From Nocardioides aurantiacus (lineage in GTDB: Bacteria > Actinomycetota > Actinomycetes > Propionibacteriales > Nocardioidaceae), in contig NZ_RKHO01000001.1 of NCBI RefSeq assembly GCF_003752505.1, forward strand, positions 3,038,001-3,102,000: a DNA stretch of 64,000 nucleotides. The letters run 5' to 3'. Below, piece after piece: positions 1 through 64,000 of this stretch. The notes beneath the pieces are model-generated. The model had not been told where the DNA came from. It did not search any database and saw nothing but the letters and a program-made list of their open reading frames with translations. The stretch's first letter is position 1. The number at the start of each line of letters is the position of its first letter. A program made the translations under genes and the position numbers.

Positions 1-114
1 CACGACCGCCTGGCCACGCTGGCCGCGCAGGCGCAGAGCGGCGAGTTCGCCCGGCTGCTGGCGAGCATGGGCGCCGGCGTGCAGCAGCGCCTCGCCACCT
101 GGCCGGCGTCGTGA
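1..114 (+). CDS. C-terminal end of an unidentified protein (partial)
   Basis: Only the last 37 codons are inside the window. The frame opens at the left edge and stops at TGA 112-114. The visible tail is Ala/Leu-rich and looks helical (AQSGEFARLLASMGAGVQQ), with no recognisable motif. The stop overlaps the GTG start of the next gene as GTGA, so the two are probably co-transcribed and translationally coupled. The neighbour is a small ferritin-like protein, so this may belong to the same functional unit, but that is inference only. Confidence 0.6.
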   Translation, partial: HDRLATLAAQAQSGEFARLLASMGAGVQQRLATWPAS

Positions 115-530
115 CCCCGGTCGAGGCGCTGCAGAAGGCGCTGGCCGCCGAGCACGCGTCGGTCTACCTCTACGGCCTGCTCGGGGCACGGGCCTCGGCG
201 TCGGCTGAGCCGGTGCTGTTCGCCCGCCTCGAGCAGGCGTACGCCGACCACCGCACCGCCCGCGACGACCTGGTCGCCCGGCTGGCCCGGCGCGGCGTCG
301 ACCCGGTCGCGAGCGAGACCGACTACGCCCCGCCCGGACCGGTCTCGACGCCCGAGGAGATCGAGGCCGTCGCCCGCACGCTGGAGCGCCGGGTGGCGCT
401 GACCTACGGCGAGGCCGTCGCCCACACGGCGGGAGAGGACCGGCTGGCGGCCATGGACGGGCTCGACGCCACCGCCGTCCGCGGCCTCGGGTTCGGCGAG
501 CCGCCGACCGACTTCCCCGGGCTCGGCTGA
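111..530 (+). CDS. DUF4439 ferritin-like domain protein
   Basis: A 139-residue protein with a four-helix, ferritin-like appearance. Helix 1 carries the AAEHASVYLYG motif (about residues 12-22), followed by helices rich in Ala, Arg and Glu and a short tail ending in PGLG. This pattern matches the actinobacterial DUF4439 family, small helical proteins related to ferritin-like folds. Their biochemical role is not established, and metal binding is not proven by what can be seen here. The GTG start at 111 overlaps the stop of the upstream gene by GTGA. No Shine-Dalgarno is needed if translation is coupled. A 74-base gap containing a promoter for tldD follows. Confidence 0.7.
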   Translation: MTPVEALQKALAAEHASVYLYGLLGARASASAEPVLFARLEQAYADHRTARDDLVARLARRGVDPVASETDYAPPGPVSTPEEIEAVARTLERRVALTYGEAVAHTAGEDRLAAMDGLDATAVRGLGFGEPPTDFPGLG

Positions 531-591
531 CTCCCGGGTCGCCCCCACGCGGACCGGCACCGGGGGCCCCGGCGCTGTCGGCCGGCCCGTC

Positions 592-597
592 TAGGGT
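592..597 (+). promoter_or_regulatory. -10 element TAGGGT of a probable leaderless tldD transcript
   Basis: TAGGGT is followed by 7 bases and then the ATG at 605, which places the transcription start on or next to the start codon. The same geometry recurs at several other genes in the window. A weak GAGGA also lies just before the ATG, too close for a normal ribosome-binding site. Confidence 0.5.
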
Positions 598-604
598 CGA
601 GGAC

Positions 605-2041
605 ATGAGCGAGTTCGATGCCGCCCAGGCGGCCGTCCAGGCCGCGCTCGACGCCGGAGCGAGCTATGCCGACGCCCGGCTGATGCACCGGCGCTACGAG
701 TCGATGTCGGCCCGCGACGGCGACGTCGACGACGTCACCCAGGACGCCGACTCCGGCATCGGCGTCCGTGCGCTGGTCGGGTCCGGCTGGGGCTTCTTCG
801 CCACGCCCGACCTGGGCGACCGGTCGCTGCGTGACGCCGGCACCCGTGCCGCCGAGATCGCCCGGGCGAGCGCGCTGGTCAGCCGCGAGGGCCGCGGGAT
901 GATCCCCGGTGAGGCCTCGGTCGGCTCGTGGGCCAGCGAGTGCGTGACCGACCCGTTCGAGGTGCCGCTGTCGACCAAGGGCGACCTGCTCGTCCGGGCG
1001 ACGCAGACGATGCTCGAGCACGGCGCCGACCTCGCGACCGGGTCCTACGACATCTGGGAGACGCGCAAGTGGTTCGTCTCCAGCGAGGGCCACCGCATCG
1101 ACCAGCACGTCCGCGAGAGCGGGGCCGGCATCCAGGCCACCGCCATCGGCGAGCACGAGACCCAGCGCCGCTCCTACCCCGCCTCCCGCGGCCAGTTCGC
1201 CACCCGCGGCTGGGAGTTCGTCGAGGAGATCGACCTCGAGGCCAACGCCGCCCGGGTCGGCGCCGAGGCCCGTGAGCTGCTGACGGCGCCCGCCTGCCCC
1301 AGCGGCACCACCGACCTGATCCTGGGCTCCGAGCAGCTCGCCCTGCAGATCCACGAGTCGGTCGGCCACGCCATCGAGCTCGACCGCATCCTCGGCTGGG
1401 AGGCGGCCTACGCCGGCACCTCCTGGCTCGACCTCTCCCGGCTCGGCTCGCTGCAGTACGGCTCGGAGCTGATGAACATCACCGTCGACCCGACCATCCC
1501 GGGCGCGCTGGGGTCCTTCGGCTACGACGACGAGGGCTCGCCCGCGGTCAAGCGCGACGCCGTCCGCGACGGGGTGTGGGTGGGCGTCCTTGCCGGCCGC
1601 GACTCCGCGGCCGCCGCCGGGCTCGACCACGCCGGCTCGGTCCGGGCCGACGGCTGGTCGCGACTGCCGATGGTGCGGATGACCAACGTCGGGCTCGAGC
1701 CCGGTCCGCACACCCTGGAGGAGATCATCGCCGCGACCGACGACGGGATCCTGATGGAGAGCAACCGCTCGTGGTCGATCGACGACCGCCGGCTGAACTT
1801 CCAGTTCGGCACCGAGGTCGGCTACGAGGTGAAGAACGGCGTCCAGGGTCGGCTGCTGCGCAACCCGACCTACACCGGCATCGGCCCACGCTTCTGGGCC
1901 TCGATGGACATGCTCTCGAGCGAGTCGGTGGCCTGGGGCACCCCCAACTGCGGCAAGGGCCAGCCCGGACAGACCGGTCACACCGGTCACCCCGCGGCAC
2001 CCGCCCGGTTCCGCGGCGTGCGGGTGGGGGTGCGGGCATGA
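605..2041 (+). CDS. tldD: TldD-family metallopeptidase
   Basis: A 478-residue protein of the TldD/PmbA (U62) family. In E. coli TldD and TldE form a heterodimeric zinc protease that degrades unfolded peptides and processes microcin B17 and CcdA. The metal-binding HExxxH is visible as HESVGHAIELD (H250, E251, H255), with the usual downstream glycine-rich region and C-terminal GTPNCGKGQPGQ motif containing a family-conserved cysteine. The length is normal. The start is supported by a promoter element ending 7 bases upstream. The stop overlaps the tldE start as ATGA, so the catalytic and partner subunits are made together. The true substrate in this organism is unknown. Confidence 0.9.
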   Translation: MSEFDAAQAAVQAALDAGASYADARLMHRRYESMSARDGDVDDVTQDADSGIGVRALVGSGWGFFATPDLGDRSLRDAGTRAAEIARASALVSREGRGMIPGEASVGSWASECVTDPFEVPLSTKGDLLVRATQTMLEHGADLATGSYDIWETRKWFVSSEGHRIDQHVRESGAGIQATAIGEHETQRRSYPASRGQFATRGWEFVEEIDLEANAARVGAEARELLTAPACPSGTTDLILGSEQLALQIHESVGHAIELDRILGWEAAYAGTSWLDLSRLGSLQYGSELMNITVDPTIPGALGSFGYDDEGSPAVKRDAVRDGVWVGVLAGRDSAAAAGLDHAGSVRADGWSRLPMVRMTNVGLEPGPHTLEEIIAATDDGILMESNRSWSIDDRRLNFQFGTEVGYEVKNGVQGRLLRNPTYTGIGPRFWASMDMLSSESVAWGTPNCGKGQPGQTGHTGHPAAPARFRGVRVGVRA

Positions 2042-3441
2042 GCACCCAGGAGACGCTGGCCGCACGCGCCGTCGAGCTCGCCTCCGGCGCCCTGGCCGGC
2101 GCGGAGGTCGGGGCCGAGGTCGCCCGCCACGAGATGGGGCTGACCCGCTTCGCGGAGTCCGTGATCCACCAGAACGTCGCCGAGGACGTCACCACGGTGC
2201 GCCTGGTGGTCCACCACGAGGGCCGCACCACCTCGGGCTCGGCCACGGTGGTCGGCGACGACGACCTGGCCCGCCTGGTCGAGCGGGTGGCTGCGTCCGC
2301 CCGGGTCGCCCCGCACGACCCGACCTGGCCCGGGCTGACCGGGTCGGTCGACCCGGCGACCGCCCCCACGCCCGACGCGGCGACGGCCCAGGCCTCCCCC
2401 GACGACCGCGCCGCCGTGGTGCGCGGGTTCGTCGAGGGCGCCGGCGGCCTCGAGACGGCCGGCTACTGCCGGACCACCTCCAGCCGCACCGCCTTCGCGA
2501 GCTCCGCGGGCCAGCTGGTCTCGGGAGCCGCGGCCGAGTGCGGCCTGGCCGGGGTCGCCCGCGCCGAGGCGACCGAGGGTCGTGCCGACGGCGTGGCCCG
2601 GCTGATGCCGCTGCGGCTCGCCGACCTCGACGGAGCCGCCCTCGGCGCCCGTGCCGCGGCCAAGGCCCGGGCGTGGACCGACCCCGTCGAGCTCGAGCCG
2701 GGCCGCTACGAGGTGGTCCTGGAGCCCGACGCCGTGTCCGACCTGCTGACCAACTACGCCTTCGCCGCCTTCAACGGCAAGGCCGTCAACGAGCGTCGGT
2801 CCTTCGTGCGGGTCGGCGCCGACCAGTTCGACCCGGCGATCAGCGTGGTCGACGACCCGCTGGCGGTGGGGCTGACCTTCGACTCCCAGGGCACGCCGCG
2901 CGAGCGCCTCGTGCTGGTCGAGGGCGGCCGCACGGTCGCGGTGACCCACGACCGCCGTACTGCCGCCGAGGCCGGTGACGGTGCCCGCAGCACCGGCCAC
3001 GACGCCGAGAACCGGTTCGGGGCCGGCCCGTCGGCCCGTCACCTCGGCATCGTGCCGACGGGCGGCCTCGACGCCGTCGCCGCCGAGGCCGACGGGGTGG
3101 TGGCCGACGCCTCGGTCGCCGAGCTCGTCGCCGGGATGGAGCGGGGACTGCTCGTCACCGACCTCTGGTACACCCGCGTCCTGGACCCCCGCACGCTGTC
3201 GATCACCGGGCTGACCCGCAACGGCGTCTGGCTGGTCGAGGACGGGCAGGTCACGGCGCCGGTCGCGAACTTCCGGTTCACCCAGGCCTACGCCGCCGCG
3301 CTGGCGCCCGGCAACGTCCGCGCGGTCGGCCGCACGGCGACGCCGGTCCCCGGCGACACCTACACCGCGACCTCGCCGCGGTTCTCCTGCCCGGCCCTGC
3401 ACCTCGCCTCGTGGAACTTCACCGGCGGCGCGTCCGGCTGA
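2038..3441 (+). CDS. tldE: TldE/PmbA-family protein, partner of TldD
   Basis: A 467-residue TldE/PmbA homologue that lacks an HExxxH motif, as expected for the non-catalytic half of the TldD-TldE protease. The C-terminal half is well conserved (YAFAAFNGKAVNERRSF; ENRFGAGPSARHLGI; NFRFTQAYAAAL). The same frame stays open upstream to 1576, but ATG 2038 is chosen because it overlaps the tldD stop as ATGA and gives a family-typical length. It ends 7 bases before the stop of the convergent acetamidase-like gene, so transcription from both sides runs together here. Confidence 0.88.
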   Translation: MSTQETLAARAVELASGALAGAEVGAEVARHEMGLTRFAESVIHQNVAEDVTTVRLVVHHEGRTTSGSATVVGDDDLARLVERVAASARVAPHDPTWPGLTGSVDPATAPTPDAATAQASPDDRAAVVRGFVEGAGGLETAGYCRTTSSRTAFASSAGQLVSGAAAECGLAGVARAEATEGRADGVARLMPLRLADLDGAALGARAAAKARAWTDPVELEPGRYEVVLEPDAVSDLLTNYAFAAFNGKAVNERRSFVRVGADQFDPAISVVDDPLAVGLTFDSQGTPRERLVLVEGGRTVAVTHDRRTAAEAGDGARSTGHDAENRFGAGPSARHLGIVPTGGLDAVAAEADGVVADASVAELVAGMERGLLVTDLWYTRVLDPRTLSITGLTRNGVWLVEDGQVTAPVANFRFTQAYAAALAPGNVRAVGRTATPVPGDTYTATSPRFSCPALHLASWNFTGGASG

Positions 3442-3448
3442 CCCGGCC

Positions 3449-4723
3449 TCAGCGCCCGAAGTCGGCCTTGGTGATGAGCGCGTGGATGCCGGTCGTGCGG
3501 TCGACGACCTGCGAGCACTGGAAGTCGGCCGCCGCGGACAGGTAGGCGTAGGCCACCGGCCCGGCCATGCCCAGCTCGTCGGTCAGGAAGGCCAGCGCCT
3601 GCCGCACGGCGGCCTTCATGGCGAGGTCCAGGCTGGTGGCGTTGCCGCCGTTCTCCGGGCCGTCGGGGTCGCTCAGCCCGATCGGGATCCAGTGGTCGGG
3701 GGTCTCGGCGAACGGGCCGTCGAAGGCGGGACGCGGAGCACCGCGCGAGCCCCGCTTGACCACCGTGAGCCGGAAGGTCGGCCGCAGCGAGCCCTCCATC
3801 GCGGTCAGCGCCACCTCGCCGTCGCCCTGCGCCATGTGGGGGTCGCCGCTGTAGAACATCGCGCCGGGCACCTGCACCGGCAGGTAGAGCGTGGAGCCCA
3901 CGGTCAGGTCGTTGATGTCGATGTTGCCGCCCGCGTCGGTCGGCGGGACCGAGTCCACCAGGGCCGAGGTGTCCCGGGCCACGCCCATCATGCCCATGAA
4001 GGGGTGCAGGTCGAACCCGACCGGCACCGACCCGGGCAGCCGGCCGCGCAGCCCGCCGCGGGAGCGCTCCGCGGCGGCGAAGACGCTGATGTTGCCGCCC
4101 TCGTTGAAGTAGCGCCGCGACGCGGGGTCGCCCTCGAACTGCTCCGGGTACTCCCCCGGCAGGGCGCCCTTGCCGTGGCGGTTGGAGATCACGCCGTACG
4201 GCACCCGCAGCGGGAGGTCGAGCACCTCGATCTTGAGCACGTCGCCGGGCTCGGCGCCACGCACCGCGATCGGGCCGGTCACGACGTGGGGGCCGGGTCC
4301 GTCGTGCCGCGTGCGCGCGGCCACCTCGACGGCGTCGCGGAGCACGGCGCGCTCGGGGACGCCGTACTGCTCGAAGAACTGACGGGGATCCTGGCCCTGG
4401 TCCTCGAGCAGGCCCTCGTGGGAGATCGTGTCGAGGGTGACCACGTCGCCGGAGCGCACCACGGCCACCGGCTCGGAGTCGCGGTTGGGCAGCCGACCCC
4501 AGAGCACCTCGTCGGCCTTCGCCCGGACGTAGCGTCCCCGGGTGCGACCGACGCCGGGCTGCAGCACCTGGAGCGGTCGGGACCGGGGCGACGGCGCGGC
4601 GCTCGCGGCTCCCTGCTCCCCCGTCACGAGGGCGGCGCCGAGGGCGCCGACCGCTGCCGCACGCAGCATCGAGCGGCGGGCCAGGGAGGCGGTGGGGGAC
4701 GGCAGGGCGGGGTGAGCGGGCAC
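3449..4723 (-). CDS. Tat-exported acetamidase/formamidase family protein
   Basis: FmdA/AmdA family, whose characterised members hydrolyse short amides (formamide, acetamide) to ammonia and the acid. Visible family motifs include GDVVTLDT, GPIAVRGAEPGD, GGNIDINDL, YSGDPHMAQGDGEV and GGNATSLDLAMKAA. Unlike the usual cytosolic enzymes, the N-terminus has a twin-arginine signal (R16-R17 in LARRSMLRAAAVG, then a hydrophobic stretch ending near an ASAAP cleavage site), so it is predicted to be exported folded by Tat. The GTG at 4723 is preferred over the more distal GTG at 4756 because AGGAG lies 7 bases upstream. The encoded product is 424 residues. Its real substrate is not known. Confidence 0.82.
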   Translation of the reverse strand: MPAHPALPSPTASLARRSMLRAAAVGALGAALVTGEQGAASAAPSPRSRPLQVLQPGVGRTRGRYVRAKADEVLWGRLPNRDSEPVAVVRSGDVVTLDTISHEGLLEDQGQDPRQFFEQYGVPERAVLRDAVEVAARTRHDGPGPHVVTGPIAVRGAEPGDVLKIEVLDLPLRVPYGVISNRHGKGALPGEYPEQFEGDPASRRYFNEGGNISVFAAAERSRGGLRGRLPGSVPVGFDLHPFMGMMGVARDTSALVDSVPPTDAGGNIDINDLTVGSTLYLPVQVPGAMFYSGDPHMAQGDGEVALTAMEGSLRPTFRLTVVKRGSRGAPRPAFDGPFAETPDHWIPIGLSDPDGPENGGNATSLDLAMKAAVRQALAFLTDELGMAGPVAYAYLSAAADFQCSQVVDRTTGIHALITKADFGR

Positions 4724-4852
4724 GGGGGTGCTCCTCTGCTTCGGTGACGGGACCACGCCACCGAACCAGGAGAACGTTTCGTCCCGGAGACCTGAGATGT
4801 CCGGCAGGTCACGTCCCGCGCACGGCGTACGCCGCTCCGGGGCTCGTGCCGC

Positions 4853-5551
4853 TCAGAGGTCGGCGATCAGCCGGGGCAGGTCGGCGAGCTCGTGCGCGAC
4901 CGCGTCGGGCACGCCCTCGGAGTGGCCGACCTGCTCGGTCGGGATCACGCTGTGCGGCACGTGGACGGCCCGCAGCCCGGCGTTCTGCGCACCCCAGACG
5001 TCGTCGTAGAGCCGGTCGCCGACGTAGACGCAGCGCGCGGGATCCGTCGCTCCGACGGCGGCCATCGCCGCGCGGAAGACCTCCGGGGAGGGCTTGGTCC
5101 AGGACACCTCGCTCGTGTAGACGGCGCCGTCGAGGAGGTCGAGCACCCCGTCGCGACGGAAGAAGTCCTCGTGCCAGGCCCGCGGCCAGATCGTGTTGGA
5201 CAGCACGCCGACCCGGACCCCCGCCTCGCGCAGCCCGGCGAGCAGCGGCGCCACCTGCGGGTCGGTGGCGGTGTGGGGCTCCCAGAACTCGCGGTAGTGG
5301 GTCAGCAGCTCCGGGTCGTGGGGCAGCCCGGCCTCGTCGAACAGGTCGGCCACGGTCGAGCTGCGCTGGTGGTCGCGGCTGCGTCCCCAGATGACCTGGT
5401 TGGCGCGCTGCAGGGCATCGACGTGGACGTGCGGTGGGTGGCTCGAGCCGGTCACCGCGTGGGCGAGCGCGAGCGCCTCGGCGTGGAAGTCGACGTCGTG
5501 CCAGCGGGTCAGCGTCCCGCCCCAGTCGAAGATGACGGCCTCGGGCTGCAT
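4853..5551 (-). CDS. HAD-superfamily hydrolase (class IA type)
   Basis: A 232-residue haloacid-dehalogenase-fold phosphatase. Motif I is FDWGGTLT with nucleophile D9; the usual second Asp (general acid) position is Gly, a variant seen in part of the family. Motif II is VLSNT, motif III the Lys in WTKPSPEVF, and motif IV the acidic residues in YVGDRLYDDVWGA. An alpha-helical cap domain occupies about residues 18-90. The substrate cannot be read from sequence. The ATG at 5551 has TAGCCT six bases upstream, suggesting a leaderless mRNA. The gene is followed after 129 bases by the separately initiated acetamidase-like gene. Confidence 0.82.
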   Translation of the reverse strand: MQPEAVIFDWGGTLTRWHDVDFHAEALALAHAVTGSSHPPHVHVDALQRANQVIWGRSRDHQRSSTVADLFDEAGLPHDPELLTHYREFWEPHTATDPQVAPLLAGLREAGVRVGVLSNTIWPRAWHEDFFRRDGVLDLLDGAVYTSEVSWTKPSPEVFRAAMAAVGATDPARCVYVGDRLYDDVWGAQNAGLRAVHVPHSVIPTEQVGHSEGVPDAVAHELADLPRLIADL

Positions 5552-5557
5552 GGCGGC

Positions 5558-5563
5558 AGGCTA
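5558..5563 (-). promoter_or_regulatory. -10 element TAGCCT, leaderless HAD gene
   Basis: Reading the minus strand, TAGCCT is followed by six bases (GCCGCC) and the ATG at 5551. This is the TANNNT-N6-start arrangement repeated across this window. There is no purine-rich ribosome-binding site. Confidence 0.5.
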
Positions 5564-5576
5564 GTGGGGCGGGTGG

Positions 5577-5621
5577 GCTCCCGTCCGGCCGGTGGTGGGT
5601 CCCACGGGACCGGACGGGAGC
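5577..5621 (-). terminator. Stem-loop terminator of the M43 protease gene
   Basis: A perfect 12-bp inverted repeat (GCTCCCGTCCGG at 5577-5588 with its complement at 5610-5621) begins 8 bases beyond the stop codon of the metalloprotease gene. The loop can fold further (GTGGG/CCCAC). There is no T-run, as is common for actinobacterial terminators. Confidence 0.6.
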
Positions 5622-5628
5622 CGCGGCC

Positions 5629-6615
5629 TCAGGCCCGGTAGGCCGTCCACATCTGGTCCATCCGGCTGTCCTGGCCGGCGCTGAACGTGGTGTAGCAGCT
5701 GTCGTAGCTGTAGTCCATGTAGTTGCGGACCGGGTCGAGGCCGGGCGCCGGGCAGGAGTCGCGGCCGGTGGGGCACCCCGTGGAGGGCGAGGCCTGGGCC
5801 GGGGTGTCGCTCACGGAGTCGCCCGGGTCGGCGCAGCCGCCCTGGAAGGTGTGGTAGAGCCCGAGCCAGTGGCCGGCCTCGTGGGTGGCGGTCTCACCGA
5901 GGTTGTAGTTGGTGGCCGGACCGCCCGGCAGCGAGGAGTACTGCACCCGGATGCCGTCGATCCTGGGCTGCTTGCTGTAGTCCCACGGGAAGGTGGCGAT
6001 CCCGAGGTAGTCGAACTCGACGAGCCAGATGTTGAGCGCGTTCTTGCCACCCTGGCGGGTCTTGGCGCGGTACTGGGAGCTCTGCTTGTCCTGGTGCCAG
6101 GAGTTGTTCACGATGCGGTCGGTGCCGGCGAGCCGGAAGGCGACGCCGGTGTCGAGCCCGGCGCCGTTGACGTCGGCCCCGCCGTAGGTCTGGTTGAGCA
6201 CGGCGACCTGCTGGGTGATCTGCGCGTCGCTGACGTTGCCGGCGTTGTTGTTGCCGACCATCACGTGGACGTAGACCGGGATGCTGGCGATGCTGTTGCC
6301 CGCCGCCGCCGTGGTGCGGTCGGCCCGCTTGTCCTGCACGATCTTCCGGGTCCGGGCGTCGATGGCCCGCTGCTCGGTCCTGCTCACCTCGCGGGTGTCC
6401 GCCTTGGAGCCGGCCTGGCCCGGACGGACCCGCGCCGAGGCGCCTGCCTCGTCGGCGTGCCCGGCATGGTCGGCGTCGGTGTGCTCGACGCAGTCGGCGG
6501 CCTTCGTGGCCCCCGACGCGGAGGCCACGGGGGCGGCGGCCGTGGAGGCCGCCCCGGTGGTGAGGGTGGTGGCGAGCGCGGCCGCGAAGGCGGCGCGCAG
6601 GAGCGTGCGAGTCAT
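5629..6615 (-). CDS. Secreted zinc metalloprotease, M43 (pappalysin/cytophagalysin) type
   Basis: A 328-residue precursor. The N-terminus is a Sec signal peptide (TRTLLRAAFAAALATTLTTG, then an ASTAAA-type cleavage region), followed by a charged propeptide-like stretch to about residue 110 and a catalytic domain. The zinc site HEAGHWLGLYH begins at H245 (HExxHxxGxxH), followed by a Met-turn region NYMDYSYD and Cys-rich CADPGD/CPTGRDSC segments typical of M43 enzymes. ATG 6615 is chosen because GGAAGGA lies just upstream; the frame extends to 6702 without a better start. The domain is the metzincin type with a predicted extracellular location. The substrate is unknown. It is followed by a strong stem-loop. 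Confidence 0.86.
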   Translation of the reverse strand: MTRTLLRAAFAAALATTLTTGAASTAAAPVASASGATKAADCVEHTDADHAGHADEAGASARVRPGQAGSKADTREVSRTEQRAIDARTRKIVQDKRADRTTAAAGNSIASIPVYVHVMVGNNNAGNVSDAQITQQVAVLNQTYGGADVNGAGLDTGVAFRLAGTDRIVNNSWHQDKQSSQYRAKTRQGGKNALNIWLVEFDYLGIATFPWDYSKQPRIDGIRVQYSSLPGGPATNYNLGETATHEAGHWLGLYHTFQGGCADPGDSVSDTPAQASPSTGCPTGRDSCPAPGLDPVRNYMDYSYDSCYTTFSAGQDSRMDQMWTAYRA

Positions 6616-6720
6616 GGGTCTTCCTTCCCGAGAGGACCTCGACCGTAAGCCGCGGCGTACGACGGGCACCAGCCCCCGAGACCGGATCGTTGCCCACCGC
6701 AACCGCGGCAGACCCGCACG

Positions 6721-8499
6721 CTAGCCGCGCACGACCTCCACGAGGTGCGCCACGGCCTCGCCGACGGGCACCTCGGTGCGCTCGCCGGTGCGACGGTCCT
6801 TGACCTCGACGTTGCCCTCGACCAGGCCGCGACCGACGGTGACGATGGTGGGCACCCCGATCAGCTCGGCGTCCTTGAACTTCACGCCGGGGCTGACCTT
6901 GGGCCGGTCGTCGTAGATCACCTCGACGCCCTGGGCCGAGAGACCCTCGGCGAGCGTGGCGGCGGCCTCGAAGACGGCGGCGTCCTTGCCGGTGGCCACG
7001 ACGTGCACGTCGGCCGGGGCGACCTCGCGCGGCCAGACCAGGCCGAGCTCGTCGTGGTTGTCCTCGGCGATCACGGGGACGGCGCGGGAGACGCCGATGC
7101 CGTAGGAGCCCATCGTGACCGTGACGAGCTTGCCGTTCTCGTCGAGCACCTTGAGGTCGAGCGCCTCGGCGTACTTGCGGCCGAGCTGGAAGATGTGGCC
7201 CATCTCGATGCCGCGGGCGGTCTCGAGGACACCGTCGTCGCAGTTCGGGCAGGGGTCGCCGTCGCGCACCTCGGCCGCCTCGATCGTGCCGTCGCCGGTG
7301 AAGTCGCGGCCGGCCACCAGGTCGACCACGTGGCTGCCGGGCACGTCGGCGCCGGTGACCCAGCGGGTGCCCTCGCCGACCCGGGGGTCGAGCAGGTAGC
7401 GGATGCCCGAGGCGTGGTCCGCGCCGAGCGCTCCGGGGCCGATGTACCCCTTCACCAGCGCCGGGTGGCGGGCGAGCTCGGCCTCGTCCATCGGCGCGAC
7501 CTCGGTCGGCTCGAGCATCCCCTCGAGGCGCTTCTGGTCGACCTCGCGGTCACCGGGCACGCCGATGGCCAGCGGCTCGCGGGTGCCGTCGGCGTGCTTG
7601 AGCACCACCAGGACGTTCTTGAGGGTGTCGCCGGCGTGCCAGGGACGGTCCTCGCGGGGGAAGGCCTCGTTGAGGTGGTCGACCAGCGTGGCGATGGTCG
7701 GGGTGTCGGGCGTCTGCTCGGCGTGGGCGGCGGGCGCGTCGTCGTACGGCACGGGGGCGGGCGGGCGCACCTGGACGGCCTCGACGTTGGCGGCGTAGTC
7801 GCAGGTGGTGCAGCGGACGTAGGTGTCCTCCCCCACCTCGCTGCTCGCGAGGAACTCCTCCGAGCGCGACCCGCCCATCGCCCCGCTGGTGGCCCTGACG
7901 ACGACGTAGTCGAAGCCGAGCCGGTCGAAGGTCTTCACGTACGCCGCCCGGTGCGCCGCGTAGGACGCCTCGAGGCCGGCGTCGGTGACGTCGAAGGAGT
8001 AGCTGTCCTTCATCACGAACTCGCGACCGCGCATCAGCCCGGCCCGGGGACGCGCCTCGTCGCGGTACTTGGTCTGGATCTGGTAGAGCCAGACCGGCAG
8101 GTCCTTGTAGGAGGAGTAGAGGTCCTTCACCACGAGGGTGAACATCTCCTCGTGGGTCGGCCCGAGCAGGTAGTCGCCGCCCTTGCGGTCCTGGAGCCGG
8201 AAGATGTTGGGGCCGTACTCCGTCCACCGGTTGGTCGCCTCGTAGGGCTCGCGCGGCAGCAGCGCGGGGAACTGCAGCTCCTGGGCGCCCATCGCGTCCA
8301 TCTCCTCGCGCACGATCGCCTCGACCTTGCGGAAGACCCGCAGGCCGAGCGGCAGCCAGGTGTAGATGCCGGGGGCGGCGCGGCGGATGTAGCCGGCGCG
8401 GACGAGCAGCCGGTGGCTGGGCACCTCGGCGTCGACGGGGTCCTCGCGCAGGGTGCGGACGAACAGCGAGGACATGCGGAGGACGTGGGGTGTTGTCAC
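6721..8499 (-). CDS. proS: Prolyl-tRNA synthetase
   Basis: A class II aminoacyl-tRNA synthetase that charges tRNA-Pro. It is about 592 residues and has the bacterial (long) architecture: a catalytic core (motif 1 around [14 protein letters not shown], motif 2 around [19 protein letters not shown]), an inserted editing domain (about 230-400), motif 3 in [11 protein letters not shown], and an anticodon-binding domain at the C-terminus. GTG 8499 is preferred over GTG 8505 because TAGCCT sits exactly six bases upstream; the internal ATG ([12 protein letters not shown]) at 8475 is a further alternative. In related genomes proS lies just beyond ispG and a GNAT gene, as here. Confidence 0.95.
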
Positions 8500-8505
8500 C
8501 GGCAC

Positions 8506-8511
8506 AGGCTA
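8506..8511 (-). promoter_or_regulatory. -10 element TAGCCT, leaderless proS
   Basis: On the minus strand TAGCCT is followed by GTGCCG and then GTG ACA ACA at 8499. This favours the second of the two in-frame GTG codons as the translation start. Confidence 0.45.
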
Positions 8512-8528
8512 GCGACCGGGACGGGTCC

Positions 8529-8534
8529 TAGGCT
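8529..8534 (+). promoter_or_regulatory. -10 element TAGGCT for the small membrane protein gene
   Basis: TAGGCT, then seven bases, then GTG 8542. It forms a back-to-back pair with the proS -10 element, so about 40 bases serve as a divergent promoter. Confidence 0.45.
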
Positions 8535-8541
8535 GGGCGAG

Positions 8542-8892
8542 GTGGGACACCGGGAACGGCAAGCGGAGCAGGCGGGACTGCCGCCGACCCACGACGACGG
8601 TCGCCACCGCCGACGTCCCCTGGCGCGCCCCAGACCGCACGCCGGAGGGCGTCCCGGGCTCGCCCGGAAGCCGGGGTGGGGGCTCGCCGCCGGCGCCGCC
8701 TGCCTCCTGCTGGTCGCGCTGGTCGGCGTCGTGCCGGTCTGGCAGTGGCTGGTGGCGTACGCCGGGCCGGAGCCCGTCACCGCCTGGTCGCTGCTCGCGC
8801 GGCTGGTGGTCCTGGCGGCCACCGGCACCCTGCTCGTGACCTGGGTGCGGGCGCGGCTCAGCGGGTCCGACGACCCGCACGGGCGGCCCTGA
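8542..8892 (+). CDS. Small two-helix membrane protein of unknown function
   Basis: A 116-residue protein. The first 45 residues are basic and His/Arg-rich (cytoplasmic by the positive-inside rule). Two transmembrane helices follow (around GWGLAAGAACLLLVALVGVV and ARLVVLAATGTLLVTW), then a short polar tail. No family was recognised. The GTG start is supported by a -10 element seven bases upstream. The 3' end overlaps the end of the convergent DoxX gene by 35 bases, so the two transcripts are antisense at their tails. It could be a subunit or regulator of a membrane process; nothing here says which. Confidence 0.55.
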   Translation: MGHRERQAEQAGLPPTHDDGRHRRRPLARPRPHAGGRPGLARKPGWGLAAGAACLLLVALVGVVPVWQWLVAYAGPEPVTAWSLLARLVVLAATGTLLVTWVRARLSGSDDPHGRP

Positions 8893-9286
8893 GCGCGACC
8901 CGCAGCGGTGGCAGCTGGAGCGGCAGCCGGGCCCACGTGGCCGCCTTCACGGCCGTGCTGTCGCTGTGACGGGCGTCGCCGGCCATCTTCAGGTTGGCGG
9001 GGTAGACCGCGAGCAGCAGCGCCGCGCTCGCCCAGCCGGCGGCGGGGCGCGTGCGCGGGTGGAGCAGCCCCGCGGCGCACACCAGCTCGGCGACCCCGCT
9101 GGCGTACACGAGGCCGCGACGGGCGGGCAGCACCCGGGGCACCATCGGCTCGAAGGTCTGCGGGCGGACCAGGTGCACCACGCCCGAGGACGCGAACGCC
9201 GCGGCCAGGCCGAGCACCCCGAGGTCGGGACGACCGGGCTCGCGGCGGTGGGTCGGGCCGGTCAGCAGCGGGCCGAGGTGGGTCAC
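8858..9286 (-). CDS. DoxX-family integral membrane protein
   Basis: A 142-residue protein with four hydrophobic segments and the DoxX-like arrangement: SSGVVHLVRP, a polar loop, ASGVAELVCAAGLL, then AALLLAVYPANLKMAGD. DoxX-like proteins are small quinone-linked or redox-associated membrane proteins of mostly undefined role. The GTG start has GAGGAG six bases upstream. It lies 15 bases after the upstream GNAT gene on the same strand and is likely co-transcribed with it. The basic C-terminal tail is encoded within the overlap with the convergent gene. Confidence 0.7.
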   Translation of the reverse strand: MTHLGPLLTGPTHRREPGRPDLGVLGLAAAFASSGVVHLVRPQTFEPMVPRVLPARRGLVYASGVAELVCAAGLLHPRTRPAAGWASAALLLAVYPANLKMAGDARHSDSTAVKAATWARLPLQLPPLRVALRAARAGRRTR

Positions 9287-9301
9287 GTCGCGCTCCTCGG
9301 G

Positions 9302-10147
9302 TCAGAACATGATGGTGGAGAAGGTGTCGGTCTGCTCGAACCCGGCCCGGGCGTAGGCCGCCCGCGCGGCGGTGTTGTGGGCGTTGACGTAGAGCGAGAC
9401 CGCCGGGGCGATCTCGCGCAGGCAGGTGGCCACGACGGTCGCCATGCCGGCGGCCGCCAGCCCCTGTCCGCGCAGCTCGGGGTCGACGTACACGCCCTGG
9501 ATCTGGCAGGCGCTCGGGCTGGCGCACGCCACCTCGGCCTTGAACAGCACCCGGCCGTCCTCGATGCGGGAGAACGACCAGCCGCGGCCGACGAGCTGGT
9601 TCACGCGGGCGCGGTAGAGGTCGCGGCCGCCGTCGACCTCGGGCGAGACCCCGACCTCCTCGGTGTACATCGCCACGCAGGCGGGGTAGAGCACCGCCGC
9701 CTCCTCGCGCGTCGTACGCCGGACCTGCTGGTCGCACGCGATGTCGGCCGCCCGGGTCGTGACGAGGTGGGGCTGGTCCCAGCGCAGCTCGCGCGGGCGG
9801 GGCCAGCTGTCCTCCAGCCCGGCCCAGAGCACCTCGACGGCGTCGCGCGGCCCCACGATGGTGGAGCTGCGGGGGCTGTTGCGGGTGGCCCGCTCGGCGA
9901 ACGCCTCGCACGCCGCGGCACTCGCGGCGACGGGGACCAGGTTGGCGCCGACGTGGCACAGCGAGACGAGCTCGTCACCCTCGTGGTAGCCCCACATCTC
10001 GCCGCCCAGCCAGCGCGGGTCGAGCTGGGTGATGCGGGTGCGGTAGTCGGCGAAGACGTTGGCCACCGGGTCCCGGGCCACCACGGCGAGCGCGGCCGTC
10101 ACGTCGGAGGGGCCCAGCACGCGCACGCTCTGGCTCGTCCGGACCAC
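9302..10147 (-). CDS. GNAT N-acetyltransferase with N-terminal DUF4081 domain
   Basis: A 281-residue protein. The N-terminal half (about 1-130) matches the DUF4081 domain found fused to GNAT domains in actinobacteria. The C-terminal half has the acetyl-CoA-binding signature VYVDPELRGQGLAAAGMA and the terminal YVNAHNTAARAAYARAGFE motif. It transfers an acetyl group to an unknown acceptor. This gene is a constant neighbour of ispG/proS in related genomes. Start GTG 10147 follows TAGGCT by six bases, which suggests a leaderless mRNA. It shares a 73-base divergent promoter region with the lipoprotein gene. Confidence 0.8.
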   Translation of the reverse strand: MVRTSQSVRVLGPSDVTAALAVVARDPVANVFADYRTRITQLDPRWLGGEMWGYHEGDELVSLCHVGANLVPVAASAAACEAFAERATRNSPRSSTIVGPRDAVEVLWAGLEDSWPRPRELRWDQPHLVTTRAADIACDQQVRRTTREEAAVLYPACVAMYTEEVGVSPEVDGGRDLYRARVNQLVGRGWSFSRIEDGRVLFKAEVACASPSACQIQGVYVDPELRGQGLAAAGMATVVATCLREIAPAVSLYVNAHNTAARAAYARAGFEQTDTFSTIMF

Positions 10148-10153
10148 GCGGGG

Positions 10154-10159
10154 AGCCTA
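10154..10159 (-). promoter_or_regulatory. -10 element TAGGCT, leaderless GNAT gene
   Basis: TAGGCT-CCCCGC-GTG on the minus strand; the start codon falls at the expected transcription start. Confidence 0.5.
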
Positions 10160-10208
10160 CGGCAACGGGGGTCGCCGGGTTCGGGAGTCAGCAGACCCGC
10201 GCGAGGTC

Positions 10209-10214
10209 TACGGT
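10209..10214 (+). promoter_or_regulatory. -10 element TACGGT, leaderless lipoprotein gene
   Basis: TACGGT is followed by GTGGCC and the ATG at 10221. No ribosome-binding site is present. Confidence 0.5.
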
Positions 10215-10220
10215 GTGGCC

Positions 10221-10919
10221 ATGTCTCACCCCTGGGCTCACCCCCGCCACCGGCTGCCGGTCCCCCTGCTGGCGCTGGCCCTGATGGGCGGTGTGCTCGC
10301 CGGGTGCGGCGGCGGCAGCGACGGCGACGGCGGCGACGGCGGCAGGGCCGAGCCGGCCGCCGAGAAGGTGGACCCGCAGGACGCGGCGTGCCGCACGCAG
10401 TGGCGCGAGCTGGCCGACGAGGTCGGCGACCGGTCGCAGGACGAGCACCCCTCCGCGATCGCCGGCCGGTGGACCAGCGTGTCCGCGACCCTCGACTACT
10501 ACGCCGTCAGCGCCTCGGCCTCGGACTGCGAGAAGACGCTGGACACCCAGCGCGCCCAGGTCACCGCCCTGGAGGAGCTCAGCAGCTCGCTGCGCCGCTA
10601 CGACGTGCTCTACCAGCACGACCGGCTGGCCGAGGACGCCGCGGCGTACACCCCGCCGAAGGCACGCAAGGGCACGCAGAAGCCCCCGAGCCGCGCCGCG
10701 GTCCGGTCCGCCCTGACGACGCTGCAGAAGCAGGCCCCACGGGCCGAGAAGGACCAGCTCGCCGGCTGGCAGCAGGCCACCGCGATCGACCCCACGGTGA
10801 AGAAGTCGGTGGCGAAGACCAAGAAGGACCTGGCCTTCCTGTCGCAGGAGAGCGCCGCCTGGCGCAAGGCGCGCACCGCGCAGCGCACGATCGAGCGCGG
10901 CCTGCGCGTCGCCGGCTGA
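10221..10919 (+). CDS. Lipoprotein of unknown function
   Basis: A 232-residue protein with a type II signal peptide: a basic start (SHPWAHPRHRL), a hydrophobic core (LALALMGGV) and lipobox LAGC, so the mature protein is anchored by its N-terminal Cys. A Gly/Asp-rich linker follows, then an all-alpha domain rich in Ala, Gln and Lys with predicted coiled-coil character to the C-terminus. Cys residues near DAACRTQ and ASDCEKT could form one disulfide. No family recognised. ATG 10221 is chosen from the lipobox distance and the -10 element six bases upstream. A polytopic membrane protein follows on the same strand after 40 bases. Confidence 0.65.
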   Translation: MSHPWAHPRHRLPVPLLALALMGGVLAGCGGGSDGDGGDGGRAEPAAEKVDPQDAACRTQWRELADEVGDRSQDEHPSAIAGRWTSVSATLDYYAVSASASDCEKTLDTQRAQVTALEELSSSLRRYDVLYQHDRLAEDAAAYTPPKARKGTQKPPSRAAVRSALTTLQKQAPRAEKDQLAGWQQATAIDPTVKKSVAKTKKDLAFLSQESAAWRKARTAQRTIERGLRVAG

Positions 10920-10959
10920 CCCCGCACGTCCCTCACCGCCGTCCTGCGATGCTTCGGCC

Positions 10960-12354
10960 GTGACCGACCGCGCCACCCACCCCGACCACCACCGGGCGGA
11001 CGGCTGGCGCCCGCTGCTCTCCCGGCTGCTCCCCTGGGTGGGCCTCGCGGCCGCGGTGGGCGTCGTGGTGTGGGCGTTCTGGTGGCCGGGCCACAGCGGT
11101 GAGCAGGTCTACCCGCGGGCCCCGCGCAACGCCTCCGACCGGGAGGTGCCGCCGCTGCACGGGCTCTGGGAGCCGAAGTGGTGGGGCCCCGGCACGGCTC
11201 CCGCGGTGCTGCTGGCCCTGCTCGCCTGGAGGTACGCCGCCCGGGTCGCCGACCGGCTTTCCTGGCGCACGCTGCTGCTGACGTCGTACGCCGTGGGGCT
11301 GGGGTGGCTGTGCTCGCTCGCCCTCGTCGACGGCAGCGAGGGCCTGACCCGGCAGCTGGGCAACCCCTACGAGTACCTCGTCACCGCCCGCGAGGTCACC
11401 GACGTCCCGGCGCTGCTCGACACCTGGCAGAGCCGCATGCCGCTCTACTCCGACGGCGCGTTCCCGACCCACGTCGCGGGGCACCCGCCCGCGGCGCTGC
11501 TGTTCTTCGTCGGCCTGGTCCGCGTCGGGCTCGGCGGCGACCTGGCCGCGAGCGTCGTGGTGGTGCTGGTCGCGGCCAGCACCGCGCCCGCCGTGATGGT
11601 CGCGCTGCGGGCGCTGGACGCGGAGGGCACCGCGCGCCGTGCCGCGCCGTTCCTGGTGCTGGCCCCCACCGCGGTGTTCGCGGCGGTCTCCGGCGACGCG
11701 GTCTTCGCCGCCCTCGGCGCCTGGGGCATCGCCTGCCTCGCGCTCGGTGCCACGGCCGCCCGCCGCGGTCCCGCGCTCGCCTGGTCGGCGCTCGCGGGGC
11801 TGCTCCTCGGGACCGTGGTGATGATGTCCTACGGGCTCCCGCTGCTCGGCGTCGTCGCGGTGGCCGTGCTGCTCGCCGCACGGTCGTGGCTGCCGCTGCC
11901 GGTCGCGGCGGCGAGCGCGCTCGTGGTCGTGCTCGGCTTCGCCGCGGCGGGCTGGGCGTGGTGGGACTACTACCCCGTGCTGGTCGACCGCTACGAGGAG
12001 GGCATCGCCAAGGACCGGCCCGAGGACTACTGGCGCTGGGCCAACCTGGCACTGCTGTTCCTCAGCGCCGGGCCGCTCGTCGGGGCCGGGGTCGCCCACC
12101 TGCTCGCCACCACCCGCGAGGGGCTGCGCCGCCACCGGGCGCCGCTGCTGCTCGCCGCCGCCGGGGTCCTGATGGTCGCCGCCGCCGACGCGTCGGGGAT
12201 GAGCAAGGCCGAGGTCGAGCGGATCTGGCTGCCCTTCATGCCCTGGCTGCTCGTCTCCTGCGCGCTGCTGCCCGAGCGGTGGCGACGCTGGGGCCTGGCG
12301 CTGCAGCTGCTGACCGCCCTGGTCGTGCAGCACCTCTTCTACACGGTGTGGTGA
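10960..12354 (+). CDS. Polytopic membrane protein, possibly GT-C-like
   Basis: A 464-residue protein with about 12 hydrophobic helices spread over its length. A notable conserved-looking segment near the C-terminus is GMSKAEVERIWLPFMPW, and an exposed loop after TM1 contains YPRAPRNASD. The overall look (many helices, a periplasmic acidic/aromatic loop after the first helix) resembles actinobacterial GT-C-type membrane glycosyltransferases, but no catalytic motif can be assigned with confidence. Start GTG 10960 has no clear ribosome-binding site. The gene ends 6 bases before the large inverted repeat at 12361, which separates it from convergent ispG. Confidence 0.6.
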   Translation: MTDRATHPDHHRADGWRPLLSRLLPWVGLAAAVGVVVWAFWWPGHSGEQVYPRAPRNASDREVPPLHGLWEPKWWGPGTAPAVLLALLAWRYAARVADRLSWRTLLLTSYAVGLGWLCSLALVDGSEGLTRQLGNPYEYLVTAREVTDVPALLDTWQSRMPLYSDGAFPTHVAGHPPAALLFFVGLVRVGLGGDLAASVVVVLVAASTAPAVMVALRALDAEGTARRAAPFLVLAPTAVFAAVSGDAVFAALGAWGIACLALGATAARRGPALAWSALAGLLLGTVVMMSYGLPLLGVVAVAVLLAARSWLPLPVAAASALVVVLGFAAAGWAWWDYYPVLVDRYEEGIAKDRPEDYWRWANLALLFLSAGPLVGAGVAHLLATTREGLRRHRAPLLLAAAGVLMVAAADASGMSKAEVERIWLPFMPWLLVSCALLPERWRRWGLALQLLTALVVQHLFYTVW

Positions 12355-12360
12355 CGGGCA

Positions 12361-12452
12361 CCGGTTTCCCAGGTGATGAACCCGAACTGCCTCCTCACAC
12401 ACGTCGCACCGTGTGCGAGGACCCGGTTTCCCTTCATCACCTGGGAAACCGG
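12361..12452. repeat. 92-base composite inverted repeat with 20-bp perfect arms
   Basis: CCGGTTTCCCAGGTGATGAA at 12361-12380 is repeated as its exact reverse complement at 12433-12452. Inside is a second stem (TCCTC-A-CACACG with CGTGTG-C-GAGGA) closing on a TCGCAC loop, so the whole element can fold as one long hairpin. A direct copy of CCGGTTTCCC also occurs at 12423-12432, abutting the right arm. It fills the gap between two convergent genes. It may work as a bidirectional terminator or be a REP/MITE-like element; there is no T-run. Confidence 0.85.
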
Positions 12453-12496
12453 ACCGACGACGGCCGCGCCCACCGACGTACGCCGGCCTGCCGGAC

Positions 12497-13648
12497 CTAG
12501 CTGACGCTCACCTGGGCCGACGCGCCCTCCTCGGCCTCCATGGTCTCGGCGATGCGCATCGCCTCCTCGATGAGGGTCTCCACGATCTGGCTCTCGGGCA
12601 CGGTCTTGATGACCTCGCCCTTGACGAAGATCTGGCCCTTGCCGTTGCCCGAGGCCACCCCGAGGTCGGCCTCCCGGGCCTCGCCGGGACCGTTGACCAC
12701 GCAGCCCATGACGGCCACGCGCAGCGGGACCTCCATGCCCTCGAGGCCGGAGGTGACCTCCTCGGCCAGCTTGTAGACGTCGACCTGGGCGCGGCCGCAC
12801 GACGGGCAGGAGACGATCTCGAGCTTGCGGGGGCGCAGGTTGAGCGACTGCAGGATCTGGATGCCGACCTTGACCTCCTCGACCGGCGGGGCCGAGAGCG
12901 AGACGCGGATGGTGTCGCCGATGCCCTGCGAGAGCAGCGCGCCGAACGCGGTGGCCGACTTGATGGTGCCCTGGAACGCCGGGCCCGCCTCGGTCACACC
13001 GAGGTGCAGCGGCCAGTCGCCGGCCTCGGCGAGCAGCTCGTAGGCGCGGACCATCACCACGGGGTCGTTGTGCTTGACCGAGATCTTGAAGTCGTGGAAG
13101 TCGTGCTCCTCGAACAACGAGGCCTCCCACACCGCCGACTCGACCAGCGCCTCGGGCGTGGCCTTGCCGTACTTGTCCATGATCCGCTTGTCGAGCGAGC
13201 CCGCGTTGACGCCGATCCGGATCGAGGTGCCGTGGTCCTTGGCGGTCCGCGCGATCTCCTTCACCTGGTCGTCGAACTTGCGGATGTTGCCCGGGTTGAC
13301 GCGTACGGCGGCGCAGCCGGCCTCGATGGCGGCGTAGACGTACTTGGGCTGGAAGTGGATGTCGGCGATCACCGGGATCTGCGACTTGGTGGCGATCGCC
13401 GGCAGCGCGTCGGCGTCGTCCTGGGAGGGGCAGGCCACGCGGACGATGTCGCAGCCCGACGCCGTCAGCTCGGCGATCTGCTGCAGCGTCGCGTTGATGT
13501 CGGAGGTCAGCGTCGTGGTCATCGACTGCACCGAGACCGGGTGGTCGCTGCCGACGCCGACCTTGCCCACCTGGATCTGGCGGGTGGGGCGACGCGGGGC
13601 CAGCACGGGCGGCGGGGCCGCCGGCATGCCGAGGGACACAGAAGTCAT
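12497..13648 (-). CDS. ispG: 4-hydroxy-3-methylbut-2-enyl diphosphate synthase
   Basis: The penultimate enzyme of the MEP isoprenoid pathway. It converts MEcPP to HMBPP using a [4Fe-4S] cluster. The 383-residue protein shows an N-terminal TIM-barrel region ([35 protein letters not shown]) and the C-terminal cluster-binding cysteines in SCPSCGR and [11 protein letters not shown]. The length is normal for the bacterial short form. A TAGACT box lies six bases upstream of the ATG. Together with rseP and dxr it forms the conserved dxr-rseP-ispG order, though the promoter indicates it can also be transcribed alone. Confidence 0.96.
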
Positions 13649-13654
13649 GGCCCC

Positions 13655-13660
13655 AGTCTA
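13655..13660 (-). promoter_or_regulatory. -10 element TAGACT, leaderless ispG
   Basis: TAGACT-GGGGCC-ATG on the minus strand places the transcription start at the ispG ATG, inside the 20-base gap after rseP. ispG could therefore be expressed both from dxr-rseP read-through and from its own leaderless start. Confidence 0.5.
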
Positions 13661-13668
13661 GGAGCGGG

Positions 13669-14994
13669 TCACGAGAGGGTGATCGGGGCCAGCACGTCGG
13701 CGACCACCAGCACGAGGCTGACCACCAGGATCACCGAGGCCATCACGTAGGTGACGGGCAGCAGCTTGGCCGCGTCGACCCCTCCCGGATCCGGCCGGCG
13801 GCGCAGCCGCGCGAACGCCCGCCGGACCGTCTCGTAGAGCGTGGTGGCCATCTGGCCGCCGTCGAAGGGCGGCAGCGGCACCAGGTTGACCAGGCCGAGG
13901 AACAGGTTGAGCCCGGCCAGGAGCGTGATGATCGCGAAGAACCGGTCGAGCGCGGGCACCCGGTCCTCCGAGGCCAGCTCCCCCGCGACCCGGCCGGCGC
14001 CCACGACGCTCATCGGGCCGTTGGGGTCGCGCTCCTCCAGACCGAGCGCGGCCTGGCCGGCGTCCCAGACCCGCGCCGGGAGGGTGCCGATGGTCCTCAG
14101 CGTCTGCCAGGTCCCGTCGGCCATCACCGAGACGACGTAGCCGAGGTCCTGGCGCTCCCGCTCCTGGGTGGGCACCACGCCCAGGAACCCGACCTCGGAG
14201 ACCTCGGTCGGCTTCTCGGCGTCCGTGACCTGGGTGGTGACCGTGGTGGTGGGTCGCAGCGTGACCTCGCGACCGTCGCGCTCGACCACGACGGCGGCGG
14301 TCCGCTCGCCGTTGCCACGGATCGCCTGCTGGGTCTGGCGCCAGGTGCGCACCGGCTCGCCGTTGATCGAGACGAACCGGTCACCGGGCCGGAACCCGGC
14401 CTCCCGGGCGGGCGAGGCGGGGTCCTCGGCCGTGCAGTCGCGCTGCGGCTGGTCGGCCGTCACCGCGGTCACCGCGATCACGCACTCCGAGACCCGGGAG
14501 ACCGTCGTGGTGGCCTGGTAGACGCCGTAGCCCATGAAGGTGATCGCGAACAGCACGAACGCGAGCACCAGGTTGATGGCCACGCCCGAGCCCAGGATGA
14601 CCAGCCGCTGCCACCACGGCTTGTCGTAGAACAGGCGGCCGTGGTCGGCTGCGTCGACGTGCTCGTACTCCGCGTCCCGGGCGTCGCTGGCGAGCTGGGC
14701 GAACATCCCGGTGGGCCGGCTGCGGACCATCGTCGCCGTGGCGCCCTCGTCGGCGTTGGGCGGGACCATCCCGACGAGCTTGCAGTAGCCGCCGAGCGGG
14801 ATCGCCTTGAGGCCGTACTCGGTCTCGCCGCGCTGCCGCGACCACAGCGTGCGGCCGAAGCCGATCATGAACTGCGTGACCTTGACGTGGAACAGCTTGC
14901 CCGGGATGAGGTGCCCGGCCTCGTGCAGGGCCACCGAGCCCAGCAGCCCGACCACGAAGACGAGGACGCCGAGGACGAACAGGAGCACGGTCAT
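13669..14994 (-). CDS. rseP: Site-2 (M50) intramembrane metalloprotease, RseP/Rip1 type
   Basis: A 441-residue polytopic protease of the S2P family, which cuts anti-sigma factors or other membrane proteins within the bilayer. The zinc motif HEAGH (H24-H28) lies in the first transmembrane helix, a PDZ domain occupies roughly 170-270 ([18 protein letters not shown]), and the second metal/structural motif is [12 protein letters not shown] in a later helix. The frame is open well upstream, but ATG 14994 gives the correct N-terminal helix and overlaps the dxr stop as ATGA. The M. tuberculosis counterpart is Rip1 (Rv2869c), also next to dxr and ispG. The substrates are likely anti-sigma factors (inference). 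Confidence 0.93.
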
Positions 14995-16112
14995 GCAGGG
15001 GCGTCCTTCAGCAGGCTCTGGGTGTGGTCGCGGGCCCAGCGGTCGGCGGCGAGCACGTCGTCGACGGTGAGCCGGGCCGCTGGCTGCTGCGAGGGTACGT
15101 CGTGCGCGGTCAGCGCCCGCAGCGTGAGGGCGACCGTGTCGACGATGTCGACGAACCGCAGCCGGCCCCGCCGGAACGCCTCCACGCACACCTCGTTGGC
15201 GGCGTTGTAGACCGCCGGGGCGGTGCCACCGCGGGTGCCGGCCTCGCGGGCCAGCCGCACCGCGGGGAAGGCCTCGTCGTCGAGCGGGGAGAACTCCCAC
15301 GTCTGCGCGGTCGTCCAGTCCACGGCCGGCGCCGTGCCGGGCACCCGGTCGGGCCAGGCCAGGCCGAGGGCGATCGGGATCAGCATGGTCGGCGGGCTCG
15401 CCTGGGCCAGGGTCGAGCCGTCGGTGAACTCCACCATCGAGTGCACGACGCTCGTGGGGTGCACCACCACCTCGATGTCCTCGAACGGGATGCCGAAGAG
15501 CAGGTGCGCCTCGATCACCTCCAGGCCCTTGTTGACCAGGGTCGCGGAGTTGATGGTCACGACCGGGCCCATCGCCCAGGTGGGGTGGTCCAGCGCCTGC
15601 TCGGGGGTCACCTCGGCGAGCTCGTCGCGGGTCCGGCCGCGGAACGGTCCCCCGCTGGCGGTGAGGACGAGGCGGCGCACCTCCGCGGCGCCGCCGCCCC
15701 GCAGGCACTGCGCCAACGCGCTGTGCTCGCTGTCGACCGGCACGATCTGGCCCGGCGCCGCGAGGTCGGTCACGACCGGACCGCCGATGATCAGCGACTC
15801 CTTGTTGGCCAGCGCCAGCACGTTGCCGGCCTCGAGCGCGGCCACGGTGGGCCGGAGCCCGACGGCGCCGGTGATGCCGTTGAGGACCACGTCGCACCCC
15901 AGCCCGGCCGCCTCGACCGAGGCGTCCTCCCCCAGCCCGTGGAAGGCCGGGGCGAGCTCGGCGACCTGCTGCTCGAACAGCTCTTCCTGCGACCCCCCGG
16001 CGGTCAGCCCCACCACCCGGAACCGGTCGGGGTGGGCCCGGACCACGTCGAGGGCCTGGGTGCCGATCGAGCCGGTGGACCCGAGGATGACGACGTCACG
16101 GCGCTTGCTCAC
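14991..16112 (-). CDS. dxr: 1-deoxy-D-xylulose 5-phosphate reductoisomerase
   Basis: The second step of the MEP pathway: NADPH-dependent isomerisation and reduction of DXP to MEP. The Rossmann signature [15 protein letters not shown] is at the N-terminus, the metal and substrate region is [12 protein letters not shown] (variant of the SEHxA.xQ motif), and the flexible loop contains [26 protein letters not shown] 16112 ([10 protein letters not shown]) gives 373 residues and is preferred, although the frame continues to 16154. The stop overlaps the rseP start by ATGA. It acts in the cytoplasm upstream of ispG in the same pathway. Confidence 0.95.
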
Positions 16113-16200
16113 CGCCCCATGGTGGCAGCCGACGCCGGCGGGTGCCTCACGCACCGCTGGCTACGCTGGAGAGTCCAGCCCCGCTCCACCACCGCGGCCC

Positions 16201-16275
16201 CAGACGCGACGGAGCACCGCACCACCCTGCACCGCCGGCCGGCCCGGCCCGCCCGGGACGGCGCTCCGTCGTCTG
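16201..16275 (-). terminator. Bulged stem-loop between an SDR gene and dxr
   Basis: CAGACG-CG-ACGGAGC at 16201-16215 pairs with GCTCCGTCGTCTG at 16263-16275 across a GC-rich loop that can itself fold (GGCCGGCCCGGCC). It lies downstream of the SDR stop and upstream of dxr on the minus strand, and likely separates the accessory block from the dxr operon. The rest of the 211-base gap shows no gene. Confidence 0.4.
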
Positions 16276-16323
16276 CGGCTCCCGACAGGAGCGAGCGACC
16301 CCGTGTCCCACCCGTACGCCGCC

Positions 16324-17262
16324 TCAGCGACGGCGGCGCCAGCGTGCCTTCCCGTCGGCGCGGCGCAGCCGGCCCACCGGCGTCCAGCCGCCCCGCAACC
16401 CCTCGCGCCCGGTGTCGGCCGCGAAGACGTTGCCGGGGCCGTCGTCGGTGCTCGGGCCGCGCAGGGCGACCCGGTCGACCAGCGGGCCCGAGATGCGGTC
16501 GTAGACGAACGGCAGGTAGCGGAAGCCGAGCACGGCGAGCTTGTTGACCGGCCCGGCGTCCGCGGCCCGGCGCGGCCGGTCGAGCATCGCCAGGCACTTC
16601 GTGGCCACCGCCTCGGGCGTGATCACCGGCGGGGGCGCCGACCCGCGGCTCCCGGCGTACGACGCGGCCTGGTGGTAGATCGGGGTGTCGATGGCCCCGG
16701 GCTTGACCAGGCAGACGTGGATGCCGCGCTCGTGACGGGTCTCGGCCTGCATCGCCCGCACCAGGCCGAGCTGGCCCCACTTGGCGGCGCTGTAGACGCC
16801 CATCGAGGGGACCGCGATCTCGGCCAGCAACGAGCTGACCACCACCAGCGTGCCGCCGCCCTGGCGGCGGAAGACCGGCAGCACCTGCCGGGCCAGGTGG
16901 TGGGTGCCCATCACGGCCGTGTCGACCACCCGCTGCACCACCTCGGTCGGCACCTCCTCGACGTCGCCGTAGGCCATCACCTGGGCCGTCGTCACCACCG
17001 CGTCCAGCCGGCCGTGGCGCTCGAGCACCTCGGCCACCGCCCGCTCCACGGCCACGCCGTCGACCACGTCGGCGGCGATGCCGAGCGCCGGGCCCGGCAG
17101 CCCCGCAGCGACCTCGGCCACCCGGCCGGCGTCGCGGGCCACCACGGCGACGACGTCGCCGCGGGCGCTCGCGGCACGGGCCACGGCCAGTCCGATCCCC
17201 GACGTCCCGCCCACGACCATCAGCACGCACCCCGGACCCGCCACACCCTCGTCAGTCGTCAC
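16324..17262 (-). CDS. Short-chain dehydrogenase/reductase (divergent pair, member A)
   Basis: A classical SDR of 312 residues. It has a nucleotide-binding GGTSGIG near the N-terminus, the catalytic tetrad with YxxxK at Y157/K161 (YSAAKWG), and a preceding Ser in VVVSS. After the core there is a C-terminal extension of about 90 residues ending in a very basic tail (RRADGKARWRRRR). The substrate is unknown. GTG 17262 is chosen because TAGGGT lies seven bases upstream; the frame is open further, but that would overlap the divergent gene. It is clearly paralogous to the SDR starting at 17294: both share VDTPIY/IDTPIY followed by a PPPxISPE/PPPVITPE motif. Confidence 0.82.
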   Translation of the reverse strand: MTTDEGVAGPGCVLMVVGGTSGIGLAVARAASARGDVVAVVARDAGRVAEVAAGLPGPALGIAADVVDGVAVERAVAEVLERHGRLDAVVTTAQVMAYGDVEEVPTEVVQRVVDTAVMGTHHLARQVLPVFRRQGGGTLVVVSSLLAEIAVPSMGVYSAAKWGQLGLVRAMQAETRHERGIHVCLVKPGAIDTPIYHQAASYAGSRGSAPPPVITPEAVATKCLAMLDRPRRAADAGPVNKLAVLGFRYLPFVYDRISGPLVDRVALRGPSTDDGPGNVFAADTGREGLRGGWTPVGRLRRADGKARWRRRR

Positions 17263-17293
17263 CCCTCGCACCCTACGGACAGGTAGATCACCC
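17263..17293. promoter_or_regulatory. 31-base divergent promoter between two paralogous SDR genes
   Basis: The whole gap is 31 bases. On the minus strand TAGGGT (17270-17275) sits seven bases before the GTG of SDR A. On the plus strand a TAGATC box (17284-17289) precedes the ATG of SDR B by only four bases, and GTAG-type purine sequence may help ribosome binding. Both promoters must share or overlap their upstream elements with the neighbouring coding sequence. Confidence 0.4.
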
Positions 17294-18106
17294 ATGACCT
17301 CACGCACCGTCCTCGTCACCGGCGCCTCCAGCGGCATCGGCCGCGCCACCGCCGTCCAGGCCGCGGAGGCCGGCGACCACGTCGCCCTCCTCGCGCGGCG
17401 CAAGGAGAAGCTGGAGGAGGTCGCCGAGGAGTGCGCGGCCGCCGGCGCCTCCGGCACCACCGTCGTCGCGGCCGACGTCGCCGACGACACCGCCGTGGCC
17501 GACGCCGTCGCCGAGGTGGTCCGCACGACCGGTCGGCTCGACGCGGTGCTGCACTGCGCCGGCGTCGTCAGCTACGGCCGGACCGAGGACACCACGCCGG
17601 AGGACTTCGACTCGGTGGTCTCGACCAACCTGCTGGGGGCCGCCAACGTCGCGCGCCACGTCGTACCCGTCCTCCGGGAGCAGGGCGAGGGCACCCTCGT
17701 CCTCGTCGGCTCGCTGCTGGGCCACATCAACGTGCCCGAGATGACGCCGTACGTCGTGAGCAAGTGGGGCGTCCGTGCGCTGGCGCGCCAGCTGCACATC
17801 GAGAACCTCGACACCCCGGGCGTCCGCATCGTCCACGTCGCCCCCGGCAGCGTCGACACCCCGATCTACGGCAGCGCGCTCGACGCCGCCGGCGGCGTCA
17901 ACACCCCGCCCCCGCCGACCATCTCCCCCGAACGCGCCGCCCGCGCCGTGCTGCGCCACGCCCACGGACGTCGTACGCCGACCCGCTCGGTGCAGACGGC
18001 CTGGAGCAACTACGCCATGCTGCTCGCCTTCAACCTCGCCCCGGCGATCTGGGACCGCACCGTCGGCCCCGCCTTCGAGCTGGTCTCCCGCCGCCGCGGC
18101 TCCTGA
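17294..18106 (+). CDS. Short-chain dehydrogenase/reductase (divergent pair, member B)
   Basis: A classical SDR of 270 residues: TGASSGIG cofactor loop at residues 9-16, LHCAGVVSYG (NAG-like position), Ser in VLVGSLLG, and YxxxK at Y153/K157 (YVVSKWG). The adenine-binding loop has ARRKEK, suggesting NADP(H). The substrate is unknown. The C-terminal part (TPIYGSALDAAG, then PPPPTISPE) matches the corresponding part of the oppositely oriented SDR at 16324-17262, so the two look like a duplicated and inverted pair. ATG 17294 is the first start giving an intact nucleotide-binding fold. It ends 15 bases from the convergent gabD stop. Confidence 0.83.
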   Translation: MTSRTVLVTGASSGIGRATAVQAAEAGDHVALLARRKEKLEEVAEECAAAGASGTTVVAADVADDTAVADAVAEVVRTTGRLDAVLHCAGVVSYGRTEDTTPEDFDSVVSTNLLGAANVARHVVPVLREQGEGTLVLVGSLLGHINVPEMTPYVVSKWGVRALARQLHIENLDTPGVRIVHVAPGSVDTPIYGSALDAAGGVNTPPPPTISPERAARAVLRHAHGRRTPTRSVQTAWSNYAMLLAFNLAPAIWDRTVGPAFELVSRRRGS

Positions 18107-18121
18107 CGCAGCGGAGCGACC

Positions 18122-19588
18122 TCAGAGCTTGACGGCGACGTACTTGGTCTCGAGGTACTCCGCGATCCCCTCATTGCCGCCCTCGCGGCCGAGACCCGAC
18201 TGCTTGACGCCGCCGAAGGGGGCGCCGGCGTTGGAGACCAGGCCCTGGTTGAGGCCGATCATGCCGGTCTCCAGCGCCTCGCTGACCCGCAGCGCGCGGG
18301 AGAGGTCGCGGGTGAAGAGGTAGGCCACGAGGCCGAACTCGGTGTCGTTGGCCGCCGCGACCGCCTCCTCCTCGGTCGTGAAGGTGGCGATCGGTGCGAC
18401 GGGCCCGAAGATCTCCTCCTTGAGCAGCCGCGCGTCCGTGGGTACGCCGGTCAGCACGGTCGGCTCGAAGAAGTAGCCCGCCCCGTCGCGGATCCCGCCG
18501 CCGGTCACGGCCGTGGCGCCCTTGGAGACGGCGTCGTCGACGAGCTCGGCGACCTTGCCGCGCTGGTCGGCGTCGATGAGCGGACCGACGTCGGTGCCCT
18601 CGTCGGCGCCGTGGCCGAGCGTGAGCGCCTGCATCTTCGCGGTCAGCCTCGCGGCGAACTCCTCGGCGACGGACTCCTGCACGTGGAACCGGTTGGCCGA
18701 GGTGCAGGCCTCCCCCATGTTGCGCATCTTGGCCACCATCGCCTGCTCGACGGCGGCGTCGAGGTCGGCGTCCTCGAAGACCACGAAGGGCGCGTTGCCG
18801 CCGAGCTCCATCGAGGTCTTCAGCACCTGCTCGGAGGCCTGCGCGATGAGGGTGCGGCCGACCTCGGTCGAGCCGGTGAAGCTGAGCTTGCGCAGCCGCG
18901 GGTCGGCGATCAGCGGCTTGGCCAGCTCGCTGGAAGAGGAGGTCGGCACCACGTTGAGCACGCCCGGGGGCAGTCCGGCGTCCTCGAGCAGCCTGGCCAG
19001 CGCCAGCATGGACAGCGGCGTCTGCTCCGCGGGCTTGACGACCATGGTGCAGCCCGCGGCGATGGCCGGGGCGATCTTGCGGGTGCCCATCGCGGCCGGG
19101 AAGTTCCACGGCGTGATGAACAGGCACGGGCCGACCGGCTGCTTCATCACCAGCACCCGGCTCTGCCCGTTGCCGGCCTGCTTGAAGTAGCCGTCGATGC
19201 GCAGCGCCTCGCCGGTGAACCAGCGGAAGAACTCCGCGGCGTAGGCGATCTCGCCCCGGGACTCCGCCAGCGACTTGCCCATCTCGAGCGTCATCAGCAG
19301 CGCCAGGTCGTCGCTGCGCTCCTGCATCAGCGTGAAGGCGCGGTGCAGGACCTCCGAGCGCTCGTTGGGCGGGGTCGCCGCCCAGTCGCGCTGCGCCGCG
19401 ACGGCGGCGTCGAGGGCGGCCGCCCCGTCGGCGACGCTCGCGTCGGCCACCTCGCAGAGCGTCTCGCCGGTGGCGGGGTCCTCGACCGGCATCGTCGCGC
19501 CGCCCTCGGCGTCACGCCAGGCGCCCGCCACGTAGAGCTGTCGCGGGGCGGCGTCCAGGACGCGTCGGGCGTCGGGGTGGGTGCTCAT
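18122..19588 (-). CDS. gabD: Succinate-semialdehyde dehydrogenase (NADP type)
   Basis: A 488-residue aldehyde dehydrogenase. Visible motifs are WNFPAAMGTRKIAPA, the cofactor loop FTGSTEVGR, the general base E261 in MELGGNAPF and the nucleophile C295 in GEACTSANRF, followed by KEEIFGPVAP. The spacing and the EACTSANR motif fit the GabD class, which oxidises succinate semialdehyde to succinate in GABA/4-hydroxybutyrate breakdown. Exact substrate choice within the ALDH superfamily is inferred. A GGAAGGA ribosome-binding site precedes the ATG. No GABA transaminase gene is nearby. Confidence 0.86.
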   Translation of the reverse strand: MSTHPDARRVLDAAPRQLYVAGAWRDAEGGATMPVEDPATGETLCEVADASVADGAAALDAAVAAQRDWAATPPNERSEVLHRAFTLMQERSDDLALLMTLEMGKSLAESRGEIAYAAEFFRWFTGEALRIDGYFKQAGNGQSRVLVMKQPVGPCLFITPWNFPAAMGTRKIAPAIAAGCTMVVKPAEQTPLSMLALARLLEDAGLPPGVLNVVPTSSSSELAKPLIADPRLRKLSFTGSTEVGRTLIAQASEQVLKTSMELGGNAPFVVFEDADLDAAVEQAMVAKMRNMGEACTSANRFHVQESVAEEFAARLTAKMQALTLGHGADEGTDVGPLIDADQRGKVAELVDDAVSKGATAVTGGGIRDGAGYFFEPTVLTGVPTDARLLKEEIFGPVAPIATFTTEEEAVAAANDTEFGLVAYLFTRDLSRALRVSEALETGMIGLNQGLVSNAGAPFGGVKQSGLGREGGNEGIAEYLETKYVAVKL

Positions 19589-19664
19589 GCGGGGTCCTTC
19601 CGGGTGGACGGCGTCGTCGCGGGCCCGTCTGCGCGCGGCCCGGCACCCACCCTAGGACCGGGCC

Positions 19665-20225
19665 TCAGACCTGCAGCAGCCGCCGCAGCGCCTCGGGGGC
19701 GTACGGCGCCGGCTCGGCCGCCAGGGCCTCGGCCTGCTCGACCACGCTCCGCGTCGGGGAGTACGCCGCTCCGGGCTCGAGCACCTGGCACGCGGCCGGG
19801 TCGGTGCGACCCGCGCGCAGCATCACCGACCAGTCGAGGTCGGGCTCGACCGCCACCTCGCCCTCCCGCGTCCGCACCAGCCGGGTGCGTCCGTCAGGAG
19901 CCGCGTCGGTGCCGCCGGAGACCACCGCGACCGGCGCGGCGGGGTCCTCGTCGGTGCGGACCACGCCGCCGACCCGGGCCGTGGCCAGCGCGGCCACGAC
20001 CGCCTCCACGGCGTGGTCCTCGGCGAGGTCGACGACCACGGGGACGCCGGGGCCGACACCGAGGTGGTGCAGCAGGCCGCCGAGCGCGGCGACCTCCTCG
20101 AGCAGCCGGGCGTGGGTCCAGGTGCGCCCGGCGGCCGCCTCCAGGAACGGGTCCTCGCCGCGGCCGTGGATCACGGGGGCGTCGAGGAGGTCCCAGCTGA
20201 CGTTGGTCACCGAGCGGCTGCGCAT
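19665..20225 (-). CDS. Truncated AMP-forming acyl-CoA synthetase-like protein
   Basis: A 186-residue protein that resembles only the start of ANL-superfamily enzymes such as acetyl/propionyl-CoA synthetases. It has an N-terminal region (RTWTHARLLEEVAALGGLL), a middle segment with DHAVEAVVAALATARVGGV, and the DWSVMLRAGRTDPAACQV segment that in full-length synthetases immediately precedes the ATP-binding TSGTTGxPKG motif. Here the sequence instead ends after about 30 unrelated residues. The ATP-binding loop and the whole C-terminal domain are absent, so adenylation is not expected. The reading frame is clean and has its own -10 box six bases before the ATG, so it may be a retained, repurposed domain. 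Confidence 0.6.
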   Translation of the reverse strand: MRSRSVTNVSWDLLDAPVIHGRGEDPFLEAAAGRTWTHARLLEEVAALGGLLHHLGVGPGVPVVVDLAEDHAVEAVVAALATARVGGVVRTDEDPAAPVAVVSGGTDAAPDGRTRLVRTREGEVAVEPDLDWSVMLRAGRTDPAACQVLEPGAAYSPTRSVVEQAEALAAEPAPYAPEALRRLLQV

Positions 20226-20231
20226 GGGACC

Positions 20232-20237
20232 ACGCTA
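20232..20237 (-). promoter_or_regulatory. -10 element TAGCGT, leaderless synthetase-fragment gene
   Basis: TAGCGT-GGTCCC-ATG on the minus strand. The 55-base gap to the divergent LOG-like gene also holds CATGAT six bases before its GTG, a weaker version of the same layout. Confidence 0.45.
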
Positions 20238-20280
20238 GCCGGGAGCCGCGCGGCGCCCACCGCTGCGGCATGATCGCCCG

Positions 20281-21399
20281 GTGACCCGCAGCGGCAGCCG
20301 GAACTGGCACGAGATCGAGTCCCCCGACGAGCTGGCCCGCGCGGTCCAGCAGGCGGGGGCGGGCGGCTCGATGGCCGGCTGGCAGCTCCAGGACGTCGAC
20401 GCCTCCGCCCAGGAGGACGCGCTGCTGGCGCTGGACCCCGCCGGTGCCCTGGTGCTGGGCGGCACGATGTCCGCCGACCTCGAGCAGCACCTCCGCGACG
20501 GCGGCGCGCTCGTGTTCCCCGACGTGCCGGGGGTCCCGTTCGACCCGTGGCGCCCGCACCTCTACACCCCCGAGGAGCTCTACGCCGGCCTCGACGACGG
20601 CGGCTACCCCGGCACCCTCGACGCCCGCGTCTACGGCTGGTCGCGCCGCTCCCACCGCGGCCGGCTCGCCGACCAGCTCGCGATGGCCATCCACGACGCC
20701 TCGGTCGACGACGCGCTCGAGGAGCGGCTGCGCGGCCACCACGTCGTGGGGCTGATGGGTGGCCACGCCGTCAGCCGCACCGACGAGGTGTACGGCGCCG
20801 CCGCCCGCCTCGCCCACCGGCTCGCGGCCGGCGGGCTGACCGTCGCGACCGGGGGCGGACCGGGCGCGATGGAGGCGGGCAACCTGGGCGCCCGGCTGGG
20901 CGACAGCCCGCCCGAGGTGCTCGACGCCGCCCTCGCGGAGGTGGCCGCCGTCCCGTCGTACTCCCCCGACATCGGGTCCTGGGCCCGGACCGGCCTGGCC
21001 GCCGTCACCGGCCACGACGACCGGCCCGACAGCGGCCGTTCGGTCGGCATCCCGACGTGGCACTACGGCCACGAGCCGCCCAACGTGTTCGCCACCAGCA
21101 CCGCGAAGTACTTCCGCAACGCCATCCGCGAGGACGTGCTGCTGGAGAAGTGCCGCGACGGGATCGTCTACCTGCCCGGCGCCGCGGGCACGGTGCAGGA
21201 GGTCTTCCAGGCGGCGTGCACCAACTACTACGCCGATGCCGACGACGTCGCGCCGATGGTCTTCGTGGGCGAGCACCACTGGACGCAGGTGCTACCGGTC
21301 TGGCCGCTCCTGCGCGCCCTCGCCGACGGACGTCCCATGGCCCGCTCCGTCGTCCTCGTCGACGACCCCGCCGACGCGGCCTCGGTCCTGCTCGGCTGA
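20281..21399 (+). CDS. LOG-like (lysine-decarboxylase-fold) Rossmann protein with long N-terminus
   Basis: A 372-residue protein. The C-terminal two thirds has the LOG/TIGR00730 type nucleotide-binding signature GGGPGAMEAGNLGA and a second motif LPGAAGTVQE, a variant of the family PGGxGTxxE. Canonical LOG enzymes (about 190-220 residues) release free cytokinins from their nucleotides or cleave related nucleoside monophosphates. Here about 150 extra residues precede the core, and an inserted segment (SPDIGSWARTGLAAVTGHDD) lies between the motifs, so the substrate is uncertain. Its last 108 bases overlap the tail of the convergent cyclase gene. Confidence 0.68.
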   Translation: MTRSGSRNWHEIESPDELARAVQQAGAGGSMAGWQLQDVDASAQEDALLALDPAGALVLGGTMSADLEQHLRDGGALVFPDVPGVPFDPWRPHLYTPEELYAGLDDGGYPGTLDARVYGWSRRSHRGRLADQLAMAIHDASVDDALEERLRGHHVVGLMGGHAVSRTDEVYGAAARLAHRLAAGGLTVATGGGPGAMEAGNLGARLGDSPPEVLDAALAEVAAVPSYSPDIGSWARTGLAAVTGHDDRPDSGRSVGIPTWHYGHEPPNVFATSTAKYFRNAIREDVLLEKCRDGIVYLPGAAGTVQEVFQAACTNYYADADDVAPMVFVGEHHWTQVLPVWPLLRALADGRPMARSVVLVDDPADAASVLLG

Positions 21400-22401
21400 G
21401 CGGTCGCCGCGGCGCAGCGACCACGGCTCGAGGCGGCGGTAGCCCTTGACCGACGTACGCCGCACCCGGCGCAGCTTGAGCCCGTCGCGGTCCTGGAGCT
21501 CCTCGGCCAGGGCCCGGTCGACGAGCACGCGGCCGGGCCGCGAGGTGCCGGTGAGCCGGGAGGCCAGGTTGACGACCGGACCGAGCACGTCGCCGAAGCG
21601 CGCCAGCGCCCGACCCCAGGCCAGACCCACCCGCAGCTCGGGGAAGTCGCCGTCGCGGTCGGTCTCCTCGACGAGCTCGAGCGCGATCGCGGCGACGTCC
21701 TCGGGCCGGTCGGCGACGAAGAGCACCTCGTCACCGATCGACTTGATGATGCGGCCGCCGTGCGCGCTGACGATCTCCAGCGCCCGCTCCTCGAAGCGGT
21801 CCACCAGCCGGGCGGTCTCGCGCCGGCTCAGCGAGCGGCTCTGCCGGGTGAAGCCGACGATGTCGGCGAACCCGACGCCCATCAGCACGCCCTCGGAGTC
21901 CGTGCCCGCGTCGTCGTCACCGCTCGCCTCCGGGGCGTCGGCCAGCAGCAACCGGCTCGCGGTGGCGACGGTGTGCCGGCGCCAGACGTAGCTCTGCAGC
22001 TGCTCGACCGCGGGGGTGATGCGCTCCATCACCGCCGTGAGCTCCTCGACGCTCATCTCGTCGACGTCGACGACCCGGGCGAGCAGACCGAGCTGCCACT
22101 CGGTCAGGCGGGCGAAGCTGCGGCCCATGGTCCGCACCAGGGCCGACTGGTCCTCCTCGTCGACCACCCCGAGCTCGACGAGCTCCTGGGTCAGGCGCAG
22201 CGCGTCGAGGTCGGCCCGGGTGAAGGCGACCTCGTCGGGGTCCACCTCGGAGAACCCCAGCGAGCGCCAGCGCACGCGGGCGTCCTCGTAGGGGATGCCG
22301 ACCTGCTCGGCGACCTGGGTCGCCGTCAGCGACGGCTCCTCGCCGAGCAGGAAGACCTCGAGCAGGTCCGCCAGCTCGCGGCGGCCGGCGTGCTCGCTCA
22401 C
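21292..22401 (-). CDS. Class III adenylyl cyclase with N-terminal regulatory domain (Rv1264-like)
   Basis: A 369-residue cytosolic protein. The catalytic domain (about 170-340) has all six class III residues: metal-binding D180 (ADIVGFT) and D224, adenine-specifying K220 (KSIGDE) and D271 (FGDVLG), and transition-state N278 and R282 (NLASR). It is therefore predicted to make cAMP rather than cGMP. The helical N-terminal 150 residues resemble the autoinhibitory, pH-sensing domain of M. tuberculosis Rv1264. No membrane segment. The start is GTG. It lies 30 bases behind a cNMP-binding protein on the same strand. The last 36 codons run antisense to the LOG-like gene. Confidence 0.85.
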   Translation of the reverse strand: MSEHAGRRELADLLEVFLLGEEPSLTATQVAEQVGIPYEDARVRWRSLGFSEVDPDEVAFTRADLDALRLTQELVELGVVDEEDQSALVRTMGRSFARLTEWQLGLLARVVDVDEMSVEELTAVMERITPAVEQLQSYVWRRHTVATASRLLLADAPEASGDDDAGTDSEGVLMGVGFADIVGFTRQSRSLSRRETARLVDRFEERALEIVSAHGGRIIKSIGDEVLFVADRPEDVAAIALELVEETDRDGDFPELRVGLAWGRALARFGDVLGPVVNLASRLTGTSRPGRVLVDRALAEELQDRDGLKLRRVRRTSVKGYRRLEPWSLRRGDRSAEQDRGRVGGVVDEDDGAGHGTSVGEGAQERPDR

Positions 22402-22431
22402 CGGTGGGGCGACGGGCGGGTCATGCGGGGC

Positions 22432-22842
22432 TCATTCGGCCGGTGCGCCCAGGCGGTCCTCGGTGGTGCCGCGCAGCGCGTCGCCGAAGGCGGGCACCTC
22501 GTCGAGCAGGCTGGTCAGCGCCTCCTTGGTGAAGTGCACGACCTCGACGGGGGTCAGGCTGACGACGCTCGCGGAGCGCAGCTTGTGGCCCACGATCGCC
22601 ATCTCGCCGATGACGTCGCCCGGACCGAGGCGGGTGACCTCCTGCTTGTTCTTGCGGACCGACACCTCGCCCTCGACGATCAGGTAGGCCTTGTCGCCGG
22701 GGGTCTTCTCCCAGATCAGCGACCAGTTGGCCGGCAGCCGCACGTGGCTGCCCCTGCTGACGACCTTCTTCAGGTCCTTCTGGCTCAGGCTCTCCAGCCG
22801 GTTCAACGATCCGAGCTTCTCGGGGTCCAGCTCCTCGGCCAT
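22432..22842 (-). CDS. Stand-alone cyclic-nucleotide-binding domain protein
   Basis: A 136-residue protein made almost only of a CAP_ED/cNMP-binding fold: beta-roll sequence (WEKTPGDKAYLIVEGEVSV), the phosphate-binding cassette GEMAIVGHKLRSASV with its conserved Glu and Arg, and a short C-terminal helix. There is no helix-turn-helix, kinase or channel domain, so it is a sensor that must act through a partner. The ATG is preceded by GAGGAGG. It is the first gene of a two-gene unit with the adenylyl cyclase, so ligand and sensor are likely co-expressed. Binding of cAMP is inferred from the cassette. Confidence 0.85.
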   Translation of the reverse strand: MAEELDPEKLGSLNRLESLSQKDLKKVVSRGSHVRLPANWSLIWEKTPGDKAYLIVEGEVSVRKNKQEVTRLGPGDVIGEMAIVGHKLRSASVVSLTPVEVVHFTKEALTSLLDEVPAFGDALRGTTEDRLGAPAE

Positions 22843-22960
22843 CCGGGGGCCTCCTCACTCGTCGACGAACGTGTTACCGGTGAGTCTCCCGTGACCCCAG
22901 GGCCGTGTCCACCGATTCCCAGGGCCCCGAGACGAGGCTCACGTCGCTCGACCGCACGGC

Positions 22961-24139
22961 TCAGGCGCTGGCGCGGCTGCTCGGGGCGACGGCCACGGCG
23001 CGGTAGTGCTCCAGCAGCTCGGCGTTGACGGCCTCCCACGACCGGTGGAGCACGCTACGCCGGGCCGCGTCCGCCAGCCGCGCCCGGAGGGCGGGCCGGG
23101 CGCCCAACGCCTCGACGACGCCCGCCAGCCCGGCCGCGGAGCCGGGGTCGAAGAGGAAGCCGTTGCGGCCCTCGACCACCAGGTCGAGCGGTCCGCCGGC
23201 GCGCGGCGCCACCACCGGCACCCCGCTGGCCAGCGCCTCCTGCGCGGACTGGCAGAAGGTCTCGGTGCTGCCGGTGTGGGCGAAGACGTCCAGCGAGGCC
23301 ACCACGCGGGCGAGGTCCTCACCGTGGCGCACGCCGAGGAACGACGCCCGCGGCAGCAGCTGTCGCAGCCGCGCCTCCTCGGGGCCTCCCCCCACCAGCA
23401 CCAGCCGTACGCCGGCCAGGGCGTGCACGCCCCGGAGCAGCTCCAGCTCCTTCTCGGCGGCCAGCCGACCGACGTACCCCACGAGGAGGTCGTCGCCGGC
23501 CCGCAGCTCCTCGCGCAGCGCGCCCGTGCGTCGACGCGGGTCGAACAGCTCAGTGTCCACGCCGCGGCCCCAGCGGTGCACCCGCTGGATCCCGAGGCCG
23601 GCGAGCTGCTCGTGGCTGGCGCTGCTGGGGGCCAGGGTGCGGTCGGCCGGGCCGTGCACCCGCCGGGTCAGCGCCCGCATCAGCGACGCCGCTCCCGGGA
23701 ACGGGTAGCGCTCGGCGAACCCGACCAGGTCGGTCTGGTAGACCGCGACCACGGGCACGCCCAGGCTGCGGGCGGCCTCACCGGCCTGGTGCCCGAGCCA
23801 CGCCGGGGAGGCGAGGTGCACCACGTCGGGCATCACCTCGTCGACCAGCCGGCGCAGGTGCGCCCGGGTGGCGACCCCCACCGGGAAGTCGCGGTAGGTC
23901 GGCATCGCCACGCTGCGGACCCGGTGGAGCGGCGCCCCGGCGTAGGACCCGGGCCCGGAGGGGGCCACCAGGTGCGCCTCGTGGCCGTGGGAGCGCAGGT
24001 GCTCCAGGACGCGGCGCACGGAGTTGGTGACGCCGTTGACCTGGGGCAGGAACGACTCGGTGACGACCAGCACGCGCAGCGGCCGGGCAGGAGCCAGGGC
24101 GGGGATCCGGGCAGCGGGGAGACGTACGACGGTGTCCAC
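22961..24139 (-). CDS. GT4-family glycosyltransferase (MgtA/PimB-like)
   Basis: A 392-residue retaining GT-B glycosyltransferase. The N-terminal domain has RVLVVTESFLPQVNGV, the typical GT4 start, and SPAWLGHQAG. The C-terminal domain has VGYVGRLAAEKE and the nucleotide-sugar site ESxxxxxxE variant TETFCQSAQEALASGVP. The closest characterised relatives by motif are mycobacterial/corynebacterial mannosyltransferases MgtA and PimB, which use GDP-mannose to build glycolipids at the membrane. The acceptor here is not determined. It starts at GTG; a TAGCGT box lies eight bases upstream. It appears monocistronic. Confidence 0.8.
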   Translation of the reverse strand: MDTVVRLPAARIPALAPARPLRVLVVTESFLPQVNGVTNSVRRVLEHLRSHGHEAHLVAPSGPGSYAGAPLHRVRSVAMPTYRDFPVGVATRAHLRRLVDEVMPDVVHLASPAWLGHQAGEAARSLGVPVVAVYQTDLVGFAERYPFPGAASLMRALTRRVHGPADRTLAPSSASHEQLAGLGIQRVHRWGRGVDTELFDPRRRTGALREELRAGDDLLVGYVGRLAAEKELELLRGVHALAGVRLVLVGGGPEEARLRQLLPRASFLGVRHGEDLARVVASLDVFAHTGSTETFCQSAQEALASGVPVVAPRAGGPLDLVVEGRNGFLFDPGSAAGLAGVVEALGARPALRARLADAARRSVLHRSWEAVNAELLEHYRAVAVAPSSRASA

Positions 24140-24232
24140 GAACCCGCACGCTAGGAACGGCGGGTGTCCGGACCGCCCGGCCGCGCGGACGTGCCGGTGA
24201 ACGACCGGTGGCCGTCACGCGGCGCCGGTCGC

Positions 24233-24901
24233 TCAGTCCTCCGAGACCTGGTCGCGCAGGGTGTCGCGCTGCTCGTGGAGCTTCCAGATGCGGTCGGCGA
24301 GGACGTCGGGGTCCTTCTCCGCGTCACCGGCGACGATGGCGCCACCGATGATCAGCTGGCCGACGTAGATGTCCTCCTCGCCGAGCACCTCGTGCAGCAG
24401 GTCGACGTAGGCCTTCTGTCCGGCGAACGCGATCGAGGTGCCGGTCACGTTGCGACCCGGCTTGACCGCCGAGCCGCCGTTGACGAACAGGATGCTGGGC
24501 TTGGCGCCCTCGGGCAGGAACCGCATGCCCGGGACGACCTGGTGGACGGCGGCGACGGGGCCGTAGATCGAGAACTCGACCGGACCGCGGAGGTCGGCCG
24601 GCGTGGTCTCCAGCACGGGGCGCATGAAGTCCTTCTGCGGCAGCGGGCTGTACTGCAGGACCTCGATCGGCCCGAGCGTCTCGGTCACCTGCTCCAGCGC
24701 GGCGGCGATGCTGTCGGGGTCGCGGACGTCGGCGGTGAAGCCCTTGGCCTGCACCCCGTCCTGCTCCAGCTCGCTGGCCAGCGCGTCCAGGCGCCCCTGG
24801 TGCCGCGAGATCAGGGCGACGGCGAAGCCCTCCTTGCCGAAACGACGGGCGACGGCAGCGCCGAGCCCCTTGCCTGCTCCGATGATGGCGAGAGTAGTCA
24901 T
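24233..24901 (-). CDS. SDR-fold protein lacking the catalytic tyrosine
   Basis: A 222-residue Rossmann protein with the SDR cofactor loop GAGKGLG at residues 8-14 and ARRFGKEGFAVALISR. At the active site the expected YxxxK reads F159-A-G-Q-K163, so the catalytic Tyr is replaced by Phe; a Ser (GGSA) is still present about 20 residues before. It may bind NAD(P) without classical dehydrogenase activity, or act as a reductase by another route. ATG 24901 is used because the nucleotide-binding fold begins at once; the frame is open to 24934. No operon partner is evident. Confidence 0.72.
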   Translation of the reverse strand: MTTLAIIGAGKGLGAAVARRFGKEGFAVALISRHQGRLDALASELEQDGVQAKGFTADVRDPDSIAAALEQVTETLGPIEVLQYSPLPQKDFMRPVLETTPADLRGPVEFSIYGPVAAVHQVVPGMRFLPEGAKPSILFVNGGSAVKPGRNVTGTSIAFAGQKAYVDLLHEVLGEEDIYVGQLIIGGAIVAGDAEKDPDVLADRIWKLHEQRDTLRDQVSED

Positions 24902-24918
24902 GCAGGTTTCAACCAGCT

Positions 24919-24947
24919 GCCCCACCCGAGTCATTCCCGGTGGGGGC
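24919..24947 (-). terminator. Stem-loop after rlmN
   Basis: GCCCCACC at 24919-24926 pairs with GGTGGGGGC (one bulged base) at 24939-24947. It lies in the 103-base gap between the rlmN stop and the SDR start, and is a weak terminator candidate. Confidence 0.3.
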
Positions 24948-25004
24948 GTCGAGACGGTCGGAGCGACCCCTCGGGGAGCCCGGACCGGACCTCGCGACCC
25001 CGGG

Positions 25005-26132
25005 TCAGTCGTCGACCGCGGCCAGCTGGCCGCAGGCGCCGTCGATCTCGCTGCCGCGGGTGTCCCGCACGGTGGTGGGGACGCCCTTGGCCTCGAGGCG
25101 GCGGACGAACTCGCGCTCGTCGGCGGGGTCGCTGGCCGTCCACTTCGAGCCCGGCGTGGGGTTGAGCGGGATCAGGTTGACGTGGACCCAGCCCCAGTCG
25201 CCGTAGGAGTTGAGCAGGTCGCCCAGCAGGTCGGCGCGCCAGGCCTGGTCGTTGATGCCGCGCATCATGGCGTACTCGATGGAGACGCGGCGCTTGGTGA
25301 CCCGGGCGTAGTTCCAGGCGGCCTCGACGGCCTCGGCGACCTTCCAGCGGGTGTTGACGGGCACCAGCTCGTCGCGCAGCTCGTCGTCGGGTGCGTGCAG
25401 GCTCAGCGCGAGCGTGACCGGGATCCCCTCCTCGGTCAGCTGGTTGATCCGCGGGACCAGGCCGACGGTGGAGACGGTGATGCCGCGGGCCGACATGCCC
25501 AGGCCGTCGGGGGTCGGGTCGGTGAGGCGGCGCACGGCCCCGATGACGGCCTTGTAGTTGGCCATCGGCTCGCCCATGCCCATGAACACCACGTTGGAGA
25601 CGCGGCCGGGACCACCGGCGACCTCGTCACGCGCGAGCGCCCGGGCGCCGGCGACGACCTGCTCGACGATCTCGGCGGTCGACATGTTGCGCTGCAGACC
25701 ACCCTGGCCGGTGGCGCAGAACGGGCAGGCCATGCCGCAGCCGGCCTGGCTGGAGACGCACATCGTGACGCGGCCGGGGTAGCGCATCAGCACCGACTCC
25801 ACGAGCGCGCCGTCGAAGAGCTTCCACAGCGTCTTGACCGTGGTGCCCTTGTCGGCCTCGAGGGTGCGCAGCGGGGTCATCAGGTGGGGCAGCAGCCCGT
25901 CGACGAGCTCCTGGCGCTGACTGGCCGGCAGGTCGGTCATCTGCGCCGGGTCGTCGACCAGGCGCGAGAAGTAGTGGGTGGAGAGCTGCTTGGCGCGGAA
26001 GCCCGGCAGGCCCAGCTCCTCCAGGCGCGCCTTGCGCTCGGCGGCCGTGAGGTCGGCGAGGTGGCGCGGCGGCTTGCCGCGGCGCGGGGGCTCCTCGAAG
26101 ACGAGGGGCAGGGTCTTGAGGGGTTCACTCAT
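25005..26132 (-). CDS. rlmN: Dual-specificity rRNA/tRNA adenine-C2 methyltransferase RlmN
   Basis: A 375-residue radical SAM enzyme that methylates A2503 of 23S rRNA and A37 of some tRNAs. The cluster motif CxxxCxxC is CGMACPFC, followed by [21 protein letters not shown] and the C-terminal methyl-accepting Cys in GACGQL. The N-terminal helical substrate-recognition domain covers about the first 90 residues. In related genomes rlmN sits between cdsA and dxr; here unrelated genes have been inserted on both sides. GGAGG lies 12 bases upstream of the ATG. Confidence 0.95.
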
Positions 26133-26195
26133 AGCCGGTCCATCCTCCCACCGGACCCGTGCCGCACCCCAATCGAGCGACCTGGGTCACGCGGC

Positions 26196-26585
26196 TCAGC
26201 CCGACGAGCCGAGCACGGCGACCAGGATGACCACGCACGCCCCGGCCAGCACGATCAGCACCGTCGCCGCCCCGGCGAGGAAGCCGATGGCCCACCAGCG
26301 GGTGCGCTCCACCACCAGCGCCGCCACCAGCCCGACGAGCTCCAGCACGCCGACGGCGAGCTGCGCGACACCTCCGACGGCGGGGTCCACCGACGGCAGC
26401 GCCGACAGCACGGCGGAGGGGATCGAGGTGAGGAAGGCCAGCACGAACATCAGCGGTGCGGCGAGGGCGAAGCCGATCCAGAACCTCGCCTTGTTGCTGA
26501 GCCCCGGACGGCCCGGGTGACCGGGCGGCGGGCTGCCGGGCGGGACCGGCGGACCGGCGTACGGCGGCGGCGGCTGCTGGCTCAT
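26196..26585 (-). CDS. Small membrane protein with proline-rich cytoplasmic head
   Basis: A 129-residue protein. The first 30 residues are Pro/Gly-rich (PPPPYAGPPVPPGSPPPG), followed by three hydrophobic helices (around WIGFALAAPLMFVLAFL, LAVGVLELVGLVAALVV and TVLIVLAGACVVILVAVL). Such Pro-rich-head, few-helix proteins are common in actinobacteria and have no assigned function. It lies 39 bases after the last tightly packed gene of the radical SAM operon and 63 bases before rlmN, so it could be the last member of that operon or an independent gene. Confidence 0.6.
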   Translation of the reverse strand: MSQQPPPPYAGPPVPPGSPPPGHPGRPGLSNKARFWIGFALAAPLMFVLAFLTSIPSAVLSALPSVDPAVGGVAQLAVGVLELVGLVAALVVERTRWWAIGFLAGAATVLIVLAGACVVILVAVLGSSG

Positions 26586-26624
26586 CGGTGGTCCTCCCGG
26601 TGGGGTCGTGGGACGGCGAGGGGG

Positions 26625-26930
26625 TCAGACACCGACGTGCCCGCCCGTCAGGGCGTACGCCGTGCCGGCCGCTCCGGCGACCGCCAGCGCGACCAGGTAG
26701 GCGATCACCAGCCGGGTGTCGCCGAGCCTGCAGCGGGACCGGAGCAGCCCGGCCCGTCGGGCGCGGGTGTAGCCGACCGCGCCGAGCACCGCGAACCCGA
26801 GCAGCGCGACGGGACCCAGCAGCCAGGCGAGCAGGGCCACGGTGGCGTAGACGCACAGCCGCAGCGGGTCGAACGACTCGTGCGCCGGCGCCTCCTCGTG
26901 GGGCGGCGCGACCTGCCGCGGGTCGCTCAC
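26625..26930 (-). CDS. Two-helix membrane protein at the end of the radical SAM operon
   Basis: A 101-residue protein. A polar head (PHEEAPAHESFDPLR) is followed by two hydrophobic segments (YATVALLAWLLGPVALLGF and VIAYLVALAVAGAAGTAY) separated by a basic loop [13 protein letters not shown]. No family recognised. GTG 26930 overlaps the stop of the radical SAM gene as GTGA, so translation is coupled to it. The frame is open far upstream but that region codes the radical SAM enzyme in another frame. A membrane-anchoring or accessory role for the enzyme is a reasonable guess and no more. Confidence 0.62.
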   Translation of the reverse strand: MSDPRQVAPPHEEAPAHESFDPLRLCVYATVALLAWLLGPVALLGFAVLGAVGYTRARRAGLLRSRCRLGDTRLVIAYLVALAVAGAAGTAYALTGGHVGV

Positions 26931-28537
26931 CGCGGCACCAGCGGCAGCCCGGCCGCGCTCGAGATCCGGCTGCGCGACAGCGGCGCCCACGCCTGCACCG
27001 CGCAGAACGGCGCGCACTGGTGGGCGGGCTCCCCCGCCTCGTCGCGCCCGACGGTGGCGACGTGCACGCAGCACTGCGTGAGCCGCTCCTCGATCATCGT
27101 GTTCATGTCCATGAACGGCTTGACCGTCACGCGCAGCACCCGCTCCCCCAGCAGCCGCCGCAGCCGCTGGTGGCCGCCGGGCAGGCGCGAGGCGGCCAGT
27201 GTCGTGAGCGTGCCGATGCCGAGGTCGCAGGCGGTGCAGATGTCCTTCCAGATCGAGCCCATGCTCGGGTGCGACAGCGACGACTGCTCCGAGAGCAGGT
27301 CGAGCAGCGACTGCTTGACCACGCCGCGCAGCTGGTCGGGGATGGCGTCGTCGGCGATCCGGTTGGCCAGCACGTCGGGCTCGAGGTCGAGCCACTGCTT
27401 GAGGCGCTCGTGGCCGACCAGGGAGACCAGCGAGCGCCAGCTGCCGGAGTCGTCGCGCAGCAGGTAGCCCACCGAGCAGCAGTGCGGGTGCGAGCACGGC
27501 AGCGCGGTCAGGTCGCGCCAGGTGACCACCCCGGCCGTCTGCTCCTCCAGCCGCGCGAGCACCCCGGTGTGGGTGAGCCGGTCCATCGGGTCCAGGCCGG
27601 CCGAGCGGCCCGAGCCGAAGACCGGCTGGATGGTCACGCCCCCGACGTACGGCGTGTCCAGGGCGCGCTCGAGCACCACGCCGATCTCGTCGTCGTTGAC
27701 GCCGAGCGCCGCGGTCATGGTCAGCGTGGTGAAGATGCCGGCGCCCGAGAGCCGCTCGACGGCACGCTCCTTGAAGCGGCGGATGTCGGCGCCGCGGTGG
27801 TGGACCGAGGCCTCGGCCGACTCCCCGTCGTACTGCAGGTAGACCTCGACCCGCTCCCGGTGCCGCGTCAGCAGCGCCAGCAGGTCGTCGTCCCGGGCGA
27901 TGGCCAGGCCGTTGGTGTTGACCAGCACCCGCACCACGGGACGGGCGGCGACGGCGTCGAGCAGCTCGGCCAGCCAGGGGTAGAGCGTCGGCTCGCCGCC
28001 GCTGAGCATGAGCACGTCGATGCGGCCGCGCTCCCGGGCCAGGCGGGCGTCGATCGAGGCCAGCACCTGCTCCAGCGGCGCCACCGAGGCCAGCGCGGGC
28101 GCCGAGGCGGCGAAGCAGGTCGGGCACTTGAGGTTGCAGTGGTCGAGCAGGTCCTCCAGCAGGATGCAGGTGTGCTGGGTCTGCATCTCCGGCAGCCCGT
28201 GCTCGTAGGCCGCGGGCACCGGCGCGAAGTTGCCGACCAGGTCGGGCGTGTGGACCTTGGTCGGCGCCGTCCACTGCTCGAGGTAGGTCAGGATCTCCGG
28301 CGACTCGTCGTACAGCGTGCGCACCAGGCCGTGGCCGGCGCAGCCGCGCTCGAGCCAGATGCGGCCGTCACGCTCCACCAGCCAGCCCGAGAGCCGCTGC
28401 ACCTCGGCGAGCGGCCGGTCGGGCCGCTCCTCGTGGCACAGCGGGCAGAAGGCGTTGACGTAGCGGTGGACCCGGTCGCCGCGCAGGGGCATCCCCGGGC
28501 CGCGGGCCGGGACCGGACCGGTCGGTGGTGCGGTCAT
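26927..28537 (-). CDS. Radical SAM enzyme of the Tes/MJ0619 (tetraether lipid synthase) type
   Basis: A 536-residue enzyme. The N-terminal metal site CPLC (C31, C34) with a later GCAGHG resembles the rubredoxin-like centre of MJ0619-type proteins. The radical SAM core has C134-x3-C138-x2-C141 (CNLKCPTC), LSGGEPT near 178, VNTNGLAI, YLQYDG and GVNDDEIG. Extra cysteines follow in PCSHPHCC, DICTACD and, near the end, CCVHV plus QCAPFC, matching the auxiliary-cluster region of the family. Archaeal Tes joins two lipid tails by sp3 C-C bond formation to make membrane-spanning lipids. ATG 28537 overlaps the Lgt-like stop (ATGA) and the stop overlaps the next start (GTGA). The exact substrate here is unknown. 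Confidence 0.8.
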   Translation of the reverse strand: MTAPPTGPVPARGPGMPLRGDRVHRYVNAFCPLCHEERPDRPLAEVQRLSGWLVERDGRIWLERGCAGHGLVRTLYDESPEILTYLEQWTAPTKVHTPDLVGNFAPVPAAYEHGLPEMQTQHTCILLEDLLDHCNLKCPTCFAASAPALASVAPLEQVLASIDARLARERGRIDVLMLSGGEPTLYPWLAELLDAVAARPVVRVLVNTNGLAIARDDDLLALLTRHRERVEVYLQYDGESAEASVHHRGADIRRFKERAVERLSGAGIFTTLTMTAALGVNDDEIGVVLERALDTPYVGGVTIQPVFGSGRSAGLDPMDRLTHTGVLARLEEQTAGVVTWRDLTALPCSHPHCCSVGYLLRDDSGSWRSLVSLVGHERLKQWLDLEPDVLANRIADDAIPDQLRGVVKQSLLDLLSEQSSLSHPSMGSIWKDICTACDLGIGTLTTLAASRLPGGHQRLRRLLGERVLRVTVKPFMDMNTMIEERLTQCCVHVATVGRDEAGEPAHQCAPFCAVQAWAPLSRSRISSAAGLPLVPR

Positions 28538-29271
28538 CGGGCGACCAGCTCCTCGGTGGTGGTGCCGGTGGGGCCGCGGTAGGCGCCGGAGCGCCACCGC
28601 AGCGCGATGCGCAGCAGCACCAGCGGGACGGTGACGGCGAGGAACAGCTGCGGCCGGGTCAGGCCGGCCCACACCACCTCGTTGCCGCGGGAGAGCTCGA
28701 TGACGAACCGGAAGATCCCGTACGCCGCGACCCACCACACGAACAGCTCGCCCGGGGGGAGCGACCGGTGCCGCAGCCACCACCAGACCACGGCGAAGCT
28801 CGCGACGTGGAAGCCGATCTCGGGGACGAAGGACCAGTTGGTGCCGCCGCCCGGACGTGGCTCGGTCAGCAGGCAGCCGACCCGCCCCACCGCCATCCCG
28901 AGCGCCACCGCGGGGGCGAACAGGTCGCCGGTGCGCAGCCGGTAGCCCACCAGCCGCTTGGCCACGTGCACCCCGAGCCAGGCGCCGACCAGGCCGCCGA
29001 GGACGCTGCGGTTGCCGCGCAGCCACTGCTCGACCAGCGTCGCGTTGTCGCGGAGGTCGGCGTGCTGCAGCCAGGTGCCGAGCCGCATGAGCAGCGCGCC
29101 GCCGACCAGCGCACCGGTGACCACGACGAGCAGCCGGTCGTCGGTGTGCCCGCGCCGGCGGGCCTCGACGACGAAGACGCCGACCGCCACGGCGACCCCC
29201 AGCGCCACGAAGGTGCCGTGGGTGTCGACCGGCAGCGGGACGCCCAGCAGGTCACCGAGGGTGGGGAACAA
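28534..29271 (-). CDS. Lgt-like integral membrane protein
   Basis: A 245-residue polytopic protein with the layout of prolipoprotein diacylglyceryl transferase: DTHGTF near the N-terminus, RSVLGGLVGAWLG, APAVALGMAVGRVGCLLTE and a late RGNEVVW segment. The Lgt signature GRxGNFxNgE is altered to GRVGCLLTEP, so it keeps the Arg and an acidic residue but not the full motif; it is probably a paralogue, not the housekeeping Lgt. The start is TTG 29271, supported by GGAAGGAG six bases upstream. It overlaps the upstream gene by 20 bases and the radical SAM gene by ATGA. A lipid substrate shared with its neighbour is likely but unproven. Confidence 0.78.
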   Translation of the reverse strand: MFPTLGDLLGVPLPVDTHGTFVALGVAVAVGVFVVEARRRGHTDDRLLVVVTGALVGGALLMRLGTWLQHADLRDNATLVEQWLRGNRSVLGGLVGAWLGVHVAKRLVGYRLRTGDLFAPAVALGMAVGRVGCLLTEPRPGGGTNWSFVPEIGFHVASFAVVWWWLRHRSLPPGELFVWWVAAYGIFRFVIELSRGNEVVWAGLTRPQLFLAVTVPLVLLRIALRWRSGAYRGPTGTTTEELVAR

Positions 29272-29992
29272 CCGCCGCTCCTTCCGGGACGCGTCCGCCG
29301 CGTGGGCGACACCCTGCCACGGCGGCCGTCACCACCGTCCACACCACGAGCACGACCCCGACCTCCGCCACGACGTACGCCGGCCAGGGACCGAGCAGGT
29401 CGAGCAGCGACCCACCCGACGGCTTGCCGTTGAGGTAGCCGTAGTTGGTGCCGATCGCGGCGTTGAGCACCATCACCGAGACCACCCACGCCAGCGTGGC
29501 CGCCACGGCGACGCGCAGCCCGCGCCAGCTCGGACGGCCCTGACCGGTGGCACCGAGGTGGACCGCCGACCAGATCGTCAGCAGGTGCATCGACCAGAAC
29601 ATCAGGTAGCGGGGGTCCGGGAACGTCTCCACCAGCGCCGGGGTGAGCACCGCCTGCGGCACCAGCGTCACGCCCCACAGCAGCAGCACCTGGGCGGGGC
29701 GCCGACGTCCCGTCCACAGCGCCCAGGCCGCCAGCATCCAGGCCAGGTCGCAGATCTGCAGCGGCAGCGAGGTGCCGAGCCGGAAGTCGCCGGGCAGCAG
29801 CTGCAGCACCTGCAGCGGCACCGTGGTCACGACCAGCAGCACCGCCACCGCGCGCCGGAACGACGGCTCCACCCCCCGAGCACGGAGCCGTCGTCCCAGC
29901 CACACGGCTCCCGCGCACCCGACCAGGCAGACCACGAGCCACGCGAGGTGGTCGGGTCCGAAGGCCTGGAACCGGGCGTCGGCGGGATCCAT
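29252..29992 (-). CDS. YwaF/TIGR02206-family membrane protein
   Basis: A 246-residue protein with six or seven transmembrane helices. Family marks are LPLQICDLAWMLAAW, YLMFWSMHLLTIW and NYGYLNGKPSGGSLLDLLG followed by PWPAYV. The family is widespread and uncharacterised. ATG 29992 has GGAAGGA nine bases upstream and is the first gene of the operon YwaF-like, Lgt-like, radical SAM, small membrane protein. Its last 20 bases overlap the start of the Lgt-like gene, so the two are translationally linked. Function unknown; the context points to membrane lipid handling. Confidence 0.82.
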   Translation of the reverse strand: MDPADARFQAFGPDHLAWLVVCLVGCAGAVWLGRRLRARGVEPSFRRAVAVLLVVTTVPLQVLQLLPGDFRLGTSLPLQICDLAWMLAAWALWTGRRRPAQVLLLWGVTLVPQAVLTPALVETFPDPRYLMFWSMHLLTIWSAVHLGATGQGRPSWRGLRVAVAATLAWVVSVMVLNAAIGTNYGYLNGKPSGGSLLDLLGPWPAYVVAEVGVVLVVWTVVTAAVAGCRPRGGRVPEGAAVVPHPR

Positions 29993-30108
29993 GTCGTGAT
30001 CCTTCCGGGGTCACGGGGCGACGTCATGGGTGCAGGTACTCAGGACGACCCGGGTACCCGACGTCATCCTGGGGCCCGCCGGCGTCCTCCCGGGGCCATC
30101 ATGGACCC

Positions 30109-31146
30109 GTGCCCTGGGTGCTGCACGTCGACATGGACCAGTTCATCGCCGCGGTCGAGGTCCTGCGCCGTCCCGAGCTCGCCGGCCGGCCGGTGGTGGT
30201 GGGCGGACGCGGCGACCCGACCGAGCGGGCGGTGGTGGCCACCGCGAGCTACGAGGCGCGCGAGCACGGCGTGCGGTCGGGCATGCCGCTGAAGACCGCC
30301 GTACGACGCTGCCCGGACGCCGTCCTCCTGCCCAGCGACCACGCGGCGTACGACGCGGCCTCGGCGGTCGTCATGGACACGCTGCGCGCCCAACCGGGTG
30401 CCGTGGTGCAGGTGCTCGGCTGGGACGAGGCGTTCGTCGGCGTCACCACCGACGACCCCGAGGCGTGGGCCCGCGCCGCGCAGGAGGCGGTCCTGGCCGC
30501 GACCGGGCTGCACTGCAGCGTCGGGATCGGCGACACCACGGTCCGCGCCAAGACCGCCACCGACCTCGGCAAGCCCCGCGGCCGGTTCCGGCTGACCCGG
30601 GAGAACTGGTTCGCGGTCATGGGCGAGCGCCCCGCGCGCGACCTGTGGGGCGTGGGCAGCCGCATCGCGGCGCGGCTGGCCGCGCTCGGCATCGCCACCG
30701 TCCGCGACCTCGCGGCGGCGGACGACGGGGTGCTCGCCGCGGAGTTCGGTCCCCGCACCGGCCCCTACCTGGGCCGACTGGGACGCGGGGTGAGCACCGA
30801 CGTCGTGGACGACACCCCGTGGGTGGCCCGCGCCCACGGCCGCGAGACGACCTACCAGCGCGACCTGCAGCCCGGGCCGGAGGTCGGGGCGGCGCTGCTC
30901 GAGCTGGCCACCCGGGTCGTCGACGACGTCCGCGCCGAGGGACGCGCCTGCGTCCGCGTGCACCTCAAGGTCAGGTTCGCGCCGTTCTCCACCGTGACCC
31001 GCTCACGCACGCTCCCCACCCCGACGTACGACGCGCAGCTGGTCGCCGCGACGGCAGCCGACCTGCTCGCCGCGCTGGACGACGACCGACCGGTGCGCCT
31101 GCTCGGCGTGCGGGCCGAGATGGAGGCCCCGGAGGGCGGCTACTGA
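30109..31146 (+). CDS. dinB: Y-family DNA polymerase (DinB/Pol IV type)
   Basis: A 345-residue translesion polymerase. Catalytic acids lie in HVDMDQF (D8, D10 region) and GWDEAFVGV (D and E); the steric/fidelity region is ATASYEAREHGVRSGMPL. A helix-hairpin-helix thumb region (LWGVGSRIAARLAALGI) and little-finger domain follow. The C-terminus stops shortly after RLLGVRAEM with no evident QLxLF-type clamp-binding tail, so clamp interaction may be weak or use another site. It starts at GTG 30109, with CATCAT six bases upstream. It overlaps the convergent phospholipase-like gene by 7 bases. Confidence 0.86.
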   Translation: MPWVLHVDMDQFIAAVEVLRRPELAGRPVVVGGRGDPTERAVVATASYEAREHGVRSGMPLKTAVRRCPDAVLLPSDHAAYDAASAVVMDTLRAQPGAVVQVLGWDEAFVGVTTDDPEAWARAAQEAVLAATGLHCSVGIGDTTVRAKTATDLGKPRGRFRLTRENWFAVMGERPARDLWGVGSRIAARLAALGIATVRDLAAADDGVLAAEFGPRTGPYLGRLGRGVSTDVVDDTPWVARAHGRETTYQRDLQPGPEVGAALLELATRVVDDVRAEGRACVRVHLKVRFAPFSTVTRSRTLPTPTYDAQLVAATAADLLAALDDDRPVRLLGVRAEMEAPEGGY

Positions 31147-32852
31147 GGCGGGACCACGTCGTCGGGGTCGCTGGTGAGGCTGTCGGCGAGGCGGCTCAGC
31201 TCGGCCGTCCCGGGCCCGACCACCGAGGGGTCGAGGCGGGCGGTGGAAGGCACCGTGGCACAGCGCGAGGTGGTGGCGCGCATCTGGTCCCAGTAGCCCA
31301 GGTAGGCGGTGTGCGCGCCGGCGATCGCCGTCCGCGAGGTCCCGGTCGCAGCCGCGGTGGACAGGCGCAGCACGGCCTCGTCGTTGCGCCTCAGCGCGTT
31401 GTAGCCGAGGTTCTGGGCCCCGGTCCAGATGCTCCGGTCGACGCGCCCCAGGCCGTCCACGCCGTCGATGGCGATCAGCTTCTCGTGCACCCCGGTGGTG
31501 CAGCGGACGTTCAGACCGTCCTGGAGCATCCGGGCGACACCGGCGGTCTGCGCCGTCCCGACGGGCTGGTTGACCACGACCCGGACGTCGCATCCCTGGG
31601 CCTGCAGTCGCGCCAGCGCGTCGAGGATGCGCGGTCGGCTCGGCGTGACGAACATCTGGGCGACCCGGACCGTCCGGTGGGTCGCCGTGCAGGAGAAGCG
31701 TTCCAGGGCGTAGGCCATCCGGTCGGAGGTGTGCTGCGGGGAGAAGCTGACGCTGCTGCCGCGACCCGCCGTGCCCGGCCGCTCGGCGCTGGGTTCGGCC
31801 CACACCCCGTTGCCGAGGGTCATCGTGTAGCCCTCAGCGGTCGCACCGAAGCTGCGTCGGGCCGTGGCCCAGCTCCCACAGCGCGACGCGTCGGCGCAGC
31901 TGAGCAGCTGCTCGAACTGCACGCGGAACTCCCGGGTCAGCACCGGGTCGTCGTACTGCAGGACCGTGCTCTGCCAGTTGTTGTTGAACTGGGCGCGGCT
32001 CCAGTTGCCGGTCGAGCTCAGCACCAGGGGGTCGACGTCGCCGGCCCAACGCATGTCGGTGATCGTCATGAACTTGTGGTGCTGGATGCCCTGCGTGCCC
32101 CCGGTCGTGCTGACCGGGACGACGCTGTGGCACCCGAAGTCGCAGGTGACGACGTCGGCGAAGGTGCGCAGCTTGAGGTAGCTGGCCCGCAGCTCCAGTC
32201 CCGGGCGGACCAGACGACCCTCGAGCAGCACCCGCACCTTCACGCCGCGGTAGCGGGCCATCCGCTCCAGGGAGTCGACGATCAGGTTGGCCTCGGTCCA
32301 CGAGCTGGCGTAGTAGCGGATGAAGTACATCGCGATGTCGATGCGCGACCCACGCTGCGCCGAGCAGATGGTCTGCGCGATCTTCCGCGCCGCGGTGGAC
32401 GCGCCCGTCCCACCGGGCCGGTTGAAGAGGACCTCGGTGCCGTTGGCCGGAGCCGAGCGCGAGGTGCAGGACAGCGCGGAGAGGGTGAAGGACCGGGACA
32501 CCGCGGCGGCGTAGGAGCGACTGCCGGCGTAGCGCACCCGGAAGCTCGCGGTGCTGCTGAGCGTCACGTCGAAGCCGAACCTCCGCACCGAGGTGGTGCG
32601 GGTGCTGGCCGCGGTCCTCCACGACGAGCCCACCTTGCGCTGCAGGCTCACCGTGGATCGAGCGGGCGCGCTGGCGACGCCGGTCACCCGCACCCGGTCG
32701 CCCTTGAGACCGGCACGGGTGCCGCTGTCCAGGCTGACCGACACCCGGCGCTTGGCGGCCTCGGCCGTGCTGGTCCCGCTGATCACCAGTGCCAGCGCCA
32801 GCACCGCGAGCAGCAGCAGCCGCAACGGCCGACCGGACGAGGTGGGCGTCAT
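31140..32852 (-). CDS. Secreted phospholipase D-like protein with N-terminal beta-domain
   Basis: A 570-residue precursor: signal peptide (LLLLAVLALALVISG, cleavage near AEAA), an Ig/adhesin-like beta-rich domain to about residue 125 (KRRVSVSLDSGTRAGL and repeated Ser/Arg strands), then two PLD half-sites. The second HKD motif is canonical (HEKLIAID, then WTGAQNLG). The first reads HHKFMTITD with one extra residue before Asp, followed by SSTGNWS, so it deviates slightly. PLD-family enzymes hydrolyse phosphodiesters; the real substrate could be phospholipid or nucleic acid. ATG 32852 is chosen with GGAG five bases upstream. Confidence 0.8.
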   Translation of the reverse strand: MTPTSSGRPLRLLLLAVLALALVISGTSTAEAAKRRVSVSLDSGTRAGLKGDRVRVTGVASAPARSTVSLQRKVGSSWRTAASTRTTSVRRFGFDVTLSSTASFRVRYAGSRSYAAAVSRSFTLSALSCTSRSAPANGTEVLFNRPGGTGASTAARKIAQTICSAQRGSRIDIAMYFIRYYASSWTEANLIVDSLERMARYRGVKVRVLLEGRLVRPGLELRASYLKLRTFADVVTCDFGCHSVVPVSTTGGTQGIQHHKFMTITDMRWAGDVDPLVLSSTGNWSRAQFNNNWQSTVLQYDDPVLTREFRVQFEQLLSCADASRCGSWATARRSFGATAEGYTMTLGNGVWAEPSAERPGTAGRGSSVSFSPQHTSDRMAYALERFSCTATHRTVRVAQMFVTPSRPRILDALARLQAQGCDVRVVVNQPVGTAQTAGVARMLQDGLNVRCTTGVHEKLIAIDGVDGLGRVDRSIWTGAQNLGYNALRRNDEAVLRLSTAAATGTSRTAIAGAHTAYLGYWDQMRATTSRCATVPSTARLDPSVVGPGTAELSRLADSLTSDPDDVVPPQ

Positions 32853-32992
32853 GGTCACTCCAGGGTTCCGAGCGCTCTGCCGACCAGGACGGCGAGACCC
32901 CGCATCCTAGACACTTCCGAGTCGCCGTCACGCCGGTACGACCGAAACGCGACCCTGCGTCCCACCCGTTGGGCAGCGACGCGGGAGCTCGA

Positions 32993-33910
32993 CTAGAAGA
33001 CGAGGTAGTGCAGCACCAGCCAGATCGGGGCGATGGTGGCCAGCAGCGAGTCGAGCCGGTCCATGAGACCGCCGTGACCCGGGATGATCTGGCTCATGTC
33101 CTTGATGCCGAGGTCGCGCTTCATCACCGACTCGCACAGGTCGCCCAGCGTGGCCATCACGACGGCGATCAGGCCGAGCAGGACGCCGATCCACCAGTCG
33201 GAGCCGAGCAGCAGCACGACGAGCAGGACGCCCGCCGCGACGCAGGCGAGGGCCGACCCGGCGAACCCCTCCCACGACTTCTTGGGCGAGATCACCGGTG
33301 CCATCGGGTGCTTGCCGAACAGCACGCCGGCGACGTACCCCCCGATGTCGGAGGCGACGGTGATCACCACGAAGGTCACGATCCCCTTGACGCCGTCGCT
33401 GCCGTCCTCGGCGAGCAGCAGCGCCACGAACGAACCCAGGAACGGGATGTAGATCAGCGTGAACACCGAGGCGGTGGCGTTCTGGACGTAGCCCTCGACC
33501 CCGCGGCGCAGCAGCCACAGCATCGTCACCAGGGCGGTGACGGCGGTGGCGGTGATGAGCGCGTCGGGCCCGTCGTCACGCCCGCCGAGGAAGGCGACGA
33601 CGACCATGATCGAGCCGCCGAGCATCAACGGCTCCTGCGGCAGGTCGATCCCGCGCGCCTGCAGGCCCCGGTGCATCTCCCAGACCGCCACCAGGACGGC
33701 GGCGACCACGATCAGCATGAACGCCGGCTTCCAGATCACCAGCGAGAGGATGATCGCCGCGCCCAGCCCGACGCCCGAGGCGATGGCTGCGGGCAGGTTG
33801 CGACCTGCACGCGAGGTCTTCACGGCCTCGGCGGGCGGGTGGTCGACGGGGTCGGTCGGCTGCGGGGGCCGCTGTTCGGGCTGCTGCTGAGGCGACGGCG
33901 GCTGGGTCAC
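32993..33910 (-). CDS. cdsA: Phosphatidate cytidylyltransferase
   Basis: Makes CDP-diacylglycerol, the precursor of all anionic phospholipids, at the inner membrane. The 305-residue protein has a Pro/Gln-rich cytoplasmic head (TQPPSPQQQPEQRPPQP), about eight transmembrane helices and the C-terminal family signature SVMKRDLGIKDMSQIIPGHG followed by GLMDR. GTG 33910 is preferred; the frame runs on upstream but would overlap frr. The gene lies 37 bases after frr in the rpsB-tsf-pyrH-frr-cdsA order. The Pro/Gln-rich head is typical for actinobacterial CdsA. Confidence 0.94.
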   Translation of the reverse strand: MTQPPSPQQQPEQRPPQPTDPVDHPPAEAVKTSRAGRNLPAAIASGVGLGAAIILSLVIWKPAFMLIVVAAVLVAVWEMHRGLQARGIDLPQEPLMLGGSIMVVVAFLGGRDDGPDALITATAVTALVTMLWLLRRGVEGYVQNATASVFTLIYIPFLGSFVALLLAEDGSDGVKGIVTFVVITVASDIGGYVAGVLFGKHPMAPVISPKKSWEGFAGSALACVAAGVLLVVLLLGSDWWIGVLLGLIAVVMATLGDLCESVMKRDLGIKDMSQIIPGHGGLMDRLDSLLATIAPIWLVLHYLVF

Positions 33911-33947
33911 GGGGCGACGGGCCGGACGGGCGAGTGCTCGGAGGTCC

Positions 33948-34508
33948 TCAGACCTCGAGCAGCTCGGCTTCCTTGGTCTTGAGCATCTCGTCGATCTGGT
34001 CGACGTGCTTCTTGGTGGTCCCGTCGAGCTTCTTCTCCGCGCCGGTGACGTCATCCTTGCCGACCTCCCCGTCCTTCTCCAGCTTCTCCAGCGCCTGCTT
34101 GGTGTTGCGGCGGATGTTGCGCACGGAGACCTTGCCGTCCTCGGCCTTGGCGCGGGCGATCTTGATGTACTCCTTGCGGCGCTCCTCGGTCAGCTCGGGG
34201 AAGACGCAGCGGATGATCTTGCCGTCGTTGGAGGGGTTCACGCCCAGGTCGCTGTCGCGGATGGCGCGCTCGATCGCCGGCAGCGCGCTCATGTCGTACG
34301 GCGCGACCAGGATGATCCGGGCCTCCGGCGCCGTGAACGAGGCGATCTGCTGCACGGGGGTGGGCGTGCCGTAGTAGTCCGCGGTCAGCTTGGAGAACAT
34401 CTGCGGGTTGGCCCGGCCGGCGCGGATCGCGGCGAACTCCTCGCGGGTGACCTCGACGGCCTTCGCCATGCGCTGGTCGGCGTCGGTCAGGGACTGGTTG
34501 ATCGTCAC
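33948..34508 (-). CDS. frr: Ribosome recycling factor
   Basis: A 186-residue protein that, with EF-G, splits the post-termination ribosome. Domain I is a three-helix bundle (KAVEVTREEFAAIRAGRANP at the start; RRKEYIKIARAKAEDGKVSV and the C-terminal helix), domain II a small beta-rich part in the middle (QIASFTAPEARIILVAPYD). The length is standard. GTG start with AGGAGAGAAG upstream. It is 14 bases from pyrH. Confidence 0.96.
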   Translation of the reverse strand: MTINQSLTDADQRMAKAVEVTREEFAAIRAGRANPQMFSKLTADYYGTPTPVQQIASFTAPEARIILVAPYDMSALPAIERAIRDSDLGVNPSNDGKIIRCVFPELTEERRKEYIKIARAKAEDGKVSVRNIRRNTKQALEKLEKDGEVGKDDVTGAEKKLDGTTKKHVDQIDEMLKTKEAELLEV

Positions 34509-34522
34509 GGGGTTCTTCTCTC

Positions 34523-35260
34523 CTAGCGTGGGTGGCGCCCGTCGCTGCCGGGTCCGGCGCTGACGAGCGTTCCGATCTTCTCACCCTGGACGACGCGCAG
34601 GATGTTGCCTTCCGGACTCATGCCGAACACGACCATGGGCAGCCTGTTCTCCATGCACAGCGCGAACGCGGTGGCGTCGGCGACCTTGAGGCCCTGGCGC
34701 AGCGCGTCGTCGAAGCTGAGCTCGTCGTACTTCACGGCATCGGGGTGGGTGCGCGGGTCCGCGTCGTACACCCCGTCCACGCCGTTCTTGCCCATCAGCA
34801 CGACCTCGCACTTGGTCTCCAGCGCCCGCTGGGCGGCGACCGTGTCAGTGGAGAAGTAGGGCAGGCCCGCGCCGGCGCCGAAGATGACGACCCGGCCCTT
34901 CTCGAGGTGGCGGATCGCCTTGCGCGGGATGTAGGGCTCGGCGACCTGGCCCATGGTGATGGCGGTCTGCACCCGCGTCTCGACGCCCTCCTTCTCCAGG
35001 AAGTCCTGGAGGGCCAGGCAGTTCATGACGATGCCGAGCATGCCCATGTAGTCGGCCCGGGCGCGGTCCATGCCGTGCTGCTGCAGCTCGGCGCCGCGGA
35101 AGAAGTTGCCGCCGCCGGTCACGATCGCGACCTGGACGCCGGCCTGCTGCACCGAGGCGACCTCGCGCGCGATGCCGCGCACCACGTCGGGGTCGACACC
35201 GACCTTGCCGCCTCCGAAGACCTCACCGGAGAGCTTGAGGAGCACCCGCTCGTACGCCAT
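34523..35260 (-). CDS. pyrH: UMP kinase
   Basis: A 245-residue amino-acid-kinase-fold enzyme that phosphorylates UMP to UDP. Motifs are [11 protein letters not shown] at the N-terminus, [13 protein letters not shown] (substrate loop), [17 protein letters not shown] and [17 protein letters not shown]. It is the hexameric bacterial type, usually feedback-inhibited by UTP. GAAGGGA lies upstream of the ATG. It is followed by frr with a 14-base gap. The 160-base gap from tsf holds a strong stem-loop, so pyrH-frr-cdsA probably has its own promoter. Confidence 0.96.
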
Positions 35261-35370
35261 GCGCGATCCCTTCGCTACCCGTGGTCCCGACCCCAGGGAA
35301 CCTACTCGACGCTCACCCCGAGCCGGAAACCGGTGGCCGGGGCGTCCGCGCCGGGTCGTGGCCGAGCACG

Positions 35371-35405
35371 ACGAAGGGCGCCGTCCGCTGGACGACGCCC
35401 TTCGT
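35371..35405 (-). terminator. Terminator after rpsB-tsf
   Basis: ACGAAGGGCG pairs with CGCCCTTCGT (10 bp), then one mismatch and five more pairs (CGTCC/GGACG) around a GCT loop. It begins 15 bases beyond the tsf stop. No T-run follows on the minus strand. Confidence 0.75.
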
Positions 35406-35420
35406 GGATGACTCAGCGCG

Positions 35421-36233
35421 TCAGGCGCCGACCTCGAAGCGGGCGAACCGCTTCACGGTGACGCCGGCGGCGTCGAGGACGGCCTTGACCGTCTTCTTGT
35501 TCTCCGAGACCGACGCCTGGTCGAGCAGGACGACGTCCTTGAAGAAGCCGTTGAGACGACCCTCGGCGATCTTGTCGATCACCTGGTCGGGCTTGCCCTC
35601 CTCGCGGGCGATGGCAGCGCCGATCTCGCGCTCCTTGTCGACCACCTCGGCGGGCACCTCGTCACGGCTGAGGTACTGCGGCTTCATCGCCGCGATCTGC
35701 ATCGCGGCACCGCGCGCGGCGTCGGCGTCCGCGCCGTCGTACTCCACGAGCACGCCGACGGCGGGCGGCAGGTCGGCCGCACGCTTGTGCAGGTAGACCA
35801 CGGACTGACCCTCGAAGTGGGCGACCTCGCCGAGCTCGATCTTCTCGCCGATGGTGGCGGCGAGGTCGGCGACGACCTCACCCACGGTCTTGCCGTCCAG
35901 CTCGACACCCTTGAGGGTCTCGACGTCGCCGGCACGGGCCTGGTCGGCCGCCTCGGCGATGCGCTGGGCGGTGGCGACGAAGTCCGCGTTCTTGGCGACG
36001 AAGTCGGTCTCGCTCTTGAGCTCGACCAGCGCGCCCCCGGAGGAGACCACGAGGCCGGAGGTGGCCTCGCGCTCGGCGCCGCGCTCGGCGGCCTTCTTGC
36101 CCAGCTTGATGCGGAGCAGCTCGGCGGCCTTCTCGAAGTCGCCGTCGGCCTCGGTGAGGGCCTTCTTGCTGTCCATCATGCCCGCGCCGGTCTGGTCGCG
36201 GAGCTTCTTGACGTCGGCGGCGGTGATCGCCAC
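35421..36233 (-). CDS. tsf: Elongation factor Ts
   Basis: A 270-residue guanine-nucleotide exchange factor for EF-Tu. The N-terminal UBA-like domain is [20 protein letters not shown] followed by [14 protein letters not shown]; the core has ETDFVAKN (TDFVAxN motif) and the dimerisation region around [11 protein letters not shown]. The GTG start at 36233 lies 2 bases after the rpsB stop. Standard length for actinobacteria. Regulated with rpsB from the promoter and structured leader upstream of rpsB. Confidence 0.96.
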
Positions 36234-36235
36234 GC

Positions 36236-37285
36236 TCAGTCCTCCTTCTTCTCGGTCTCCGCGGGGGCCGCCTCGGCGGCCGCGTCGGCGGTGTTCTCGG
36301 TCGGGGCCTCGGTCGAGGTCTCGGCGGTGTTCTCCACGGCGGCGGACTCCTCGGCGGGGGTCTCCGCAGCGGCCTCGGCAGGCGCCTCGGTCGCCGGGGC
36401 GGGGGCCTCGACGGCCTCGCTGCTGGCGCCGGTCGCCTCGGTCGCGGGGGTGGCCTCGGTCGCGGTGTCGCCACCGGTCGCGGCGACGGCGGCCTTCTCG
36501 ACCTTCTCGCCGTCCTGGCCCTGCAGCAGGTCGCGCTCCCAGTCGGCCAGCGGCTCGTCGGCGCCCACGCCCGCGTCGGTGCCGGTCTTGGCGCCGGAGC
36601 GGGAGATGAGGCCGTCGGCGACGGCGTCGGCGACCACGCGGGTCAGCAGCGAGACGGCGCGGATCGCGTCGTCGTTGCCCGGGATCGGGAAGTCGACCAG
36701 GTCGGGGTCGCAGTTGGAGTCCAGGATCGCGATGATCGGGATCCGCAGCTTGCGGGCCTCCTCGACGGCGAGGTGCTCCTTGTTGGTGTCCACGATCCAC
36801 ACCGCCGAGGGGGTGCGGGTCATGTCACGGATGCCGCCGAGCGTCTTGTCGAGCTTGATCTGCTCGCGACGCATGTGCAGCAGCTCCTTCTTCGTGCGAC
36901 CGGAGCCGGCCACCGCGTCGAAGTCGACGTCGTCGAGCTCCTTGAGGCGGTTGATCCGCTGGTGCACCGTCTGGAAGTTGGTGAGCATGCCACCGAGCCA
37001 GCGCTGGTTGACGTAGGGCATCCCGACGCGCGTGGCCTGCTCGGCGATCGCCTGCTGGGCCTGCTTCTTGGTGCCCACGAACATGATCGTGCCGCCCTTG
37101 GCGACGGTGTCCTTGATGAACGCGAAGCTCGTGTCGATGTAGGACAGCGACTGCTGCAGGTCGATGATGTAGATGCCGTTGCGCTCGGTCATGATGAAGC
37201 GCTTCATCTTGGGGTTCCAGCGACGGGTCTGGTGCCCGAAGTGGACGCCGCTCTCGAGGAGCTGGCGCATGGTGACGACTGCCAT
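36236..37285 (-). CDS. rpsB: 30S ribosomal protein S2 with long acidic C-terminal tail
   Basis: 349 residues. The first 255 or so are a normal S2 ([59 protein letters not shown]). The remaining 90 residues are a low-complexity tail of Ala, Glu, Thr and Pro (for example [19 protein letters not shown]), highly acidic and likely disordered. The ATG start has AGGAAAG upstream. First gene of rpsB-tsf. The long GC-rich gap upstream holds a promoter and several hairpins, consistent with feedback control by S2 as known in E. coli (inference). Confidence 0.95.
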
Positions 37286-37513
37286 CTGTTTCTTTCCTGT
37301 TCGTGGCCCCGCACGCGGGCGCGCGTGGGCCGTGGTCAGTTCTCGCAGGGGCCCGCGGGTGCGGGGTGGCCTGCCCTGACGCTCGTGCGGGACCCCACCC
37401 ACCGCAGCGGGCTGCGGTGGGACCGAGGGCCTCGCCCGTGGTGCTCCACCGGAGCGGAAGGGCACCGGTGGCACGGTCGACGAGCGTGCGAAGTCAACCC
37501 ACGGATGGGTTGC
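37286..37513 (-). promoter_or_regulatory. Structured 5' leader of rpsB-tsf mRNA
   Basis: About 228 bases lie between the predicted transcription start (near 37513) and the rpsB ATG. Four stem-loops can be seen: AACCCA/TGGGTT at 37496-37511; GTGC-TC-CACCGG with CCGGTGGCAC at 37441-37474; a perfect 10-bp stem CCCACCGCAG/CTGCGGTGGG with a 4-base loop at 37398-37421; and CACGCG/CGCGTG closed by GGCC/GGCC at 37305-37331, just upstream of the ribosome-binding site. No coding sequence is visible here. The remainder of the 354-base gap (to 37639) holds the promoter and the upstream region of the M23 gene. Confidence 0.55.
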
Positions 37514-37520
37514 TCCGGCC

Positions 37521-37549
37521 AGTCTAGGCCGGGGGCACAGGGATGTCGA
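37521..37549 (-). promoter_or_regulatory. Promoter of rpsB-tsf
   Basis: On the minus strand TCGACA (37544-37549) and TAGACT (37521-37526) are separated by 17 bases, a close match to the housekeeping sigma consensus. It is the best full promoter seen in the window. Confidence 0.6.
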
Positions 37550-37639
37550 AACGTCCACAGGGCCTGCCGCGGGGCCGTCCGTCCACAGCCCGGGCGGTGG
37601 CCCTGGCGCCGCGCGGCGGCGGGGCCGAGCCTGGCACGC

Positions 37640-38179
37640 ATGACCTCCCGCACCCGGCTCCTCCCCCTCGTGGTCGTCCTGTCCGGCCTGGCGTCCCTGG
37701 CCGCCCTGCTCACCGGCCCGGTCCCGGCCGCCGGCGCCGCGTGGTGGGAGCCGACCCCGGCCCCCGCCCACGACGGCGCGTGGCCCCTCCTCCCCCGCCC
37801 GCGCATCGTGGCGGGCTTCGACCCGCCGGCCGTGCGCTGGGGGGCGGGGCACCGAGGCGTGGACCTCGCCGGCTCGCCGGGGTCGGCCGTCCGCGCGGCG
37901 CTGCCGGGCCGGGTCTCCTTCTCCGGGACCGTCGCCGGCCGCGGCGTGGTCGTCGTCGACCACGGCGGCGTGCGGACGACCTACCAGCCCGTGGCCGCCC
38001 GCGTCCCCGTGGGTCGGCAGGTCTCCCGCGGCGAGGTCGTCGGCCGACTGGCGCTGGCGGGGAGCCACTGCCTCCCCGCCGCGTGCCTGCACTGGGGGCT
38101 GCGCCGGGGCGAGGTCTACCTCGACCCGCTGACCCTGGTCGGCGGTGGTCCCGTGCGGCTGCTGCCGATGGCGGTCTGA
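37640..38179 (+). CDS. Secreted M23-type peptidoglycan peptidase (LytM-like)
   Basis: A 179-residue protein with a signal peptide ([20 protein letters not shown], cleavage near AAGA) and a single M23 domain. The zinc ligands are H and D in GHRGVDLAG and the distal H in HWGLR; between them lie [20 protein letters not shown] and TYQPV, the usual beta-sheet core. It is predicted to cut peptidoglycan cross-links or to act as an activator of amidases. An M23 gene facing away from rpsB is common in actinobacteria. ATG 37640 lacks a clear ribosome-binding site. It ends 7 bases from the convergent xerC stop. Confidence 0.85.
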
Positions 38180-38186
38180 GCGCGGC

Positions 38187-39146
38187 TCAGGCTCGCGGGT
38201 GCGCCAGCCGGTAGGCCGAGCGCAGCCGCTCGCTGCTCACGTGGGTGTAGATCTGCGTCGTGGCCAGCGAGGCGTGGCCGAGCAGCTCCTGCACCGTGCG
38301 CAGGTCGGCGCCGCCCTCCAGCAGGTGGGTCGCCGCGGTGTGGCGCAGGCCGTGCGGCCCCATGTCGGGAGCGTGGGGCACGTCGGCGAGACGGGCGTGC
38401 ACCAGCGTGCGGACGGCCCGCTGGTCGACCCGCCCGCCCCGCGCGCCCAGGAAGAGCGCCGCCCCGGAGCCGCTGACGGCCAGCGCCGGACGTCCGGCGC
38501 CGAGCCACCGGCCCAGCGCGCGGTCGGCCGGCAGCCCGTAGGGCACGGTCCGCTCCTTGCGGCCCTTGCCCAGCACCCGCACCACCCGGCGCTCGCGGTC
38601 GAGGTCGTCCACGTCGAGCCCGCACAGCTCACCCACCCGGATGCCGGAGGCGTAGAGCAGCTCGAGCACCGCGACGTCGCGGAGCCCGACCGGGCTGCCG
38701 TCGTCGGCCCGCTCGGCGGCGGCGTCCAGCAGCAGTCGGGCCTGCTCGGCGCTCAGGGCGGCCGGCAGGGTGCGGTGGGCCTTGGGGGAGCCCAGGGAGG
38801 CGCCGACGTCCTCGGCGGTCCGGCCCGTACGCCGCGCCCACGCGGTGAACACCCGCACGGCGGTCGCGCGCCGGGCGATCGTCGTACGGGCCCGGCCGAG
38901 GGTCTGCTGCCTGGCCAGCCAGCTGCGCAGCGTGCGCAGCTGGAGCTGGTCGAGCTCGACGTGTCCCAGGGCCGCGGCGTGCTCGAGCAGGCTCGTGACG
39001 TCGCCGAGGTAGGCACGCACCGTGTGGGCGGTCAGGTCGCGCTCGGACCGCAGGTGCCGCTCGTAGTCGCCGAGGACCCGGGCGAAGGGCTCGGGCAGCC
39101 CCGGCTCGTCCAGCTCCCGCTGCTCGTCCTCGTCGCGACCGGCCAC
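38187..39146 (-). CDS. xerC: Tyrosine recombinase XerC
   Basis: A 319-residue site-specific recombinase that resolves chromosome dimers at dif. The N-terminal SAM-like domain covers about 1-110 ([22 protein letters not shown]), and the catalytic domain shows Arg in [13 protein letters not shown], Lys in [15 protein letters not shown], and the nucleophile Tyr in [18 protein letters not shown] 39146 is chosen because it follows the dprA stop by four bases. Its place beside dprA and rpsB is the usual one for chromosomal xerC, which argues against a phage integrase. Confidence 0.92.
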
Positions 39147-39150
39147 CGCC

Positions 39151-40341
39151 TCAGCGTAGGGAGGACGGCTCGTCGGGGCCCGCAGGCGCGTCGAGGCCGG
39201 GCAGCTCGTGGTCGCCGTCGCGCACCCGCCAGCGGCCGAGCCCGTGCTCGACCAGTCCGGCGCGGTGCAGCACGAGCAGCGCCTCCTGCGTGCGAGCGAG
39301 CGAGAGGCCGGCGGTGCGCCCCACCGAGCGGGCGTCGGCACCACGCACCAGCGGCACGGCGTCGAGCACCTGGCGCTCGCGGGCGGTGAGCCTGTCCCGG
39401 GCGGCCTCCGGCGCGCGTGGCTCGGCCAGCGCGAAGCTGCCTGCGGGACTCACCGCCTCCAGCACCTCCTCGCCGCAGGTGACGAGCAGGGCGTCGCGGG
39501 CCCGGACCATCTGGTGCACGCCCGCGGACGGCGCGCTGGTCACGGGCCCGGGCACCCCCATGACGACGCGACCGAGCCCCTGCGTCCAGCTCGCGGTGTT
39601 CAGGGCCCCGCTGCGCACCGCGGCCTCGACCACGACCGTCCCACGGGCCAGCGCCGCGATCAGCCGGTTGCGGGCCAGGAACCGGATCCGGGTGGGCGCA
39701 GCGCCCGGGGCCGCCTCGGAGACGACGAGCCCGACGTCGGCGACGTAGTCGATCATCGCGCGGTGGGCCGTCGGGTAGGCCCGGTCGGCGCCGCACGCGA
39801 GCACCGCCACGGTCGGGCCACGGGCCGCCAGGCTGCCCCGGTGGGCGGCCTGGTCGATGCCGAAGGCGGCGCCCGAGACGACCGTCCAGTCCTCGCGCGC
39901 CAGGACCGCGGCGATGTCGGTGGCCACCGCAGCGCCGTACGTCGTGGCCGAGCGGGAGCCGACCACCGCGACCGACCGCGCCACCGCCTCGTCGACCCGG
40001 AGCGGCCCGCGGCACCAGAGCCCGACGGGGACGCCACCGCGCTCGTGCAGGTGGGGCGCCAGGGCGAGGGCGTCGAGGCCCTCGGGCCACTCGTCGTCCC
40101 CGGGGACCACGAACCGCAGCCCACGCCGGGCGGCCGACTCCAGCTCGCGCCCGGGGTCGACGGAGGCGAGCCGGTCGCGCAGGTCGGCCGCGAGCTCGCC
40201 CGCCGCCGCCTGGTCGAGCAGCCCACCGAGCACGGTCGCGGCCCCGAGCTCGTGCACCAGATCGGTCAGCCGCGGGTCACCCGGCTCGCCGATGCGGGAG
40301 AGCACCACCCGGGCCAGCCGCTCGTCCGCTTCGCCCCTCAC
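39151..40341 (-). CDS. dprA: DNA-processing protein DprA
   Basis: A 396-residue protein that binds incoming single-stranded DNA and loads RecA. The Rossmann core has [29 protein letters not shown] and [21 protein letters not shown]-terminal SAM-like and C-terminal winged-helix (DML1-like; [20 protein letters not shown]) regions are both present. GTG 40341 overlaps the comM stop as GTGA. It sits in the comM-dprA-xerC row. No DNA-uptake machinery is present in this window, so its role may be general recombination. Confidence 0.92.
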
Positions 40342-41957
40342 GCGGTCCTCCCCTGCACCGACCGCGGCAGGCTGCCGACCAGCAGCGGGGCCGCCGAGCG
40401 CAGCCGCAGGGCGACGTCGAGCTCCTCGGCGCCGGGCCGCTCGAGCCCGGCCAGGTCGGCGACCGACCAGGCGACCCGGTGTGCGCGCACCGCCCCGCGC
40501 CGGGTGAGGCGGGCGCGCATCACCTCGTCCTCGAGCCGGGACGCGGCGGCCGGTGCCAGCGGCCACTCCTCGCGCAGCACCGGGCCCGGGGCGTGGGCGT
40601 TGAGCCGCCACGGGAGGCCGGCGTAGCGCTCGGCCTGCCGCCGCCGCGCCTCGGCCACCCGGACGCGCACCTCCGCCGAGGACTCGGGACGCTCGTAGGG
40701 CAGGCTGCCCGCCGCCCCGTCGCGGACGGGCTCGACGAAGCGCGTGATGTCGATGCGGTCCGCGACCGGGCCGGAGACCTTCGCGCGGTACTCGCGGCGC
40801 GCCTGCTCCGAGCAGGTGCAGCGGTGGTCGCGCGCCCAGGGGTGGTACTCGCCGCAGCGGCACGGGTTGGAGGCGAAGACGAACATCGCCCGGGCGGGGA
40901 AGGTGGCGTCGTCCTCACCCCGGGAGATCGAGATCTCGCCCGCCTCCAGCGGCTCGCGCAGCGCGTCGACGACGTCGGAGGGGAACAGCGGGAACTCGTC
41001 GAGGAACAGCACGCCCAGGTGGGCCTTGCTGACGTCGCCGGGACGCACCCGCCCGGTGCCCCCGCCGAGGATCCCGCTGCGCGACGCCGAGTGGTGGGGG
41101 TTGCGGAACGGCGGGCGGACGATCCGGGTCGAGCCCGGCGGCAGCGAGCCGCACAGGGAGTGGACGGCCGTCAGCTCGAGCGACTCGGCGTCGGTGAGGT
41201 CGGGCAGCAGCCCCGGGATGCGCTCGGCGATCGTGGTCTTGCCCGACCCCTTGGGGCCGGTGAGCAGCAGGTGGTGCCCGCCCGCGGCGGCGACCTCCAC
41301 GGCGTAGCGCGTGTCCGGGATGCCGAGCACGTCGGCGAGGTCGAGGTCGTCGAGGCGCTGCTCGCCGCGCCAGGTCAGCAGCGGCGGCCCGGTCATCGCC
41401 TCCACGGGAGGCGCGTCGGGCACCTCCTCCCCGGCCAGCAGCGCCACCGTCTGCCCGAGCGAGCGGATGCCGAACACGCTGAGGCCCTCGACCATCCGCG
41501 CCTCGTCGACCTGCGGCTCGGGCACGAAGACGGTGTGGATGCCGCGGGCAGCCGCAGCCATCACCATCGGCAGCACACCGGGGACGCAGCGGACGCGGCC
41601 GTCGAGGGTCAGCTCCCCCACCAGCGCGGTGCCCCGCAGCGACGACGCGGGGATCGTCGGGTCGGCGGCCGCCAGCACGGCCACGGCGATGGCCAGGTCG
41701 AAGTGCGGACCGCGCTTGGGCAGGTCGGTCGGCGAGAGCAGGATCGTCACGCGGCGGGTGTTGGGCCAGCGGCGCTTGTCGCTGTCGAAGACCGTGTTGC
41801 CGATCGCGGCCTTGCACCGGTCGCGCGCCTCGTTGATGGAGGTGTCGGGCCGCCCCACGAGGGAGGTGCCGACGACGCCGGCGGCGAGGTCGACCTGCAC
41901 GTCCACGACGTGGCCGACGGTGCCCTGCAGCGAGACGGTGTGGGTGGTGGCGACCAT
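40338..41957 (-). CDS. comM: YifB/ComM family Mg-chelatase-like AAA+ ATPase
   Basis: A 539-residue hexameric helicase known in gram-negatives to promote branch migration during natural transformation. It has an N-terminal Lon-like fold (GVVGTSLVGRPDTSINEARD), Walker A GPKGSGKTTIAE, Walker B GVLFLDEFPLF, sensor region and C-terminal Mg-chelatase-like domain with a CRCGEYHPWARDHRCTC zinc-ribbon-like patch. The ATG shares one base with the yraN stop (TGATG). Coupled to dprA on the other side by GTGA. Confidence 0.92.
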   Translation of the reverse strand: MVATTHTVSLQGTVGHVVDVQVDLAAGVVGTSLVGRPDTSINEARDRCKAAIGNTVFDSDKRRWPNTRRVTILLSPTDLPKRGPHFDLAIAVAVLAAADPTIPASSLRGTALVGELTLDGRVRCVPGVLPMVMAAAARGIHTVFVPEPQVDEARMVEGLSVFGIRSLGQTVALLAGEEVPDAPPVEAMTGPPLLTWRGEQRLDDLDLADVLGIPDTRYAVEVAAAGGHHLLLTGPKGSGKTTIAERIPGLLPDLTDAESLELTAVHSLCGSLPPGSTRIVRPPFRNPHHSASRSGILGGGTGRVRPGDVSKAHLGVLFLDEFPLFPSDVVDALREPLEAGEISISRGEDDATFPARAMFVFASNPCRCGEYHPWARDHRCTCSEQARREYRAKVSGPVADRIDITRFVEPVRDGAAGSLPYERPESSAEVRVRVAEARRRQAERYAGLPWRLNAHAPGPVLREEWPLAPAAASRLEDEVMRARLTRRGAVRAHRVAWSVADLAGLERPGAEELDVALRLRSAAPLLVGSLPRSVQGRTA

Positions 41958-42319
41958 CAGCCGATCCCCCGCACGTGCTCCACGTCGGCCACGCCGCGGT
42001 CGCGCATCAGCACCCCGACCACGTCGATGCGCACGCCGACCGGGCGCACGTCGTGCGCCTCCAGCCAGCGCGCGGCGAGCCGGCGGAGCCGCTGCGCCTT
42101 CGTGGCGTCGACCGCCTCCAGCGGGTGGCCGTACGCCGCGGAGCGGCGCGTCTTGACCTCGCAGAACACGAGCACGTCGCCGTCGCGCAGCACCAGGTCG
42201 AGCTCGCCGGCGTCACACCGCCAGTTGCGGTCGACCACGGTCATGCCCGCCTCGACGAGGCGACGGGCGGCCAGCCCCTCGCCGTACTGGCCCAGGCTCC
42301 TGTTGCGCTCTCCGGTCAT
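41957..42319 (-). CDS. YraN/UPF0102 endonuclease-like protein
   Basis: A 120-residue protein with a restriction-endonuclease-like fold: [20 protein letters not shown], then the catalytic-type [20 protein letters not shown] (D, E and K residues of the PD-ExK type). Function unproven; it is nearly always beside comM or rnhB. ATG 42319 is preferred over GTG 42334 as it gives the family-typical start. The stop shares one base with the comM start. Confidence 0.85.
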
Positions 42320-42424
42320 GGGGGCAGCAGACACCTGACCGTGGTCGCGTGGCTGCTCGACGCGTGGAGCTGTGGACGGAGCCGGCCGCGGGCGCGGCTG
42401 TGGAGGCCGGGGCAGGCGGCGGGG

Positions 42425-44407
42425 TCAGCCGACGAGCCGGACGATCGTGTCCTCGACCGCCGCGTCGTAGCTGACGGTCTCGTCGGTCTCCGTCGTCGGC
42501 ACGGCGGCCGGGTTGAAGGTGAAGACGTGCAGCACCTTGACCGAGTTGCCGTTGATCTCGAGGCCGTTGACGTGGCCCGAGGCGTCGTTGGGGCCTGCGG
42601 TCACCGTCTCCTCCGTGACGAATCCCGGCACGAAGCCGCGGATCGGCTGGTAGCCCTTCTGGGCCCGGTCGTTGGGGTAGACGACCGGGAGGTAGACGAA
42701 GCGGGGCGAGCGCTTGATGGACTCGTCGAGCATCGCGTCGGTCACCCCGGTGTCGGAGGCGATGTCGGCCAGCGTGGTGGAGCCCCGCAGGAAGCACCGG
42801 AGCGAGTCGTTGTTGACGAGCCTGCCGCCCACCGTCAGGTTGCTCCGACCGGCGCAGGTGGTGGTGCCGTTGGCCGCGTCGAGCCGACCGCGGAGGGTGT
42901 CGACGCCCGCGACCAGGCCGTCGTAGGTCTTGGGCCCGTCGTTGCCGGTGTCGCCGCGGATGCAGTTGGCGCCGTCGCCGGCGGCACCGCCCTGCGTGTC
43001 CAGCCTCGCACCGGGAAGCGTCGAGGCACCGGAGCCGCAGTCCTTGGTCTCGGCGAGCGTCGGCGGGAACGTGTAGGTGCGCAGCTGGTGGTCCAGGCCC
43101 GCCGCGACGTTGCGGGCGAAGGCCCTCTGCGCGTTGCTCTCGTCGGCCCGCGGGCTCTCCAGCTGGCCGAAGTTGCCGCGGTCCTGGCCCACGCAGCCGT
43201 TGTCGACGCTGGCCGGGGTGGTGGTCGTCGCCGTCGGGGCGGGGGTGGTGGTGACGGTGGCACTCGCGGTGGGCGAGCTGGACGTGGTCACCGAAGGCGT
43301 GGGGGTCGGCGTGGGGATCGCGGTGGGCGTCGGGCTGCTGGTGACGGGCGGCGTCCCGGTGACCCGGATCACCAGGCTGTTGGCCGAGTAGGCGAACTGG
43401 CCGTTGTCCTTGGCGGCCACGGCGAAGAGGTACCAGTCGCCGGTCGTGCCGGTCACGTCGTTGGGCCCGAGCTGGATGGCCGGCAGGGCGCCGTCGCCGT
43501 CGGTCTGGGCGGAGAAGTCGACGTACCTCGTGCCGTCGGGGGCGAAGGCCCGCAGCGACACCTTCTTGTACTGCGGGGGCACCCCGGTCACGGAGTAGCC
43601 GCTCAGCGTCCTGACGCTGCCGGCCACGACGGTGTTCAACGCGGTGCCGCCGACCCGGTGGTCCGCCGTCGGTTCCGGTGTCGGGGCGGCTGCGGGGGCA
43701 CCCACCAGGTCGGGCGCGACCGCGCCACGCGGGAGGGTCCAGGCCGAGGACGGGGCCGGTCCGCCGTGGCCGTTGGTGGTGTCGGCGTGGGTGGGCCCGT
43801 AGCCGCAGCCGCTGGGCAGCCAGAACGGCAGCATGTCCTCCTTGCGGGGCAGGGACGTCCGGATCTCCACCGTCGCCCGTCGCTGCACCGTCGTCGAGCC
43901 GTCGACGTCCTCGAAGACGGTCGCGAAGCCGAAGCCCACGCGTGCCGCGGGGGCCACGACCGTCATCACCGGGCAGGGGCCGTCGGCCTCCAGGCACTCG
44001 GGCGTGCCCGCCGTGGCGTGGGCGCGGGTCTTGTAGAAGTGCAGGTCGCCGTTGCGCGGGTCGCCGTCGAGGAGGTCCGCCTCGACCTGGGACACGACCC
44101 CCGTGTCGAGGCTCCCGGGCGTGGCGTCGGCGTCGAAGGCGTGCTCCTGACCCACGGTCCCGTTCCTGACCAGGTACTCCGCCACCTGCCGTGCGACGTC
44201 GGCCTTCGTGTGGCCGGCGCGTGGCCCCATGGGCAGGGACGCACCGGCCGACACGGCCGACAGGTCGACCTGCTTCTGCACCGTGCGACCACGCGCCCAG
44301 GCGTTGCCCAGGTCGACGACCAGACCGGCCATCATGAAGAGCAGCAGGGCCAGGACGCCGACGACGATGGCGGTGGCGCCGGACTCGTCACGGCTTCGCA
44401 CGGACAC
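42425..44407 (-). CDS. TadG-like pilus/secretion protein with Ser/Thr/Pro linker
   Basis: About 660 residues. The N-terminus has the Flp-pilus TadG-type anchor (DESGATAIVVGVLALLLFMM), then a long extracellular part. A low-complexity T/P/S linker (PTPTAIPTPTPTPSVTTSS) falls near residue 365, dividing two Cys-containing globular regions. The start is uncertain: GTG 44407, 44401 and 44455 are in frame; 44407 is used because it gives a short head before the helix and a 20-base overlap with tadE. No tadA, B, C or flp gene is in this window, so secretion would depend on genes elsewhere. Confidence 0.75.
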   Translation of the reverse strand: MSVRSRDESGATAIVVGVLALLLFMMAGLVVDLGNAWARGRTVQKQVDLSAVSAGASLPMGPRAGHTKADVARQVAEYLVRNGTVGQEHAFDADATPGSLDTGVVSQVEADLLDGDPRNGDLHFYKTRAHATAGTPECLEADGPCPVMTVVAPAARVGFGFATVFEDVDGSTTVQRRATVEIRTSLPRKEDMLPFWLPSGCGYGPTHADTTNGHGGPAPSSAWTLPRGAVAPDLVGAPAAAPTPEPTADHRVGGTALNTVVAGSVRTLSGYSVTGVPPQYKKVSLRAFAPDGTRYVDFSAQTDGDGALPAIQLGPNDVTGTTGDWYLFAVAAKDNGQFAYSANSLVIRVTGTPPVTSSPTPTAIPTPTPTPSVTTSSSPTASATVTTTPAPTATTTTPASVDNGCVGQDRGNFGQLESPRADESNAQRAFARNVAAGLDHQLRTYTFPPTLAETKDCGSGASTLPGARLDTQGGAAGDGANCIRGDTGNDGPKTYDGLVAGVDTLRGRLDAANGTTTCAGRSNLTVGGRLVNNDSLRCFLRGSTTLADIASDTGVTDAMLDESIKRSPRFVYLPVVYPNDRAQKGYQPIRGFVPGFVTEETVTAGPNDASGHVNGLEINGNSVKVLHVFTFNPAAVPTTETDETVSYDAAVEDTIVRLVG

Positions 44408-44846
44408 ATCCCGAGTAGCTGGCGGCGGGGGCGAAGTCGACACGGGCGCTCGCACGCGAGGTCACCTTGCCGTCGTCGATGAAGGGCACGTAGGGCAGGT
44501 TGAGGTCGTAGCTGCGGAACTCGACCGTGACCGTCACGGTGCTGCCCACCGACCCGACCGCGCCCGTGCCGACGTAGTCGCGCGTCACGTAGACCTCGGT
44601 CGGGTCCGAGCTGATCGACCCCAGGCTGTCGGCCACCTGCGTCCGGAAGTCGCCGCAGGAGGCAGCCGAGCCCACCGACGCCAGCCGGGCGGCGTACCGC
44701 GCGGTGTCCGCCCCGCCCTGCATCGACCAGAAGTAGAAGCCGTACTGCATGATCCCGAACACGATGGCCAGCAGCGGCAGCATGATGAAGGCGAACTCCA
44801 CCGCCGCCGCGCCGTGCTCGCCGCGTGGGCGTCGGGTCCGGTCCAC
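44388..44846 (-). CDS. TadE-like pseudopilin
   Basis: A 152-residue minor pilin-like protein. The cleavage/helix motif is GEHGAAAVEFAFIMLPLLAI followed by VFGIMQYGF, the typical TadE pattern (Gly before the cut, Glu at +5). Two Cys residues (AASCGD and YSGCVR) may form a disulfide in the exported domain. The GTG start is preceded by a GGAG. Upstream, TGGCTCCGC at 44848-44856 pairs with GCGGAGCCA at 44884-44892, and a TATTCT -10-like box follows. Overlaps tadG, so they are likely made together. Confidence 0.82.
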   Translation of the reverse strand: MDRTRRPRGEHGAAAVEFAFIMLPLLAIVFGIMQYGFYFWSMQGGADTARYAARLASVGSAASCGDFRTQVADSLGSISSDPTEVYVTRDYVGTGAVGSVGSTVTVTVEFRSYDLNLPYVPFIDDGKVTSRASARVDFAPAASYSGCVRAKP

Positions 44847-44960
44847 CTGGCTCCGCCTCGTCTCCTGGGGCAGGCGGGGGCCTGCGGAGCCAGAATAGGG
44901 CGGCTTATGCCCGTTTCGAGGGGTTTTGGAAGGAGGGTGGGTGCTGGTGCAGTCCAGTCC

Positions 44961-45272
44961 TCAGACCTTGGGGGGCTCGATCTCGCTGTGGCTGATCTCC
45001 TCGACGTTGACATCCTTGAAGGTCAGCACCTTGACGTTCTTGGCCAGTCGGCGGGCGGGGCGGTACATGTCCCAGACCCAGGCGTCGGTCAGCGTCACCT
45101 CGAAGAACACGTCGCCGGCCTCGGTGCGGGCCTTCACGTCGACCTGGTTGCACAGGTAGAAGCGCCGGTCGGTCTCCACGACGTACTTGAAGATGCCCAC
45201 CACGTCGCGGTACTCGCGGTAGAGGGTGAGCTCCATCTCGGTCTCGTACTTCTCGAGATCCTCGGCGCTCAT
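44961..45272 (-). CDS. DUF2469 family protein
   Basis: A 103-residue, very conserved actinobacterial protein of unknown function: EDLEKYETEMELTLYREYRD, then VVGIFKYVVETDRRFYLCNQ. It nearly always lies between rnhB and yraN, as here. GCAGGAGG precedes the ATG, and the ATG overlaps the rnhB stop as ATGA. No catalytic motif is evident; an acidic N-terminal helix and a beta-rich C-terminus are likely. The 114-base gap downstream leads to tadE. Confidence 0.9.
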   Translation of the reverse strand: MSAEDLEKYETEMELTLYREYRDVVGIFKYVVETDRRFYLCNQVDVKARTEAGDVFFEVTLTDAWVWDMYRPARRLAKNVKVLTFKDVNVEEISHSEIEPPKV

Positions 45273-46027
45273 CGCACTGCCTCCTGCAGGTCGTGACGGG
45301 TGGGTCGGGGTCCGGTCGCGGAGCCGTCGTCGACCTCGAACAGCTGCGGCTCCAGCGTGAGCGGTGGTGCGTCGACGATCCCGGCGGCGCGCCGTACGTT
45401 GACGAAGCGCATCCGGTGCACCGCACTGGGACCGTGCTCGGTGAGCGCGGCGGCGTGCTCGTCGGTGATGTAGCCCTTGTGCGTGGCGAAGTCGTACGCC
45501 GGGTGGTGCTCGTGCAGCTCGGCCATGATGCGGTCCCGGGTCACCTTGGCGATGACCGAGGCCGCCGAGATGCACGCGGCGACCCGGTCACCCTTCCACA
45601 TCGCCAGGCCCGGCACCTCGAGCCCGTCCACGGGGAACCCGTCGGTCAGGACGTACGCCGGACGCGTGGTCAGCCTGGCCAGGGCACGGCGCAACGCCTC
45701 GACGTTGGCGACGTGCATGCCGAGCCGGTCGCACTCCCCCGGCGGCACGACGACCACGGACCACGCCGTCGCCCGCCGCACCACCTGCGCGTAGCACCGC
45801 TCGCGCGCCCGGGCGGTGAGCAGCTTGGAGTCGGCCAGCTCCGGGACGATGCCGGCCCGTCCCTCGGGCAGGATCGCCGCGGCGGCGACCAGCGGCCCGG
45901 CGCACGCCCCGCGACCGGCCTCGTCGACCCCGGCGACGGGCGCGAGCCCGACCCGGCGCAGCGCGCGCTCGTAGCCGTAGAGACCGGCGTCGCGCCGGAC
46001 GGTGGCACCGCGGGGCAGGGTCGTCAC
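45269..46027 (-). CDS. rnhB: Ribonuclease HII
   Basis: A 252-residue enzyme that removes ribonucleotides from DNA-RNA hybrids. Active-site acids are D and E in GVDEAGRGACAGPLVAAA, D in YVLTDGFPV and D in AKVTRDRIM; the C-terminal YDFATHKGYITDEH motif is present. There is an extra C-terminal tail of about 35 residues. GTG 46027 follows the lepB stop by eight bases. It overlaps the DUF2469 gene by ATGA. Confidence 0.94.
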   Translation of the reverse strand: MTTLPRGATVRRDAGLYGYERALRRVGLAPVAGVDEAGRGACAGPLVAAAAILPEGRAGIVPELADSKLLTARARERCYAQVVRRATAWSVVVVPPGECDRLGMHVANVEALRRALARLTTRPAYVLTDGFPVDGLEVPGLAMWKGDRVAACISAASVIAKVTRDRIMAELHEHHPAYDFATHKGYITDEHAAALTEHGPSAVHRMRFVNVRRAAGIVDAPPLTLEPQLFEVDDGSATGPRPTRHDLQEAVR

Positions 46028-46035
46028 CGCACGCC

Positions 46036-46776
46036 TCAGGAGGTGCCCGACCGTCGGTCGGGCACGTCGGCGAAGGTGGCGGGGCGGTGGACGAGCTCGG
46101 CGCGGTCCCAGGGCCAGATCAGCGAGAACACCTTGCCCACGACGAGGTCCTGGTCGACGAAGCCACCGCCGGGACCGCCCATGTGGCCGCGGCTGTCGTA
46201 GGACGCGCCACGGTTGTCGCCCATCATCCACAGGTGCCCGTCCGGCACCGTCTTGTCGAAGGTGATGTCGGAGGGGGCCGTGCCCTCGGGCAGGTAGGCC
46301 TTCTCGTCCAGCGCCTGGTCGTTGACGGTGATGCGACCCCGGTCGTCGCAGCACACGATGTGGTCACCGCCCACGGCCATCACCCGCTTCACGAGGTGAC
46401 CGCCCGCGGGGTAGAGGCCGACGCGCTCCAGGGCCTTGCTGACCGGACTGGTGGGGCCGGCGGAGTCGGCCGGGTCGAGCCAGCCGCCGGGATCGGCGAA
46501 GACGACGATGTCGCCCCGCTCGGGGGTGCCCGAGCCCCAGTAGGAGACCTTCTGGACCAGGATCCGGTCGTTCTCCACGAACTGCGGGACCATCGACGGC
46601 GAGGGGATGTAGAACGCCTGCAGGAACAGCGTCTTGATCACGATGGCCAGCACGAGCGCCAGCCCGAGCAGCAGCACGCTCTCCTGCCACAGCGGCATCG
46701 GCTTGCGGGACCGCGACGACCGCCGGCGACCTCCCGGGCTCTCGGGCGCCGGGGCCGCCTCGTCCACGTTGGTCAC
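46036..46776 (-). CDS. lepB: Signal peptidase I
   Basis: A 246-residue membrane-anchored Ser/Lys protease that removes Sec and Tat signal peptides. A basic cytoplasmic head (GGRRRSSRSRKP) is followed by one transmembrane helix, then catalytic S61 in IPSPSM, the catalytic Lys in LVKRVMAVGGD, and the box E motif GDNRGASYDSR. An unusual CC pair occurs in the insert IVCCDDRGR. GTG 46776 is the chosen start. It processes, among others, the secreted proteins predicted in this window. It is followed directly by rnhB. Confidence 0.93.
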   Translation of the reverse strand: MTNVDEAAPAPESPGGRRRSSRSRKPMPLWQESVLLLGLALVLAIVIKTLFLQAFYIPSPSMVPQFVENDRILVQKVSYWGSGTPERGDIVVFADPGGWLDPADSAGPTSPVSKALERVGLYPAGGHLVKRVMAVGGDHIVCCDDRGRITVNDQALDEKAYLPEGTAPSDITFDKTVPDGHLWMMGDNRGASYDSRGHMGGPGGGFVDQDLVVGKVFSLIWPWDRAELVHRPATFADVPDRRSGTS

Positions 46777-46847
46777 CTTCGGGAGCCTAACCGTCGGGGA
46801 GCAAGCGGCGGGGCGTCGCGCCTGCTCCGGTCGTCGTCCGGACGCAC

Positions 46848-46877
46848 CACCGGCCGGCCACGAGGGGCCGGCCGGTG
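46848..46877 (-). terminator. Terminator after rplS
   Basis: A perfect 12-bp stem (CACCGGCCGGCC with GGCCGGCCGGTG) around a six-base loop, 14 bases past the rplS stop. No T-run. It isolates rplS from lepB. Confidence 0.75.
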
Positions 46878-46891
46878 ATGTCGCGCGCGGG

Positions 46892-47242
46892 TCAGGACTC
46901 GCGACGCTCCTTGATCTTGGCGGCCTTGCCGCGGAGGTTGCGCAGGTAGTAGAGCTTGGCGCGACGGACGTCACCGCGGGTCACGATCTCGATCTTCTCG
47001 AAGATCGGGGAGTGCAGCGGGAAGGTGCGCTCGACGCCGACACCGAAGGAGACCTTGCGGACGGTGAAGGTGCGGCCGATGCCGGAACCCTGCACCTTGA
47101 TCACGACGCCCTGGAAGACCTGCACGCGCGCGCGGTTGCCCTCGACGATGTTGACGTGCACCTTGATGGTGTCGCCGGCCCGGAAGGCGGGGACGTCGTC
47201 GCGCTTGACGGCGCTGCTGAGCGTGTCGATGACGTTGGTCAT
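46892..47242 (-). CDS. rplS: 50S ribosomal protein L19
   Basis: A 116-residue protein at the 30S-50S interface: [54 protein letters not shown] and the basic end [20 protein letters not shown]. Standard length. GAGGAG precedes the ATG. Monocistronic: it has its own promoter and leader upstream and a strong terminator downstream. Confidence 0.97.
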
Positions 47243-47258
47243 GTGTGTCTCCTCGTGA

Positions 47259-47340
47259 CTGCCACAGGTCACCCACGGATAGGTGTCTCGAATGAATGGT
47301 CGACCCGTCGTACGCCGATCCGGTCGTCCCCCTGTGGCAG
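47259..47340 (-). promoter_or_regulatory. Long-range stem in the rplS leader
   Basis: CTGCCACAGG at 47259-47268 and its exact complement CCTGTGGCAG at 47331-47340 can pair across 62 bases. On the mRNA the downstream arm ends only a few bases before the GAGGAG of rplS, so folding could affect ribosome access. No coding sequence is evident in this 201-base gap. Confidence 0.45.
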
Positions 47341-47368
47341 GTGACCGTGGCAGCCGGGCCAACGGGAG

Positions 47369-47374
47369 ATTCTG
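47369..47374 (-). promoter_or_regulatory. -10 box CAGAAT of rplS (GTGGCAGAATC motif)
   Basis: The minus strand reads GTGGCAGAATC with TTCGTC 18 bases upstream. The same GTGGCAGAATC occurs upstream of rpsP, so this looks like a shared ribosomal-protein promoter. Confidence 0.5.
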
Positions 47375-47443
47375 CCACGCGGGGCGGCGTACGACGAAAT
47401 CAGCGGACACCCACCGTCCGCGCGACCTGGTAGATCCTCTTCC

Positions 47444-48523
47444 ATGGAGCTGACCCGCGAGCAGGTGCTGCGCCACCGCGTCCACGTGCAGCAGCTGGAC
47501 CGCCCCGGGACGCATTCCGACGCCGCCGTCCTCGACCTCGGCGTGCAGGACACCGGGACCGACGGGGCGGGCTGGGCGCTGGCCCTGCGGGGCTGCGAGC
47601 CCGACCCGGCGGCCCTGGTCACGGCCTGGACGCTGCGGGGCGCTCCCCACGTCCACCGTCGCGCCCAGGTCGCCGAGGTGGCCACGGCCGTGGCGCCCTG
47701 GTCCGAGGCCGACGCCGGCAAGCGCATCTTCGACGCGGCCCGGCCGCTGCGTGCCGCGGGCCTCGAGGTCCGCGGGGCCCTGGCCCGCGTCGCCGAGGAG
47801 ATGGCCGACGTGGTGCAGCAGCCGACGGTCAAGGGCGCGCTGTCGGCCGAGCTCGGCCGACGGCTGCCGCCGCCCTACCTGCGCTGGTGCCGGCCGTGCG
47901 ACGCCGAGCACGTCCACGAGCAGACCTTCCGGCTGGCCGCGCTCCAGGCGGGCCTCGAGCTGCGGCCGGGCACCTCGCCCCCGGTCCTCGAGCCGGTGCC
48001 CGGCTGGTCGGGGCCGGCGGACGACCCCGACCCGGCGCTCGACCCCGTCCGGGCCGCCCTGCACCTGCTCGGCCCGACCACCCCGCAGCTCGTGGCGGCC
48101 TACGTCGACGCCCCCGTCGCCGAGGTGCGCCGGCGGTGGCCGGGGGACGTGGTCGAGGTGTCGGTGGCCGGGGAGCGCCGCTGGGCGCTGGAGGCCGACC
48201 GCGACGCGCTCGCCGACCCGCCGTCGGGCGGCGCCGTGCGCCTGCTCGCGCCGTTCGACCTCCACCTCCAGGCCCGCGACCGCGACCTGCTCGTGCCCGA
48301 CGAGGCGGTACGCAAGGACGTGTGGCGCACCCTCGGCCGCCCCGGCGCGGTCCTCGTGGGCCACGAGCTGCAGGGCAGCTGGCGGCCGCGTGCGAGCGGC
48401 GGCGTGCTGCGGCTGCTCGTGGAGGAGTGGGCGCCCCTGCCCGACCGGACCGACCTCGCCGAGCAGGCCGAGCGGCTGGCGGCGCACCGCGGGCTCCGGT
48501 TCGGCGGGTTCGTGGACCGCTAG
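47444..48523 (+). CDS. Winged-helix DNA-binding domain protein (HTH_42, AlkX/AlkZ-like)
   Basis: A 359-residue protein of the HTH_42 superfamily, built from tandem winged-helix domains and related to the DNA glycosylases AlkZ/AlkX (YcaQ) that unhook interstrand crosslinks. Features are [19 protein letters not shown] at the N-terminus, [10 protein letters not shown], and a C-terminal [17 protein letters not shown]. The Gln-Asp pair (QD) in the first motif resembles the family active-site region, but glycosylase activity is unproven. ATG 47444 has TAGATC seven bases upstream. Its end overlaps trmD by four bases. Confidence 0.78.
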
Positions 48524-49704
48524 TGCGGCTGTGCCGGTCGGGCGCGGCGGCGCTTGCCGAGGACGACGGCCCCGGGAGGCGCCGTCGCGTCGGGCACCAG
48601 GCGGTAGCCCGCCTTGCGGTACATCGCCAGGTTGCGGGTGCTCCCGGCGCCGGTGAAGAGCACGAGCTCCCTCGCCGCGTCCGGCGCGGCGTCCTCGATC
48701 GCCGCCAGCAGCACCCGACCGAGACCACGCCCCTGCAGGTCGGGCGCCACCATCAGCCGACCGACGTCCCAGGTGGTGCCCCCGACCAGCCGGCCGCGCA
48801 CCGCGGCCACCAGCCGGCCGCCGCTGCGCACCACCAGGGTCGTCCACTCCCCCAGCCACGCCACCACGTCGTCGAGGTCCTCGTGCAGCGCCGGGATGCG
48901 GGTCCCGGGGTTGGCGAGCTGCTCCTGCACCCAGCACGCGCGCTGCAGCGTGAACAGCTCTCCGGCGTCGCCCACGGTGGCGGCCCGCAGCAGGCCGTCC
49001 AGGTCGGCGGCCCCCAGGGCCTGCGCGGGGTGGGCCAGGTCCGGTCGGCGCTCGGCGGTGCGGCGTACGGACTGGTCGTGGCGCCACGCGGCGATCCGCG
49101 CGTGGTCGCCGGAGAGCAGCACCTCGGGCACGTCGTGGCCGCGCCAGGAGGCGGGCTTGGTGTAGACGGGGTACTCCAGCAGGCCGTCGGCGTGCGACTC
49201 CTCGGCGAGCGAGTCGGCGTTGCCCATGAACCCCGGCAGCAGCCGCACGACGGCCTCGACCACGACCAGCGCCGCGACCTCGCCCCCGTTGAGGACGTAG
49301 TCGCCGACGGAGAGCTCGAGGACCTCGAGCCGGCCGGAGGCGTCGTCGACCACCCGCTGGTCGATGCCCTCGTAGCGGCCGCAGGCCACCACCAGGTGCT
49401 CGCGCGTCGCGAGGTCCGCGGCCACGGCCTGGGTGAAGGGCCGACCGGACGGGGTGGGCACGACGAGCGTGGCGCCGTCAGGGGCCACCGCGTCGAGCGC
49501 CTCGCCCCAGGGGCCGGGCTTCATCACCATGCCGGCGCCGCCGCCGTAGGGGGTGTCGTCGACGGTGCGGTGCCGGTCGTGGGTCCAGGTGCGGAGGTCG
49601 TGGACGTGCAGGTCGAGCAGCCCCGCGCGCCGGGCCCGACCCGGGAGCGAGAGGTCCAGGGCGTCGAGGTAGGCGGGGAAGATCGAGACGACGTCGACGC
49701 GCAC
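48520..49704 (-). CDS. trmD: TrmD-GNAT fusion: tRNA (m1G37) methyltransferase plus acetyltransferase domain
   Basis: 394 residues. Residues 1 to about 230 are TrmD, which methylates G37 of tRNAs: [45 protein letters not shown] and [13 protein letters not shown] (trefoil knot). From about 245 a complete GNAT domain follows: [20 protein letters not shown] (acetyl-CoA site) and [15 protein letters not shown]. TrmD alone is normally about 230-250 residues. The junction is in frame with no stop, so a single bifunctional polypeptide is predicted. GTG start two bases after the rimM stop. The acceptor of the GNAT part is unknown. Confidence 0.9.
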
Positions 49705-49706
49705 GC

Positions 49707-50258
49707 CTACTCCAGGTCCAGCAGGCCGGGGGCGTCGTCGAGCACGAGCAGGCCCCCGTCGAGGTCCACCTCGGGCACGAGCGCGGCCACGAAGGGGAAC
49801 AGCATCTCGCCGCGGTCGGTGCCGATGACCAGCAGGTCCTGGGCGCCGTGGTGCTCCACGCGCAGCAGCTCACCGACGGCCGCGCCGTCGGTGGTGACGA
49901 CCCGCAGGCCGACCAGCTGGTGGTCGTAGAACTCCTCGGGGTCGGCCGGGCTCTCGGCGGGGTCGACCAGGACCCGGAGCTCGGTGCCGCGCGCCGCCTC
50001 GGCGGCGGTCCGGTCCGCGAGCTCCTCGAAGCGGACCAGCAGCCGGCCGGAGTGCATCCGCGAGCTCGCCACGGTCAGCCGTCCGGTGGGCGTGCGGAGC
50101 GAGGCGCCGTCGGCGAAGCGCCGCTCGGGCTCGTCGGTGCGGACGTCCACGGCGACGTCGCCCCGGATGCCGTGGGCGCGGCCCACGCGACCGACGACGA
50201 CCCAGTCACCGGTCGAGCCGCCCTCGCCGGCCGAGCCCGTCGAACCTGTCGAGACCAC
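49707..50258 (-). CDS. rimM: Ribosome maturation factor RimM
   Basis: A 183-residue 16S processing factor that works on the 30S head with S19. The RimM domain has [19 protein letters not shown], and the PRC-barrel domain [15 protein letters not shown] and [20 protein letters not shown] 50258 is used since AGGAG lies five bases upstream. The first 18 residues ([16 protein letters not shown]) are low in complexity and not part of the fold; their DNA resembles a dispersed repeat (see findings). It is coupled to trmD by a two-base gap. Confidence 0.92.
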
Positions 50259-50280
50259 GCTCACTCCTGTCGTGCACGGC

Positions 50281-50318
50281 GAAGGCACCACCCCGGACAG
50301 GTCCGGGATGGTGCCTTC
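50281..50318 (-). terminator. Near-perfect hairpin between the KH gene and rimM
   Basis: An 18-base arm (50281-50298) pairs with 50301-50318 with a single mismatch and a two-base centre. It starts 10 bases after the KH gene stop and ends 22 bases before the rimM start. It may be a terminator, attenuator or processing/stability element between rpsP-KH and rimM-trmD. Confidence 0.65.
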
Positions 50319-50327
50319 GGGGGTGTC

Positions 50328-50570
50328 CTAGCGCCGACGGTCGACGTCGACGAAGTCGATCCTGGCGCCCTCGCGGCCGGCCAGCGACGACACGACCGTG
50401 CGGAACGCGGTGGCCGTGCGGCCGCCGCGGCCGATCACCTTGCCGAGGTCGTCGGGGTGCACCCGGACCTCGAGGATCGAGCCACGACGCAGCTGCTTGT
50501 CCCGCACGACGACGTCGTCGGGGTGCTCCACGACACCGCGGACGAGGTGCTCGAGGGCGTCGGCCAGCAT
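50328..50570 (-). CDS. khpA: KH-domain RNA-binding protein KhpA
   Basis: An 80-residue single KH domain with the GxxG loop as GKVIGRGGRTATAFR. KhpA proteins bind RNA broadly, and in firmicutes act with KhpB in cell-division control. It lies four bases after rpsP and before rimM, its usual position. The ATG start overlaps nothing. Cytoplasmic. Confidence 0.92.
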   Translation of the reverse strand: MLADALEHLVRGVVEHPDDVVVRDKQLRRGSILEVRVHPDDLGKVIGRGGRTATAFRTVVSSLAGREGARIDFVDVDRRR

Positions 50571-50574
50571 CGGC

Positions 50575-51069
50575 TCAGGCCTCCGACTTCTCGGCGGACT
50601 CCTGCTCGGCGGGAGCCTTGGCGGCCGGGGTCTCCTCAGCCGCGGGGGTCTCCGCGGCGGGGGTCTCCTCGGCCTTGTCGGCCTTCTTCGTGGACTTCTT
50701 GGTCACCGCGGCGCCCTTGGGCTCGTTGGCGGCGTCCTTGAGGGCCTCGTTGAAGAGCTCCTGCTTGTCGCGCTTGGCCTCCTTGACGCGCAGGGTGCCC
50801 TCGGTGCCCGGCAGGCCCTTGAAGCTCTGCCAGTCGCCGGTCACCTTCAGGAGGGCCTCGACGGCCTCGGTCGGCTGCGCGCCGACACCCAGCCAGTACT
50901 GCGCCCGGTCGGAGGTGATCTCGATCAGCGAGGGCTCCTCCTTGGGGTGGTACTTGCCGATCTCCTCGATGACCCGGCCGTCCCGCTTCTTCCGGGCGTC
51001 GACGACGACGACGCGGTAGAACGGCTGACGGATCTTGCCCATGCGCTTGAGGCGAATCTTGACGGCCAC
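50575..51069 (-). CDS. rpsP: 30S ribosomal protein S16 with Lys/Ala/Glu tail
   Basis: 164 residues. The first 80 or so form S16 ([35 protein letters not shown]). The tail of about 70 residues is rich in Lys, Ala, Glu, Pro and Thr ([20 protein letters not shown]), much longer than in E. coli (82 residues). GTG 51069 with AAGGAG upstream is the start; the frame is open upstream but is not coding there. First gene of rpsP-khpA-(hairpin)-rimM-trmD. Confidence 0.94.
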
Positions 51070-51200
51070 GTGTGTGGTGTCTCCTTGACGGTTCGTGTGG
51101 TGGTTGGGTCCTCCTCGACCCCGTGGGGACAGGGCGGTGGGACCCGATGGCGTGCACCGGACGGGTGAGAGGGCCCGGTCGGCGTACGACTCAGCCGGTG

Positions 51201-51206
51201 ATTCTG
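51201..51206 (-). promoter_or_regulatory. -10 box CAGAAT of rpsP (GTGGCAGAATC motif)
   Basis: The minus strand has GTGGCAGAATC, identical over 11 bases to the rplS promoter. The start codon is about 130 bases downstream, so there is a leader; in it GGGTCC (51106-51111) can pair with GGACCC (51140-51145). Confidence 0.5.
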
Positions 51207-51271
51207 CCACGCCCTGCCCACCACGACCGAATCGAGCCACCTCGACGCCGGTGCGGTGCGACGATCCAGCG

Positions 51272-51910
51272 GTGAGCCAGCCGTCACCGCAGGTCCCGCC
51301 GCCCCCGTACGACGCCCTGCCGGCCAGGCCCCGGCCGCGTCGCGGCTGGTTCGCGGTCGGGGGCGTGCTGCTGGCCCTGGCGGCGGTGGTCTTCGTGGTC
51401 GGGCTGGTCACGACGGTCGGCCGCGGCACCGACACCGACGTGGTGGCGTTGGTGCCCGGGCCGGGGCAGCCGATCAGCGCCGGCGTGCCCGTCGGGGAGG
51501 AACGGATGCTGTTCGTGCCCGCGGGCGAGCCCGCGCCCCGGTGCCGTGTCGTCGACGGCCGGGGCCGCGAGCTGCCGCTGCGCCCGACGACCGTCGCCAC
51601 CACGGTGACGACGATGGGCACGACCTGGACGGGGGTCTCGACCTTCACCAGCCCCACCACCGCGGAGGTCCGGGTGGGGTGCGAGGCCCCGGTGGAGCAA
51701 CTGCGGATCGGGAGCCCGCTGGGTGCGGGGTTCGCGATCGGCCTGGTGCTGACGATCCTGGGCCCGCTGGCGCTGGGCGGCGTGGGCCTCGTGGTCCTGG
51801 TCGTCACCACCGTGCTGTGGTCCACCCGACCACCGCGGTCCCCCCGCGGACACCACGGTGGACCGGGCGGCGCGCCAGCACCACCGTCGAGCCCGTCCCG
51901 CGGGTGGTGA
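51272..51910 (+). CDS. Two-helix membrane protein of unknown function
   Basis: A 212-residue protein: a Pro-rich head ([20 protein letters not shown]), one helix ([20 protein letters not shown]), an extracytoplasmic domain of about 100 residues ([18 protein letters not shown] and a Thr-rich strand region [16 protein letters not shown]), a second helix near the end, and a Pro/Gly/Ser tail. Two Cys in the outer domain may pair. No family recognised. GTG 51272 has GACGAT six bases upstream. The last 107 bases overlap the end of the convergent methyltransferase gene. Confidence 0.6.
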
Positions 51911-52646
51911 CGACCTCGGCGTCCAGCCCCGCGGCGACGCAGGCCGCCACGGACCCGGGGGCCTGGTCCTCGCTCGTCTCCAGGAGCAGCGCGCCGCCGG
52001 GCGCGAGCCAGTCCGGGGCGGCGGCCGCCACGCGACGGTGCAGGTCGAGGCCGTCGGTGCCGCCGTCGAGCGCGACGCGGTGCTCGTGGTCGCGGGCCTC
52101 GGGCGGCAGCAGCGCGATCGACCCCGTCGGGACGTACGGCGCGTTGCAGGTCACCAGGTCGACCCCACCGCGCAGCCGGCCGGGCAGCGCCGCGAACAGG
52201 TCGCCCTCGTGGACGCCCGCCCCCGGGAGGTTGAGCCGGGCGCAGGCCACCGCGACGGGGTCGAGGTCGGCGGCGTGCACCTCGGCGCCGGGCACCTCCT
52301 CGCCGACCACCAGCGCCAGCGCGCCCGTCCCGCAGCACAGGTCGACCACGACCGGCGCGGCGTGGTCGGCCAGGAGCCGGACCGCCAGCGCCGCCACCGC
52401 CCCGGTGCGCCGGCGCGGCACGAAGACGCCCGGCAGCACCCGCACCCGCCGCCCCGCGAACTCCGCCCACCCCAGCACCTGCTCGAGCGGCTCCCCCGCG
52501 ACCCGACGGGCCACCAGGGCCTCGAGGACCGGTCCGGTGGCGCCGGTCCCCTGCAGCAGCGCGGCCTCGTCCTCGGCGTACACGCAGCCGGCGGCCCGGA
52601 GCCGGGCGACCAGCCCGGGAGCGGGGTCAGGCGACGACGCGGCCAC
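51804..52646 (-). CDS. Putative protein N5-glutamine methyltransferase, HemK/PrmC-like (TIGR03704 type)
   Basis: A 280-residue SAM-dependent methyltransferase. The SAM site is [20 protein letters not shown], and the catalytic tetrapeptide that is NPPY in PrmC reads NAPY here ([11 protein letters not shown]). That NAPY form marks a PrmC-related actinobacterial group whose substrate is not release factor and is unknown. An N-terminal helical region (about 1-70) is the usual PrmC-like one. GTG 52646 overlaps the amidohydrolase stop by 20 bases. The C-terminal 35 codons are antisense to the membrane protein gene. Confidence 0.82.
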
Positions 52647-53700
52647 GCAGCACGACGGCGGTCGGGCGCCGCAGCACCGTGAGGTCCTCGCGCGGGTCGG
52701 CGTCGTAGACCACGAAGTCGGCCGAGGTGCCCTCCTGCAGGTAGCCGTCCAGGCCGAGCCACTCCCGCGCCCGCCAGGACGCCGCGCCCAGCGCCTCCTC
52801 GGTGCTCAGCCCGAGGTCGTGCAGGGCGACCACCTCGCCGGCGAGGTTGCCGTGCCGCGACAGCCCGCCCCCGTCGGAGCCGGCGTAGAGCGCGACACCC
52901 GCCTCGTGGGCGTTCATCAGGGTCTCGCGGCGCCGGGCGTGGAGGTCGGTCATGGTGGCGGCGTAGTCGGGGAACTTCGCGGCCCCGGCCTCGGCGTACT
53001 CCGGGAACTTCTCCAGCTGCATCACCGTGGGCACCAGCGCCACCGACCCGGCCACCATCCGCTCCACGAGGTCGGGGGTCAGTCCGGTGCCGTGCTCCAC
53101 GCAGTCGATGCCGGCGTCGATCAGGCCGCCGAGCACCTCGTGGCCGAAGCAGTGCGCGGTCACCTTGGCGCCGTGCTCGTGGGCGGTGCGGATCGCGTCG
53201 GCGAACGCCTCGGGACCGAAGGAGGGCGCGAGGTCACCGCTGTCGCGGGAGATCCAGTCGCCCACCAGCTTGACCCAGCCGTCGCCGCGCTGCGCCTCCT
53301 GGGCGACGTACGCCGACAGCTCCTCGGGCTCGACCTCGTGGGCGTAGTTGCGGATGTAGCGCCGGGTGCGGGCGATGTGCCGCCCGGCCCGGACCAGCCG
53401 CGGCAGGTCGTCCCGCTCGTGGATCCACGAGGTGTCGGCGGCCGAGCCGCAGTCGCGGATCAGCAGCGCCCCGCCGTCGCGGTCGTCGATCGCCTGCTGC
53501 TCGGTCTCGGCCTGACCCAGGGCACCGTCGTCGTCGAGGCCGAGGTGGCAGTGGGCGTCGACCAGCCCCGGCACGATCCACCCCTGGGCGACGGTGTCGG
53601 CGCCGGGCTGCCGCTCGTAGGTGACCTGCCCGTCGACGACGTAGAGGTCCCGGGTCTCGCCGTCGGGGAGCACCGGGCCGGCGAATCGCTGCGCTGCCAT
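52627..53700 (-). CDS. Amidohydrolase-superfamily metal-dependent hydrolase
   Basis: A 357-residue TIM-barrel hydrolase. Metal ligands are DAHCHLG (HxH), a Lys in WVKLVGD that may be carboxylated, H in TAHCFG, H in CVEHGT and D in AGSDGGG. The small N- and C-terminal beta-domain (VTYERQPGADTVAQGWIVPG and LRGRVVA) is typical of imidazolonepropionase-like/prolidase members. The substrate is unknown (cyclic amide or dipeptide-like compounds are possible). The ATG start follows TAGCGT by seven bases. It overlaps the methyltransferase gene downstream. Confidence 0.83.
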   Translation of the reverse strand: MAAQRFAGPVLPDGETRDLYVVDGQVTYERQPGADTVAQGWIVPGLVDAHCHLGLDDDGALGQAETEQQAIDDRDGGALLIRDCGSAADTSWIHERDDLPRLVRAGRHIARTRRYIRNYAHEVEPEELSAYVAQEAQRGDGWVKLVGDWISRDSGDLAPSFGPEAFADAIRTAHEHGAKVTAHCFGHEVLGGLIDAGIDCVEHGTGLTPDLVERMVAGSVALVPTVMQLEKFPEYAEAGAAKFPDYAATMTDLHARRRETLMNAHEAGVALYAGSDGGGLSRHGNLAGEVVALHDLGLSTEEALGAASWRAREWLGLDGYLQEGTSADFVVYDADPREDLTVLRRPTAVVLRGRVVA

Positions 53701-53860
53701 GGCGGGGACGCTATCGCGACCCAGGACGTCGTACGACGCCGGCGAAGTGTCGCGACTGGCCCGGCTATGACCGCATTTCGCGACCTAGACCGGGGTTGCG
53801 GTCTCGAAATGCTCGTGTCCACGGTGTGGGATCCACGTCACACCGCTCCGGGAGCCACCG
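53701..53860. promoter_or_regulatory. Divergent promoter region with three TCGCGAC repeats and a palindrome
   Basis: Between the amidohydrolase (minus) and the ScyD-like gene (plus). TAGCGT (53708-53713, minus strand) sits seven bases before the amidohydrolase ATG. TCGCGAC occurs three times in direct orientation (53714-53720, 53750-53756, 53778-53784). CATTTCG at 53774-53780 pairs with CGAAATG at 53805-53811, flanking further complementary bases (GAC/GTC, ACCG/CGGT). It looks like a site for a dimeric regulator. Confidence 0.5.
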
Positions 53861-55027
53861 ATGTCACGCACCGTCCGACCCCTCCACCTGACCGCCCTGC
53901 TCGGCACCGCGCTCGCGACCGCCGCCGTGGCCCTGACCCCACCGGCCACCGCGGGGACGACCGCCGCCGCCGAGCAGTCCGAGCGCCACGGCCGCACCGT
54001 GGTCGCCACCGGTCTCGACAACCCCCGCCAGCTCTCCTTCGACCGCCGCGGCCGGCTCTTCGTGGCCGAGTCGGGCCAGGGCGGCAGCGGCCCCTGCGTG
54101 GGAGGCGCCGAGCAGGAGGAGATCTGCCTGGGCGCGAGCGGCGCCGTCACGATGGTCGCCGGCGGCCGGCAGCGCCGGGTCGTCACCGGGCTGCCGTCGC
54201 TGGCCGGCGAGGGGGGCGCCCAGGCCACCGGCCCGACCGACGTCTCGGTCGACCGACGCGGCCACTACCGGATCTCGATGGGGCTCGGCGGCGACGAGGC
54301 CTTCCGCAACCGGCTCACCCCGCCCGCGCGGCGGCAGCTCGGCACCGTCCTGGCCGGCCGGCTCGGCAGCGCGCCCTTCGTGTACGCCGACCTGGCGGCG
54401 TACGAGCAGGACGTGAACCCCGACGGCAGCGTCGATCCCGAGACCGGCGACCCGGCTCCCGACAGCAACCCCGGCGGACTGACCCGCACCGGCCGCGGGC
54501 TGCTCGTCACCGACGCCGGCGGCAACAGCCTGGTGCGCGCCCGGTTCGGCCGGGTCACCACCGTGGCGACGTTCCCGAAGCGTGAGGTGGCGAACCCCTT
54601 CGGCGGTCCGCCCGTCCCGATGGACGCCGTGCCCACCTCGGTCACGCCCGGGCCGCGCGGCTCCTACTTCGTCAGCCAGCTGACCGGCTTCCCGTTCCCG
54701 AAGGGCGGCGCCCGGATCTACCGGGTGGTGCCCGGCCGGGCGCCGACGGTCTGGGCCTCTGGCCTGACCAACGTCACCGACCTGACCTGGAGCAAGGGTC
54801 GTCTGTACGCCGTCCAGCTGGCCGACGGCGGCCTGCTGGCCACGCCCGAGGGCCAGCTGCCCACCGGCTCGCTGGTGCGGGTGCCGCCCGGGTCGACGGC
54901 GCCGACGACGGTCGCCTCCGGCCTGGCCGCGCCCTACGGCGTGGCGGTGCGCGGGTCCTCGGCGTACGTCACGACCTGCAGCGTCTGCGCCGACGGCGGC
55001 ACCGTCACCCGGGTCCGCCTGCGGTGA
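53861..55027 (+). CDS. Secreted ScyD/ScyE-family beta-propeller protein
   Basis: 388 residues: signal peptide (LTALLGTALATAAVALTPPA, cleavage near TAGTTA), then repeated propeller-like blades with DNPRQLSFDRRGRLFVAES, GPTDVSVDRRGHY, NPGGLTRTGRGLLVTDAGG, PTSVTPGPRGSYFVSQLTG and APYGVAVRGSSAYVTTC. The ScyD/ScyE name comes from the scytonemin cluster of cyanobacteria; most homologues, including actinobacterial ones, are simply extracellular propellers of unknown role. The ATG has GGGAG upstream. It ends 18 bases from the convergent ffh stop. Confidence 0.8.
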   Translation: MSRTVRPLHLTALLGTALATAAVALTPPATAGTTAAAEQSERHGRTVVATGLDNPRQLSFDRRGRLFVAESGQGGSGPCVGGAEQEEICLGASGAVTMVAGGRQRRVVTGLPSLAGEGGAQATGPTDVSVDRRGHYRISMGLGGDEAFRNRLTPPARRQLGTVLAGRLGSAPFVYADLAAYEQDVNPDGSVDPETGDPAPDSNPGGLTRTGRGLLVTDAGGNSLVRARFGRVTTVATFPKREVANPFGGPPVPMDAVPTSVTPGPRGSYFVSQLTGFPFPKGGARIYRVVPGRAPTVWASGLTNVTDLTWSKGRLYAVQLADGGLLATPEGQLPTGSLVRVPPGSTAPTTVASGLAAPYGVAVRGSSAYVTTCSVCADGGTVTRVRLR

Positions 55028-55045
55028 CGGGCCGCCCGGTCGCGG

Positions 55046-56599
55046 CTACTTGAGGTACTTGGACAGGTCGGGCAACTGCGAGGGGTCGAACTCCTCGCCG
55101 CCCTGGCCGGCACCGAGGCCGAAGGCCGCGCCGGGCGCCGCCTCGGGCGTCGTGTCGGCCGCGGGCGCCGGGGTGCGCTTGGCGGGGTTGCCGGACTGAC
55201 GGCGACCCTTGGCCTTGCGCGGCTGCGGCGCCTGGCGGCCCTTGGCCTTCTTGCCCATCCCGACGCCGGGCATGCCGGGCATCGCCGGGGCGCCGCCGCG
55301 GGCCATCTGCTGCATCATCTTGCGGGCCTCGAAGAACCGGTCGACGAGCTGGTTGACGTCGCTGACGGCGCGGCCGGAGCCCTTGGCGATGCGCGAGCGG
55401 CGGGAGCCGTCGATCATCTTGGGGTTGGCCCGCTCGGCCGGCGTCATCGACTGGATGATCGCCTGGATCCGGTCGATCTCGCGCTCGTCGAAGTTCTCCA
55501 GCTGCTCGCGAAACTGGCCCATGCCGGGCAGCATCCCGAGCATCTTGGTCAGCGAGCCCATCTTGCGGACCTGCTGCATCTGCTCGAGGAAGTCGTCGAG
55601 GGTGAACTCCCCGCCCTGGCCCTGGAGCTTGGCTGCGGCCTTGGCGGCCTGGTCGGCGTCGAAGGTCTTCTCGGCCTGCTCGATCAGGGTGAGCAGGTCG
55701 CCCATGTCGAGGATGCGCGAGGCCATCCGGTCGGGGTGGAAGAGGTCGAAGTCGGTGAGCTTCTCGCCGTTGGAGGCGAACATGACCGGCTTGCCGGTCA
55801 TCGAGGCGATCGACAGGGCCGCGCCGCCGCGGGCGTCGCCGTCGAGCTTGGTCAGCACGACCGCGTCGTAGCCGACACCGTCGAGGAAGGCCTGCGCGGT
55901 GTTGACCGCGTCCTGGCCGATCATCGCGTCGACGACGAAGAGCACCTCGTCGGGCTGGACCGCGTCGCGGATGTCAGCGGCCTGCTGCATCAGCTCGGCG
56001 TCGATGCCGAGCCGGCCGGCGGTGTCGACGATGACGACGTCGTGCAGGGTGCGCTTGGCCTCCTCGATGGCCCGGCGGGCCACCGCGACCGGGTCGCCGA
56101 CGCCGTTGCCGGGCTCGGGGGCGAAGACGGTGACGCCGGCTCGCTCGCCGTTGACCTGGAGCTGCTTGACCGCGTTGGGGCGCTGGAGGTCGGCCGCGAC
56201 GAGCATCGGGCTGGTGCCCTGGCCCTTGAGCCACAGCGCGAGCTTGGCCGCCAGCGTCGTCTTGCCGGCGCCCTGGAGGCCCGCGAGCATGATGACGGTC
56301 GGGGGCTGCTTGGCGAACCGCAGCCGCCGGGTCTCGCCGCCGAGGATCCCGACGAGCTCCTCGTTGACGATCTTGATGACCTGCTGGGCCGGGTTCAGCG
56401 CCCCGCTGACCTCGGACCCGCGTGCCCGCTCCTTGACCGAGGCCACGAACTGCTTGACCACCGGCAGCGCGACGTCGGCCTCGAGCAGCGCGAGCCGGAT
56501 CTCGCGCGCGGTCGCGTCGATGTCGGCCTCGGAGAGCCGACCCTTCCCGCGGAGGTTCTTGAAGGTGTCGGAGAGGCGGTCGGAGAGCGTGGCGAACAC
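55046..56599 (-). CDS. ffh: Signal recognition particle protein Ffh
   Basis: 517 residues. N domain (LSDRLSDTFKNLRGKGRLSE), G domain with GLQGAGKTTLAAKL (G1), DTAGRLGID (G3), TKLDGDARGG (G4) and a Met-rich M domain (MQQVRKMGSLTKMLGMLPGM) that binds signal peptides and 4.5S RNA. The C-terminal extension of about 80 residues contains Met/Gly then Lys/Arg/Ala/Pro stretches (KKAKGRQAPQPRKAKGRRQS) and ends DLSKYLK. GTG start with GAGGA upstream. Works with FtsY (61990-63144) to deliver membrane proteins. Confidence 0.96.
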   Translation of the reverse strand: MFATLSDRLSDTFKNLRGKGRLSEADIDATAREIRLALLEADVALPVVKQFVASVKERARGSEVSGALNPAQQVIKIVNEELVGILGGETRRLRFAKQPPTVIMLAGLQGAGKTTLAAKLALWLKGQGTSPMLVAADLQRPNAVKQLQVNGERAGVTVFAPEPGNGVGDPVAVARRAIEEAKRTLHDVVIVDTAGRLGIDAELMQQAADIRDAVQPDEVLFVVDAMIGQDAVNTAQAFLDGVGYDAVVLTKLDGDARGGAALSIASMTGKPVMFASNGEKLTDFDLFHPDRMASRILDMGDLLTLIEQAEKTFDADQAAKAAAKLQGQGGEFTLDDFLEQMQQVRKMGSLTKMLGMLPGMGQFREQLENFDEREIDRIQAIIQSMTPAERANPKMIDGSRRSRIAKGSGRAVSDVNQLVDRFFEARKMMQQMARGGAPAMPGMPGVGMGKKAKGRQAPQPRKAKGRRQSGNPAKRTPAPAADTTPEAAPGAAFGLGAGQGGEEFDPSQLPDLSKYLK

Positions 56600-56671
56600 G
56601 GTGGGCGATTCCTCGGGTGACGACGTCAGGGGCGGCGACGCCCCGGGGGGCCGGTACGCCGGACGGCCAGC

Positions 56672-58930
56672 CTAGCCCCGCCCCGGACCCGCCGCTCCCG
56701 CGCCCGAGGGGGCGTACGTCGTGACGAGGGCCTCGCGCACCGCGTGCGCCGCCGAGGCCGCCCGCTCCTCCGACAGCGCTCCGGCCGAGGCCTCCTGCAC
56801 GTAGAAGACGTCCACGGCCTGGGGCCCGAGCGTGGAGACGTGGGCCGAGCGCACCGAGACGTCCATCCGGGCCAGGGCCGAGCAGACGGTGTGGATCAGG
56901 CCCGGCCGGTCGGCCGAGCGGACCTCGACGACGGTGGCGGTCGTGGAGGCGTCGGTGCGCACGGCCACCGTGGGCTCGAGCCGCACCGGGGTGGGGCGGC
57001 GCAGCCGGGCGGCGGCGTCGACCCGGCCGTCGACGACGGCCTCGAGACGCTGGCGCAGCAGGATCTCGTCGAGGCCCGACTCCACGACGTCCCACACCGA
57101 GACCCCGACGCCGTCCTGGGTCCAGGCCCGCGCGGCGCGGACCGAGACACGCTGCAGGGCGAGCATCGCCGCGGCGTCGGCCAGCAGGCCGGTCCGGTCG
57201 CCGGAGACGACCTGCACCCGGGCCCCGTCGGCGACCTCCTCCACGGTGACGGCCACCGCGCGCGGGTCCTCGCGGACCGACGCGGGCACCTCCACGCGGT
57301 CGACCTCGTCGGCCGGGAGCGGCTCGTCGGCCAGCACCGCCCCCGCGCGGCGCACGAGACCCGCGACCAGGGAGGCCCGCCAGCGGGTCCAGGCCTTGTC
57401 CGAGGTCGCCCGGGCGTCGGCCTCGGTCAGCGCCGCGAGCAGCTCCAGCTCCTCGCGGTCGCGCACCCGCGCCGTGACCAGGGCGACGGTGGCCGGGTCG
57501 TCGGGGTCCCGGGTGGTGGCGGTCTCGGGCAGCAGCAGGTGCCAGCGCACCAGGTCGCCGACCAGGTCGACCTCGTCGGCGTCGAAGCCGATGCGCTGGG
57601 CGATCCGGCGCGCGATGGGCTCGCCGGCGACGCAGTGCTCGGTCAGCTGGCCCTTGCCGATGTCGTGCAGCAGCGCGGCCACCATCAGCACGTCGGGCCG
57701 GGCGACCCGACGGATCAGCGCGGCCGCCTCGGTGCAGGTCTCGACGAGGTGGCGGTCGACGGTGAACCGGTGGATCGCCGAGGCGTGCGGCAGCAGCCGC
57801 ACCCGCTCCCACTCGGGCAGCACCGACTCAAGCGCCCCGGTCTCGTCGAGGGTCTCCCAGACGCCGAGCAGGCCGGGGCCGGCGGCGAGCAGCCGGACCA
57901 GCAGGTCGCGGGCACCGTCGGGCCACGGGTCGGGCAGCGGGGCGCCCTCGCGCACCAGCCGCGCCACGGTCGGGGGCGCGAGCACCAGGTCGCGCTCCGC
58001 GGCCTCGGCGGCGCACCGGAGCAGCAGCAGGGGGTCCTCGGCCACCGGGGCGCCCCGGTCCAGGACGACCTCCTCGAAGGACAGCGCGACACCGGGGGCC
58101 ACCCGCGTCAGCTGCGGGGCGCGGCGCCGGGTCGGGTGGGGCTCGCGCAACGTGGCCTCGGCGCGACGCCAGGCCAGCCGCGAGAGGTGGGTCAGCCGCC
58201 GGGCCAGGCCGCGCGTGTGCGCCTGGGCGGCGTCGGGACCGGGCAGGCCGAGCGCCTGCGCCACGTCGGGCCAGTACTCCGGCACCACCCGGTCGGTGGC
58301 CCGTCCGGCCACTTCGTGGACCGCGTCGCGCACGTCGAGCAGCGCCACCCGGCAGCGCTCGAGCTCGCCGTGGGGCACGTCGACGACCCAGCTCGCCACC
58401 AGCGCCTTGAGCACGGTGGCGTCGCGGAGGCCGCCGGCCGACTCCTTGAGGTCGGGCACGGAGGCGTGGGCCAGCTCGCCGCTGCGCCGACCGCGCTCGA
58501 GCACCAGCTCGCGCAGCTCGCCGAGCCGGGTGCGGGCGTCGCGGCGCCACTGCGTCAGCACGGCGGTGCGCAGCTGCAGCGTCAGCCCCGGGTCCCCCGC
58601 CAGGTGGCGTACGTCGAGCATGCCGGCCGCCACCCGCAGGTCGGCCGCCGCCTGCGCGAGCACCTCGCTGACCGTGCGCACCGCGTGGTCGATGGTCCAC
58701 CCGGAGTCCCAGAGCGGGTACCACAGGTCCCCCGCCCACGCGCCGACCTCGACGTCGTCGGCCAGCACCAGGACCACGTCGAGGTCGCTGTGGGGCGCGA
58801 GCTCGCCGCGGCCGTAGCCGCCGACGGCCACCAGCGCCACCCCGGTCTCGGGGCAGCCGGCCGCGCGGAAGGCCTCCAGGCACAGCGCGTCGGCCGAGCG
58901 GGTCCGCGCGGCGCGCTCCGCGTCGGTCAC
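56672..58930 (-). CDS. glnD: [Protein-PII] uridylyltransferase/uridylyl-removing enzyme
   Basis: 752 residues. Nucleotidyltransferase domain with GGYGRGELAPHSDLDVVLV, a central GlnE-like linker, an HD domain (VAALLHDIGKGQLTEHC) for the removing activity, and two ACT domains (DRTGLLADAAAMLALQRVSV; DRPGLIHTVCSALARMDVSV) that sense glutamine. It adds nucleotide to Tyr51 of PII; in actinobacteria GlnD often adenylylates PII. GTG start 37 bases after glnB. It completes the amtB-PII-PII-glnD module. Confidence 0.95.
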   Translation of the reverse strand: MTDAERAARTRSADALCLEAFRAAGCPETGVALVAVGGYGRGELAPHSDLDVVLVLADDVEVGAWAGDLWYPLWDSGWTIDHAVRTVSEVLAQAAADLRVAAGMLDVRHLAGDPGLTLQLRTAVLTQWRRDARTRLGELRELVLERGRRSGELAHASVPDLKESAGGLRDATVLKALVASWVVDVPHGELERCRVALLDVRDAVHEVAGRATDRVVPEYWPDVAQALGLPGPDAAQAHTRGLARRLTHLSRLAWRRAEATLREPHPTRRRAPQLTRVAPGVALSFEEVVLDRGAPVAEDPLLLLRCAAEAAERDLVLAPPTVARLVREGAPLPDPWPDGARDLLVRLLAAGPGLLGVWETLDETGALESVLPEWERVRLLPHASAIHRFTVDRHLVETCTEAAALIRRVARPDVLMVAALLHDIGKGQLTEHCVAGEPIARRIAQRIGFDADEVDLVGDLVRWHLLLPETATTRDPDDPATVALVTARVRDREELELLAALTEADARATSDKAWTRWRASLVAGLVRRAGAVLADEPLPADEVDRVEVPASVREDPRAVAVTVEEVADGARVQVVSGDRTGLLADAAAMLALQRVSVRAARAWTQDGVGVSVWDVVESGLDEILLRQRLEAVVDGRVDAAARLRRPTPVRLEPTVAVRTDASTTATVVEVRSADRPGLIHTVCSALARMDVSVRSAHVSTLGPQAVDVFYVQEASAGALSEERAASAAHAVREALVTTYAPSGAGAAGPGRG

Positions 58931-58967
58931 GCGCGCGCCCCCGGCAGGGACGCGCGCGGCCCGGTGC

Positions 58968-59318
<351 letters not shown>

Positions 59319-59358
59319 TCAGTCCTGCGCGTCCGGCGACATAAGCGCCGGGACGCGC

Positions 59359-59416
59359 ACGACGCCCGCAGCGGCACCGACCGTGACCAGCACGGTGGCA
59401 CCCCTGCGGGCGTCGT
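59359..59416 (-). terminator. Stem-loop between the two PII genes
   Basis: A perfect 13-bp inverted repeat (ACGACGCCCGCAG with CTGCGGGCGTCGT) with an internally folding loop (ACCGTG/CACGGT). It starts 13 bases after the amtB-linked PII stop. A second smaller hairpin (CCGGCG/CGCCGG, AT-rich loop) is at 59333-59351. Confidence 0.6.
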
Positions 59417-59428
59417 CATCGGATCGCC

Positions 59429-61249
<1,821 letters not shown>

Positions 61250-61273
61250 TTACGACTACGTGAACGACGAGAT

Positions 61274-61315
61274 TTGCGTAAACCGGGTATACGTGTATTA
61301 ATCGGACATTACTCT
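61274..61315 (+). promoter_or_regulatory. AT-rich promoter region of the TetR gene
   Basis: This is one of the few AT-rich stretches in the window. TTGCGT (61274-61279) and TATTAA (61296-61301) are 16 bases apart. A further TACTCT (61310-61315) lies exactly six bases before the GTG at 61322, consistent with a leaderless transcript. The near-palindromic GGTATACGTGTATT between them could be an autoregulatory TetR operator. Confidence 0.45.
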
Positions 61316-61321
61316 TCACTC

Positions 61322-61963
61322 GTGGACGCCACTGCGACGGACGCCCGGACGGGCACCCGAACCGAAGCCCTGACGGGGCCCCCCGCCGTCCGCCGCAAGC
61401 GCGGCCGGCCGCGTGACCCGGAGGCCGACGGTCGCATCCTCGCCGCTGCCTCCGCGCTGATCCTGCTGCGCGGCTTCGACTCGATGACCGTCGACGAGGT
61501 CGCGAGCAACGCGGGCGTCGGCAAGGCCACGGTCTACCGCCGCTGGGCGCGCAAGGAGGACCTCGCCGTCGCGGCGATGGAGCAGCTCTACCGCGACGAG
61601 ATGCCCACGCCGGACACCGGCAGCCTGCGCGGCGACCTCGTCGAGGCGTTCCGTGCGACGCTGGTCTTCGCCAACTCCCCGGCCGGCGGGGACTACCTGC
61701 GCACCCTGGTGCGCGAGTCGATGCGCGACGAGCGGATGGCCGCGCTCTACCGCGAGGCCAGCCGCCGGGCGGCCGAGAGCGCGGAGCAGGTCTTCGAGCG
61801 CGCCTGGACGCGCGGCGAGCTGCGTCCCGACGTGCCCGTGGAGGCGGCGGTCCGGCTGCTCACCGGCCTGGTCGTGATGGCCACCGTGATGCGCACCCCG
61901 CCGCCGACCATCGCCGACCTCGACGCACTCGTCGACCTCGTGATGGTCGGCGTCAGCGCCTGA
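61322..61963 (+). CDS. TetR-family transcriptional regulator
   Basis: 213 residues. Basic N-terminal arm (VRRKRGRPRDPEADGR), then the TetR helix-turn-helix (ILRGFDSMTVDEVASNAGVG, KATVYRRWARKEDL) and an all-helical ligand/dimer domain with a Met/Leu-rich end. The ligand is unknown. It is divergent to amtB with a 223-base shared upstream region, but amtB itself is more likely under GlnR. It converges on ftsY with 26 bases between stops. The TetR target may be its own promoter. Confidence 0.85.
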   Translation: MDATATDARTGTRTEALTGPPAVRRKRGRPRDPEADGRILAAASALILLRGFDSMTVDEVASNAGVGKATVYRRWARKEDLAVAAMEQLYRDEMPTPDTGSLRGDLVEAFRATLVFANSPAGGDYLRTLVRESMRDERMAALYREASRRAAESAEQVFERAWTRGELRPDVPVEAAVRLLTGLVVMATVMRTPPPTIADLDALVDLVMVGVSA

Positions 61964-61989
61964 GCGAACCCCGGACCCGGGTCGCTCCC

Positions 61990-63144
61990 CTACGCCGGGT
62001 CGAGCAGCGCGTCGACGAACGTGGCGGGGTCGAAGGGCGCGAGGTCGTCGGCCCCCTCCCCCACGCCGACCAGCTTGACCGGCACGCCCAGCTCGCGCTG
62101 GACCGCCACGACGATGCCGCCCTTGGCGGACCCGTCGAGCTTGGTCAGCACGATGCCGGTGACGTCCACGGCCTCGCGGAACACCCGGGCCTGGACCAGG
62201 CCGTTCTGCCCGGTGGTGGCGTCGAGCACCAGCAGCACCTCGGTGACGGCCGCCTGCTTCTCGACCACCCGCTTGACCTTGCCGAGCTCGTCCATCAGCC
62301 CGGCCTTGTTCTGCAGCCGGCCGGCGGTGTCGACCACGACCACGTCCACGCCCTGCTCCACGCCGGTGCGCACCGAGTCGAAGGCGACGCTGGCCGGGTC
62401 CGAGCCCTCGGGGCCGGTGACGACGTCGACGCCGACGCGCTCGCCCCAGGTGCTGAGCTGCTCGGAGGCAGCGGCACGGAAGGTGTCGGCCGCCCCCAGG
62501 ACGACCGTCTTGTCCTCGGCCACGAGCACCCGGGCCAGCTTGCCGACCGAGGTGGTCTTGCCGGCCCCGTTGACACCGACGACCAGCACGACGCCCGGCT
62601 TGCCCTCGGCGCCGGTGACGGCGATCCGGCGGTCCATCGAGGGGTCGACGAGCGTCAGCAGCTCCTCGCGCAGCACCGCCCGGGCCTCGCTCGCACCGCC
62701 CTCGACGCGCAGCCGGGTGCGCAGCCGACCGACGAGCTCCTGGGTGGGCCCGACGCCCACGTCGGCGGTGATGAGGGTGTCCTCGATCTCCTCCCACGTG
62801 TCCTCGTCGAGCCGGTCGCGGGAGAGCAGGAGCAGCAGGCCGCGGCCCAGGCCGCCCTGGGACCCCGAGAGACGCTGACGCAGCCAAACCAGCCGGCCGG
62901 CCGTGCCCTCGGGCCGCTCGAGCAGCCGGGTCGCACCGGTGTCGGCCGGGGTCTCGGGCTCCGGCTCGAGCGCCGGGTCCGGCGTGCCGGGCGGTCGCTC
63001 CTCGGTGATGACGCCGCCGCCGCGCCCCTCGACCGGGGGCTTGGGCTGCTTGCGCCCGTTGACAAAGGCGACGAGGCCGATGCCTCCGGCCAGGACCAGC
63101 AGGGCGACGGCGATGACGACGTACAGGGTGACACCGGAGATCAT
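61990..63144 (-). CDS. ftsY: SRP receptor FtsY
   Basis: A 384-residue GTPase that docks the SRP-ribosome complex at the membrane. One N-terminal transmembrane helix (LYVVIAVALLVLAGGIGLVA), a Pro/Glu-rich linker (EERPPGTPDPALEPEPETP), then the NG domain with GVNGAGKTTSVGKL, DTAGRLQNKAG and TKLDGSAKGGI. A true membrane anchor (rather than only an acidic A domain) is the usual actinobacterial form. ATG 63144 is preferred to the TTG at 63156. It pairs with Ffh encoded at 55046-56599. Confidence 0.95.
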   Translation of the reverse strand: MISGVTLYVVIAVALLVLAGGIGLVAFVNGRKQPKPPVEGRGGGVITEERPPGTPDPALEPEPETPADTGATRLLERPEGTAGRLVWLRQRLSGSQGGLGRGLLLLLSRDRLDEDTWEEIEDTLITADVGVGPTQELVGRLRTRLRVEGGASEARAVLREELLTLVDPSMDRRIAVTGAEGKPGVVLVVGVNGAGKTTSVGKLARVLVAEDKTVVLGAADTFRAAASEQLSTWGERVGVDVVTGPEGSDPASVAFDSVRTGVEQGVDVVVVDTAGRLQNKAGLMDELGKVKRVVEKQAAVTEVLLVLDATTGQNGLVQARVFREAVDVTGIVLTKLDGSAKGGIVVAVQRELGVPVKLVGVGEGADDLAPFDPATFVDALLDPA

Positions 63145-63168
63145 GCGTCGATCCAAACAGACGCCTGC

Positions 63169-63375
63169 TCAGCGGCGCGAGGCGGCGTGCTCCCGGGCGT
63201 CGTCCTCGGCGTGCGCGACGTCGATGGTGGGCAGCGAGCTGACGCCGCGACTCATCACCTCGCCGATGCGGGGCGAGACCGGGGTGGCCTCGCCGCGGTA
63301 GGGGTAGGCGGCGTACACGATGACAGCGGTGGCCAGCACGAGGGCGAGCAGCACCACGACCACGATGGTTCCCAT
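63169..63375 (-). CDS. Small single-helix membrane protein
   Basis: 68 residues: one N-terminal helix (GTIVVVVLLALVLATAVIVY), an RGE/TPVSPRIGEVMSRG segment and a polar acidic tail with many Ala, Asp and His. No family recognised. AAGGAG precedes the ATG by seven bases, and the gene lies 24 bases before ftsY on the same strand, so it is probably co-transcribed with it. Short but well supported by the start signal. Confidence 0.6.
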   Translation of the reverse strand: MGTIVVVVLLALVLATAVIVYAAYPYRGEATPVSPRIGEVMSRGVSSLPTIDVAHAEDDAREHAASRR

Positions 63376-63452
63376 GAGGGCTCCTTCGTCGGGGAAGAGT
63401 CGAAGCGGTTCCGCTCGAGCGTGACAGACCCCGCCACGACCGACAAATCCCC

Positions 63453-63926
63453 CTAGGCCCCGCGCGTCTCCCGCAGCAGCGGGGTCACGGCGTCCCGCAC
63501 CGCCTCCGGCAGCGGGCGTACGTCGCGGCCGGCGCCGGTGTTGTCGACGTAGACGTGGACGAACCGCCCCTCGGCCGCCGCCGTGGCGCCCTCGCCGTCC
63601 GGGTCGCCCTGGAACAGCCCGACCCGGTAGGTCACCGACGACGTGCCGACCCGGTCGACGACCAGGCCGAGGTCGACGGGCCGGGGGTAGCCCATCTCGC
63701 GGAAGTAGCGGCACCCCACCTCGGCCACCACCCCGACCGCGTCGAGGCGACGGATGTCGACCCCGGTCGCCTCGGCGAGGTGGGCGTTGACCGCGGTGTC
63801 GATGAGGTCGAAGTAGCGGGCGTTGTTCATGTGGCCGTAGACGTCGTCGTCGGACCAGCGGGTGGTGGCCAGCCGCCACACGGCGTACTCCTCGCGGGCC
63901 GGGGGCCCCGGGCGGGACGCGCTCAC
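63453..63926 (-). CDS. Acyl-CoA thioesterase of the hot-dog fold (4HBT type)
   Basis: 157 residues. Family motif RWSDDDVYGHMNNARYFDL with the catalytic-type Asp and the NN/AR helix, then VGCRYFREMGYPRPVDLGL and TYRVGLFQGD. Members cleave 4-hydroxybenzoyl-CoA or medium/long-chain acyl-CoA; the true substrate is unknown. The GTG start overlaps the smc stop as GTGA, so the gene is co-translated with smc. Cytoplasmic. Confidence 0.86.
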   Translation of the reverse strand: MSASRPGPPAREEYAVWRLATTRWSDDDVYGHMNNARYFDLIDTAVNAHLAEATGVDIRRLDAVGVVAEVGCRYFREMGYPRPVDLGLVVDRVGTSSVTYRVGLFQGDPDGEGATAAAEGRFVHVYVDNTGAGRDVRPLPEAVRDAVTPLLRETRGA

Positions 63927-64000
63927 GCGGGCTCGCTCTCGCGCAGCCGCTGGCTGATCACCGCCGAGACGCCGTCTCCGCGCATGGTGACGCCGTAGAG
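63923..64000 (-). CDS. smc: C-terminal end of the chromosome segregation protein SMC (partial)
   Basis: Only 25 codons plus stop are in the window; the gene continues past the right edge. The tail LYGVTMRGDGVSAVISQRLR is a characteristic actinobacterial SMC C-terminus, after the ATPase head domain. The SMC-then-ftsY order agrees with this. The stop overlaps the thioesterase start by GTGA. Confidence 0.85.
   Translation of the reverse strand, partial: LYGVTMRGDGVSAVISQRLRESEPA

Follow-up and report, generated by a model that had tools for sequence, protein, structure and literature searches.

The window, a stretch of 64,000 nucleotides from Nocardioides aurantiacus, carries on its minus strand a compact group of genes for a radical SAM (rSAM) enzyme with a predicted fold of the tetraether synthase (Tes)/MJ0619 type, an Lgt-like protein and three further membrane proteins. 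The genes and the sites within the enzyme are as follows.

29252–29992, minus strand: TMEM164-related integral membrane protein (P0003), 246 aa, a local addition and not core
28534–29271, minus strand: Lgt-fold integral membrane protein, 245 aa, TTG start, core partner (from PF01790, co-occurrence and fold match)
26927–28537, minus strand: Tes/MJ0619-fold rSAM enzyme, 536 aa, core (from translation, phmmer, model and fold match)
28331–28447, minus strand: predicted rubredoxin-type site C31/C34/C66/H69 of the rSAM enzyme (MJ0619 C9/C12/C33/H36), kept in 21/21 orthologs
28115–28138, minus strand: radical SAM CxxxCxxC, C134–C141, the sole CxxxCxxC in the protein
27119–27121, minus strand: codon of K473 of the rSAM enzyme, at the place of the MJ0619 labile cluster ligand Met439; Lys in 21/21 orthologs
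26625–26930, minus strand: membrane protein of two helices, 101 aa, GTG start, whose cysteines lie in DPLRLC and S-x-C; usual partner
26196–26585, minus strand: three-helix (3-TM) membrane protein, 129 aa, with a C-terminal GxC, a frequent but loosely conserved fourth member

The tight operon described in the initial annotation is borne out by overlapping genes: ATGA at 28537–28534 joins the Lgt-like and rSAM genes, GTGA at 26930–26927 joins the rSAM and two-helix genes, and 20 bases (29252–29271) are shared between the Lgt-like gene and the TMEM164-related gene, there called YwaF-like. The range described there also takes in a fifth gene (26196–26585), and relatives of its loosely conserved family adjoin the enzyme at other loci. 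A scan of positions 24900–30400 found no sigma-70 promoter or terminator. No published description of the cassette was found in a literature search.

All of the motifs quoted for the enzyme are present in the minus-strand translation of 26927–28537, namely CPLC (C31/C34), CNLKCPTC (C134/C138/C141), LSGGEPT, NTNGLAI, GVNDDEIG, QCCVHV (C489/C490) and HQCAPFC (C508/C512). The Pfam models Zn_ribbon_HMPTM and Radical_SAM both score over cut-off, hydrophobic segments of transmembrane strength are absent, and phmmer aligns residues 19–496 with MJ0619 (7tol_A, E 4.7e-29), a match that far exceeds chance. The predicted structure (pLDDT 83.7, weak at residues ~381–460 between the barrel and the C-terminal domain, with block pLDDT of 40–73) aligned 449 residues with 7TOM at Z 48.0, while the next family, MoaA, reached Z 20.8. 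Similarly, Foldseek returned the Tes structure at E 2.5e-32 (TM 0.71/0.76) versus 1.8e-10 for the next match, with the peptide maturases SuiB and SkfB among the fold matches that follow. The Tes/MJ0619-type assignment that had been made from motifs is upheld, with homology over the full length, both by phmmer and by the structural comparison.

Membership of the Tes family proper did not hold. The NCBIfam Tes equivalog (NF045702) gave the enzyme 139.3 bits, below its cut-off of 450, and the best-scoring NCBIfam model, TrsS (NF045646; 178.1 bits over residues 46–513), falls far under its own cut-off of 490. PMC13188914 lists TrsS as a selenoprotein; the '(seleno)protein' in its name implies that Sec is not universal, and the rSAM gene of the window has no in-frame stop. 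Among the 396 genomes of the phylum sample no protein passed the Tes cut-off, which three archaeal controls did pass. In a midpoint-rooted tree the rSAM family forms a separate clade (100/100, branch length 4.45); as MJ0619 is the sole characterised reference, and MJ0619 and several distant rows carry a long-branch warning, the tree supports a single clade for the family and does not identify its nearest sister (L038 was left out of the alignment owing to an in-frame stop). On homology and its predicted structure, the enzyme is a distant relative of archaeal Tes with a complete Tes/MJ0619 fold, yet not a Tes.

The residues that the family has kept and lost relative to MJ0619 point the same way. 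MJ0619 joins the terminal carbons of lipid tails and, when the protein was made in E. coli, crystal density in its tunnel was interpreted as two phosphatidic acids (PMC9433317). All 21 orthologs keep the rubredoxin ligands (C31, C34, C66 and H69), the radical SAM cysteines and, of five SAM/5'-dA contacts compared with MJ0619, four (F106, G145, R210 and Q268). They also keep C353, C489, C490 and C512 of the predicted C-terminal cluster, which align to MJ0619 C338, C455, C456 and C470. Unlike MJ0619, however, none of the 21 orthologs has the N-terminal [Fe4S4] ligands C73/C77/C80, and all of them have only one CxxxCxxC motif, whereas MJ0619 carries two, as do 15 of the 17 other homologs. Also in 21/21 orthologs, Met439 is replaced by Lys (K473 in the window enzyme), Tyr459 by Val and Ser271 by Phe; with the lost ligands, these replacements suggest that the reaction may have changed, even though MJ0619 with Y459F/L is still active (PMC9433317). 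Met439, the labile cluster ligand, and Tyr459 are both reported to be conserved across 1000 archaeal homologs (PMC9433317). The family also has cysteines that MJ0619 lacks, of which C124 and C348 are common to most or all of the 17 other homologs, while C434, C437 and C508 are nearly specific to it. The enzyme would be expected to bind two [Fe4S4] clusters and one rubredoxin Fe, and perhaps to have an additional site at C348/C434/C437.

The Lgt-like protein scores 72.2 bits with Pfam LGT (PF01790, cut-off 24.9), and a fold search matched it to E. coli Lgt (5AZB) at Z 14.3, with the next row at 7.2. Equivalents of Lgt R143, E202, Y235, R239, E243 and R246 are invariant in 30 aligned sequences of the family, with R130, R188, E192 and R195 of the window protein corresponding to Lgt R143, R239, E243 and R246. 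In E. coli Lgt, R143 and the network of R239 are linked to PG transfer (PMC4728403). By alignment and fold match, the protein has the Lgt fold with its phosphatidylglycerol-binding and catalytic Arg/Glu/Tyr network. In contrast to Lgt, the signature GRxGN (Asn146) reads GRxGC throughout the family (Cys in 53/53), the NCBIfam lgt equivalog TIGR00544 gives 42.5 bits, under its 118.9 cut-off, and a separate true Lgt is encoded in the same genome. An invariant Glu (E137) precedes the motif position of the Lgt signature residue E151 by one residue; mutation of E151 inactivates the E. coli enzyme. At 9 residues, the head-domain loop of the window protein is 23 shorter than the median of its 71 relatives (32). 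The HGGL motif with His103 is missing. It is missing too from the genome's true Lgt (WGA in its place), and this loss, which does not discriminate here, was dropped as proof of a new function.

The association between these two genes is real and widespread. Of 149 genomes of the family, an identical set of 18 carries the rSAM gene and the Lgt-like gene (20 matching genomes minus G398 and G407, which have only a distant homolog); counts over the 149 were treated as one draw and judged by shared handles. An Lgt-like gene lies beside the rSAM gene in all 8 phylum-sample orthologs read (G124 was left out) versus 0 of 8 distant Tes-like homologs. It is also adjacent in 77 of 80 named loci, the best 80 of at least 577 matching stretches, in which close relatives are over-represented and which give more biased counts than the phylum and family samples; the other three have fewer than 460 bases upstream. 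Leaving out the 12 loci without 2.5 kb on both sides, adjacency was found in 68/68, always on the same strand and in two gene orders. M. avium and M. branderi plasmids also carry the pair. The two genes form an inherited unit, and the cassette is an actinobacterial one, patchily inherited, that comprises the rSAM enzyme and the Lgt-fold protein, usually with the two-helix and 3-TM proteins. Between the window and G483, dN/dS is 0.18 for the rSAM gene, 0.19 for the Lgt-like gene, 0.06 for the two-helix gene and 0.20 for the three-helix gene, which indicates purifying selection.

The gene finder missed small genes, and the counts of neighbours therefore rest on iterated HMM hits. The proposed link of the two-helix gene to the enzyme is sustained in most loci (70 of the best 80 of at least 577), although several mycobacterial loci and a few others lack the gene. 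No copy lies beside the enzyme in 8 of the 68 well-flanked loci, on either mycobacterial plasmid or in three phylum-sample genomes of a single genus (of 8 read). Both of its cysteines (DPLRLC and S-x-C) are invariant in 71/71 proteins. DPLRLC is not a lipobox; by the positive-inside rule applied to the charges, its cysteine would sit at the outer face, where Lgt works. Three-helix family members were found in 62 of the 68 well-flanked loci and the C-terminal GxC cysteine in 80 of 85 hits, under a loose model (hits of 17–102 bits) that also gave, next to a distant homolog, a single weak hit of 20 bits. The possibility that a lipoprotein substrate is encoded close by was set aside: in M. branderi the cassette follows two DUF3558 genes, but in a crude pattern scan lipobox ORFs were not enriched close to the cassette (1 of 474 near versus 11 of 675 far ORFs). 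An anti-phage system was likewise discarded, as PADLOC gave weak viperin matches only, to the radical SAM core.

Taken together, sequence, model and analogy to known enzymes tentatively suggest, at somewhat under an even chance, a mobile accessory cassette of actinobacteria that chemically modifies membrane glycerolipids, with a change to the acyl tail as the reaction and tail-to-tail coupling as its leading form. Coupling by the rSAM enzyme is plausible by analogy with MJ0619, and the only full-length fold match of the model is a tetraether synthase. The enzyme would hold a (phospho)glycerolipid in a putative Tes-like pocket and use SAM to abstract a hydrogen at the hydrophobic end of one of its acyl tails. 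The C-terminal [Fe4S4] cluster (C353, C489/C490 and C512 by alignment), with Lys473 at the place of the labile ligand, would then handle the tail radical, and the likeliest outcome would be joining to a second tail to give a membrane-spanning or cyclised lipid. From the outer face, the Lgt-like protein would bind the same phosphatidylglycerol-type lipid and transfer its diacylglyceryl end to an acceptor, while the small membrane proteins may anchor the soluble enzyme at the membrane or, less likely, serve as the Cys acceptor themselves. A more specific version is doubtful: that the cassette spread horizontally, mycobacterial plasmids included, that its Tes relative, lacking one iron-sulfur cluster and with Lys at the labile-ligand place, joins acyl tails into such a lipid, and that an Lgt put to new use passes the diacylglyceryl end on to a new acceptor other than a lipoprotein, perhaps the two-helix Cys. 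Against the glycerolipid reading stand the lost ligands and replaced residues of the enzyme, its Tes and TrsS scores below cut-off, its weakly modelled residues ~381–460, the inconstancy of the two-helix gene, the weak conservation of the three-helix family, and the shortened loop and Asn146 to Cys change in the Lgt-like protein. Mycobacteria, which carry the rSAM/Lgt-like pair, are also not known for abundant iso/anteiso tails.

Tail-to-tail lipid coupling is the chemical hallmark of archaeal membranes and of some bacterial ones. The GDGT/brGDGT climate proxies rest on it, and which bacteria produce these lipids is a matter of debate. Actinobacteria with the cassette may make an unrecognised membrane lipid, and a horizontally spread tail-joining system would, if real, represent a membrane-lipid class so far unrecognised in these common bacteria. 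The rSAM enzyme would offer a natural variation on the Tes mechanism, in which an iron-sulfur cluster is lost and the labile-ligand residue differs, and the Lgt-like protein would give the Lgt fold a non-housekeeping role. A Tes-fold enzyme inherited with an Lgt-fold relative in many actinobacterial genomes, including several named strains such as environmental Microbacterium and Nocardioides, makes a case that is directly testable by gene deletion and lipid analysis.

Other activities would also fit parts of this evidence. For example, the rSAM enzyme could alter a single lipid tail at an unactivated carbon (by sulfur insertion, hydroxylation or other oxidation, desaturation or methylation) before the Lgt-like protein transfers the altered diacylglyceryl group. 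MJ0619 itself forms the sulfur-bearing lipid S-AG when SAM is limiting (PMC9433317), the family has lost the [Fe4S4]N cluster and Met439, and a methyltransferase gene directly follows two other Tes-like homologs. However, the retained two-lipid architecture exceeds what such a reaction needs, and no sulfur-donor or methyltransferase gene was recognised beside the cassette (by eye, among gene clusters common to at least 5 loci, with gene finding incomplete for small genes), leaving this possible but rather unlikely. The known acceptor of Lgt is a protein Cys, and this, the invariant cysteines of the small membrane proteins, the predicted outer-face position of the DPLRLC cysteine and the matches to SuiB and SkfB could instead indicate maturation of a protein, with the rSAM enzyme modifying a small Cys membrane protein or lipoprotein that the Lgt-like protein lipidates, as in lipoprotein or RiPP maturation. 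Given that over its full length the model matches a lipid enzyme, that DPLRLC is not a lipobox, that lipobox ORFs are not enriched in the crude scan and that several mycobacterial loci keep the rSAM and Lgt-like genes without the two-helix protein, this is distinctly unlikely. It is also improbable that the enzyme is a plain actinobacterial Tes or Mss making brGDGT-type membrane-spanning lipids among incidental neighbours. Mss has been proposed to join the tails of bacterial phospholipids (PMC13274423, PMC11868695). Bacteria are reported to carry homologs of Tes and of Mss, the latter in MAGs of Actinobacteriota, and these homologs were suggested as sources of brGDGTs (PMC8941075, PMC11868695). 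The absence of Tes matches over cut-off in the phylum sample, the separate clade (in a tree with one characterised reference), the missing second CxxxCxxC and the constancy of the Lgt-like neighbour argue against it.

A functional unit of four genes, in which a YwaF/TMEM164 acyltransferase takes part in acyl remodelling of ether lipids or lipoproteins, is highly improbable. The gene labelled YwaF-like does overlap the Lgt-like gene, but its label required correction, since P0003 scores over cut-off with TMEM164 (PF14808, 165 bits) and with TIGR02206, 'TMEM164-related integral membrane acyltransferase' (176.5 bits, cut-off 75); it is a TMEM164-type acyltransferase homolog of predicted activity. 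TMEM164 and LhaT, two members of its superfamily (ATGY), transfer acyl or acetyl groups (PMC12345273), and the genes overlap in the window genome. P0003 is, however, not conserved with the cassette: a TMEM164-like gene was found in none of the 80 named loci (best 80 of at least 577, flanks of up to 7 kb) and, among the 18 family genomes with the rSAM gene, is adjacent in 2 (G000 and G483), unlinked in 9 and absent at E 1e-10 in 7. Conversely, 57 of the 68 family genomes with a TMEM164-like gene have no rSAM ortholog, and G478 keeps an intact cassette beside stop-bearing TMEM164 remnants. These counts rule the gene out as a core or general partner, so that of the proposed four-gene set the rSAM and Lgt-like genes are constant and the two-helix gene usual. 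Between G000 and G483 the TMEM164-like gene has a dN/dS of 0.24, indicating purifying selection, and it may therefore matter locally.

Five minus-strand genes span positions 29992 to 26196, and these and their neighbours are as follows.

29252-29992, minus strand, TMEM164-like membrane protein (P0003), first of the five
28534-29271, minus strand, Lgt-like membrane protein (P0002), TTG start
26927-28537, minus strand, radical SAM enzyme (P0001)
26625-26930, minus strand, two-helix protein (P0004)
26196-26585, minus strand, three-helix protein (P0005)
25005-26132, RlmN-type gene, downstream of the cassette
Upstream of the cassette, opposite strand, DNA polymerase IV
33948-34508, frr-like gene, read by eye
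32993-34054, cdsA-like gene, read by eye

The first four genes are joined by overlaps of 20, 4 (ATGA) and 4 (GTGA) bases, as the initial annotation had stated, and the TTG start agrees with start positions in several relatives. Four further named loci (L029, L036, L035 and L037), from two Nocardioides isolates, one Nocardioides MAG and one Nocardioidaceae MAG, likewise have clusters read as pyrH, frr and cdsA next to the cassette. A phospholipase-D-like protein with a signal-peptide-like start and, by eye, an HxKxxxxD-type motif (HHKFMTITD) is encoded nearby (31140-32858, minus strand).

The radical SAM enzyme was matched to the characterised archaeal tetraether synthase (Tes) MJ0619 (7tol_A) over residues 19-496 (phmmer E 4.7e-29), and the family profile matched the same protein at E 4.9e-40. 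A structure model built with 44 sequences (pLDDT 83.7, pTM 0.86; residues ~381-460 modelled poorly) aligned with 7TOM at Z 48.0 (rmsd 3.7, 449 residues aligned), with MoaA the next family at Z 20.8, and Foldseek was concordant, indicating that the entire tetraether synthase architecture is present, beyond the radical SAM barrel. The motif-based assignment to the Tes/MJ0619 type is thus upheld at the level of predicted architecture, but not by the NCBIfam Tes model, on which the enzyme scored 139 bits against a cut-off of 450; it also fell below the TrsS cut-off (178 versus 490). Three archaeal controls exceeded the Tes cut-off, whereas no match in the 396 phylum-sample genomes did. Nine more distant homologs (actinobacterial apart from one haloarchaeal and one Bacteroidota) scored 282-331 on Tes and 314-355 on TrsS, reaching neither cut-off. 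In a maximum-likelihood tree, 21 family members formed a single clade (support 100/100) whose stem branch is 4.45 changes per column long, although its sister group is unsure because branches are long and the tree holds only one characterised Tes. Tes and Mss homologs have been noted generally in bacteria, including Mss in Actinobacteriota (PMC11868695), and no description of this Lgt-linked family was found among the papers that literature searches listed, as judged by titles and abstract openings. The enzyme is read as a Tes-fold protein of a new subfamily, with a putative reaction, in a new genetic system.

Residues were compared across the 21 family members, 17 other homologs and MJ0619. 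All 21 retain the rubredoxin ligands (C31, C34, C66 and H69), the RS cysteines, equivalents of MJ0619 C338, C455, C456 and C470, and the contacts F106, G145, R210 and Q268. In contrast to MJ0619, C73, C77 and C80 are absent from all 21, implying loss of the N-terminal [Fe4S4] cluster and leaving a single CxxxCxxC motif; Tes is described with two (PMC8941075), and two also occur in 15 of the other 17 homologs. Lys stands in 21/21 members at the place of Met439, which in MJ0619 is the C-terminal cluster's labile ligand and does not vary across 1000 archaeal homologs (PMC9433317); the 17 other homologs have Glu, Gln, Met, His or Thr there. Similarly, all 21 carry Val for Tyr459, where the MJ0619 variants Y459F and Y459L remain active (PMC9433317), and Phe for Ser271, as do 5/17 other homologs. 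Of the cysteines absent from MJ0619, C348 and C124 are common to all or most of the 17 other homologs, whereas C434 (20/21), C437 (21/21) and C508 (21/21) are lacking there, except for two homologs with Cys at the C437 place.

A search of genome contigs returned at least 577 relatives of the enzyme. The best 80 were all from Actinomycetota, judged from record titles, including Nocardioides, Microbacterium, Leucobacter, Arthrobacter, Janibacter, Nocardia, Mycobacterium and Micromonosporaceae, and 77 had the Lgt-like gene, 70 the two-helix gene and 70 the three-helix family. The three without the Lgt-like gene have <460 bases of upstream sequence, and the ten without the two-helix gene include four mycobacterial loci as well as loci of Nocardioides, Janibacter and Micromonosporaceae. 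Of these 80 loci, 68 have >2.5 kb on either flank, and every one of the 68 has the Lgt-like gene on the strand of the radical SAM gene, 48 of them upstream of it and 20 downstream. The two-helix gene occurred in 60 of the 68 and the three-helix family in 62, and no partner-model match lay >2 kb from the radical SAM gene. In the 149-genome family sample, 18 genomes encoded an ortholog (after removal of two with a distant homolog only), and exactly the same 18 encoded the Lgt-like protein; co-occurrence of the two-helix gene held for 17 of them but failed in one, and a fragment was found in one other genome. Orthologs (≥58% identity) occurred in 10/396 phylum-sample genomes, the window's own included; among eight of the nine other genomes, the Lgt-like gene was found in 8/8, the two-helix gene in 5/8 and the three-helix family in 4/8, while 0/8 distant Tes-like homologs had an Lgt-like neighbour. 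The cassette is therefore patchily distributed, with a conserved main pair and variable gene order. The radical SAM/Lgt-like pair, lacking the two-helix gene, is also plasmid-borne in M. avium (pS2b) and M. branderi, where the annotation reads only 'radical SAM protein', 'prolipoprotein diacylglyceryl transferase family protein' and hypothetical proteins. The M. branderi megaplasmid has two DUF3558 genes immediately before the cassette (L170:3237-4294).

The Lgt-like protein has the Lgt fold (5AZB Z 14.3, next row 7.2) but is not the housekeeping Lgt, as a separate Lgt is encoded elsewhere in the genome (PF01790 223 bits versus 70). By sequence-alignment numbering, 30 sequences show no variation at the equivalents of E. 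coli Lgt R143, E202, Y235, R239, E243 and R246, and both R143 and the R239 network have been linked to PG binding and transfer (PMC4728403). In contrast to the Lgt signature, Asn146 is replaced by Cys in 53/53. In the window genome and sampled genomes G483 and G478, the TM4-TM5 loop (periplasmic head) is 9 residues long. Its median length in 71 relatives is 32, which is also the value for G507, and three other relatives have 17-22.

Short-loop Lgt-like proteins:
28534-29271, window
L192:3344-4066
L131

A dN/dS of 0.19 (window versus G483) indicates that the short-loop protein is still under constraint. In the genome's own housekeeping Lgt (L140:1501-2250 = C1:2384973-2385722), WGA replaces the essential HGG (His103) of E. 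coli Lgt, which is of interest for the working of actinobacterial Lgt.

The TMEM164-like protein exceeds the TIGR02206 and PF14808 cut-offs, but its proposed role as a cassette partner (as YwaF-like) is not sustained, since the gene lies beside the cassette in 2/18 radical SAM-bearing family genomes (the window's and G483), is unlinked in nine and gave no match at E 1e-10 in seven. It occurs in 68/149 family genomes, 57 of which lack the radical SAM ortholog, and is absent beside the G507 cassette. The gene is read as a local addition, under purifying selection between the window's genome and G483 (dN/dS 0.24). In G478, a last stretch and a 46-base piece persist beside an intact cassette; these remnants with stops (L192:3031-3360) provide a snapshot of gene decay.

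The two-helix protein comprises DPLRLC, a long first helix, an arginine-rich loop and a second Cys, with both cysteines in 71/71 sequences. The window copy had no Pfam match over cut-off, no NCBIfam match (E up to 1) and no PADLOC match (E up to 0.01). Among 72,556 plasmid records, the family matched at E 0.01 only in Nonomuraea, ~100 bases from the radical SAM gene. The three-helix family is weakly conserved except for GxC close to the end.

The substrate of the enzyme is probably a lipid of some kind. The retained Tes architecture and an Lgt-fold partner whose PG site is intact suggest glycerolipid tails, which the enzyme may couple. MJ0619 accommodates two lipids and takes hydrogen from a terminal carbon, and its C-terminal cluster is proposed to store the first radical; produced in E. 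coli, it binds phospholipids of bacterial origin (PMC9433317). Modification of a single tail is nearly as probable, given the changed cluster ligand and the loss of one cluster, although coupling would remain the leading reaction. Iso and anteiso tails, common in Microbacteriaceae and Micrococcaceae, chemically resemble archaeal tail ends, an argument that mycobacteria do not fit. Iso tails have been likened to archaeal tail ends for bacterial Tes homologs (PMC8941075).

A Tes-like system different from the Lgt-linked cassette is present on a Mycolicibacterium vanbaalenii plasmid (L171:5959-8327) and a haloarchaeal plasmid (L172:4890-7168), where the gene immediately after another Tes/TrsS-like radical SAM gene encodes a methyltransferase, and genes for CcdA/thiol-redox proteins or a peroxiredoxin lie nearby.
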